Positions 1 to 40,597 of a stretch of 40,597 nucleotides of DNA are shown in pieces. The DNA is taken from contig JAUWBF010000026.1 in NCBI GenBank assembly GCA_030601755.1, forward strand, positions 1 to 40,597. Reading direction: 5' to 3'. A program made the position numbers and the translations under genes. The stretch is from Verrucomicrobiota bacterium. GTDB lineage: Bacteria; Verrucomicrobiota; Verrucomicrobiia; Opitutales; Opitutaceae. The notes below the pieces were generated by a model. The model saw only the letters and a program-made list of their open reading frames with translations. It ran no database searches and had not been told where the DNA came from. Numbering within the stretch: the first letter of the stretch is position 1; every line of letters begins with the position of its first letter.

Positions 1-939
1 GCGCAACTCGGCCGGTGTTATCGCCTCGGCGTCGGCTCCCCAGCCGAGCACCCAGCGCTCGGCTTCGGCGAGAGCGCCTAGGCGCAGGGTGATCTCGACG
101 CCGCCGTCGGACAGGTCGCGCAGCTCCTGCGTCTCGTGCCAGACGCGCTCGCGCACGCGGTCGGCGACGGCCGGCGTGAAGCGCACCTTCACGGTGTGGT
201 TGCCGTCGCCCACCAGCACGCCGAGCGCGCTGGAGAAAAACTTGTTCGGGTCGAAGTCCGCGGGGCGCGCAAAGGTCTTGTTGAGTTTGCGGGCGTTGGC
301 GATGCGGGGCAGGGCGAAGGTGCGCTCCTGGTCGCGGCCGACGTCGTGGGCGATGAGATACCAGAGATTCTCGCGGTGTGAGAGGTGGTAGGGGCGCACG
401 TGGCGGCGGGCGGCGGTCTTGTCGCCGGGCTTGCGGTAGTCGAACTCGACCTCGTGGTGGTTGAGCACCGCGGCGCTGAGGAGGTTGAAGATGGTGAGGT
501 CCGCCTTGCCCAGGCCGACGTTTTTGAACGACACCGAGGCGAGCTCGTCGGCGGGCGTGAAGCTGATGCGGTCGCGCAGTCCGCCGGCGAGTTTTTCGAA
601 CGCCACCGAGAGCTGGCGGTGAAAGGGCGTGCCCTCGTATTGCTCGAGCGCGCGGCGGGCGACGAGCAGCGCGAGCAGTTCGCCCTCCGTGACCTTCACG
701 GTCGGGAACGCCTCGACGGGGCTGGTGTAGCGGTAGGTGCGCGCGCTGTGGTCGAACTCGACGGGCAGGTCGAGCCGGTCGCGCATGAAGGCGATGTCGC
801 GCACGATGGTCTTGCGGTTGACCTCCAGCAGGGCGCAAAGCTGCGTGCAGTTTATCGGACGCGCGCGTCGCAGCTCCTCGTGAATGCGCAGCATGCGCTC
901 GAGCGGCGGACGGGAAGTCTGGGCGGTGGGAACGGGCAT
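1..939 (-). CDS. WYL-domain transcriptional regulator, 3'-truncated by window edge
   Basis: Translating the minus strand from the ATG at 939 gives 313 codons open to the window edge. Residues 14-60 form a helix-turn-helix of the HTH_11/DeoR type, and a WYL domain covers roughly 145-225 with the Trp-Tyr-Leu signature at 193-195. A WCX-like C-terminal region follows and is cut off. Proteins of this family (YafY/PafC-like) bind DNA and are thought to sense nucleotide-type or small ligands through the WYL domain. The gene diverges from the unknown gene at 1195. The 255-bp spacer holds three inverted repeats, two sharing one core, so autoregulation and control of the neighbour are likely but inferred. 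The ligand is unknown. Confidence 0.9.
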   Translation of the reverse strand, partial: MPVPTAQTSRPPLERMLRIHEELRRARPINCTQLCALLEVNRKTIVRDIAFMRDRLDLPVEFDHSARTYRYTSPVEAFPTVKVTEGELLALLVARRALEQYEGTPFHRQLSVAFEKLAGGLRDRISFTPADELASVSFKNVGLGKADLTIFNLLSAAVLNHHEVEFDYRKPGDKTAARRHVRPYHLSHRENLWYLIAHDVGRDQERTFALPRIANARKLNKTFARPADFDPNKFFSSALGVLVGDGNHTVKVRFTPAVADRVRERVWHETQELRDLSDGGVEITLRLGALAEAERWVLGWGADAEAITPAELR

Positions 940-973
940 GGCGGGTCGCGGAGGTGTGGTTCTGAAGAAAAGA

Positions 974-990
974 CTAACCAGACACGTTAG
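974..990. promoter_or_regulatory. Operator-like inverted repeat CTAAC-N7-GTTAG, copy 1
   Basis: CTAAC (974-978) and GTTAG (986-990) flank a 7-bp spacer. Pairing extends outward to AGACTAAC/GTTAGTCT (971-993). It lies about 35 bp upstream of the WYL regulator start and matches the copy at 1077-1093 in core, spacing and right flank (TTTATT then Y-GGG). Binding by the WYL protein is inferred. Confidence 0.6.
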
Positions 991-1076
991 TCTTTATTCG
1001 GGCGGTCGGAGCAGGGGTTTCAGAGAGAAAGCGGACGATGTGTTGGGGCTAAAAGCGGGCTGATATCGAGAAAAGG

Positions 1077-1093
1077 CTAACGTAGCTGGTTAG
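1077..1093. promoter_or_regulatory. Operator-like inverted repeat CTAAC-N7-GTTAG, copy 2
   Basis: This is the same 5-7-5 architecture as at 974-990, displaced by 103 bp, with a similar flank (AAAAGG before, TTTTTATTTGGGG after). The spacer bases differ, so the half-sites look like the conserved part. It lies about 100 bp upstream of the gene at 1195. Confidence 0.6.
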
Positions 1094-1151
1094 TTTTTAT
1101 TTGGGGCAGGCAGAGAGATTTTTTTGAGGAAAGTTTTCGGCAGACGGATGG

Positions 1152-1170
1152 TGGGACAATAAATGTCCCA
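1152..1170. promoter_or_regulatory. Inverted repeat TGGGACA-N5-TGTCCCA
   Basis: Two perfect 7-bp arms (1152-1158 and 1164-1170) flank an AT spacer. The repeat ends 24 bp before the ATG at 1195, a typical place for a repressor site or a leader hairpin. It is unrelated in sequence to the CTAAC/GTTAG pair, so a second regulator may act here. Confidence 0.5.
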
Positions 1171-1194
1171 GTCGAGGCGTAAACTGCGGGCATC

Positions 1195-1815
1195 ATGAAA
1201 CGCCGCACCATCGCCAAGAAAATCGCCGAGCCGGTCATCCTCGCTTGGTTTCACCAGAATCGTCCGCACCGGGTCACCGTCTGGCCCGACGTGCGTTTTG
1301 AACAGCAGGTCGACGGTCGCTGGCTGTCGGTGGAGCCGGACCCGGCCGACGCGTCGTTCGCCAACGCGCAGGAGGCGCTCTGCCCGGTGACGTGGACGCG
1401 CTTTCTGTCGTTTTTCCCGCGGGAGATCGCGGACTTCGTGCGCGGGTTTCGTCAGGGCCGGCTGGCGGCGCTGGCGGTGATCACGCGTTGCCCGGAGTTG
1501 CTGGCGGATCTGGTCGAGACGCCGGCGCTGATGCCGTTTTTGGCGGCGCACACGTTGCTGCGTGGCACCGAGACGCCGCGGTGGTCGGAGATCGGCGCGG
1601 TGCATGAGCGCGGCGGGGTCTTCGCCTTGCTGGAGTGGCTGGGATTGCCGGCGACGCGCGAGGCTCTGGATATTCTGGGCCGCATCGCGGAACCGGATCT
1701 GGCCCGTTGCCGTCTGGAGCCGATCCGTGCGCGTCTCTGGGCGCCGGAATACACTTGGCTGCTCAGCCGCGTGGAGTCGGTCGGCGAACGCGAACTGGCA
1801 CGGATGGCGGCGTGA
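1195..1815 (+). CDS. Uncharacterised 206-residue protein next to WYL regulator
   Basis: I do not recognise the family. The protein is soluble, with no signal peptide or membrane segment. The basic N-terminus is followed by an aromatic-rich stretch (about 15-60) and then a mostly helical, Leu/Arg/Ala-rich C-terminal half (about 80-206). No catalytic motif stands out. It diverges from the WYL regulator and has three inverted repeats upstream, so it is the most likely target of that regulator. The start at 1195 is the first ATG with coding character; no clear ribosome site precedes it. It ends 57 bp before the SLC13 transporter on the same strand and might be co-transcribed with it. Confidence 0.75.
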   Translation: MKRRTIAKKIAEPVILAWFHQNRPHRVTVWPDVRFEQQVDGRWLSVEPDPADASFANAQEALCPVTWTRFLSFFPREIADFVRGFRQGRLAALAVITRCPELLADLVETPALMPFLAAHTLLRGTETPRWSEIGAVHERGGVFALLEWLGLPATREALDILGRIAEPDLARCRLEPIRARLWAPEYTWLLSRVESVGERELARMAA

Positions 1816-1872
1816 AGAAGTTGGCCTTCAATGGTGATTTAGGGTTGGTCATCGCGGTTTTCGTCGGCTGAC

Positions 1873-3423
<1,551 letters not shown>

Positions 3424-3438
3424 CGACGCCGGGCGGGG

Positions 3439-3516
3439 CGGAGAACGGACATTCCTGTCCGTTTGCGGACGGCGGGCAGAAGCGAATCGGAACGGACAGG
3501 AATGTCCCGTTCTCCG
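3439..3516. repeat. Long inverted repeat between convergent genes
   Basis: The left arm (3439-3463) and right arm (3491-3516) are reverse complements except for one inserted C in the right arm. Each arm carries the core GGACATTCCTGTCC or its complement. The loop is 27 nt. There is no T-run, so it is not a canonical terminator. It sits between the convergent SLC13 and LamG genes, where REP-like or mini-inverted-repeat elements collect, and it could end transcription from both sides. Confidence 0.75.
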
Positions 3517-3533
3517 TTTGCCCTGCGGCGGCC

Positions 3534-4355
3534 TCAGCGTCCGATGGCGGCGAGGCCCGCGATTTCCGTTCCGGTCAACGCACGCCGATAAACGGCGAGT
3601 CCGCCGAGCAGTCCGGTGAAGGGGTTGGCGATCAGGCCGCCGGACTCGATGAAGCCGCCGCGGCCATCGCTCTCGACCTTGGCGGGTCGGGCGACCGCGC
3701 CCACGGTGAAGTCGGCGTCGCCCTTGAGCAGACCGCCGGGGTAACGGAACGGGTTGCGACCGTAGTCGCCCTGCGGCTCGCGGACATCCAGCCGGCCGTC
3801 GAGCCATGCGCGGGCGAATTCGCCGTCGTAGGAGATGGCGACGCATTGCCAAGGTCCGACGGGCACGGGCGTGGCGCCGATGGCGACGTCCATGCAGTAG
3901 GGGTGGCCCGGGGTGGGACCGCCGTGCGATGAGATGTGCGCGCCGACCTGTTCGGCGGAGTCCCAGATGGCGAGGTTGAGAAACAGTCCGTATTGGCGAC
4001 GGTGGTGTTCGTTCCAGACGCCGGCGATGAATTGGCAGCCTTGGTAGGCCGTGGGCTCGCGCTTGATCCAGGCGACCACGGTCACCTGCGCGTCGCTCCC
4101 GCCGATATTGAGCGCGGGGGCGTCGGCCGCGGTGGCAAAGAGGTGGTTGGCTGCGCGGATGCCGTCGGCTCGAAACCGCAGCGCGCGGGTTCCAAACACG
4201 CCCTCGTCGACAAACTCCAGCGGAGCTCCCCCGACAGTCAGGCGAATGGGGGCGGGGCCGATGGAAAGCAGGTTGTCGTCCTGGAAATCCCAGAAAGCGA
4301 CGAGGCTGGGTAGGTCGGTTGGAGCGAGCGGCATCCCGGCCAGTCTTAGTTTCAT
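3534..4355 (-). CDS. LamG-like (concanavalin A-like) domain protein
   Basis: The 273-residue protein is almost entirely one LamG/laminin-G-like jellyroll. It opens with an A-F-W-D-F-Q-D-type first strand (about 19-25) and has the typical W-I-K-R and D-G-R-L-D strands later. It closes with the G-L-L-G-G-L-A-V-Y-R-R-A-L motif, diagnostic of LamG repeats in Verrucomicrobia and Planctomycetes. Such domains usually bind carbohydrate or protein ligands, normally attached to sialidases or sulfatases. Here it stands alone with no signal peptide, so its location is probably cytoplasmic and its role unknown. The ATG at 4355 gives a start immediately before the domain. Confidence 0.85.
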   Translation of the reverse strand: MKLRLAGMPLAPTDLPSLVAFWDFQDDNLLSIGPAPIRLTVGGAPLEFVDEGVFGTRALRFRADGIRAANHLFATAADAPALNIGGSDAQVTVVAWIKREPTAYQGCQFIAGVWNEHHRRQYGLFLNLAIWDSAEQVGAHISSHGGPTPGHPYCMDVAIGATPVPVGPWQCVAISYDGEFARAWLDGRLDVREPQGDYGRNPFRYPGGLLKGDADFTVGAVARPAKVESDGRGGFIESGGLIANPFTGLLGGLAVYRRALTGTEIAGLAAIGR

Positions 4356-4457
4356 ACGGGGTCTGTCGAGACGTGACCGCGCGCAATTATTCCGTAATGA
4401 AACATTCGCGGGGTTTGGCCTTGGTTCCGTCGGGACGGAAGTCAGTCTGCAACGTGC

Positions 4458-5000
4458 ATGCGGCTTTCATCATTTGCCCGGCTGTCAGCGCCCGAGGAAC
4501 GGAGAACCCGGGTCAGGTTTGTGCTCACGTTCGGGATGATGGTGGTGGGCTGGGCGGTGCTGCATGATTTGTGGCTGATTCAGGTCGAGCCTCGCCACTT
4601 CACCGAGTATCACCGGTCGCTGCTGCCGATCACGGATCTGGGACTGCTGGCCGTGCAATACGCGTTCGTGGCGACGCTGGGACCCGGACTGGCGTTCGGG
4701 TTTCTGGCGCACGCTGCCTGCCGTGGCGGAACGGCGCGACCGGCGCGGATGGCTCGGGTGGCTGCGGGCTTTGTGGTGGTGATGGTGCTGGTCGAGTGCG
4801 TGCTGATCGGCCTGGGGCATTGGTCGCTGGCGCGCTTCCGCGCGGGCGGGACTCCGCTCTGGCCTGACTGGGTGTATCCGGATTTCACCGACGGAATCGT
4901 GTTTTCCCAGACGGTGAACGTGGGAGCCTACCTGCTGGCGCCGGCGGCCGGGGTGGGTTGGTTGGCCGCTGTGTGGCTCTGGCGTCGCCGCGGGGACTGA
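4458..5000 (+). CDS. Small four-helix membrane protein, unknown function
   Basis: The 180-residue protein has four hydrophobic segments: about 21-41, 56-85, 95-120 and 150-175. The basic N-terminus suggests a cytoplasmic start, and the C-terminus ends W-R-R-R-G-D. I do not recognise a family. The start at 4458 is the first ATG before the first membrane segment; no strong ribosome site is visible. The gene converges on the membrane protein at 5003-5707, with two bases between the stop codons. Confidence 0.7.
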   Translation: MRLSSFARLSAPEERRTRVRFVLTFGMMVVGWAVLHDLWLIQVEPRHFTEYHRSLLPITDLGLLAVQYAFVATLGPGLAFGFLAHAACRGGTARPARMARVAAGFVVVMVLVECVLIGLGHWSLARFRAGGTPLWPDWVYPDFTDGIVFSQTVNVGAYLLAPAAGVGWLAAVWLWRRRGD

Positions 5001-5002
5001 TC

Positions 5003-5707
5003 TCAAAGGGAGGAGGGTGATAGGGAGGCGTCCTCGGATGAAGATTCGGTTAGCAGGGTGTAGTAGCGTGCGTAGGCTATGGTCACGAACGCGGCGAAAA
5101 GATCGGCGATCAGCATAAGCCCGGCGCTGACCGGCCAGGTATCCAACGCTGGCACAAACGCCATGGGCACGATCATGGTCACCACGAAAAAAACAAGGGC
5201 GCCCAACAGTAGCGCGTTGAATCCCAATACCGGCCAGAACCGTCCGCGGGTAAGCTCATGACTGCGCTGGAGCGCGTTGGCACCGGAGACTCCTTCGCCC
5301 ATCACCGCGCATTCCGCGAAGCAGAGACGTGTGGCGAAGTAAATGCCGGGCACAATCAGTAGCAGCAAGGTGAGTATCACCACCAAGCCTGAGAGGAACC
5401 GCGTCCAAAGCATGCGTCCCCAGTTGAGCAGTGCCGCCCCCATCGAGGCCGGGAACGTCGCCGTCTGTCCTGATGCGTCAACCAAGGCCATTCGGGTCAA
5501 CGCGGCGCTACCGATGATTCCGACCACGTTCTCCAGTATCTGTCCGAGTCGAAGCGGACCCGAGATATTCTCTGGGTCAAAAATCTCATACTCGCAGTAT
5601 GCGTAGATCACTTCGAGCGGGAGCCAGACGATCAGCACGATGGCGGCGATCAGGCCGAACTTGCGGCGATACAGATTCCACGAAGACGTGAGGACTGGTT
5701 TGAGCAT
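5003..5707 (-). CDS. YciC/DUF975-like integral membrane protein
   Basis: The 234-residue protein from ATG 5707 has about six membrane segments. The stretch near 135-185 (I-V-P-G-I-Y-F-A-T-R, then A-L-Q-R-S-H-E-L-T-R-G-R-F-W) is the hallmark of the YciC/glycerophosphodiesterase-membrane-domain group. These are common but functionally undefined inner-membrane proteins. The open frame extends further upstream but overlaps trhO, so ATG 5707 is the sensible start. That start lies 11 bp after the trhO stop, indicating a shared transcript. Base composition is a little lower in GC than its neighbours. Confidence 0.78.
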   Translation of the reverse strand: MLKPVLTSSWNLYRRKFGLIAAIVLIVWLPLEVIYAYCEYEIFDPENISGPLRLGQILENVVGIIGSAALTRMALVDASGQTATFPASMGAALLNWGRMLWTRFLSGLVVILTLLLLIVPGIYFATRLCFAECAVMGEGVSGANALQRSHELTRGRFWPVLGFNALLLGALVFFVVTMIVPMAFVPALDTWPVSAGLMLIADLFAAFVTIAYARYYTLLTESSSEDASLSPSSL

Positions 5708-5718
5708 GGCATGGGAGA

Positions 5719-6564
5719 TCAGCTTGGCGGATGAACGGACTTGTCCGCGCAGTGCGGACAAGCGACGTCGGGCACGTAGCGCGGGTCGCGCTGCTCGGCC
5801 TCGGTGAGCGGCATCTGGCAGGCGAAGCACATGACGGTGGACGTCTCGCGCAGCTGCGGGTCCACGCCCACGCGCTTGTCGAAGACGAAGCACTCGCCCT
5901 CGTAGTGCGCGCCGCCGCATTCCTCGAAGTATTTGAGGATGCCTCCCTCGAGTTGATAAACCTCACCGAAGCCTTCGCGGCGCAGAAACGGCGCGGCCTT
6001 TTCGCAGCGGATGCCGCCGGTGCAAAAGGTCACGACCGGCGTGTGCTTGAGTTCGGCGGGCAGTCTGCGCACGGCCTCGGGAAACGCGCGGAAGGTGCCA
6101 ATGCGCGGATCGATGGCGCCCGTGAACGTGCCGAGCTTCACCTCGTAGTCGTTGCGCGTGTCGAGCAACGTGACCGGCCGACCTTCGTCGAGCCATTGTC
6201 TGAGCGTGCGGGCGTCGATGCGCGGGGCGGGGTCGCGGGCCGGGTCGATGCCGTCCACGCCGAAGGCGATGATCTCCCGCTTGATCTTCACGAGCATGCG
6301 GTTGAACGGCTGCTCCTCGCTCCAGCTTTCCTTGGGCGCGAGGTCGGCGAGGCCGGGCAACGCGCGCAGCCGGTCGACGAGCGCGCGCACGTTGTCCGGC
6401 CGGCCGGCGACGAAGAGATTGATGCCTTCGGCGCCGAGCAGGATGGTGCCCTTGAGCGAACGTTGCGTGCAGGCGTTCAGCAGCTGCTCGCGCAGGTCGG
6501 GCAACTCATCGTTTTCAAATGGCGTGAACTTGTAGCAGGAGATGTTGAGAAACGGCGCGGGCAT
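5719..6564 (-). CDS. trhO: tRNA uridine(34) hydroxylase TrhO (YceA-type rhodanese protein)
   Basis: TrhO converts uridine 34 of certain tRNAs to 5-hydroxyuridine with oxygen, the first step toward cmo5U/mo5U wobble modifications. The protein from ATG 6564 has 281 residues. It has an N-terminal acylphosphatase-like domain (about 5-98), a rhodanese domain (about 122-218) with the loop Cys at 181 in C-T-G-G-I-R-C-E-K, and a C-terminal Cys-rich tail (C246, C249, C269, C272) that may bind zinc. An in-frame ATG at 6642 would add 26 residues of low-complexity sequence and is less likely. The membrane protein at 5003 follows closely. Confidence 0.92.
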
Positions 6565-6731
6565 GGCTGCGGGCAGGCGAACACTGTGGCGCGCGGCCGG
6601 CGCGCGCCAAGCGCCGATCTTCGCGCGTCCGTCGGGGCTCATGCCATTTCGCGCTGAAGTCCGGACCCACGCGGGTCGCCGGCGCTCCCCGCTACGACCG
6701 ATGATTTGTCCATTTTGAACGCGAATTGGGT

Positions 6732-7553
6732 TCAGCGGTTGCGAAAGCGGCCCGGCGGCCGTCCGGTGGCCTTGCGAATGGCGCGGCTGAAATAGCCCGG
6801 GTCGGTGAAACCGGCGAGCACGGCGATTTCCTGGACGGGCAACGCGGTCGTCTGGAGCAACGTGAGTCCGCGCTGGAGCCGCAGGTTGAGCAGGTGGTTG
6901 GAGGGCGTGATCGCGTAGGCCTCAAAGAATCGCCGGAAGAGCGTGCTGCGGTGCACCTGCAGCCGGTCGGCCAGCGCGGTCAGGTCGAAGCGCGGGTCGG
7001 CGAAGTGTTCCTCCATGAGGCGTCGCGCCCGGTCGGCCAAGGCGCCCTCGGGCGGCGCCGCGCGGGAGGTGGCCGAGGCGGCCACGAGGATGTCGTGCGC
7101 GTGGCGGGCGGCCTGGCGCTCGCCCTCGGCGGTGCCGGTGCGCAGGGCGTCGGCCACGGCCTTGAAGGCGGCCTCGGGACAGGGGCAGACGGCGGTGGTT
7201 TGCCGCGCGAGATTGAAGCCGCCGATCCAGCGCTCGGCGTCGGCATGGTCGAGGGTGATCCAGAGGTAACGCCAACGCGCATCCGGTCCGCCCAGCGCGC
7301 GCAGGTGGTGGGTCTCGCCCGGAAAGTAGACGTGGATGTCGCCCGGCTTCAGCCGCAGGTAACGACCGCCGGTCAACGCCTCGCCCTCGCCGGACAGCGT
7401 CCAGGTGAGCTCGACGAACCATTTTTTCACCGGAGGCTCGGCCCAGCCACCGGCGACATCGTAACGTCCGGTCGAGCGCACGCGCAGGGGCAGGTGCGGC
7501 ACCGCCGGCCGAGACAGGCGAAAGGCGGACGTGTTGCGGGCTTCGAGGGGCAT
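6732..7553 (-). CDS. AraC-family transcriptional regulator
   Basis: The 273-residue regulator has an N-terminal cupin-like sensing domain (about 1-150). The strand around residue 65 ([12 protein letters not shown]) is typical of sugar-sensing AraC proteins. The C-terminal double helix-turn-helix covers about 175-270: the first helix pair is near [11 protein letters not shown], the second near [18 protein letters not shown] 7553 is chosen because the upstream extension of the open frame overlaps the PEP-CTERM gene. The target is unknown; that PEP-CTERM gene lies 74 bp upstream on the same strand. Confidence 0.9.
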
Positions 7554-7627
7554 CGGCGCGGGGTCTGGCCAATGCCTAGGGAACGCGTCGGGCGATGGCG
7601 AGTGCCGGTTGCCGCGACGCGGGCCGC

Positions 7628-8332
7628 TCAACGCCGCCGCCGCCGGGTCGCCGCCAGCAACGCGACCGCCCCGCCGAGCAGCGCGGCGGCGGAGGAGGGC
7701 TCCGGGATGGTGGCCGCGCCGACCAGGCCGATCGTGTAATCCTCGTTGTTGCTGACGAGTTTGTTGCCTTCGTAACGCCGGGCGTTGTCGAACGGGTCGG
7801 CGAACGCCCACTTGAAGATGGTGGAAGAGCTGTCGGTCACGAAGCGTATGGCGAAGCTGGAGCCGGCGGCGAGTCCGGTGTCGGCGACGTCAAAGACGAG
7901 CGTGCCGGCGCTCACGTTCACGTCGGCGGCGGAAAAAACGACGCTGTCGATCAGCTCGGGACTGGCCGCGAGGCTGGAGGCGTCGGGGACGTCCACGGCG
8001 AAAAACTGGAAGGTGGCGTCCCAACTGCCCGCAGTGTCGGCGAGGAAGTAGTTGATCGCGATCTTATCGAGCGTGAAGTCCGCCCCGACGGTGAAGGTCT
8101 GGGCGTTGAGGCGGGAGGACCTGACGTCGCGCTCGTTGAACGCCGCGTGGTCGCTGCTGCTGATGCCGGTGCCGGTGATGAGGTGGTCGACAAACAGGCC
8201 CTCGGGGGCCTGGAAGAAGCTGTCGCCATCCAGCGGCATGATGCTGACGGTGGCGGCCTGCGCGCCAAGGGCGAGGACGGCGAGCAATGGAGCAAGGCGG
8301 AGCGTATGGGTGGGGAGTCTGGGGTGTCGCAT
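7628..8332 (-). CDS. PEP-CTERM sorted exported protein
   Basis: The 234-residue protein has an N-terminal signal peptide (about 1-26, ending A-Q-A), a beta-rich mid-section, and a C-terminal sorting tag: P-E-P-S near 209-213, a hydrophobic span, and five closing arginines. PEP-CTERM tags are processed by exosortase in bacteria that make exopolysaccharide, so the protein is likely anchored or released at the outer surface. No enzymatic motif is visible in the body. The start codon overlaps no other gene; an 87-bp stretch separates it from the G15 tract shared with the divergent gene at 8480. Confidence 0.9.
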   Translation of the reverse strand: MRHPRLPTHTLRLAPLLAVLALGAQAATVSIMPLDGDSFFQAPEGLFVDHLITGTGISSSDHAAFNERDVRSSRLNAQTFTVGADFTLDKIAINYFLADTAGSWDATFQFFAVDVPDASSLAASPELIDSVVFSAADVNVSAGTLVFDVADTGLAAGSSFAIRFVTDSSSTIFKWAFADPFDNARRYEGNKLVSNNEDYTIGLVGAATIPEPSSAAALLGGAVALLAATRRRRR

Positions 8333-8419
8333 GATGCAAGTGTCATGCGGACCCTTGCCATGGTCGCAGGGTAAAATTGTTGTTTGAATGGGACTCATGT
8401 TGCGCCCGCTCTTCCGCGC

Positions 8420-8434
8420 GGGGGGGGGGGGGGG
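8420..8434 (+). repeat. Homopolymer of 15 guanines
   Basis: An uninterrupted G15 run lies in the spacer between the divergent genes at 8332 (minus) and 8480 (plus), 45 bp upstream of the latter ATG. Tracts this long slip during replication and, when placed in a promoter spacer, can vary expression. Length may also be a sequencing uncertainty. Confidence 0.85.
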
Positions 8435-8479
8435 CTCGCATGGCACGACGGGTGCTCCCGGTGAAGCAAAGGAGATCCC

Positions 8480-9049
8480 ATGAGCGAAACTTCCCGTCCG
8501 GTGACGTTGCAGCAGATAGCCAACCGCGGCTCGCTTTACTACCGGTTGGTCTGGACCGAGGAGGGTGCCGCGTGCGAGCAGGTCTTCCAAACCGAGGAGG
8601 AGGCCGTAATCGAGATGAGCGCGATCGAGGAGCGCCTGCGCGCCGCGGCGATGGCGGGGCAGGGTTTCACGGTCAACCCGTTCGGCGAACTGAAGCCCTT
8701 CGTCAACTCGCGCGATGTGCACTACGCCTCGCTCAAGCTGCGGCCGCGCGGCCTCTCGTTCCGCGAGGTGATCGACGACTTCGTGGCCGCTCACACCGCG
8801 CTCAAACCGTTCTCCGTGCGTCCGCTTGACGCCGCCAAGGCGCATGCCGAGGCGCTGGCGAACCTGCAGCCTTTCGACGTCACGCCGGCGCAGGTGGTCT
8901 ACGAGTGGATCGAGTTGAAAAAACAGATCGGCGACACGCCGTTTCACGAGCTTCTGCGCGCCTGGTTGGCGACGAAGAAGAGCGAAGAGTCGTCGCCATC
9001 CCCGCCGTCGCCGTCGCCGTCGCCGCCGCCCGCGGAACCGCCGGCCTGA
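8480..9049 (+). CDS. Uncharacterised 189-residue protein with Ser/Pro tail
   Basis: I do not recognise the family. The protein is soluble. An N-terminal alpha/beta part (about 1-50) with several Glu-rich helices is followed by a middle helical region. It ends with a low-complexity tail from about 170 made of Ser, Pro and Glu, encoded partly by three CCGTCG units (9005-9022). The start is well supported: AAAGGAGA at 8468-8475 precedes ATG 8480 at good spacing, one of the best ribosome sites in the window. The G15 tract lies upstream. The stop is one base from that of the convergent antiporter gene. Confidence 0.75.
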   Translation: MSETSRPVTLQQIANRGSLYYRLVWTEEGAACEQVFQTEEEAVIEMSAIEERLRAAAMAGQGFTVNPFGELKPFVNSRDVHYASLKLRPRGLSFREVIDDFVAAHTALKPFSVRPLDAAKAHAEALANLQPFDVTPAQVVYEWIELKKQIGDTPFHELLRAWLATKKSEESSPSPPSPSPSPPPAEPPA

Positions 9050-9050
9050 A

Positions 9051-10064
9051 TCACGCGCCGAGGAGCGCCTCGCGCAGGCCGTTGATGCCTTCCTCGCGGC
9101 CCATCACCAGCAGCAGGTCGCTGTCCTTGAGCACCTCGTCGGGCGGGAGGCCGGTGCGGCGGATCTCGTCGCGTTGCACGCCGAGCATGGTGACGCCGTA
9201 GTTGGCGCGGATGCCGGCCTCGCGCAGCGTCAGTCCGCACAGGGGCGAGGCGCCGGTGACCATCACGCGCTTGAAGGTGTGGGGCAGGTTGGTCGGCTCT
9301 GGCGTGAAGGCGCACAGTTCGTTGATCGTGCCGAGGTGTTCCCACAGCGCGCCCGGGTCGATGACCGTGCCGATGGTCACGAAAAACAGCGCCGAGAAAA
9401 AATCCCGCAACGGCGCGGTCAGACCCTCGATCTCGTGGGCGATGGCGCTGCGCGAGAGGATGGCGCCGGCGAGAAAGCTGCCCAGCGCCAGCGAGAAGTG
9501 CGCCTCGGCCGCCAGCAGGCTCACCGCGAAGATCAGGCCGACGGTGAAGAGCGTCACCGTCTCGGCGTTGCCGATCTTGTGCAGGAGGCTCACGAGCCGC
9601 GGCGCGAGCAGCTTGCCGATCACAAACACCGCGACGACGAACATGCCGACGAAGAACGTCGTCTTGCCCACCGCGCCCACGTCGAGCCGGCCCGAAACCG
9701 CCACGCCGGCCAGCACCACGAGCAGCACGATCGCCAGGATGTCCTCGAGGATGAGCACGCCCGCAGCCAGCTGCGCGTAGGGCCGGTGCATCTCGCCGCG
9801 CTCGCCGATGAGTTTGAAGCACACCATCGACGAACTGATCGCGAGGATGCCGCCGAGAAACAGTCCCTCGACCGCCGACCAGCCCAGCCATTGCCCGGCG
9901 GTGATGCCGATCAGCACCATCAACGCGGTTTGCAACGTGAGTCCCAGCACCGCCGCGCCCGCCACGGGACGCAGTTTGCCCAGGTCGAACTCCAGCCCGA
10001 TGTAGAACATCAGAAACAGCACGCCCAGCTCGCTGAGCGCGCTCAGGTCGTCCGGCGCGCTCAA
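9051..10064 (-). CDS. CPA2 (Kef-type) cation:proton antiporter, main fragment
   Basis: This frame (TTG 10064) encodes transmembrane helices 3 onward of a monovalent cation:proton antiporter-2, with the family motif L-F-L-M-F-Y-I-G-L-E-F near the start. The membrane domain runs to about residue 250. A TrkA-C/RCK_C-like regulatory domain occupies about 265-335, and there is no TrkA-N domain. These antiporters exchange K+ or Na+ for H+. The first two helices sit in another frame (10061-10213), overlapping by four bases. One added base near 10071-10078 would restore a continuous protein, so the gene is probably frameshifted by mutation or sequencing error. Confidence 0.85.
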   Translation of the reverse strand: MSAPDDLSALSELGVLFLMFYIGLEFDLGKLRPVAGAAVLGLTLQTALMVLIGITAGQWLGWSAVEGLFLGGILAISSSMVCFKLIGERGEMHRPYAQLAAGVLILEDILAIVLLVVLAGVAVSGRLDVGAVGKTTFFVGMFVVAVFVIGKLLAPRLVSLLHKIGNAETVTLFTVGLIFAVSLLAAEAHFSLALGSFLAGAILSRSAIAHEIEGLTAPLRDFFSALFFVTIGTVIDPGALWEHLGTINELCAFTPEPTNLPHTFKRVMVTGASPLCGLTLREAGIRANYGVTMLGVQRDEIRRTGLPPDEVLKDSDLLLVMGREEGINGLREALLGA

Positions 10065-10213
10065 CGCGAGACCGGCAACACATGCGGTCCGAGCAGCAGG
10101 CCGGCCACGAGGTAGCCGATGATCGCCGGCTGCTTCAGACCGCGAAAGATCATCGAGACCGCGGCGGCGACCATCAGCCAGCCGAGATCATGCAAAACGT
10201 GGTGCGACTCCAT
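10061..10213 (-). pseudogene. N-terminal fragment of the CPA2 antiporter, out of frame
   Basis: From ATG 10213 the frame gives 50 residues, including L-K-Q-P-A-I-I-G-Y-L-V-A-G-L-L-L-G-P-H. This is the conserved first and second helix region of Kef-type antiporters. It ends at a TGA that overlaps the TTG of the main fragment (TTGA). Length and content match exactly what the downstream fragment lacks. The break falls next to CCGG; a CCCGG would join the two as ...G-P-H-V-L-P-G-L-A-L-S-A-P-D-D... Confidence 0.8.
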
Positions 10214-10389
10214 GCGGCGTCATGCCAGCGGGCCGCGTGCCATGGATAAAGGTTAAAACGGATTCTTCACGCGACGTCTGTTCCGTGAACGCGCACGAAC
10301 ATGTCGGCGGCGGTTGTGTCGATGCCATGCGGGCGGGCCTTGTTTTGCGGCGTCGACGTCGGGCGGGTTTGTCCGCAGGGTTGGCGCCG

Positions 10390-11241
10390 ATGAAGCATGA
10401 CCGTGTTCAAGCCCAGCTCATATCCGAGGAAAAGCCCGCGGGCGGCACGTGGCGCGCGCGTTGGCACGAGGTGATCTTCGAGGCCGACACACCGCGGGGA
10501 AAGGTGTTCGATCTGGTCCTGCTCGCGCTGATTCTGTTGAGCGTGCTGGCGGTGTGCCTGGAAAGCGTGCGCGAGCTGCGCGAGACCCACGGCATGTTGC
10601 TGCGTCTGGTCGAGTGGGTGATCACCGGCCTGTTCACGATCGAGTATGCGGCGCGGCTGGCCGCGGTGCGTCGGCCGTTGCGTTACGCGCTGAGTTTTTA
10701 CGGCATCGTGGATCTGCTGGCGATCCTGCCGACGTTCCTCGTGTATTTCCTGCCGGGGTCACAGTCGCTGCTGGTGGTCCGCGCGCTGCGGTTGCTGCGG
10801 GTCTTCCGCATCCTGAAGCTGACGCATTTCATCGGCGAGGCGCGGTTGCTGGGGGCGGCCATGCGGGCGAGTCTGCGCAAGATCATCGTCTTCATGGGCG
10901 TGGTCGTGACGATCGTGCTGATCGCCGGTGCAATCATGTATCTGATCGAGGGAGAGGAGCACGGCTTCACGAGCATACCCGTGTCCGTGTATTGGGCGGT
11001 GGTGACGATGAGCACGGTGGGCTTCGGCGACATCGTGCCGCAGACGGTGCTCGGCCGCGTGGCGGCGTCGGTTTTGATGTTGCTCGGCTACGCGATCATC
11101 GCGGTGCCCACGGGCATCGTGACGGTCGAGTTGAGCGCGGCGGCCCGCAAGTCGACCAACACGCAGGCCTGCCCGGTGTGCGGCGCGGACAGCCACGACA
11201 ACGACGCCCGCTACTGCAAACGCTGCGGCGCGAAACTCTGA
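10390..11241 (+). CDS. Voltage-gated K+ channel family protein with C-terminal zinc ribbon
   Basis: The 283-residue protein has the six-helix layout of Kv channels: S1 about 39-58, S2 about 73-92, S3 about 100-121, S4 about 128-146 with arginines every third or fourth position, then S5, pore and S6. The selectivity filter T-V-G-F-G-D is at 209-214, specifying K+. After S6 comes a short linker and a zinc-ribbon-like tail with C261, C264, C276 and C279. The start at ATG 10390 is preferred; upstream in-frame codons give an Arg-rich extension. It lies divergently next to the antiporter gene, so both may serve cation homeostasis. Confidence 0.9.
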   Translation: MKHDRVQAQLISEEKPAGGTWRARWHEVIFEADTPRGKVFDLVLLALILLSVLAVCLESVRELRETHGMLLRLVEWVITGLFTIEYAARLAAVRRPLRYALSFYGIVDLLAILPTFLVYFLPGSQSLLVVRALRLLRVFRILKLTHFIGEARLLGAAMRASLRKIIVFMGVVVTIVLIAGAIMYLIEGEEHGFTSIPVSVYWAVVTMSTVGFGDIVPQTVLGRVAASVLMLLGYAIIAVPTGIVTVELSAAARKSTNTQACPVCGADSHDNDARYCKRCGAKL

Positions 11242-11281
11242 ACAACGACGCTTTGCGACGGGCCCGGGGCGAGCCGCGCGC

Positions 11282-11734
11282 TCAGACCGGCGCGGTCATG
11301 TCGCCTTGGATGTAGCCGCGCAACTGGCGGGCCTCCTCGGCGTGCTCCTCGAGCAGGTGGCGGTTGATGTCGCCGATCGAGACGAGGCCGACCAGCACGC
11401 CCGCCTCGATCACCGGCAGGTGGCGCACGCGGTTGTCCATGAAGATCTGCATGGCCTCGTCGACCGTGGTGGCCGGCGTGACCGTCACGAGCTTGGTGCT
11501 CATGACCGCCTCGACGACGGTGGTCTTGGGATCGCGCTCGCTGGCGACGATGCGGTTGAGCACGTCGCGCTCGGTGAAGATGCCGAGCAGGCCCTTGCGA
11601 GGATTGGTGACCACGACCGCGCCGATGTGGAAGTGGTTCATGATTTGCACGGCGTCGGCGACGCTGGCGGTGGGCGGCACGGAGGTGACCGCGTGGCCCT
11701 TTTGGGCGAGGATGTGACTGAGCGGGGTGTTCAT
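11282..11734 (-). CDS. Paired CBS-domain protein
   Basis: The 150-residue protein consists of two CBS motifs in tandem (about 10-65 and 75-130), a Bateman module. It includes the family pattern G-I-F-T-E-R-D-V and V-G-L-V-S-I-G-D-I. Bateman modules bind adenosine nucleotides (AMP, ATP, SAM) and regulate partner proteins. Stand-alone versions like this are common in alphaproteobacteria and Verrucomicrobia, and their partners are usually unknown. The gene converges on the K+ channel gene with a 40-bp gap. The start at ATG 11734 fits the domain boundary. Confidence 0.9.
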   Translation of the reverse strand: MNTPLSHILAQKGHAVTSVPPTASVADAVQIMNHFHIGAVVVTNPRKGLLGIFTERDVLNRIVASERDPKTTVVEAVMSTKLVTVTPATTVDEAMQIFMDNRVRHLPVIEAGVLVGLVSIGDINRHLLEEHAEEARQLRGYIQGDMTAPV

Positions 11735-11861
11735 GGGGTTGTCTGGGGGCGGGGTTGCGGGACGGGGAAAACGCGGCGGGCCGCGGCTTGTTTTCGTGAT
11801 CGAATTTCTAATCGCGAACGAGGATCGGGAAAAGACTCAAAATGCGGCGCGGCCGCGTCGT

Positions 11862-12299
11862 TCACTTGGCGGGCGCGCCGTGCATACGGGCGTCCATCGA
11901 GTAGTGGCCGCCGCCGGCCAGGAACAGCGCCGCGTAGCCGCCGAGATAGACCGAGGCCAGCTCGCCGCTTTGCGGACCGCTCAACGCGCCCTCGTGCACC
12001 AGCAGCCAGGCGACCGCCATGGTGCCGAGCGAGCCGAGCGCGGCCAGCCGGGTGAACGCGCCCACCACCAGCAGGATCGGGCACAGCACCTCGGTCAGCA
12101 CCGTGAGCACCAGGCTGGTCGTCGAGCCGACGCCGAGCGGATCGGGGAACGTCGGGGCGAGCGAGCCGAAGTTGGTCAGCTTGCCCCAGCCGTGCAGCAC
12201 CAACAGACCGAGGCCGAACCAGAGGCGCAGCAACAGCAACGCCATGTCGACGCTGCCGGGAATGAAGCCAAGTTGGAGGAATTTGACGCCGGATTTCAT
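11862..12299 (-). CDS. DoxX-family membrane protein
   Basis: A 145-residue four-helix membrane protein with the DoxX pattern: a first helix with L-L-L-R-L-W-F-G, then H-G-W-G-K-L, a G-A-F-T-R-L-A-A turn, and a final G-G-Y-A-A-L-F-L-A-G-G-G segment. DoxX proteins are quinol-related or redox-linked inner-membrane proteins; in mycobacteria DoxX works with superoxide dismutase, but the role here is unknown. ATG 12299 is preferred over an in-frame TTG at 12308. The gene diverges from the leucine-rich-repeat gene and lies upstream of the CBS gene on the same strand. Confidence 0.88.
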   Translation of the reverse strand: MKSGVKFLQLGFIPGSVDMALLLLRLWFGLGLLVLHGWGKLTNFGSLAPTFPDPLGVGSTTSLVLTVLTEVLCPILLVVGAFTRLAALGSLGTMAVAWLLVHEGALSGPQSGELASVYLGGYAALFLAGGGHYSMDARMHGAPAK

Positions 12300-12434
12300 G
12301 ACGCCCAATCACATGCCACCGGTGGCCAAATTCAAGCCGTCGGGTCGGATTGCCCGGCATCGTTCGTCGGTGACGCAACCAGTTTTTCGCCGCCGCCCTC
12401 GCCCTTTGCCAAGCAGTCAAGATGGTGGAGGTTT

Positions 12435-13757
12435 ATGGCTTTCCCTGTCTCTCTTCTCAAGGCGTCCCGCGGCGCCACCCTTCGGCGTTTTATCACCGCT
12501 TGCGCCACCTTGGCGGTGATCTCCGTCCACGTCGGAGCGGCCAACCAGATCGGTGAACGCGCGATTCGACTCGATCAACCGCTGTCCGCCGACGAGGTCG
12601 CGCGGATCGGCGCGCTCAAGGACTGGCCTTGGGTAGACGTGTCGGTCGAGCGGACGGCCAACGACGAGACGCTGGCTTCGCTCTCCGCGGTGCCCGGACT
12701 GCGCCGTTTGTTCGTGAGGGGCGGTGGAGTGACGATCACCTCGCTGCGACCGGTGGGCGACATGGACTCGTTGCTCGCGCTGGACATCGGGCCGCTCCGG
12801 CTCCCGTCGAAGGAGCCCTTTAGCTTGGCACCGATCAGCGGCTGCTCAGAGCTGGTGACATTGAAGGTCGCCGTGCCACTCATGACCGATGTCTCCGCCA
12901 TCGGCCGGTGCCCCAAGCTGCGCGTGCTCGATCTGGATTCGTCCCAAGTTGATACCCTGGACTTTCTGACGTTCACTCCGCTGATCGAAAAGCTGGGTTT
13001 GTTGGGGACCACCCACACCTTTCGTTCCTACGAACCGGTTAGCCGTCTCGCCCGTCTGCGGGAGCTGGGCATTCAGCAAAACCCCCAGGCGACGGATGAA
13101 AACCTCGACGTGTTGAAACGGCTGACCGGCCTGCGGAAGATCAGTCTCTCCAGTTGCCGCGAGCTCACCTCGCTCGGCTTTCTATCCGGCAGCCCCGGGC
13201 TGCGCGTCGTGAATGCGGGCGGTTGCCACAGCCTCGTTAATATCGGTGCGCTGGCCCGCATGTCCTTTTTGGAGGACGTGGACCTGAACCGCGCAAAGAT
13301 CACCGACATCACGCCGCTGGCGGGCAAGGACTACCTCACCAAGCTGGATATCGGTTACACCGCGGTGACCGACCTTGCCCCGCTGGCCGGTTCGCGCCAC
13401 CTGCGCTCGCTGACACTTACGCGCGGCGCGGTAACCGATCTCTCGGTGCTAGCCGACATGCGCATGCTCAGCTACCTGAATCTCAGCGGGACGGGGGTCG
13501 CCGACCTTTCGCCGCTGAAGGGTTGCGCGCAACTGCACAGCCTTACCCTGTCGGGCACCGCCGTCACGGACCTCTCCGCTTTGGCTGGCTTGACCGAGCT
13601 TAAACTCCTGAACCTGGCCGACACCGCCGTCGCCGATCTGACACCTCTGCACGGTCTCTTGGAATTGGAGCAACTCACGTTGCCGGCTCAGGTCGGCGAA
13701 GAGCGGATCGCACGGCTGCGCGCGCAGCTGCCCAACACCAAAATCATCATCCGGTAG
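12435..13757 (+). CDS. Secreted leucine-rich-repeat protein
   Basis: The 440-residue protein begins with a signal peptide (about 1-36, cleavage near V-G-A-A-N). It is followed by internalin-like leucine-rich repeats of about 22 residues from roughly 85 to the end. The repeat consensus L-x-x-L-x-L-S-G-T-x-V-x-D-L-S-P-L is clearest in the last eight units. No cell-wall anchor or PEP-CTERM tag is seen, so it is probably periplasmic or released and acts in protein binding. GGAGG at 12427-12431 lies only three bases before ATG 12435. The open frame runs much further upstream, but that part overlaps DoxX antisense and lacks signal features. Confidence 0.88.
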   Translation: MAFPVSLLKASRGATLRRFITACATLAVISVHVGAANQIGERAIRLDQPLSADEVARIGALKDWPWVDVSVERTANDETLASLSAVPGLRRLFVRGGGVTITSLRPVGDMDSLLALDIGPLRLPSKEPFSLAPISGCSELVTLKVAVPLMTDVSAIGRCPKLRVLDLDSSQVDTLDFLTFTPLIEKLGLLGTTHTFRSYEPVSRLARLRELGIQQNPQATDENLDVLKRLTGLRKISLSSCRELTSLGFLSGSPGLRVVNAGGCHSLVNIGALARMSFLEDVDLNRAKITDITPLAGKDYLTKLDIGYTAVTDLAPLAGSRHLRSLTLTRGAVTDLSVLADMRMLSYLNLSGTGVADLSPLKGCAQLHSLTLSGTAVTDLSALAGLTELKLLNLADTAVADLTPLHGLLELEQLTLPAQVGEERIARLRAQLPNTKIIIR

Positions 13758-13763
13758 CGCGCC

Positions 13764-14690
13764 TCAGCCGAAGACCGACCAGCCGGTGCGTTGCACGAGC
13801 AGCTCGAGCGCCGCGGTGCCGAGCAGGGAGTTGCCGTTGGCGTCGAGACCGGGCGACCAGACGGCGACGACCGCCCGGTGCGGCACGATGACAAGGATGC
13901 CGCCGCCCACGCCGCTCTTGCCGGGCAGGCCGACGCGAAAGGCGAAGTCGCCCGCGCCGTCGTAGTGGCCGCAGGTCATCATGAGCGCGTTGATGCGGCG
14001 GGCGCGGCGCGCCGAGACGACGTTGAAGCCGGTGCGCGGGTTGCGTCCGTTGGCCGCAAGGAAGAGTCCGGCCTGCGCCAGTTGGCGGCAGCTCATGGCG
14101 ATGGCGCATTGGTGAAAATACACGCCCAGCACCTCGGCGGGCGGGTGCTTGATCACGCCAAACGACTTCATGAAGTGGGCCAGCGCGAGGTTGCGGTCGC
14201 CATGCGCTTGCTCGGACTGCGCGACGAGGCGGTCGATGTTGATGGCATCATCGTCCGCGAGGAACCGCACGAAGCGCAGGATCTCGCCGAGCGCCTCCTT
14301 GGGCCGGTGTCCGCCGAGGATGATGTCGGTGACGGCGATGGCCCCGGCGTTGACGAACGGGTTGCGCGGCCGGCCCTGCTCGTGCTCGAGCTGCACGATG
14401 GAGTTGAAGGCGTTGCCGGACGGCTCGCGACCGACCCGATCCCAGACCCGGTCGCCGACCTGGCCCAGCGCGAGCGTGAGGGTGAACAGCTTCGAGATGC
14501 TCTGGATGGAAAACGCCTCGTCGGCGTCACCGGCGACCGCCACCGGCCCGTCCAGCGGCGCGATGGCGATGCCGAATTTCTGCGCGGACACCGTGGCGAG
14601 CTGCGGGATGTAGTCGGCCACGCGTCCGCGGTCTTCGCGCGCGCTCAACTCCGCATGAATCTCGTCCGCCAACGTCTGCAGGTTTTCCAT
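13764..14690 (-). CDS. glsA: Glutaminase (glutamine to glutamate and ammonia)
   Basis: The 308-residue protein is a full-length bacterial glutaminase of the serine beta-lactamase-like fold. It hydrolyses L-glutamine in the cytoplasm. The nucleophile and base appear as S-I-S-K at 64-67. Other family blocks are the N-P-F-V-N-A-G-A-I sequence, the G-D-R-N-L-A-L-A helix, and a Gly-rich K-S-G-V-G-G-G strand late in the protein. Length equals that of E. coli YneH. ATG 14690 fits the family start. The gene lies 68 bp downstream of the aminotransferase on the same strand, perhaps sharing its transcript and linking two glutamate/amino-acid steps. Confidence 0.95.
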
Positions 14691-14758
14691 GCGCGCAAGG
14701 TAGAGCGGTTGTCGCCGGCGAGGCAACCGGCGCGTGCCGGCGAAAACGCGCCCACGGA

Positions 14759-15931
14759 TCAGGCGGCCGGTCCGCGCCGCGCGTCGCGCAGACGCAGCAG
14801 GCGCTCGCCGGCGGCGTGCAGGGTGGCGGGTTTCTTGGCGAAGTTGAGCCGCACGTAACGGTGCTCCGGATACGGGAAGAAACTCGAACCCGGCACCGGC
14901 GCCACGCCGATCTCGCGGGTCATCCAGTGCGCGCACTCGACGTCGCTCGCGAAGCCCAGCGGCGACACGTCGAGCATCACGAAGTAGGCGCCCTCGGGCC
15001 GCGTGTAGGCGAGGCCGGTCCGGTCGAGGTAGCCGCAGAGAATGTCGCGCTGCTCCGCGTATTCGGCGGCGAGGCCGGCGTAGTAGTCGGGCGTAAAGTT
15101 GAGCGCCGTCACCACCGCGTGTTGCAGCGGCGCCGCCGCGCCCACGGTGAGGAAGTCGTGGACCTTGCGCGCCTGCGCGATGATCGCCGCCGGGGCGTGC
15201 ACGTAACCGAGCCGCCAGCCGGTGATCGCAAAGGTCTTGGACAGCGACGAACAGGAAATCGTGCGCGCCGCCATGCCGGGCAACGACGCGAAGTAGATGT
15301 GTTCACGACCGTCGAAAACGATGTGCTCATACACCTCGTCGGTGATCACGAAGGCGTCGAACTCCTCGGCCAGCGCGGCGATTTGCAGCAACTCCTCGCG
15401 GGTGAAGACGCGGCCGCAGGGATTGGAGGGGTTGCACAGGATGAACGCCTTAAGGCCGGACGCGAAGGCGGCGCGCAGCTCGGCCGGATCGAAGCGGTAG
15501 GTCGGCGGGTGGAGCTTCACGTGGACGGGCGTCGCGCCCGTGAGGATGGCGTCGGCGTTGTAGTTCTCGTAGAACGGCGAGAAGAGCCCGACGCGATCAC
15601 CCGGATCGCACACGGTCATCATGGCGACCATCATGGCCTCGGTCGCACCGCAGGTGACCACGAGATCGGTCAACGGATCGACGGGCAGGCCGGTGAAGCG
15701 GCGGAGCTTGGCGGCGAGCGCCTCGCGGATCTCGGGCGAGCCCCAGGTGACGGCGTATTGGTGCCGGCCGGCGTCCATCGCGTCCTTGGCGGCCTGCACG
15801 AGCGCCGCGGGCGGATCGCCGTCGGGGAAGCCTTGCGAGAGATTGATCGCGTCGTGCTGGGCGGCGACGCGCGACATCTCGCGGATGATCGACTCGGTGA
15901 AACAGGCGGAGCGGCGGGAGGTGGAGGGCAC
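14759..15931 (-). CDS. PLP-dependent class I/II aminotransferase
   Basis: A 390-residue fold-type I aminotransferase. The PLP lysine is K232 in S-L-S-K-T-F, followed by the phosphate-binding Arg in G-W-R-L-G-Y. N-P-S-N-P (167-171) and D198 in T-D-E-V-Y are also in place. The opening I-N-L-S-Q-G-F-P-D and late R-L-N-F-A-K-K place it nearest the kynurenine/methionine aminotransferase subgroup (YbdL/KAT-like). The exact amino donor is not readable from sequence. The gene is followed by glutaminase, which suggests amino-acid nitrogen metabolism. Confidence 0.92.
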
Positions 15932-16016
15932 GGCGGGAAGGAAGGAGGGGATGTCCAGTCGAGCAGGATTTCCAACGACTAGCCAAGCCCGCTTGTCGTG
16001 CTGCTCGGCCTGGCGT

Positions 16017-16322
16017 TCAGGACTCCCGTTCGACCAAGGCCAGCAGGCCGGGGAAACGGCGTTGCAACTCGGCGCGTCGCACCGAGGTCATGCATTTGGC
16101 CCCCTCCGGCCGCTTGGCGATGAGGCCGGCCTGAAACAACACGTCGAAGTGATGCGAACGCGTCGCCTTCGAAACATCCAGCGGGATGTCGCCGCAGGCC
16201 AGCTCACCGTCGGGCGCGGCCAGCAGCGTGCGCAGGATCGTCAACCGACAGGGCTCGGAGAGCGCCTGCATGACGGTGGCAAGTTCGACCTGCTTCAGAT
16301 CGGGTGGCGTGTAATCCTTCAT
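16017..16322 (-). CDS. ArsR-family winged-helix repressor
   Basis: The 101-residue protein is a compact winged helix-turn-helix of the ArsR/SmtB type. The pattern A-L-S-E-P-C-R-L-T-I-L-R-T-L-L is near 20-34, and the recognition-helix region D-V-S-K-A-T-R-S-H-H-F-D-V-L is near 49-62. Cys residues at 25, 43 and about 77 exist but no complete metal site is obvious, so it may sense an organic electrophile rather than a metal. It diverges from an aldo/keto reductase, a frequent layout for such regulators. Its own promoter contains a perfect inverted repeat in the spacer, indicating autorepression. ATG 16322 is the only sensible start. Confidence 0.9.
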   Translation of the reverse strand: MKDYTPPDLKQVELATVMQALSEPCRLTILRTLLAAPDGELACGDIPLDVSKATRSHHFDVLFQAGLIAKRPEGAKCMTSVRRAELQRRFPGLLALVERES

Positions 16323-16340
16323 CAGCTCGCGCGGAATGTG

Positions 16341-16369
16341 AGAATAGTTCGAAAAAAATCGAACTGCAA
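16341..16369 (-). promoter_or_regulatory. arsR promoter with operator in the -35/-10 spacer
   Basis: On the minus strand TTGCAG (16369-16364) and TATTCT (16346-16341) are separated by exactly 17 bp. That spacer (16347-16363) holds almost all of the inverted repeat AGTTCGA-N6-TCGAACT (16346-16365). A bound repressor would block polymerase directly. Transcription would start about 12 bp before the ATG. Confidence 0.65.
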
Positions 16370-16396
16370 TTTGACGTTTTCCACGCTGCACAAACG

Positions 16397-16414
16397 GTTC
16401 GATGAAAGGCGAAC
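16397..16414. promoter_or_regulatory. Second GTTCG-N8-CGAAC operator
   Basis: GTTCG (16397-16401) and CGAAC (16410-16414) flank 8 bp, exactly the geometry of the first site (16347-16351 and 16360-16364). The two centres lie 50 bp apart, about five helical turns. This one lies just downstream of a TTGACG -35-like element (16371-16376) for the plus-strand genes, where a -10 box would be. Confidence 0.6.
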
Positions 16415-16473
16415 AATCCCGGGGCACATTGCCCGGGGGCGTTCGTCCGCAACTCACTTCAATCACACACGTC

Positions 16474-17505
16474 ATGGAATACAGATTATTGGGCGGTTCG
16501 GGTTTCAAGGTGCCGGTTTTGAGCCTCGGCACGGGCACGTTCGGCGGGGCTCCGGGTTTGTTCGAGGCGTTCGGCACCAGTGGAGTCGACGAGGCCACGC
16601 GCCTGGTCGACATCGCGCTGGAGGCGGGAGTCAACCTCTTCGACAGCGCCGACATTTATTCGCAGGGCCGCTCCGAGGAGATCCTGGGCAAGGCCATCGC
16701 CGGCCGTCGCGATCAGGTGCTCATATCGACCAAGGCGACCTTTCGCTTCGGCGAGGGGCCCAACAACGTCGGCTCCTCGCGCCACCACCTGATTCGTCAG
16801 GTCGAGGGCAGCCTGAAGCGCCTCGGCACCGACTACATCGACCTGTTTCAGCTGCACGGCTTCGACGCGCAGACGCCCGTCGAGGAAACGCTCTCGACGC
16901 TCAACGACTTGGTGACCGCGGGCAAGATCCGCTATCTCGGCGTGTCCAACTTCTCCGGCTGGCACCTCATGAAGTCGCTCGCCGTCTCCGACCGCTACGG
17001 CTGGTCGCGTTATGTCGCCCACCAAGCCTACTACTCGCTGATCGGGCGCAGCTACGAATGGGAACTCATGCCGCTCGGCCTCGATCAGAAGGTCGGTGCC
17101 ATGGTTTGGAGTCCGCTCGGCTGGGCGCGCCTCACCGGCAAATACCGTCGTGGCCAGCCCGTGCCGCAGGGAACCCGCCTCGAGTCGCAGGCCGCGGTCG
17201 ACGCCGGCCCGCCCGTCGATCTCGAATACCTGTATCAGGTGGTCGACGCCATCGACGAGGTCGCCGCCGAGACCGGCAAGACCGTGCCGCAGATCGCCAT
17301 CAACTGGCTGCTGCAACGCCCGACCGTCTCCAGCGTCATCATCGGCGCGCGCAATGAGGAACAACTGCGCCAAAACCTCGGCTCCGTCGGCTGGAACCTG
17401 ACGCCCGCGCAGGTCGCCAAGCTCGACAAGGCCAGCGAGACGACCCGTGCCTATCCGTATTTCCACCAGCTGGGATTCGCGGAGCGAAACCCGAAGCCGG
17501 TGTGA
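16474..17505 (+). CDS. Aldo/keto reductase
   Basis: A 343-residue NADPH-dependent oxidoreductase of the AKR superfamily, reducing aldehydes and ketones in the cytoplasm. The catalytic tetrad is visible as D57, Y62, K87 and H128, and the barrel pattern is complete. The late [12 protein letters not shown] motif is the family NADP-binding C-terminal region. It resembles the YajO/YghZ-like or Gfo-independent AKR groups. It diverges from the ArsR repressor and probably shares a transcript with the LLM monooxygenase 46 bp downstream. The substrate is not known. Confidence 0.94.
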
Positions 17506-17551
17506 GCGCGCAAGGCCGTCCCAAGTCTGTAATCGAAAATCAACTACGCCG

Positions 17552-18550
17552 TTGAACCGCCATCCGCCCGTTCCGCTCTCCGTGCTCGACCTCTCGCCGA
17601 TTCTGCCGGCGGGCGGGGCGGCCGACGCGCTGCGTCGCAGCGTCGAGCTGGTCGGCCACGCGGAGCGGCTGGGCTTCCGGCGTTACTGGGTGGCCGAGCA
17701 CCACAACATCCCGGGCGTGGCCAGCGCGGCGACCGCGGTGTTGATCGGACGGCTGGCCGCGGCGACCTCGACGATCCGCGTGGGCGCGGGCGGCATCATG
17801 CTGCCCAACCACGCGCCGCTCGCGGTCGCCGAGCAGTTCGGCACGCTGGAGGCGCTGTTCCCCGGACGCATCGACCTCGGCCTCGGCCGCGCGCCCGGCG
17901 GGGATCCGGCCACGGCGCGGGCGCTGCGCCGCACGCTGGGCACGCGCGGGGAGGACTTCCCGGAGCTGCTCGACGAACTGCGCGGCTTTTTCTGCGAGGC
18001 GGTCCCGGGTCAACCGGTGCGTGCCATCCCGGGCGAGGGACTGCGCGTGCCGATCTGGTTGCTCAGCTCGAGCGGATTCAGCGCGCGGCTCGCGGCGAGG
18101 CTGGGCCTGCCGTTCGGCTTTGCCGGACAATTCGCCCCGCAGGCCATGGAGGCGTCGTTCGCCTTATATCGTCGCGAGTTTGTGCCCTCGGCCGACTTGG
18201 CGGAACCGTATGCGTTGGCGGGCATCAACGTCATCGTCGCGCCGACCGACGACGAGGCGCGTTTTCTGGCGACCTCGCACCAGCAGTCGTTTCTCAACCT
18301 GATCCGTGGCCGGCCCGGTCCGTTGCCGCCGCCGGTCGAGAGCATGGACGGACTCTGGTCGCTGGACGAGGAGCGCATGGTCGGCGACATGCTGGCGGCC
18401 ACGGTCGTCGGCGGTCCGGAGACGGTGCGGCGCGGCCTGGTGTCGCTGCTGGAGCGCACCGGCGCGAACGAGCTGATGGCCAACGCGGCGATCCACGACC
18501 ACGCCGCCCGCGTGCGTTCCTACGCGTTGCTCGCGGAACTGTGGTCCTGA
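17552..18550 (+). CDS. Luciferase-like (LLM) flavin-dependent oxidoreductase
   Basis: A 332-residue protein of the bacterial luciferase-like superfamily, YhbW/MsnO8-like group, which uses reduced FMN to oxygenate or otherwise transform a substrate. The family start L-S-V-L-D-L-S-P-I, the Y-W-V-A-E-H-H-N block near 45, [11 protein letters not shown] and the [11 protein letters not shown] block are all present. No ATG fits, so TTG 17552 is taken as the start. The gene follows the aldo/keto reductase by 46 bp. It converges on an NAD(P)H:FMN reductase with 8 bp between stops, a plausible supplier of FMNH2. Confidence 0.92.
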
Positions 18551-18558
18551 TGCCGCGT

Positions 18559-19122
18559 TCAGGCGAATCGTCGCGCGGTGTCGACCAGCGCGGCGGCGAG
18601 GGCGCGCACGGATTTTTTGGCGCGTTCATCGGTCAGCGCACCGCTCGCGTCGAAGGCTTTGTGGGCACCGGGCAGGGTGGTCGTGCCGGGAACGACATGG
18701 CAGCCCAGCTTGAGCAGGAGCTGCTGCGCCATCTGCTGCGAGCGCATGCCGCCAAAGGCGCCCGGCGAGGCGGACAGCACCGCTGCGACCTTGCCCTCGA
18801 ACGGGTCCTCTTCGCCGCGCGTGCACCAGTCGAGGGTGTTTTTGAGCAGCGGGGTGATCATGCCGTTGTATTCCGGCGAGGCCACGAGCAGGGCCTGATG
18901 TTGTTTGATCAGACCGATGAGCTTGGCGGCGTTCTCCGGCAGGCCGCGGGCTTCCTCAAGGTCGCCGTGGTAGAGCGGCAGCTCGTGTTCGCCGAGATCG
19001 AGCACGGTGACCTCGCCACCGGCCTCGCGCACGGCGGCCACCGCGGCGTCGAGGAGCTTTTTGTTCAGGGATTCGCGGCGGATGCTGCCGCAGAAGGCGA
19101 GGATGCGAGGTGCGTTGGACAT
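18559..19122 (-). CDS. NAD(P)H-dependent FMN reductase
   Basis: The 187-residue flavodoxin-like protein has the FMN-binding loop G-S-I-R-R-E-S-L-N near 12-20 and the signature S-P-E-Y-N-G at 82-87. It belongs to the NADPH-dependent FMN reductase/ChrR-like family, which reduces FMN, quinones or azo compounds in the cytoplasm. ATG 19122 is used. Convergent placement with a flavin-dependent monooxygenase suggests they work together, but they do not share a transcript. Confidence 0.93.
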   Translation of the reverse strand: MSNAPRILAFCGSIRRESLNKKLLDAAVAAVREAGGEVTVLDLGEHELPLYHGDLEEARGLPENAAKLIGLIKQHQALLVASPEYNGMITPLLKNTLDWCTRGEEDPFEGKVAAVLSASPGAFGGMRSQQMAQQLLLKLGCHVVPGTTTLPGAHKAFDASGALTDERAKKSVRALAAALVDTARRFA

Positions 19123-19214
19123 GGCGTGAGTCAACGTGATCAGCGTTCCGCCGCAAGCGGACGTGAGTATCGTTTGAAACGTATCATGGCCCCACGCTAC
19201 GGGCCAGGGGGAGG

Positions 19215-19958
19215 TCAGCCGCGGCGGCGAACCTGCACAAAGGCGCCGCCGTTGGGCGTGCGGTTCTTGCGGACCTCGAACAGGTCGATGGCGGCGAAGA
19301 GGTCGGCCAGTTTGGTGTAGCCGTGGTTGCGCGGGTCGAACGACCCCTGATTGTTGATGTGCGAACCGACCGGACCGAGCGCGGCCCAGCCGTCGTCGTC
19401 GCTGTCGGCGTGGGCGTCGATGGCGCGGCGCAGCATGTTGATGAGCGCGGTGTCCTGCTTGAGTTGGTTGGCCGGCCGCTTGGTGCGCACGGTGGTGGAG
19501 GAGGCGCTGGGCTTGGATTCCTCGTCGAGGTAGAGGAAGCGCGTGCAGCTGGCGACGAAGGGCTTGGCGGCGTTCTTGCCGCCGAAGCCGATCACCTGCT
19601 TGCCGTCGGCGCGCAGGCGATTCACCAGCGGCGTGAAGTCGCAGTCGGACGACACGAGGCAAAAGGTGCCGACGGCCTTGGTGTTGAGGATGTCCATCGC
19701 GTCGATGAGCAACGCCATGTCGGAGGCGTTCTTGCCCTTCACGAGGTCGAAGTGCTGCATCGGCTGTATGGCGTAGTCGTTGAGCACCTTTTGCCAGCCG
19801 GCCAGCTCGGGCTTCTGCCAGTTGCCGTAGGCGCGCCGGATGTTGACGGTGCCGTAGCTGGCGAGCTCCGCGATGATAAAGTCGATGCGCGCCGCGGGTG
19901 CGTTGTCGGCGTCGATCAGGAGGGCGATGCTGTCCGTCGCGGGGGCCGGGTTGGTCAT
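19215..19958 (-). CDS. NYN-domain (PIN-like) protein with C-terminal LOTUS/OST-HTH domain
   Basis: The 247-residue protein starts with a NYN ribonuclease-like domain (about 10-150). Its acidic residues D16 and D18 lie in L-L-I-D-A-D-N, with a further Asp in K-N-A-S-D-M-A and two more in S-S-D-C-D-F. These match the active site of NYN/PIN-like nucleases (MARF1, YacP relatives). Residues about 170-247 fit an OST-HTH/LOTUS winged helix, which binds RNA, including G-quadruplex RNA in some relatives. A nuclease or RNA-tethering role is inferred. ATG 19958 is preferred to a TTG 12 bases upstream. The gene diverges from the acidic protein at 20066. Confidence 0.9.
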   Translation of the reverse strand: MTNPAPATDSIALLIDADNAPAARIDFIIAELASYGTVNIRRAYGNWQKPELAGWQKVLNDYAIQPMQHFDLVKGKNASDMALLIDAMDILNTKAVGTFCLVSSDCDFTPLVNRLRADGKQVIGFGGKNAAKPFVASCTRFLYLDEESKPSASSTTVRTKRPANQLKQDTALINMLRRAIDAHADSDDDGWAALGPVGSHINNQGSFDPRNHGYTKLADLFAAIDLFEVRKNRTPNGGAFVQVRRRG

Positions 19959-20065
19959 GGCGACAGCCAACCGCCGACACGGCGTCGTGGCAAGCCGCCC
20001 GGCGAGATGTTGTCGACGAGAATGTTGGCTGGCGAAACGACGCCGGATGTCCTCAGCCTTGCGCC

Positions 20066-21319
20066 ATGACTCGTTACGAAGCCTTCATCCGCAAAGACTG
20101 GCAGGAACGCGGTAACGCCGACATCTGGTTCGTCCGCATGACCGACGACTTTCATGCCGAGGTCGGCTGCTTCATGGTCGACCTGTGGTGCCTGGGCGTG
20201 AAGGACGCGATCTGGAGCGAGGCGGCGGCGGATGAGTTTCGCCGTGAACTCGACCAGTATCTGCCGGTCGAGGAGCGCGAGGCGATCAATCCGGCCTGCG
20301 CCCGCAAGCTCATCGAGGGCGCGGTGGAATACGCCCAGTCGCTCGGCATCAAGCCGCATCGCGACTACCGCAAGGCCCGCAAGGTCCTTGGTTCGGTCAA
20401 GGCCGCGGATTGCCCTGAGACGTTCGCCTACGGACGCGACGGCAAACCGTTCTACCTCGTGGGCGAAGCAGATTCCCCGGCACGCGTCGACCTCGTGCTC
20501 AACTTGCTGACCACCCGGCTGGGGCCGGACGGCTTCGGTTTCTACGATCCCGCCGAGGACGACGGCTACGACGATGAGGACAACGACGGCGACAGCGACG
20601 ATGAACTCTCCGACGCCGAGACCGCGTATTCACCAGATGATGACGTCGACACCGATGCTGTTCCCGATCTGGACGAACTCGAGGGACTCACCGATGAGGA
20701 ACTCGACGAGATGTTCGTGCTGGATCGCGATTACGATCCGGCGGTCACCGACCGCATCATCGACCGTTGGCTGGTGCATCCGTCCGCCGCGGTGACGTTC
20801 CCGGAGTTTTGCGGACTGGTGACCGCCGGCCACCTCAGCGACCTGCCGATCTCGCCCGCGCGCCTGCAGGAAGCCTTCTGGAAGGAGGGTGGGCGTGTCT
20901 GGGAAAACCAAGCCGAGGTGCAGGCGTTTCTTGACGATCTCCGGGCCTATTGGAACCACGTCGGCGTGGTGCTCCAGGAGCTGCACGATTTGGAGGAGGC
21001 TTATTATGTCGTGCAACTGCCGACCGCGCGGGTCGACATGCCCGACGATCCCCTTGCCGCACCGCCCGCGGCCTACTTCGAGGCCATCGTCAAGTGGTGC
21101 GCAGGCTTGTCGCTCGCCCGTCGGCGCTGGCCGGATGTGTGGAGCGATGGCCCGAAGACCCGTTCGGCTTGGGCCGCCATCGAGGCCTTGGCCGACCCGA
21201 CGCATCCGCGCCACCTCGACGAAGTCATGGCGTTCGATGCTTCGGACGAAGACGAGCAAACCGTCGCCGACCGCGTGCTGTGGCTCTACGGCCTGCGCCG
21301 ACGTCCCGGGAACAATTGA
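20066..21319 (+). CDS. Large acidic protein with UPF0149/YecA-like C-terminal region
   Basis: The 417-residue protein has three parts. The N-terminal domain (about 1-155) has conserved-looking blocks V-D-L-W-C-L-G-V-K-D and K-P-H-R-D-Y-R-K-A-R. A strongly acidic linker (about 161-218) is mostly Asp/Glu. The C-terminal helical region (about 225-415) includes E-A-F-W-K-E-G-G and F-L-D-D-L-R-A-Y-W-N-H-V and resembles UPF0149 proteins. I recognise the domains only loosely and give no function. It is divergent from the NYN-LOTUS gene, with 107 bp between the starts. ATG 20066 is the first Met in the block of conserved sequence. Confidence 0.75.
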   Translation: MTRYEAFIRKDWQERGNADIWFVRMTDDFHAEVGCFMVDLWCLGVKDAIWSEAAADEFRRELDQYLPVEEREAINPACARKLIEGAVEYAQSLGIKPHRDYRKARKVLGSVKAADCPETFAYGRDGKPFYLVGEADSPARVDLVLNLLTTRLGPDGFGFYDPAEDDGYDDEDNDGDSDDELSDAETAYSPDDDVDTDAVPDLDELEGLTDEELDEMFVLDRDYDPAVTDRIIDRWLVHPSAAVTFPEFCGLVTAGHLSDLPISPARLQEAFWKEGGRVWENQAEVQAFLDDLRAYWNHVGVVLQELHDLEEAYYVVQLPTARVDMPDDPLAAPPAAYFEAIVKWCAGLSLARRRWPDVWSDGPKTRSAWAAIEALADPTHPRHLDEVMAFDASDEDEQTVADRVLWLYGLRRRPGNN

Positions 21320-21340
21320 TCCGCAAACGCCCCGTCAGCA

Positions 21341-22186
21341 TCAACCGAGCTCGAAACTGGTGATGCCGAAGATGCGGTCGAGCGGCAGCTTTGGCGCCGG
21401 ACCGCGATACATGCGGGCGGTCTCGAAGACGGGTTCGAGACCGTGACGGCGCGCGAGGGCGACCGCCGCGGCGTTGGGCTCGGGCGGATCGAGGAACAGC
21501 GGCTCACCTGGCGCGTAGCCGGCCAAGGCGGTGAAGAGCATGTCGGCGTCGGATTCGGTTTGCGCGAAGAGCGGCCCGATTTTGCAACCGGAACGACAGC
21601 GGCGAATTTGTCCGAAACCCTCGATCACGCCGTTGCGCACAATGGTCAGTGTGCGGCTGTCGGGCAGATCGATCCAGGCGCGTAGGAAGGCGGCGCGGGG
21701 TTGGCCAAAGTGAACTGCGTCGAAGGCGACGAGTTGCCCGAAGGGAATGGGGTGCGCGTCGACCACTTCGGGTGGCAATCGTGTGGGTGCGGCCGGCGCG
21801 GTGCCGCCGTAGCGGAGGTTGCGGTGGGCGAGGGTGAAGCCGTTCTTGGCGTAGTTGGCCTGCTGCGCGACCACGCCGTCGAGTCCGATAGTGCGGCCGG
21901 CGAGTCGATCCATCGCGGCGTTCCAGATGCGCAGGCCGTGGCCTTGGCCGCGGTGGGCGGGCGCGACGATGTAGAAGCCGAGGAACCCGAAATCATCGCC
22001 GGTGCGCACCGCGGAGATGACCGCGACGGGTTCGCCGGAAGGGAGTTCGCCGACGAGGAAGCCGTCCGGGTCGGCTGCGTGAAAGGCGAGGGCGTCGTGT
22101 CGGCCGGGGTTCCAGCCTTCGGCCGCGGCCCAGTCGAGGGGCAGGGTGAGCTCGCGTGCGGAGAGCGGGCGGATGCTCAGGCTCAT
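21341..22186 (-). CDS. GNAT acetyltransferase with C-terminal YitH-like domain
   Basis: The 281-residue protein has an N-terminal GNAT fold (about 3-130) with the acetyl-CoA pyrophosphate loop R-G-Q-G-H-G at 79-84. A second GNAT-like domain follows (about 145-281, DUF1248/YitH/HdeA-like), with the F-F/L-R-A-W-I strand and G-L-E-P-V-F-E-T-A-R-M-Y-R-G near the end. Two-domain GNATs like this act on diverse amines; the substrate is unknown. ATG 22186 is a clean start. It converges on the acidic protein with a 21-bp gap. Confidence 0.9.
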   Translation of the reverse strand: MSLSIRPLSARELTLPLDWAAAEGWNPGRHDALAFHAADPDGFLVGELPSGEPVAVISAVRTGDDFGFLGFYIVAPAHRGQGHGLRIWNAAMDRLAGRTIGLDGVVAQQANYAKNGFTLAHRNLRYGGTAPAAPTRLPPEVVDAHPIPFGQLVAFDAVHFGQPRAAFLRAWIDLPDSRTLTIVRNGVIEGFGQIRRCRSGCKIGPLFAQTESDADMLFTALAGYAPGEPLFLDPPEPNAAAVALARRHGLEPVFETARMYRGPAPKLPLDRIFGITSFELG

Positions 22187-22255
22187 GGGCTTCTCACTAG
22201 ACCGGCCGCCGGTCGTGTCAAAGCCGCGATTCTGTATTCAAAATGTCAGGACGAC

Positions 22256-22918
22256 TCAGGCCGCCTCGATGGGTTCGGCGCGCAGTTGGCGCTCGACCTC
22301 GTTGAGCCGGGCGCGGACCTGCGCCGCGACGATCTCCAGATGCGAGGGGCGCAGGCCGAGCGCGGCGATCACGCGATCCTCGGGGAGCGCGGAGCGGGCG
22401 CCGCTCTCCGCGCACACCCGGGCCGATATCGACTTGGCGCAGTGCAGCATGAGCGAGAGGCGGCGGTGGCCGACGGTAAACGCGGACACGATGTCGTCGG
22501 TGCCGGTGGCGTTGGCCGCGACGCCGTCGTCGTAGAGGTGCAGGTGCCAGGTGTAGAACTTGGTGAGCGTCTTGCCACCGTAGTTGACCGAGGTGACGGA
22601 GCCGTTGTTGAAGTCGGCGAAGTGGTGCTCGAGGATGACGATGTTTCCGCCCGAGGCGGTGTAACGGTAATCGTAGAAATAGCCCTTGAGCGGGGCGACG
22701 ACGGTGTCGCTGTTAAGCGTGCCGTCGACGTCGATGCCGCGGTGCCAGTCATAGTTGTCCGTGCTGGATTGGATGCGCGGGCCGAAGGCCGACTCGATGT
22801 CGTCGGTGGTGCGTTCGAGCACAGGGAAAATCGCCGCGTCGACGGTATCCTGCAGGCTGGAAAAGAATGTGACCAGATCGGCGTAGTCCGCGCGGACGGG
22901 GACGACGGTGAGTGCCAA
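22256..22918 (-). pseudogene. M23 peptidase-like gene with missing catalytic half
   Basis: The frame from TTG 22918 gives 220 residues. Residues 55-130 look like the first half of a LytM/M23 metallopeptidase: H59 and D63 in the H-x-x-x-D zinc motif, then Gly-rich strands and Y-T-W-H-L-H-L. The closing part of the domain (G-x-x-I-G-x-x-G ... H-L-H-F-E) never appears. Residues 142-220 are Arg/Leu-rich and unrelated, and neither other frame supplies the missing piece. The start is also poor: only a fragment of a signal peptide (ending V-R-A) with no basic region, and a TAA 30 bases upstream. I read it as a degraded or chimeric gene. Confidence 0.6.
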
Positions 22919-23034
22919 AAGCGTGGCGGTGATAATGTCGCCGGCTTATGTCGCTCGGCGTGTTTTTTGATTCTCCGGCTGCTTGGACTGTTCGTGCTGG
23001 TTGCCGCAGAAGGGCGGCCTAGTCTGGCAGCCTT

Positions 23035-23460
23035 ATGCCCCAAATCCCCGACTGCTTTTACTGCCGCAAGGACCAGCGCCTCGACGACCTGATGATCGAG
23101 ATTATTCCGCTATCGGTCTCGACGCTCTATCTGTTCAAAGAGCAGACCTACCGCGGTCGCTGTCTCGTCGCCTACCGCGATCACGTTAATGAGCTCTACG
23201 AGCTGCCCGCCGACGAGCTGGCGAAGTTCACCCAAGACGTCGCCCGCGCGGCCAAGGCGGTGCGCACGGCGATGGGCGCGGCCAAGATCAACTACGGCGC
23301 CTACTCCGACAAGCTGCCGCATCTGCACATGCATCTCGTGCCCAAATACGTCGACGGCCCGTCCTGGGGCACGACCTTCACCATGATGCCCGACCCGAAG
23401 GTGCTGCTCCCGGCGGAGGAATACGCGGCGCTGGCCGACAAGATCCGCGCGGCGCTCTGA
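23035..23460 (+). CDS. HIT-family (histidine triad) nucleotide hydrolase
   Basis: The 141-residue protein carries the histidine triad H96-x-H98-x-H100 in P-H-L-H-M-H-L-V-P-K. This is the catalytic loop for hydrolysis of nucleotide phosphoramidates or adenylylated substrates (HinT/Fhit superfamily). The N-terminal C7-x-x-C10 may bind zinc with other residues, as in some HIT proteins. Length is typical. A strong bidirectional terminator hairpin follows at 23490. Confidence 0.94.
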   Translation: MPQIPDCFYCRKDQRLDDLMIEIIPLSVSTLYLFKEQTYRGRCLVAYRDHVNELYELPADELAKFTQDVARAAKAVRTAMGAAKINYGAYSDKLPHLHMHLVPKYVDGPSWGTTFTMMPDPKVLLPAEEYAALADKIRAAL

Positions 23461-23489
23461 GGCGTCGCGTCGCTGTCGTTAACCGCAAA

Positions 23490-23516
23490 AAAGCCCGGTC
23501 GTGATGACCGGGCTTT
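23490..23516. terminator. Bidirectional Rho-independent terminator
   Basis: AAAGCCCGGTC (23490-23500), loop GTGAT, and GACCGGGCTTT (23506-23516) form a perfect 11-bp stem. A-rich sequence (AAAAAA) on the left gives a T-run for the minus strand, and TTT is on the right. It serves the HIT gene (ends 23460) and the small gene ending at 23549. Confidence 0.88.
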
Positions 23517-23548
23517 GGGTTGGAGAGAAAGGGGCTTGGATCGTCGGT

Positions 23549-23797
23549 TCAGGCGAGGCCCTTGGCCTTGAGCATGGCGTCGAGCTCGGCGGCGTCGGCG
23601 GTGCCCTGCACGGTGTTGAGCAGGCCGAGGACCTTGAGGCGTTCGTCGGCGCCGCAGCTGGAGATCTCGACCATCCAGTCCTCGGTCTTGTCGGCGGCGA
23701 CGATGACCTCGTCGGACCACGCGATGACCTCCGCGGCGTCGATGGCGCCGGCGGTGATGCCCTTGATGTAGTATTCGGCCTTGGTGCGGTAGTTCAT
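23549..23797 (-). CDS. Small 82-residue protein, unknown
   Basis: A short, mostly helical, acidic protein without signal peptide or membrane segment; I do not recognise it. Coding is supported by good codon character, a clean ATG at 23797, the amphipathic pattern through the protein (A-E-Y-Y-I-K-G-I-T-A-G-A-I-D at the start), and a terminator directly after the stop. It stands alone between the HIT gene and the M48 peptidase gene. Confidence 0.7.
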   Translation of the reverse strand: MNYRTKAEYYIKGITAGAIDAAEVIAWSDEVIVAADKTEDWMVEISSCGADERLKVLGLLNTVQGTADAAELDAMLKAKGLA

Positions 23798-23873
23798 GGA
23801 AAGGCGGACTGTGGCGCGGCGGGGTGGAGTGCCAAGGCGGAAAATGGCGGGGCTGTGGCCTCTTGCTAGCGGC

Positions 23874-25031
23874 TCAGCTCATGAAGGACATCCAGTAGAG
23901 CGCTGTGCCGACGTTGAGCGTTTGTGCGGCAAACTCCAACCAGTGTCCCTTTGGAGGGGCGGGACGCTGATAATCGGGTTGGACGCCGGAGGCGGTCATG
24001 CGGTCGTAAAGGTCTGGGTGTGTGCGGGAGGCTTTTTTTGCCAATACCGCCGGTATGAGGTTATGGCGATGCAGTCGCTCCAAGGCTCGTGCGTATACTG
24101 GTGACTCCGATGCATCTCCTCTGGCTGCATCGTCGGCTCGTTTTTCCAAATGCAGCGAAAGTCGGGCAAACAACCTGCTTAAAAGAATCAAGATCAGCAG
24201 CGGCGGCAGGATTCCAAGCGGCCCCATGGAGCCGATTAACGTCGGCACAAAAATGAACGGCAGCAAAATTAGCGGTGCTTGGGCGACACGCAGCGCGATC
24301 TGCCCGGTGCTTTCGTTCAAGTGGGCGAGCTCGTGGCGGCAGATGGAGATCAGTTCGTCCTTGTCGTGATTCTGGGCCATTGAGCTGCTGAAGATCAGTG
24401 CGCGTTGCACGATGAGTGCCGCCGCATAGCCGGCTGGTGTCGGCAGTTCCCATACGGCCTTTACCTTCGTATTGTTTTCCTTGGCGCACTCGTGCACCAG
24501 TTCGGTTATCGCCGCCGCGGCAGGCCGCAGTGCGCCTAGCCACAGAAGCAGGCGGTAGGTGAGCCCGGTTGAGAGGACGGTGGACGCGATCAGAAATCCA
24601 ATGGCCCATGCCACTTGGGACCATGTCCATTGGTCGGGCATGAGCAGGGCGAACGCGAGCACCAGAAATATCCAGCAAAGTCGCAGCAACGATAGAATAA
24701 AGCTCGAGCGAAGCCAGTCACAGAACTTGATAGACGGGAAAAGTGCATTGTCCAGTGGCCAGCCGGAAAGGGCGCCTCCGATGACCACGCCGCACAGCAG
24801 CGGCACCAGCGGTATGTCCGGCCACAGGTGCAGGCGAAACACGATGGCGGTGAATGGCATTACCAGGGGGAAGATGTCGTATCCTTTGCGGATGGCGAAA
24901 AAGCGGCGGGCTTGCTCCGTCCAATGTTCATCGCGGTGTCGCTTCCAGTCACGCAGGGCAATGCCGGTCAGCAGCGCCGGCAGAAGGGCTGATACGAACA
25001 AGGCCAGCGTGAAGGATATGATGTAAGACAT
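23874..25031 (-). CDS. Membrane-embedded M48/M56-type zinc metallopeptidase
   Basis: The 385-residue protein has N-terminal membrane segments (about 2-24, 55-90, 110-165). The zinc motif H-E-L-A-H follows at 233-237, then two further membrane segments (about 250-290). A third-ligand Glu lies at 296 in L-E-K-R-A-D-D-A-A. This is the HtpX/BlaR1-type layout of integral membrane proteases that act in membrane protein quality control or signalling. The C-terminal part (about 310-385) has H-P-x-x-x-x-R-M, seen in M48 proteins. Composition is clearly lower in GC than neighbours. The gene diverges tightly from the hydrolase at 25046. Confidence 0.87.
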   Translation of the reverse strand: MSYIISFTLALFVSALLPALLTGIALRDWKRHRDEHWTEQARRFFAIRKGYDIFPLVMPFTAIVFRLHLWPDIPLVPLLCGVVIGGALSGWPLDNALFPSIKFCDWLRSSFILSLLRLCWIFLVLAFALLMPDQWTWSQVAWAIGFLIASTVLSTGLTYRLLLWLGALRPAAAAITELVHECAKENNTKVKAVWELPTPAGYAAALIVQRALIFSSSMAQNHDKDELISICRHELAHLNESTGQIALRVAQAPLILLPFIFVPTLIGSMGPLGILPPLLILILLSRLFARLSLHLEKRADDAARGDASESPVYARALERLHRHNLIPAVLAKKASRTHPDLYDRMTASGVQPDYQRPAPPKGHWLEFAAQTLNVGTALYWMSFMS

Positions 25032-25045
25032 CGTGCGCGAAGGGA

Positions 25046-26293
25046 ATGCTGGTTGTGGACATGGCCGAAAACAAGCCTCACCACGAGAGCATGTCGCCGA
25101 GTTGGGGTCTTGCCGGTGAGCCATCAATACGCGAACGATTCGACGCACGTATGATACGACGCGCTTTAAGGTGGTTGATACGCCGGCCGTTGGGAGCAGT
25201 GATCCTGCTGGCCCATGGCGCGTTGTTGGTGACCGCGCATACGGGAAGGGGGCGTTTGTTCGCGCTCGCTGGATGCGCGTTGGGGCTTGCCTTGCTCATC
25301 GCCGGCATGCGGCGGGTCGTGATGCGACGGCTCACGCTCGCGGTGTTGGTGTTGGGCGTGGTCGGTTATGGCGTGGTATTTGTTTGGGCTCCCGATGGCC
25401 GTGCGGCACCGACGGCCCGCGTTCAAAATCGTTACGTCGGGGATGTGTGGGGCTATCGGCAGTTCGCTCTTGGTAACCTCGTGCCGGAGCTCGACCAGTT
25501 TCGTTTGGGATTCCGTGTAATCAGCAGGCTGGACCCGCTCTTTGACGGGGAGCAGGCGGAACGCTTGGCCACGTGGACGAGCACGATCTATGACAGGCTT
25601 GAGGCTGATCCAGAATTCTTGGCATTGGGCTCGGCGATGCCGCATGTTTATGAAGATCTACGCGGCGGAAACACACGTTCGGGGCATTATTTTCTCTACG
25701 TCCCAAAACGACTGAAACGGGATGAACCGCAGGCGGTGCTGGTGTTCCTGCATGGCAGCGGGGGAAATTTCAAAGCCTACACATGGTTGCTCGCGCAGGT
25801 GGCAGATCGCGTGGGCTGTGTCGTGGTGGCCCCGAGCTTTGGCATGGGGGATTGGCGCGCTCCGGAGAGCGCGCAGGTGGTAAACCGTGTTTTGGATGAT
25901 GCGCAGAGCGTGGTGGCGTTGGACGCGACCCGGATGCACCTCATGGGGTTGTCAAACGGTGGGCTGGGCGTCTCCCAAGTCGCGGCTGCGATGGGCGAAC
26001 GCTTCTCAAGCCTTGTGTTTCTGTCCCCGGTCTTTGACGAAAGCGCGCTGAGCTCCTTGTCGTTTGCCTCGACGTGGCGCGGGCGCGACGTGTTGGTCAT
26101 GAGCGGCTCCGACGACAAGCGGACTCCGATCAGGTATGTTTTGCGCGAGGTGGCCGCCATGCGGGCGGATGGTCTGGTCGTCGACTTGGAGTCCTATGAT
26201 GGCGCGGATCACTTTCTCTTTTTCAGCCATGCTGATGAGGTGTTGGCCCGTTTGGAAACATGGCTGTTCGTGCGCATAAACGTGGCTCGCTGA
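25046..26293 (+). CDS. Membrane-anchored alpha/beta hydrolase (esterase-like)
   Basis: The 415-residue frame has two or three N-terminal membrane segments (about 48-65, 70-88, 96-114) and a C-terminal alpha/beta hydrolase domain (about 205-410). The oxyanion block H-G-S-G-G is at 236-240, the nucleophile S303 in G-L-S-N-G-G, an acid in G-S-D-D (354-357), and the base H389 in G-A-D-H-F. This is a serine hydrolase; the substrate is unknown. Other starts are ATG 25061, 25091 and 25151. The last begins M-I-R-R-A-L-R-W and would leave room for promoters, since ATG 25046 lies only 14 bp from the divergent peptidase start. Low GC like that gene. Confidence 0.82.
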
Positions 26294-26310
26294 AGCTGCG
26301 GTCACATAAA

Positions 26311-26341
26311 AATCCCGCCGGCTCCCAGGCGCGGCGGGATT
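26311..26341 (-). terminator. Rho-independent terminator of icd
   Basis: AATCCCGCCG (26311-26320) and CGGCGGGATT (26332-26341) form a perfect 10-bp stem. On the minus strand the stem is followed by a T-run (AAAAA upstream on the plus strand at 26308-26312), fitting the end of icd, whose stop is at 26387. It may also stop the convergent hydrolase transcript, though the T-run is weaker that way. Confidence 0.8.
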
Positions 26342-26350
26342 GAAGACAGA

Positions 26351-26371
26351 CGGAAGCGCTCGGCGCTTCCG
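26351..26371. repeat. REP-like palindrome, GCGGAAGCGC family
   Basis: CGGAAGCGC (26351-26359), loop TCG, and GCGCTTCCG (26363-26371) form a perfect 9-bp stem. The same sequence recurs at 32266-32290 after the GH4 gene. Both copies lie between convergent genes, the usual location of REP elements. Confidence 0.65.
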
Positions 26372-26386
26372 CTTGGAAGAGGTGAC

Positions 26387-28901
<2,515 letters not shown>

Positions 28902-29042
28902 ATGAAAACACTGACCATCAAAATCACCTCCCTCAGTCTGCTTCTCATCGGCGCCCTGGCCCTCTCAGGATGCAATACCACCGAAGGCGTCGGCGAAGAC
29001 ATGGAGCAGGCTGGTCAAGCCGTCCAAGACGCGGCCCAGTAA
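28902..29042 (+). CDS. Entericidin-like small lipoprotein
   Basis: The 46-residue protein begins with a basic N-terminus and hydrophobic core and has the lipobox L-S-G-C near 21-24, so it is lipidated and membrane-anchored. The mature part (about 22 residues, N-T-T-E-G-V-G-E-D-M-E-Q-A-G-Q-A-V) matches the entericidin A/B pattern. Those peptides associate with membranes, and the EcnB form has been linked to stationary-phase lysis in enterobacteria. Its role here is unproven. A textbook terminator follows, supporting a monocistronic small gene. Confidence 0.88.
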   Translation: MKTLTIKITSLSLLLIGALALSGCNTTEGVGEDMEQAGQAVQDAAQ

Positions 29043-29092
29043 GTAACGCCGCTTGCGTTTGTGTTGTTGGTTGCCGGCCTGACGGGCCGGCC

Positions 29093-29125
29093 GCGCCGGG
29101 GATGGTTCCCCGGCGCATTTTTTTT
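29093..29125 (+). terminator. Rho-independent terminator after lipoprotein gene
   Basis: GCGCCGGGGA (29093-29102), loop TGGT, TCCCCGGCGC (29107-29116) form a perfect 10-bp stem, followed by A and eight T (29118-29125). It is strong for the plus strand, 50 bp after the lipoprotein stop. Confidence 0.92.
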
Positions 29126-29185
29126 GCGCCTGCCGCGGCCGGTGGTCGCACGTGCCTTGCGACGAGCAGGTGTCTTTTGACTGTC

Positions 29186-29968
29186 CTATGCGCCGCGCGG
29201 GCTGCGGCCGAATTTTTGGCGGAAGGCGCGGCAAAAGGTGTTGGCGCTGGCGTAGCCGCTGGCGAGGGCGATGGATTCGACGTCGGTATCCGTGGCGGCG
29301 AGCATGGCTCTCGCGTGCTCCAAGCGCAGGCGGCGAAGCAGGGCGCCGGGCGATTCGCGGTAGCGGCGGGTGAATTCGCGGATGAAGTGCTCGCGACTGA
29401 CGCCGCATTTTTCGGCGACGAGCTTGAGGTTGATCGGCGAGCGGAAATGGCTGCGCAGATAGTGGTGCCCGAACTCGACGGGGTCGCTGGTGCGGGTCTC
29501 GTGCACCTGCTCGCGGTAGATGGCGATCAACAGCGCGTGCAACAGCTCGGCCTCGTGCAGCCGGTCGCGAAATGAGCGCCAGTGAAAGCGTTCGTGGATT
29601 TCGTTGAACAGCGCGGTGGCCTCGCATTCGTCGGGCATGCGCACCACCGGACCGAAATCCTGACGCAGATGGTTGAAAATCGGCTCGAGCGCCCCGGCCT
29701 CCGCAGTCACATAACGCAAGGCATAGGGCTCGGTGCCGTCCGTCGGATAACCGTAGATGCTGCCGTCATTGTGCGAGAAAATGATCGCATGTCCGGCGGG
29801 TGCGATGTGCGTTTCACGGCCGCTGGATATCCAGCCGCGCCCCGATATCGTCCTCTGAATGATCATCTGCGGCGTGGCCGAGCGCCCGCGGTTTTCCCAG
29901 CGATAGGCAGGGGTGGTGCGAGTCTCATCGGCAGTGCTCAGAACATAAGGGAAAACGAATTCGTCCAT
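29186..29968 (-). CDS. AraC-family regulator, probable regulator of the GH4 gene
   Basis: The 260-residue protein has an N-terminal cupin-type sensor (about 10-150) and a C-terminal AraC double helix-turn-helix (about 160-258), with L-K-L-V-A-E-K-C-G-V-S-R-E-H-F as the first and I-A-L-A-S-G-Y-A-S-A-N-T-F as the second. It diverges from the GH4 alpha-galactosidase, with 121 bp between starts. This matches the MelR/melA-type arrangement in other bacteria, so regulation of that gene by a galactoside is inferred. ATG 29968 has no competing start. Confidence 0.92.
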   Translation of the reverse strand: MDEFVFPYVLSTADETRTTPAYRWENRGRSATPQMIIQRTISGRGWISSGRETHIAPAGHAIIFSHNDGSIYGYPTDGTEPYALRYVTAEAGALEPIFNHLRQDFGPVVRMPDECEATALFNEIHERFHWRSFRDRLHEAELLHALLIAIYREQVHETRTSDPVEFGHHYLRSHFRSPINLKLVAEKCGVSREHFIREFTRRYRESPGALLRRLRLEHARAMLAATDTDVESIALASGYASANTFCRAFRQKFGRSPRGA

Positions 29969-30089
29969 GGTTGTATGTCACAAATTGCACATCGATGATC
30001 AAGCTTTTCATGTCTGGCTCCGGCGCGGAAAACGCTTGGCATGATGGCCAGCCCGGAATCTCGGGCGATCCCTGAACCCTTACCCATCC

Positions 30090-32246
30090 ATGGCCAAAAT
30101 CACCCTTATCGGCGCCGGCTCGGTCGTGTTCGCCAAGAACCTGATCTCCGACATCCTGCAATTTCCCGAACTGAGCGACTCGACGATCGCCCTCATGGAC
30201 ATCGACCCGGCCCGTCTCGAGACCGCACGCGTCATGACCGAGCGCGTGATCCGCAAGCTCGGCGTCAAGGCCCGCGTCGAGGCCACCCTCGACCGCCGCA
30301 AGGCCATTGCCGGCGCCAACTACGTGATCTGCACCATCCAGGTCGGCGGCTACAAGCCGGGCACGGTCATCGACTTCGAGATCCCCCGCAAATACGGCCT
30401 GCTCCAGACCATCGGCGACACGCTTGGCGTCGGCGGCGTGTTCCGCGGTCTGCGCACCATCCCGAAGATCCTCGAGATATCCCGCGACATCGCCGACGTC
30501 GGCGCGCCGGGTTGCACGTTCCTCAACTACACCAACCCGATGGCGATGCTTTGCATGGCGTCGGACAAGGCCGTCGGCGTGCCCATGGTCGGCCTTTGCC
30601 ACAGCGTGCAGGGCACCAGCCAGCAGCTCGCCAACTACGCCGGTCTCGACTACAAGCACGTCACCTACCGCGTGGCGGGCATCAACCACATGGCGTTCTT
30701 CCTCGACTACAAGTATCGCGGCCAGGACGCCTACCCGCTGCTCTTCAACCTGCTCAACGACCCCTCGTTCAACCAGGACAAGGTGCGCTTCGAGATGATG
30801 CGCCGCCTCGGCTACTTCGTGACCGAGTCCTCCGAACACCAGAGCGAATACAACCCGCACTTCATCCACTTCGGCAAGGACGTCATCAGCAAGTTCGACG
30901 TGCCGATCGACGAATACCTGCGCCGTTGCGAGTCGATCATCGCCACGTGGAAAAAAGCCGAGGCCGAACTCATCGGCGACGACGGCGACATCACCGTCAA
31001 TCCGCAGACGCACGAATACGGCAGCTTCATCATCCACTCGATGGAGACCAACACGCCGCGCGTCATCTACGGCAACGTGCCCAACACCGGCCTCATCACG
31101 AACCTGCCCGACCGCTGCTGCGTCGAGCTGCCCGTGCTCGTCGACGCGCAAGGGCTGCAACCGACCCACATCGGCGACCTTCCCCCGCAACTCGCCGCGA
31201 TCTGCCGCACCAACGTCAACGTGCAGGAGCTCACCGTCGAGGCCGCCCTCACCGGCAAGCGCGAGCACATCTACCACGCGGTCATGACCGACCCGCACGC
31301 CGCCGCGTCCCTGCCGCTGGACAAGATCTGGGCCATGTGCGACGACCTCATCGAGGCTCACCAAAAGGCCGGCCTGCTCGGCGACTACGCCCCGACCATC
31401 GCCAACACCGGCCGCGCGCTCGCCGGCACCGGCGACAAGGTCATCGCCTCGCTCGAACCGGTGAAAACCGTCACCGCCATCACCGGCCGGCCGATCACGT
31501 TCGAACTCACCTTGGTGAACCAAGGCGCCAAGCCCTTCGCCGGCAAACTCGCCTTCGTGTCCGACGCCGGCGCGGTGCCGGTCAAGGGCGGGGCCGTGTC
31601 CGTCAAGGTCGCGGCCGGCACCACCGTCACCAAGCGCGTCACGCTCACGCCCGTCGCCGCCGAGACTTTGTCGATCCGCGCGGTGTGCGCCGATGCGCGC
31701 ATGCTCGGCCGCGACTACGTCTTCAATGCGCCGCGCATCGTGGCGGTGCCGGCCGCGGGACAGACCGTGCCGGTCGAGATCGAGTTCATGGCCAACAAGC
31801 TCCTCAAGGGCGACCTGACCGTGAAAGGCGCTAACCTGGAGGTCACCGGTCGCATCATCGACACCGACGTGAAGGTCCAGGACGGCGCTCCGTGGGACGC
31901 CTCGGTGGTCGAGCTGTTCGTGCGCCCGGCGCAAGGGGCGACCAACACCTCGCAGACCTTCCTGCTGCCGCGTGTCAAGGGCGCGACCGTGCTCGACCGC
32001 GCGCTCAAGCCGTCGAAGGCCGCGACGTTCAAGGTGAAGATCGACAAGGGCGGCTACGACTTCGTGCTCAAGGCCGACCTGACCAAGCTCGGCGTCAAGA
32101 AACCGTCGGACGGCTTCTACCTCGACTTCATCGTCGGCGCTGGCGCGCTCGGCGACGCACACGGCGCCTGCCGCGTGGGCTGGAACGGCAAGACGAACAG
32201 CCACGCCGCGTTCACGCACTACGCGCTGGTGACGGTGGGGGCATGA
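30090..32246 (+). CDS. GH4 alpha-galactosidase with C-terminal Ig-like and CBM9-like domains
   Basis: The first about 440 residues are a complete GH4 glycosidase: NAD-binding G-A-G-S (8-11), L-M-D-I-D (35-39), N-Y-T-N-P-M-A-M (146-153), metal/catalytic C170 in G-L-C-H-S-V-Q-G-T, and H200 in A-G-I-N-H-M-A. The C-H-S-V-Q motif is that of MelA-type alpha-galactosidases, which act in the cytoplasm by an NAD+/Mn2+ redox-assisted mechanism. Residues about 462-545 form an Ig-like or Bacon-like beta segment. Residues about 552-718 resemble CBM9: V-E-L-F-V-R-P and the late W-N-G-K-T with F-T-H-Y-A-L. GH4 enzymes are normally 430-470 residues without such additions. No signal peptide. It diverges from an AraC regulator. 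Confidence 0.93.
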   Translation: MAKITLIGAGSVVFAKNLISDILQFPELSDSTIALMDIDPARLETARVMTERVIRKLGVKARVEATLDRRKAIAGANYVICTIQVGGYKPGTVIDFEIPRKYGLLQTIGDTLGVGGVFRGLRTIPKILEISRDIADVGAPGCTFLNYTNPMAMLCMASDKAVGVPMVGLCHSVQGTSQQLANYAGLDYKHVTYRVAGINHMAFFLDYKYRGQDAYPLLFNLLNDPSFNQDKVRFEMMRRLGYFVTESSEHQSEYNPHFIHFGKDVISKFDVPIDEYLRRCESIIATWKKAEAELIGDDGDITVNPQTHEYGSFIIHSMETNTPRVIYGNVPNTGLITNLPDRCCVELPVLVDAQGLQPTHIGDLPPQLAAICRTNVNVQELTVEAALTGKREHIYHAVMTDPHAAASLPLDKIWAMCDDLIEAHQKAGLLGDYAPTIANTGRALAGTGDKVIASLEPVKTVTAITGRPITFELTLVNQGAKPFAGKLAFVSDAGAVPVKGGAVSVKVAAGTTVTKRVTLTPVAAETLSIRAVCADARMLGRDYVFNAPRIVAVPAAGQTVPVEIEFMANKLLKGDLTVKGANLEVTGRIIDTDVKVQDGAPWDASVVELFVRPAQGATNTSQTFLLPRVKGATVLDRALKPSKAATFKVKIDKGGYDFVLKADLTKLGVKKPSDGFYLDFIVGAGALGDAHGACRVGWNGKTNSHAAFTHYALVTVGA

Positions 32247-32265
32247 TTTCGCGGTCGACGGGTTG

Positions 32266-32331
32266 AGCGAAAGCGCCCCGCGCTTCCGCTACGTTGTTTT
32301 AAACGCGTAGCGGAACGGCGGAGCCGTTTCG
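32266..32331. repeat. Cluster of REP-like hairpins
   Basis: Three overlapping inverted repeats. AGCGAAAGCGC/GCGCTTCCGCT (32266-32276/32280-32290) has one mismatch and the same family core as 26351-26371. TTCCGCTACG/CGTAGCGGAA (32284-32293/32306-32315) is perfect. CGGAACGGC/GCCGTTTCG (32311-32319/32323-32331) has one G-T pair. The block lies between convergent GH4 and nadE and probably folds into alternative hairpins in RNA. Confidence 0.7.
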
Positions 32332-32349
32332 GTTTTCAGTCGACTCGAA

Positions 32350-32437
32350 GTAGGGGTCTCGCTCGCGAGACCCGTTGGGCGCTCCAGGCCCTTCCCGCAT
32401 CCGAACGCGAAACGGGCCTCGCGAGCGAGGCCCCTAC
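32350..32437. repeat. Paired hairpin element (BIME-like), 27-bp inverted arms
   Basis: The left arm (32350-32376) and right arm (32411-32437) are reverse complements except at two positions. Each arm also folds on itself: an 8-bp stem GGGTCTCG with a CTCG loop in the left, GGGCCTCG with CGAG in the right. The two differences are one T-A pair replaced by C-G, so each hairpin stays fully paired. This points to a mobile or selected repeat, not chance. Confidence 0.8.
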
Positions 32438-32490
32438 ACCGACCTACAGCGACCTGCGTCGGCTGGATGTCGATCAAGGTGTTTTTGCCC

Positions 32491-34131
<1,641 letters not shown>

Positions 34132-34250
34132 GAATGTGCCGGAATGGAAGGGCAGGGGAGCGCGCGCTGGCAATGCGCTTTGTGCCAAAACCAAACGGAC
34201 GGTGACCTGAACAGTGCGGCGGAACGGCGCGGGTATTTGCGGCGCCAGGC

Positions 34251-34279
34251 GATTTTGTAACCATAATGGTTACAAAATC
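34251..34279. promoter_or_regulatory. 29-bp near-perfect palindrome between nadE and maf
   Basis: The 14-bp arms (34251-34264 and 34266-34279) are perfect reverse complements around A34265. The core is GTAACC-N5-GGTTAC style. Its centre is 134 bp from the nadE start and 129 bp from the maf start, so it is nearly equidistant. A LacI- or GntR-type dimer could bind; the regulator is not in the window. Confidence 0.65.
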
Positions 34280-34350
34280 AGCAGTGGCGAAGTGGTGGCG
34301 CGCGTGTTGTGCGCTTGCTTGGCGGGAGGCGAGGGTGGTGTGTTGGACTA

Positions 34351-34387
34351 ATTGGTCTTAAACAGATTCATTGGTCTAAACCGATTC
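34351..34387 (+). repeat. Tandem direct repeat just upstream of maf
   Basis: ATTGGTCTTAAACAGATTC (34351-34369) is directly followed by ATTGGTCTAAACCGATTC (34370-34387), a 19-bp and an 18-bp unit. It ends 6 bp before the maf start codon. It might be two regulator half-sites, or a short duplication near the 5' end that can also be read in frame as a longer Maf N-terminus. Confidence 0.6.
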
Positions 34388-34393
34388 GTGCCC

Positions 34394-34963
34394 ATGACGC
34401 TCATCCTCGCCTCCGCCTCGCCTCGTCGCCGTGAACTGCTTGCGGGGCTGGGCGTGTCGTTCGAGGTCGTCACGGCCGACGTGGTCGAACACGAGGATCC
34501 GACGACCGATCCGCGCGAGATGGTCGCCCGCAACGCCGCGCTGAAGGCGGACTGGGTCGCCGCGCGCCATCCGGACGCGTGGGTGCTGGGGGCGGATACC
34601 ACGGTCTTCATCGACGGTCATGCGCTCAACAAGCCGACCGATGGCACCGAGGCGCGGGCGATGTTGCGCAGGTTGTCCGGCCGCACGCACACGGTGTTCA
34701 CCGGACTGGCGTTGCGCAACGCGGCGGCGGGGGTGGCCGTGGACACCGGAGAGGCGACCGAGGTGACTTTCAAGTTGCTCGACGAAGCGGCCATCGAGGC
34801 CTACCTCGCGCGGGTGCACACGCTGGACAAGGCCGGCGGCTACGCGATCCAAGAGGCGGGCGAACTGATCATCGAGGGTTACCGCGGGTCGTTGTCCAAC
34901 GTGATCGGCCTGCCGGTGGACACGTTGAAACAACTTTTGACCGACCACGGTCTGATGGGCTGA
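34394..34963 (+). CDS. maf: Maf-like nucleotide pyrophosphatase (dTTP/UTP type)
   Basis: The 189-residue protein opens with the diagnostic S-A-S-P-R-R-R-E-L-L. It carries the catalytic D-T-T-V-F-I-D-G block (about 77-84), the K-P-x-D block, and the late G-Y-R-G-S-L-S-N-V-I-G-L-P-V block. Maf proteins hydrolyse non-canonical and some canonical nucleoside triphosphates and are linked to septum inhibition. ATG 34394 is the family start; an in-frame extension from the tandem repeat is possible but unlikely. It begins an operon: 21 bp to the TonB-like gene, which overlaps rluA. Confidence 0.93.
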   Translation: MTLILASASPRRRELLAGLGVSFEVVTADVVEHEDPTTDPREMVARNAALKADWVAARHPDAWVLGADTTVFIDGHALNKPTDGTEARAMLRRLSGRTHTVFTGLALRNAAAGVAVDTGEATEVTFKLLDEAAIEAYLARVHTLDKAGGYAIQEAGELIIEGYRGSLSNVIGLPVDTLKQLLTDHGLMG

Positions 34964-34984
34964 GCTTGGGAGCGATTCCTCCAC

Positions 34985-36136
34985 ATGTCCGCCTCGCCTC
35001 ATAAATCCCGACCAGCCGAGTCCGTCGCCGCGCCGCGCCGTCGTCGGTCCGGAGGGCTGGTTGGCTGGCGGGCCAGCGAGCTGCGCGGGGTGTGGATCGG
35101 GCTCGGGTGCACGGTGCTGGCGCATGTGGCGCTCTGGCTGGCGGCCCCGCACATCGAGTCGCTCATGCCGGTGGCGACGGATCCGCAGGGGCGGACGTTT
35201 GTGATCGAACTTTCCGAGGACTCGTTCGCCCTCCCGCGCGCCGCGACGCAGCCGGTGCCCGAGCCCCCGCCGCCGGACCGGTTCGTCGAGGTGAATCCCG
35301 ACGCGCCAGCCAACGTCCCCGACGAAACGCGCAACTTCGGCGCCCAAGACCAACAGCTCGCCCAGCCCGAGCCTTCGCCTTCGGACGAGTCCGCCGAGGC
35401 GCCTGTTTCCCAAGGCGAGTCCACCGACGCGGGCGCGGCGATCGTTTCCGGCACCATGGCCCAACGTCCGCTCGCGCCGATGCCCGCCGCCCCGCCGTCG
35501 GTCCAGCCCGAGGAAGTCCAACCGGCCCCCGACGATCCGGCGCGGCTGCGGGAAATCCCGCGTCCCGGTCCGGAGGCGGTCTACGGGGAAAATCCCGACG
35601 GCGTCGCCACCACCGCGGGCACCGAGCCCGGCACGGCGGCGGCTTCGGTCGAGGGCGTCGCCGATGGCCGTCCGGATGGTTACGCGTTGCTGCGGGGCTT
35701 GGTGAAGGTCGATCGCAACCGCCCGCAGGCCCGCCCGACGTTGCAACCCGAGAGCGGCACGGCTCGTCCGGCTCCGTTGCTGAAAAACCCCATCGGCACG
35801 AAGAACATCGGCGCGGTCGGCTACGACGCCAAGTGGAGCGACTTCGGGGCGTATTTGCAGAAATTGATCGAGACCGTGCAGGTGCAATGGGAGCGGCAGA
35901 TCATCATGAGCCGGTTCTATCCCGTGCCGGGCACGAAGATCGTGGTGACCTTTGTCTTGGGGCGCGCCGGACAGATCGAGCGCATCGTGAAGGTGCAGGA
36001 CTCCGGCGACCGCTTCGCCGCGCAACTCTGCGCCAGCGCCATCACCGAGCGCGCGCCCTACGGCGAGTGGACCGAGGACATGGTGGCCGTGCTCGGCGAG
36101 GAGCAGGAAATCACGTTCAGCTTTCACTACCGATGA
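34985..36136 (+). CDS. TonB-like energy transducer or periplasmic-spanning protein
   Basis: The 383-residue protein has an N-terminal cytoplasmic tail, one membrane segment (about 35-54), a long Pro/Glu-rich periplasmic linker (about 75-230) and a C-terminal domain (about 285-383) with the TonB-C pattern (K-I-V-V-T-F-V-L-G-R-A-G-Q-I-E). This fits TonB, which couples the proton gradient to outer-membrane receptors through ExbB/ExbD. ExbB and ExbD are not in the window, so a TonB-like protein of other use cannot be excluded. The stop overlaps the rluA start (ATGA). Confidence 0.82.
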   Translation: MSASPHKSRPAESVAAPRRRRSGGLVGWRASELRGVWIGLGCTVLAHVALWLAAPHIESLMPVATDPQGRTFVIELSEDSFALPRAATQPVPEPPPPDRFVEVNPDAPANVPDETRNFGAQDQQLAQPEPSPSDESAEAPVSQGESTDAGAAIVSGTMAQRPLAPMPAAPPSVQPEEVQPAPDDPARLREIPRPGPEAVYGENPDGVATTAGTEPGTAAASVEGVADGRPDGYALLRGLVKVDRNRPQARPTLQPESGTARPAPLLKNPIGTKNIGAVGYDAKWSDFGAYLQKLIETVQVQWERQIIMSRFYPVPGTKIVVTFVLGRAGQIERIVKVQDSGDRFAAQLCASAITERAPYGEWTEDMVAVLGEEQEITFSFHYR

Positions 36137-37008
36137 GCGCCGCCCCCTCCGCATCCGGCACGGGCGGGTTGCCGCCTGATTTTTGGTCGACGTTGCCATT
36201 GGGCCCGGACGTCCGCCTGCTTAAGGCCGACCGCAACGGCCTGGCTGCCTTCGACAAACCCGCCGGTGTGCTCTCGCATCCCAACCATCCCGGCGAGGCG
36301 CCCCGCTCGCTGCTCAACGCCGCCTATACGCTCGACGGCGAGTTCTACGAATGGCCCGCACCGCTCGCCGACGTCATCCCCGCAGTCACCCCCGATGCCG
36401 CGGTCGCCGACGCCCCCCGGGGGACCGCGCCCTCCCGCCTCGCCGCCGCGCCGCGTCGCCTTTGGTTGCTCAACCGTCTCGATTCCGGCACCTCGGGCGT
36501 GATCCTGGTGGCGGCCAGCGCCGAGCTGGCGGCGTCGATCCGCATGCTGTTTCGGCAAAAACACATCAAAAAAACCTACCACGCGCTCGTCTTCGGCGCG
36601 CCCGCCCGTCCGTCCGAGGTTTGGCGCGACCGGCTGGCGGTGCAGAAAAAAGGCGGCCAAATCCGCACCGCCGCCGGTGGCAACATCCCCAGCGAGGCCC
36701 ACATGAAAGTCTTGCGCGCCCGCCGCGGCGGTTCGCCACCCCTCGCGCTCATCCAGCTCGAACCCCGCACCGGTCGCAGCCACCAGCTCCGCGTGCAATG
36801 CGCCCAGCGTCACCTGCCCATCGTTGGCGACGCCACCTACGGCAACTTCGGGCTCAACCGCGACCTCGCCCGCGCCGGCGGCTGCAAACGCCTGTGCCTG
36901 CACTCGCACCACACCGAGTTCAGCTACGAGATCGGCGGCAAATCCCACCATTTCGCCGCCACCGCGCCCACGCCGCGCGAGTTCCTGCAGGCGTTGGGGC
37001 AGGCCTGA
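36133..37008 (+). CDS. RluA-family pseudouridine synthase
   Basis: The 291-residue enzyme isomerises uridine to pseudouridine in rRNA or tRNA. The catalytic R-L-D-S-G-T-S-G-V block places the nucleophilic Asp at 117. The R-T-G-R-S-H-Q-L-R motif near 220 and G-D-x-T-Y-G near 239 follow. An insertion of about 35 residues rich in Ala and Pro (about 70-105) is between the first strands and the active site, so it is longer than most RluA cores. No S4 domain. The start overlaps the stop of the TonB-like gene by four bases (ATGA), evidence for translational coupling. Confidence 0.93.
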   Translation: MSAAPSASGTGGLPPDFWSTLPLGPDVRLLKADRNGLAAFDKPAGVLSHPNHPGEAPRSLLNAAYTLDGEFYEWPAPLADVIPAVTPDAAVADAPRGTAPSRLAAAPRRLWLLNRLDSGTSGVILVAASAELAASIRMLFRQKHIKKTYHALVFGAPARPSEVWRDRLAVQKKGGQIRTAAGGNIPSEAHMKVLRARRGGSPPLALIQLEPRTGRSHQLRVQCAQRHLPIVGDATYGNFGLNRDLARAGGCKRLCLHSHHTEFSYEIGGKSHHFAATAPTPREFLQALGQA

Positions 37009-37218
37009 GCCGCGTTCTCCGCGCCAAGCGGGCAGGGGAGTCGTCGGTTCGCGGGCGGCGGAAGATGAGACCGGCTATCAATTTGAGATTAGAAACAACG
37101 GCGCCGTCCGCCCCCTAAGCTTATTTCTTCTCCGTCAAATTAGATCATGGAATTTTTGTTTTACTTTGGAATGACCGACCTCTTCGCTCCGCCGCTGATT
37201 TTAACCTGACGACCACCT

Positions 37219-37404
37219 GTGAGCATTCAACACACGCGAAAAGCCTTCTTCGCAAAATTCTTCGGCATGATTGCCGCCGTCGGCGTAGTTCCACGGCTGT
37301 TTTCCAAGCCCGCCTCCAGCGCCGCGCCCACGGTTTCCACCCAGGCCAACTTTAGCATTCGCCCCGATACCCGCAGCGTTTCCCGCTCCGGCGACGTGCT
37401 CTAA
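37219..37404 (+). CDS. Small 61-residue protein at the head of the act operon
   Basis: From GTG 37219 the frame gives 61 residues: a basic N-terminus (K-A-F-F-A-K), one hydrophobic segment (about 12-27), then a hydrophilic tail ending S-R-S-G-D-V-L. The segment could be a membrane anchor or signal peptide. It is 36 bp before ActA on the same strand, so it probably belongs to the act transcript and may be an accessory of alternative complex III. I do not recognise it. The upstream 210 bp is A/T-rich in part and probably holds the operon promoter. Confidence 0.6.
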   Translation: MSIQHTRKAFFAKFFGMIAAVGVVPRLFSKPASSAAPTVSTQANFSIRPDTRSVSRSGDVL

Positions 37405-37440
37405 CCCGCGCCCCCAACCGGCGAAGACCCTTTTCGGCTC

Positions 37441-38097
37441 ATGTCCTATCTGTTTCCCAAATCGGCCAACAAGTTGCCGCTGCAGATCATCCTCTTCGTG
37501 GTGGTCGTGGTCGGCATCGTCACCGCGGCGACCAACTACTACGCGACGCCCAAATACACCCGCGTCGGCTACGCCCCGGTCCAGCCCGTCCCCTTTAGCC
37601 ACGCGCTCCACAACGGCCAGCTCGGCATCGACTGCCGTTACTGCCACTCGAACGTGGAGAAGTCCGGCCACGCCAACATCCCCACCTCTCAGACCTGCAT
37701 GAACTGTCATAATCAGGTCAAGACCGACAGCCCGCTGCTCGCCCCGATTCGCGAGAGCTACGCCTCCGGCAACCCCGTCGAGTGGGTCCGCGTCCACGAG
37801 GTGCCGGACTACGTCTACTTCAACCACGCCGCCCACGTGAACCGCGGCGTCTCCTGCGTCGAGTGTCACGGCCAGATCAACGAGATGGAAGTCGTCACCC
37901 ACGCCAAGCCCCTCTCCATGAGCTTCTGCTTGGACTGCCATCGCGAGCCCGAGAAGGTCCTCCGCGACCCCGCCCTCGTTACCAAGCTCGACTGGAAGCA
38001 CCCCGAGGGTGAGCAAGGCCAGCTCGAGGCCGGCACCAAGTTCAAACACGACTGGAACGTCAAGCCCCCGCTCAGCTGCTCCGGCTGCCACCGCTAA
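37441..38097 (+). CDS. actA: ActA, pentaheme c-type cytochrome of alternative complex III
   Basis: The 218-residue protein has an N-terminal membrane anchor (about 14-32) and five C-x-x-C-H heme sites at 65-69, 86-90, 139-143, 163-167 and 213-217. Five hemes, this length and the following molybdopterin-oxidoreductase-like gene are diagnostic of ActA. It passes electrons in the quinol-oxidising alternative complex III, which replaces cytochrome bc1. The hemes face the periplasm. ActB starts 26 bp after the stop. Confidence 0.95.
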   Translation: MSYLFPKSANKLPLQIILFVVVVVGIVTAATNYYATPKYTRVGYAPVQPVPFSHALHNGQLGIDCRYCHSNVEKSGHANIPTSQTCMNCHNQVKTDSPLLAPIRESYASGNPVEWVRVHEVPDYVYFNHAAHVNRGVSCVECHGQINEMEVVTHAKPLSMSFCLDCHREPEKVLRDPALVTKLDWKHPEGEQGQLEAGTKFKHDWNVKPPLSCSGCHR

Positions 38098-38123
38098 ACG
38101 CCACGCCCACCGCATCGACGTCG

Positions 38124-40597
38124 ATGAAACGCAAATTTAACCATCCCGAACCCTCCGCTTCCGAGCTCACCGGCCCCCGCTACTGGCGCAGCCTCGACGA
38201 TCTCTCCGAGACCCCCGGCTTCAAGGCCCAGGTCGAGCGCGAGTTCCCCGAAGGCGCCGCCAACATGGAAGGCGTCGACCGCCGCCGCTTCTTCAAGCTC
38301 ATGGCCGCCTCATTCGCCCTCGGCGGCGTGGGCTTGGCCGCCGGCTGCCGCCGCCCCGAGTCGCACATCCGTCCCTTTGGCAAGTCCGTCGAGAACAGCA
38401 TCCCCGGCCTGCCCCTCTACTTCGCGACCGCCTTTCCGCTCCGCCGTCACGCCATCCCGCTGCTGGCCGAGACGCACGAAGGTCGCCCCACCAAGCTTGA
38501 GGGCAACCCCACCTACGCTCCCTACGGCGGCGCCACCTCCACGCAGGCCCAGGCCTCCGTGCTCGATCTCTACGATCCGGACCGCGCCAGCACCTCCACC
38601 ATCAAGGGCGCCGCGGTGACCGCCGCCGCCGTGCAGGACCTGCTCGCCGCGATCAACCGCGCCGCCTCCGCCAACCAAGGCGAAGGCCTCGCCTTCCTCG
38701 CCGGCCAGTCCTCCTCGCCGACCCGCGCCAAGCTCGTCGCTCAGATCAAGAAGTCCTTTCCCAAGGCCGTCTGGGCCGAGTATGAGCCCGTGCAGGACGA
38801 GGCCCCCGCAGCCGCCGCCCGCGCCGCCTTCGGCCAGGACGTCAAGCCCCTCTACGCCTTCGACAAGGCCGCCCGCGTCGTCTCCATCGACTCCGACTTC
38901 CTCTGCGGCGAGGCCGGCTCCACCGGCTACATGCGCGCCTTCGCCAAGGCCCGCAAGGTCGTCAACAAGGACGACGAGATGAACCGCCTCTACGCGGTCG
39001 AGAGCAATTTCACCCTCGTCGGCACCATGGCCGACCACCGCCTGCGTCTGGCCAGCAGCCACATGCTCGCCTTCGCCGCCGCCCTCGCCGGCAAGATCAC
39101 CGGCGACGCCGCCTTCGGCGAACTCGCCGCCGGTCTTGAGTTCAAGGACCAGGACAAGTGGCTCTCCGCCTGCGCCGCCGACCTCCTCGCGCACAAGGGC
39201 AAGTCCATCGTCGTCGCCGGCAGCCACCTGCCCGCGCAGGTCCACGCCATCGTCCACGCGATCAACCTCGCGCTCGGCAATGTCGGCCAGACCGTTTCCT
39301 ACGTCGAGATCCCGGCCGAAAGCGCCGCCACCATCGGCGAGCTCGCCGCCGCCATCAAGGCCGGCTCCGTCAAGACCCTCGTCATCCTCGGCGGCAACCC
39401 CGCCTACGACGCCCCCGCCGACCTCGACTTCGCCCGCCTCCTCGGCTCCGTGGAGCAGGTCGTCCGCTACGGCTACTACGTCGACGAGACCTCGCTGCTC
39501 TCCGGCGCGCACATCGCCGCCGCCCACTACCTCGAGTCCTGGGGCGACGCCCGCACGGCCGACGGCACCATCGTGCCCGTCCAGCCGATGATCCTCCCGC
39601 TCTTCGGCGGCCTCACCGAGATCGAGGTCCTCGCCCGCATCGCCGGCTCCGAGACCACCGATCCCTACACCCTCGTTTACAACACCGTCACCGCCCTTGC
39701 CGGTGGCAACGCCGACGAGGCCTTCCGCAAGTTCCTCCACGACGGTCTGCTCGCCGGCTCCGCCTACCCGGCGGCTAAGGTCGGCCTCAGCCCCGCCACC
39801 TTCGGCGCGCTGCTCGCCGAGGCCCCCAAGGTCGAGACCCTCTCCAAGGACAACCTCGAGGTCCGCTTCACCTTCGACCACAAGATCGACGACGGCCGCT
39901 TCGCCAACAACGGCTGGCTGCAGGAGTGCCCCGACCCGATCACCAAGATCACCTGGGACAACGCCATCCTCGTCAGCCCCCGTCTCGGCAAGGAACTCGG
40001 CATCGATCCCGCCGGCTCGCTCATCCAGGTCGCCCGCAAGAATCTCTCGAAGTTCGAGGGCGGCGCCGAGATCGCCTTCATCGGCGAGGTCACCGTCAAC
40101 GGCGTGACCGTGCGCGGCCCGATGCACATCCAGCCCGGCCTCGCCAACTACACCATTGTTCTCCCCCTCGGCTACGGCCGCACCGTCTCCGGACGCGTGG
40201 GCAAGGGCGTCGGCCACAACTTCTACCCGGCCCGCACCAGCACCTCGCTCGCCTACGCCACCGGCGCGACCATCAAGGTCACCGGCGAGACCTACAAGCT
40301 CGCCAACACCCAGGAGCACTGGTCCATGGAAGGCCGCGACCTCGTTCGCGAGGCCAACCTCGAGGAATACAAGGACCAGCCCGGCTTCGCCGCCGCCATG
40401 GGCCTTGAGAGCCACTCGCCCGCCATCTACGGCGACATGACCGCCGAGGAGTTCTCCAAGCTCCCCCGCGAGGAGCGCGCCAAGATCACCGCCGAGCGCG
40501 CCGTGGCGCTGCCCCGCGGCGGCTCGCTCTACAAGACGCCCGAGTTCGACGGCGTGCACCAGTGGGGCATGTCCATCGACCTCAACACCTGCGTCGG
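38124..40597 (+). CDS. actB: ActB, iron-sulfur/molybdopterin-like subunit of alternative complex III (3'-truncated)
   Basis: From ATG 38124 the frame is open to the window end: 824 codons. A twin-arginine-like export motif R-R-R-F-F-K (53-58) precedes a hydrophobic stretch and Cys at 75 (L-A-A-G-C), so the protein is Tat-exported and probably lipid-anchored. Residues about 85-770 are the molybdopterin oxidoreductase-like domain, which in known ActB proteins carries no cofactor. The final residues (G-V-H-Q-W-G-M-S-I-D-L-N-T-C-V-G) begin the ferredoxin-like domain that holds the iron-sulfur clusters. Together with ActA it forms the periplasmic head of the quinol:electron-acceptor complex. ActC-ActF are expected beyond the window. 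Confidence 0.95.
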   Translation, partial: MKRKFNHPEPSASELTGPRYWRSLDDLSETPGFKAQVEREFPEGAANMEGVDRRRFFKLMAASFALGGVGLAAGCRRPESHIRPFGKSVENSIPGLPLYFATAFPLRRHAIPLLAETHEGRPTKLEGNPTYAPYGGATSTQAQASVLDLYDPDRASTSTIKGAAVTAAAVQDLLAAINRAASANQGEGLAFLAGQSSSPTRAKLVAQIKKSFPKAVWAEYEPVQDEAPAAAARAAFGQDVKPLYAFDKAARVVSIDSDFLCGEAGSTGYMRAFAKARKVVNKDDEMNRLYAVESNFTLVGTMADHRLRLASSHMLAFAAALAGKITGDAAFGELAAGLEFKDQDKWLSACAADLLAHKGKSIVVAGSHLPAQVHAIVHAINLALGNVGQTVSYVEIPAESAATIGELAAAIKAGSVKTLVILGGNPAYDAPADLDFARLLGSVEQVVRYGYYVDETSLLSGAHIAAAHYLESWGDARTADGTIVPVQPMILPLFGGLTEIEVLARIAGSETTDPYTLVYNTVTALAGGNADEAFRKFLHDGLLAGSAYPAAKVGLSPATFGALLAEAPKVETLSKDNLEVRFTFDHKIDDGRFANNGWLQECPDPITKITWDNAILVSPRLGKELGIDPAGSLIQVARKNLSKFEGGAEIAFIGEVTVNGVTVRGPMHIQPGLANYTIVLPLGYGRTVSGRVGKGVGHNFYPARTSTSLAYATGATIKVTGETYKLANTQEHWSMEGRDLVREANLEEYKDQPGFAAAMGLESHSPAIYGDMTAEEFSKLPREERAKITAERAVALPRGGSLYKTPEFDGVHQWGMSIDLNTCV

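Follow-up and report, generated by a model that had tools for sequence, protein, structure and literature searches.

Two exact copies of the palindrome GTTCG-N8-CGAAC were found in the 151-bp gap between an arsR-type regulator gene and a divergently transcribed aldo-keto reductase (AKR) gene in the window, the whole 40,597-bp stretch of DNA analysed here (Table 1). The comparative sequence evidence makes it probable that they belong to a redox-responsive autorepressor resembling CyeR and RexT, with paired operators placed around the reductase promoter as a local on/off switch. A search of the literature found no study of this operator pair or of this group of regulators. As far as that search goes the pair is new in detail; it is ordinary in kind, as ArsR-type autorepressors beside reductases (CyeR, PyeR) are already known.

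In the proposed mechanism, both palindromes would be dimer-binding operators of the adjacent ArsR-type protein. The reductase-side (distal) site would cover the -10/start region of the reductase, and the arsR-side (proximal) site, ending 6 bp before the reductase -35, would lie within the arsR promoter region. Reduced ArsR on both sites would silence the reductase and limit its own synthesis; oxidants or electrophiles would modify Cys43, the equivalent of RexT Cys41, and the protein would leave the DNA, so that reductase and regulator would be co-produced until the reductase had cleared the stress. Counting against this reading are the poor -10 in the window, a palindrome gap of N8 where RexT has N15, the loss of the proximal site from three of 27 related loci, scores below the cut-offs for the ArsR models and the lack of enrichment of the motif when one mismatch is allowed.

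Table 1. Features of the regulator-reductase region, in coordinates of the window
Feature	Position	Strand	Comment
arsR-type regulator gene (101 aa; Cys25, Cys43, Cys77)	16020-16322	-	ATG at 16322; matched by HTH_20 and by five ArsR-type NCBIfam models, none at its curated cut-off
Proposed arsR promoter, TTGCAG-17-TATTCT	16341-16369	-	7 of 12 consensus bases; weak, not conserved
arsR-side (proximal) operator	16347-16364		GTTCGAAAAAAATCGAAC; exact GTTCG-N8-CGAAC
TTGACG, likely reductase -35	16371-16376	+	In 24/24 paired loci TTGAC starts 6-8 bp past the proximal operator
AACGGT, place of the reductase -10	16393-16398	+	16-bp gap; poor, 2 of 6 consensus bases
Reductase-side (distal) operator	16397-16414		GTTCGATGAAAGGCGAAC; exact GTTCG-N8-CGAAC
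Aldo-keto reductase, 343 aa, divergent partner	16474-17505	+	ATG at 16474; Aldo_ket_red E 1.1e-70
MsnO8-family luciferase-like oxidoreductase	17552-18550	+	Sequence-family matches

The putative operator pair in the window and its rarity

The two operators share the same geometry and are 50 bp apart, start to start, exactly as originally predicted. With its flanks the proximal operator reads AGTTCGA-N6-TCGAACT and its centre lies 33 bp 5' of the arsR start codon, while the distal operator sits where the -10 and start of the reductase gene would be expected.

That the palindromes arose by chance is the least credible of the explanations considered, and it was dropped. It draws on the behaviour of the motif with up to one mismatch, which was not enriched in the window (two matches versus 2.79 expected from shuffles) and showed no clear enrichment in the whole genome (76 matches versus 62 for the reversed pattern). 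Exact copies are rare: there are three in the 3.55-Mb genome, two of them in the 151-bp gap, and two of the reversed pattern, a count from which the chance of two exact copies falling in one such gap comes to approximately 4e-9. An exact pair with 25-40 bp between the sites was found in two of 372 genomes of the order, that of the window and G121, and in none with the reversed control. In both genomes the sites are 50 bp apart and adjoin orthologous arsR genes. The footprint in 27 related loci, described below, and the absence of the paired pattern from any other place in 387 genomes also stand against chance.

The latter search used a degenerate pair pattern built from the 27 loci, so that their recovery is by construction and only absence elsewhere is a test. 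The pattern occurred at one place in each of 15 of the 387 phylum genomes (reversed control, zero), and all 15 places adjoin an arsR homologue from the phylum profile search. It recovered 15 of the 17 subfamily loci of that profile search, the other two (L037 and L040) having no proximal site. Within the 387-genome sample, the putative operator pair is dedicated to this device, and pairs of the same form were found nowhere else.

A wide regulon was also considered and dropped on the whole-genome count of 76 one-mismatch sites against 62 for the reversed control. The third exact copy in the genome (locus L001, positions 1501-1518) is single and unpaired. The frames to either side of it are long, on the minus strand and, from their raw translations, seem unrelated to reductases; other open frames overlap the copy. 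The genome has a single Old Yellow Enzyme-type gene, and no GTTNG-N8-CNAAC was found in its 3,969-bp locus (L015).

Conservation of the sites in a regulator subfamily

Homologues of the regulator were found in nine of 141 relatives (E up to 1e-15) and, by profile search (E up to 1e-12), in at least 20 of 372 genomes of the order and at least 23 of 387 genomes of the phylum. The genome of the window is included in each count, the three genome sets overlap with one another and with those of the two pair searches above, and the order and phylum counts are lower bounds because 12-13 first-look candidates were scored per genome. Removal of duplicates left 36 regulator loci, including a Bosea homologue (L013). 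These comprised 27 subfamily loci scoring at least 120 bits and nine distant loci scoring 50-88 bits, the 120-bit cut having been chosen after the scores were seen, where they drop from 125 to 87. L009 and L012 duplicate L018 and L027 and were not counted again, L014 was left out as a partial match (residues 61-99), and none of L001-L003 and L015-L017 is a regulator locus of its own. Ten families of the phylum are represented among the 27 subfamily loci.

In calling sites, up to one mismatch was allowed and 170 bp of upstream sequence was covered; the mismatch limit partly fixes the base counts at the sites. On this basis the reductase-side site was present in all 27 subfamily loci and both sites in 24; the three loci without a proximal site (L027, L037 and L040) all keep the distal one. 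None of the nine distant loci had the motif in the 300 bp upstream of the regulator. Elsewhere in the same 27 loci only two sites were found in 82,914 bases, and 0.11 would be expected across all of the upstream regions. Among these picks, all 51 sites retain CGAAC and 49 have the T preceding it, with the other arm more variable. L027 scores 137 bits and has one site, yet is grouped with the distant loci in the tree (99/99); were it counted as distant, one of 10 distant loci would carry the motif.

Promoter elements and the spacing of the pair

The TTGACG that was predicted as a reductase promoter element ahead of the second site is supported by the relatives as a likely -35. On the reductase strand, TTGAC starts 6 bp after the arsR-side site in 14 paired loci, 7 bp after it in nine and 8 bp after it in one, which leaves the likely promoter of the reductase with an operator on each side. 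Of the unpaired loci, L040 has TTGAC and L027 and L037 do not. The distance from TTGACN to the reductase-side site is looser, at 19-26 bp in the 24 pairs. The -10 place is taken by TATGTT in five loci with an Old Yellow Enzyme (L005, L006, L008, L019 and L022); this hexamer matches four of six consensus bases, lies 16 bp beyond TTGACN and extends into the operator.

The spacing of the pair was 50 bp in nine loci, 51 bp in eight, 52 bp in two, 53 bp in two, 54 bp in one and 56 bp in two. At 10.5 bp per turn, 50 bp is 4.76 helical turns rather than the approximately five that had been proposed, and the range of 50-56 bp covers 4.76-5.33 turns, which is more than half a turn. A strict placing of both sites on the same side of the helix is not supported by this spread, with seven of the 24 pairs at 52-56 bp. 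Almost all of the drift lies between TTGAC and the distal site, which is the pattern that a distance set by promoter geometry would give.

A variant of the preferred reading, raised in the original prediction, in which touching dimers form a cooperative or looped complex that bends the intervening DNA and represses both promoters, is improbable on these data. The pair does stay within 50-56 bp wherever it occurs (24/27), with 17 of 24 at 50 or 51 bp. Set against this are the distances themselves, which span over half a turn, and the fixing of TTGAC to one site while the other drifts, which leaves the promoter to explain the spacing. The 101-aa regulator is, moreover, little more than a winged-helix fold, and 50 bp is short for a DNA loop. 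Looping as the cause of the spacing was dropped on the distances and the fixed TTGAC.

The arsR promoter is less clear. It had been proposed that the first site fills the 17-bp spacer of this promoter, and both elements are where they were said to be, on the minus strand (TATTCT at 16346-16341; TTGCAG at 16369-16364, with one base common to the first site). The match has no conserved counterpart: the best fits in the other 23 paired loci have 6-9 of 12 consensus bases at varying positions, and a promoter scan at 9/12 found none. In most loci the proximal site nevertheless falls within the arsR promoter region, its centre being 20-39 bp before the arsR start in 21 of the 24 pairs and 59-81 bp before it in three.

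A second, non-exclusive variant would have two independent one-site switches, the proximal serving arsR only and the distal the reductase only. We regard this as possible, if clearly the less likely course, since each site adjoins one gene and the three loci without a proximal site keep the distal one, while the proximal site is locked to the reductase TTGAC in 24/24 pairs and its centre ranges over 20-81 bp from the arsR start. The proximal site, being fixed to TTGAC and variable relative to the arsR start, seems to serve the reductase too. Operator-like conservation, pairing in 24/27 loci and TTGACG as a likely -35 make joint control of both divergent genes likely; the joint repression foreseen in the original prediction has good support as a prediction.

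The regulator protein

Clear E-values notwithstanding, the regulator did not reach the curated sequence cut-offs for ArsR/SmtB membership, scoring 24.1 bits with HTH_20 (cut-off 27) and 45.7 bits with HTH_metalloreg (cut-off 55; E 4.2e-12). The predicted model (mean pLDDT 89.3) has the ArsR winged-helix fold. The best Foldseek hits were to RexT (TM 0.86-0.89), followed by SrnR, HlyU, CadC, NolR and BigR, and RexT is also the nearest solved relative by sequence (E 1.1e-16). The likeness to the redox sensors RexT and CyeR formed no part of the original prediction, nor did the Old Yellow Enzyme-like gene that is the usual partner in the subfamily. A classic metal- or metalloid-responsive ArsR with the reductase as a bystander, a reading to which the sub-threshold HTH_metalloreg match lends something, is very improbable: the best solved relative and the best fold are both the redox-sensing RexT, Cys25 is found in only 17 of the 27 subfamily proteins, and the partner genes are Old Yellow Enzyme-like or AKR in all 27 (the L027 partner at only 31% identity).

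RexT, from Nostoc sp. PCC 7120, is described as switching through Cys40/Cys41, of which Cys41 is peroxidatic and touches wing His75 through its backbone; a change of Lys50 weakens DNA binding (PMC8960804). RexT uses Arg61 and Thr68 for peroxide. In the alignment, C43 of the window protein is opposite the second Cys of the RexT CC pair. The chain appears to be numbered two ahead of that description, which is consistent with the CC being Cys40-Cys41, and with this offset K52, F63, K70, C77 and T79 face RexT Lys50, Arg61, Thr68, His75 and Asn77. R26, C43, K52, H57 and H58 are invariant in the 27 subfamily proteins and C77 is kept in 25. A Cys at the RexT Cys41 position is thus present as C43, which is no marker of the subfamily because it is kept in all nine distant rows as well.

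No second disulfide Cys, whether vicinal or 7 residues away, was found in the window protein, where A36 and V50 occupy the latter positions; C77 is a candidate for this role instead. The window protein is also unusual in having F63, where 25 of 27 have R, and K70, where 22 of 27 have T. Among the 27, F63 is found in the window regulator alone, and K70 is common to one other row. These changes look like drift at the positions with which RexT deals with peroxide. Because F63 and K70 replace Arg61 and Thr68 and no Cys adjoins Cys43, the trigger may differ from that of RexT. A redox or electrophile trigger acting through Cys43 seems likely, and one specific to peroxide less likely. A bond between Cys43 and Cys77 is an attractive hypothesis.

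A fuller reading would be a phylum-wide two-operator clamp, in which two RexT-like dimers flank the reductase promoter, a Cys43-Cys77 disulfide is the switch, and the enzyme (Old Yellow Enzyme or AKR) varies while the pair stays. This fuller version is tentative and we think it rather unlikely as a whole. If true, it would be a third redox-switch wiring beside the RexT vicinal pair and that of CyeR, with Cys77 standing where RexT has the wing residue His75. The analysis in any case yields a sequence-level operator, a testable layout and a predicted target for the regulator group, together with an operator geometry and a cysteine arrangement for comparison with RexT and CyeR.

As far as the published description goes, the window regulator resembles RexT in the DNA-contact Arg and Lys, the peroxidatic Cys and a TTCG/CGAA palindrome; RexT differs in controlling thioredoxin, in its vicinal Cys pair, Arg61 and Thr68, and in its operator, ATTCG-N15-CGAAT (PMC8960804). 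CyeR is outlined in the same source as having a Cys equivalent to RexT Cys41 and as the regulator of an Old Yellow Enzyme gene (PMC8960804). A second Cys, 7 residues away, has been suggested for CyeR. On that outline CyeR is like the window regulator as an ArsR-type redox regulator with this Cys, and 23 of 27 relatives share its type of partner, whereas the window regulator has an AKR partner and no Cys 7 residues either side of Cys43. PyeR of Pseudomonas aeruginosa is described as an ArsR-family repressor of its own operon, pyeRM-xenB, which includes the reductase gene xenB and is raised by HOCl (PMC7950407). By that description it is unlike the window system in having one operon instead of divergent genes.

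Divergent partner genes

CyeR and cye1 of Corynebacterium glutamicum were reportedly described by Ehira in 2010. A module of that type, with an Old Yellow Enzyme under the regulator, was not found in the window, where the partner is the AKR. The window module would nonetheless work like the CyeR type, and most members of the subfamily have an Old Yellow Enzyme partner: 23 of the 27 loci have an Old Yellow Enzyme-like divergent gene (64-81% identical to the query, L006, except L027 at 31%) and four have an AKR. The AKR-linked loci are the window and L032, L036 and L038, where the gene is in the same place and 79-80% identical. The control region can therefore persist while the controlled enzyme differs. 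In the distant group, AKR partners were found in L029 and L043 (66-76% identical), and L041, L042 and L044 have an Old Yellow Enzyme followed by a 71-73% identical stretch of the luciferase-like gene.

In the regulator tree, where the row label 'OYE' is a default that also stands on L013, L030 and L045, in which no Old Yellow Enzyme was found, the four AKR-linked subfamily regulators branch near the base without being resolved as a clade. The 99/99 split sets these four apart only from the two AKR-linked regulators among the distant loci. The tree is thus compatible with a single origin of the AKR link without demonstrating one.

The MsnO8-type gene is possibly in the same operon as the AKR. 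Just past the AKR, at 17552-19122, this gene on the plus strand is followed by an NADPH-dependent FMN reductase-type gene on the minus strand, and the AKR region may be a redox/detoxification cluster. The AKR leader contains a strong predicted hairpin (window positions 16408-16447, plus strand; -24.6 kcal/mol, z -4.25), the 5' arm of which uses the right half of the distal operator. In the three other AKR-linked subfamily loci the gap is 112-118 bp, compared with 151 bp in the window, and by eye they are without the hairpin insert.

Distant regulators and homologues outside the phylum

A different palindrome, GTTC-N9-GAAC, was found upstream of arsR in five of the nine distant loci (L030, L041, L042, L043 and L044). 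Residue 57, H in all 27 subfamily proteins, is Q in five of nine distant ones and is possibly a specificity switch; in L043 it is L, and L045 has the Q but lacks this palindrome.

Of 141 plasmid records with a homologue, eight were opened. In three of them (L048, L049 and L051) one site, with no more than one mismatch, lies less than or equal to 60 bp from the matched start. By genus, the homologues with a single N8 motif near the regulator start are those of Caballeronia, Stutzerimonas and Nonomuraea. The Caballeronia and Stutzerimonas homologues adjoin an annotated NADH:flavin oxidoreductase. L050 and L052 have one site with two mismatches each. The putative N8 operator motif is wider than the phylum, while the 50-bp pair was not seen outside it among the eight plasmid records. 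In L047 (Pseudarthrobacter), beside an MFS gene, a one-mismatch site lies 151 bp from the matched start with a two-mismatch site 58 bp from that, possibly a wider operator pair. The remaining two records (L046 and L053, both Streptomyces plasmids) have no such site. In these, two 17-bp palindromes 26 bp apart were seen by eye between the regulator and a divergent MFS gene, and they look like another paired layout with a different spacing.
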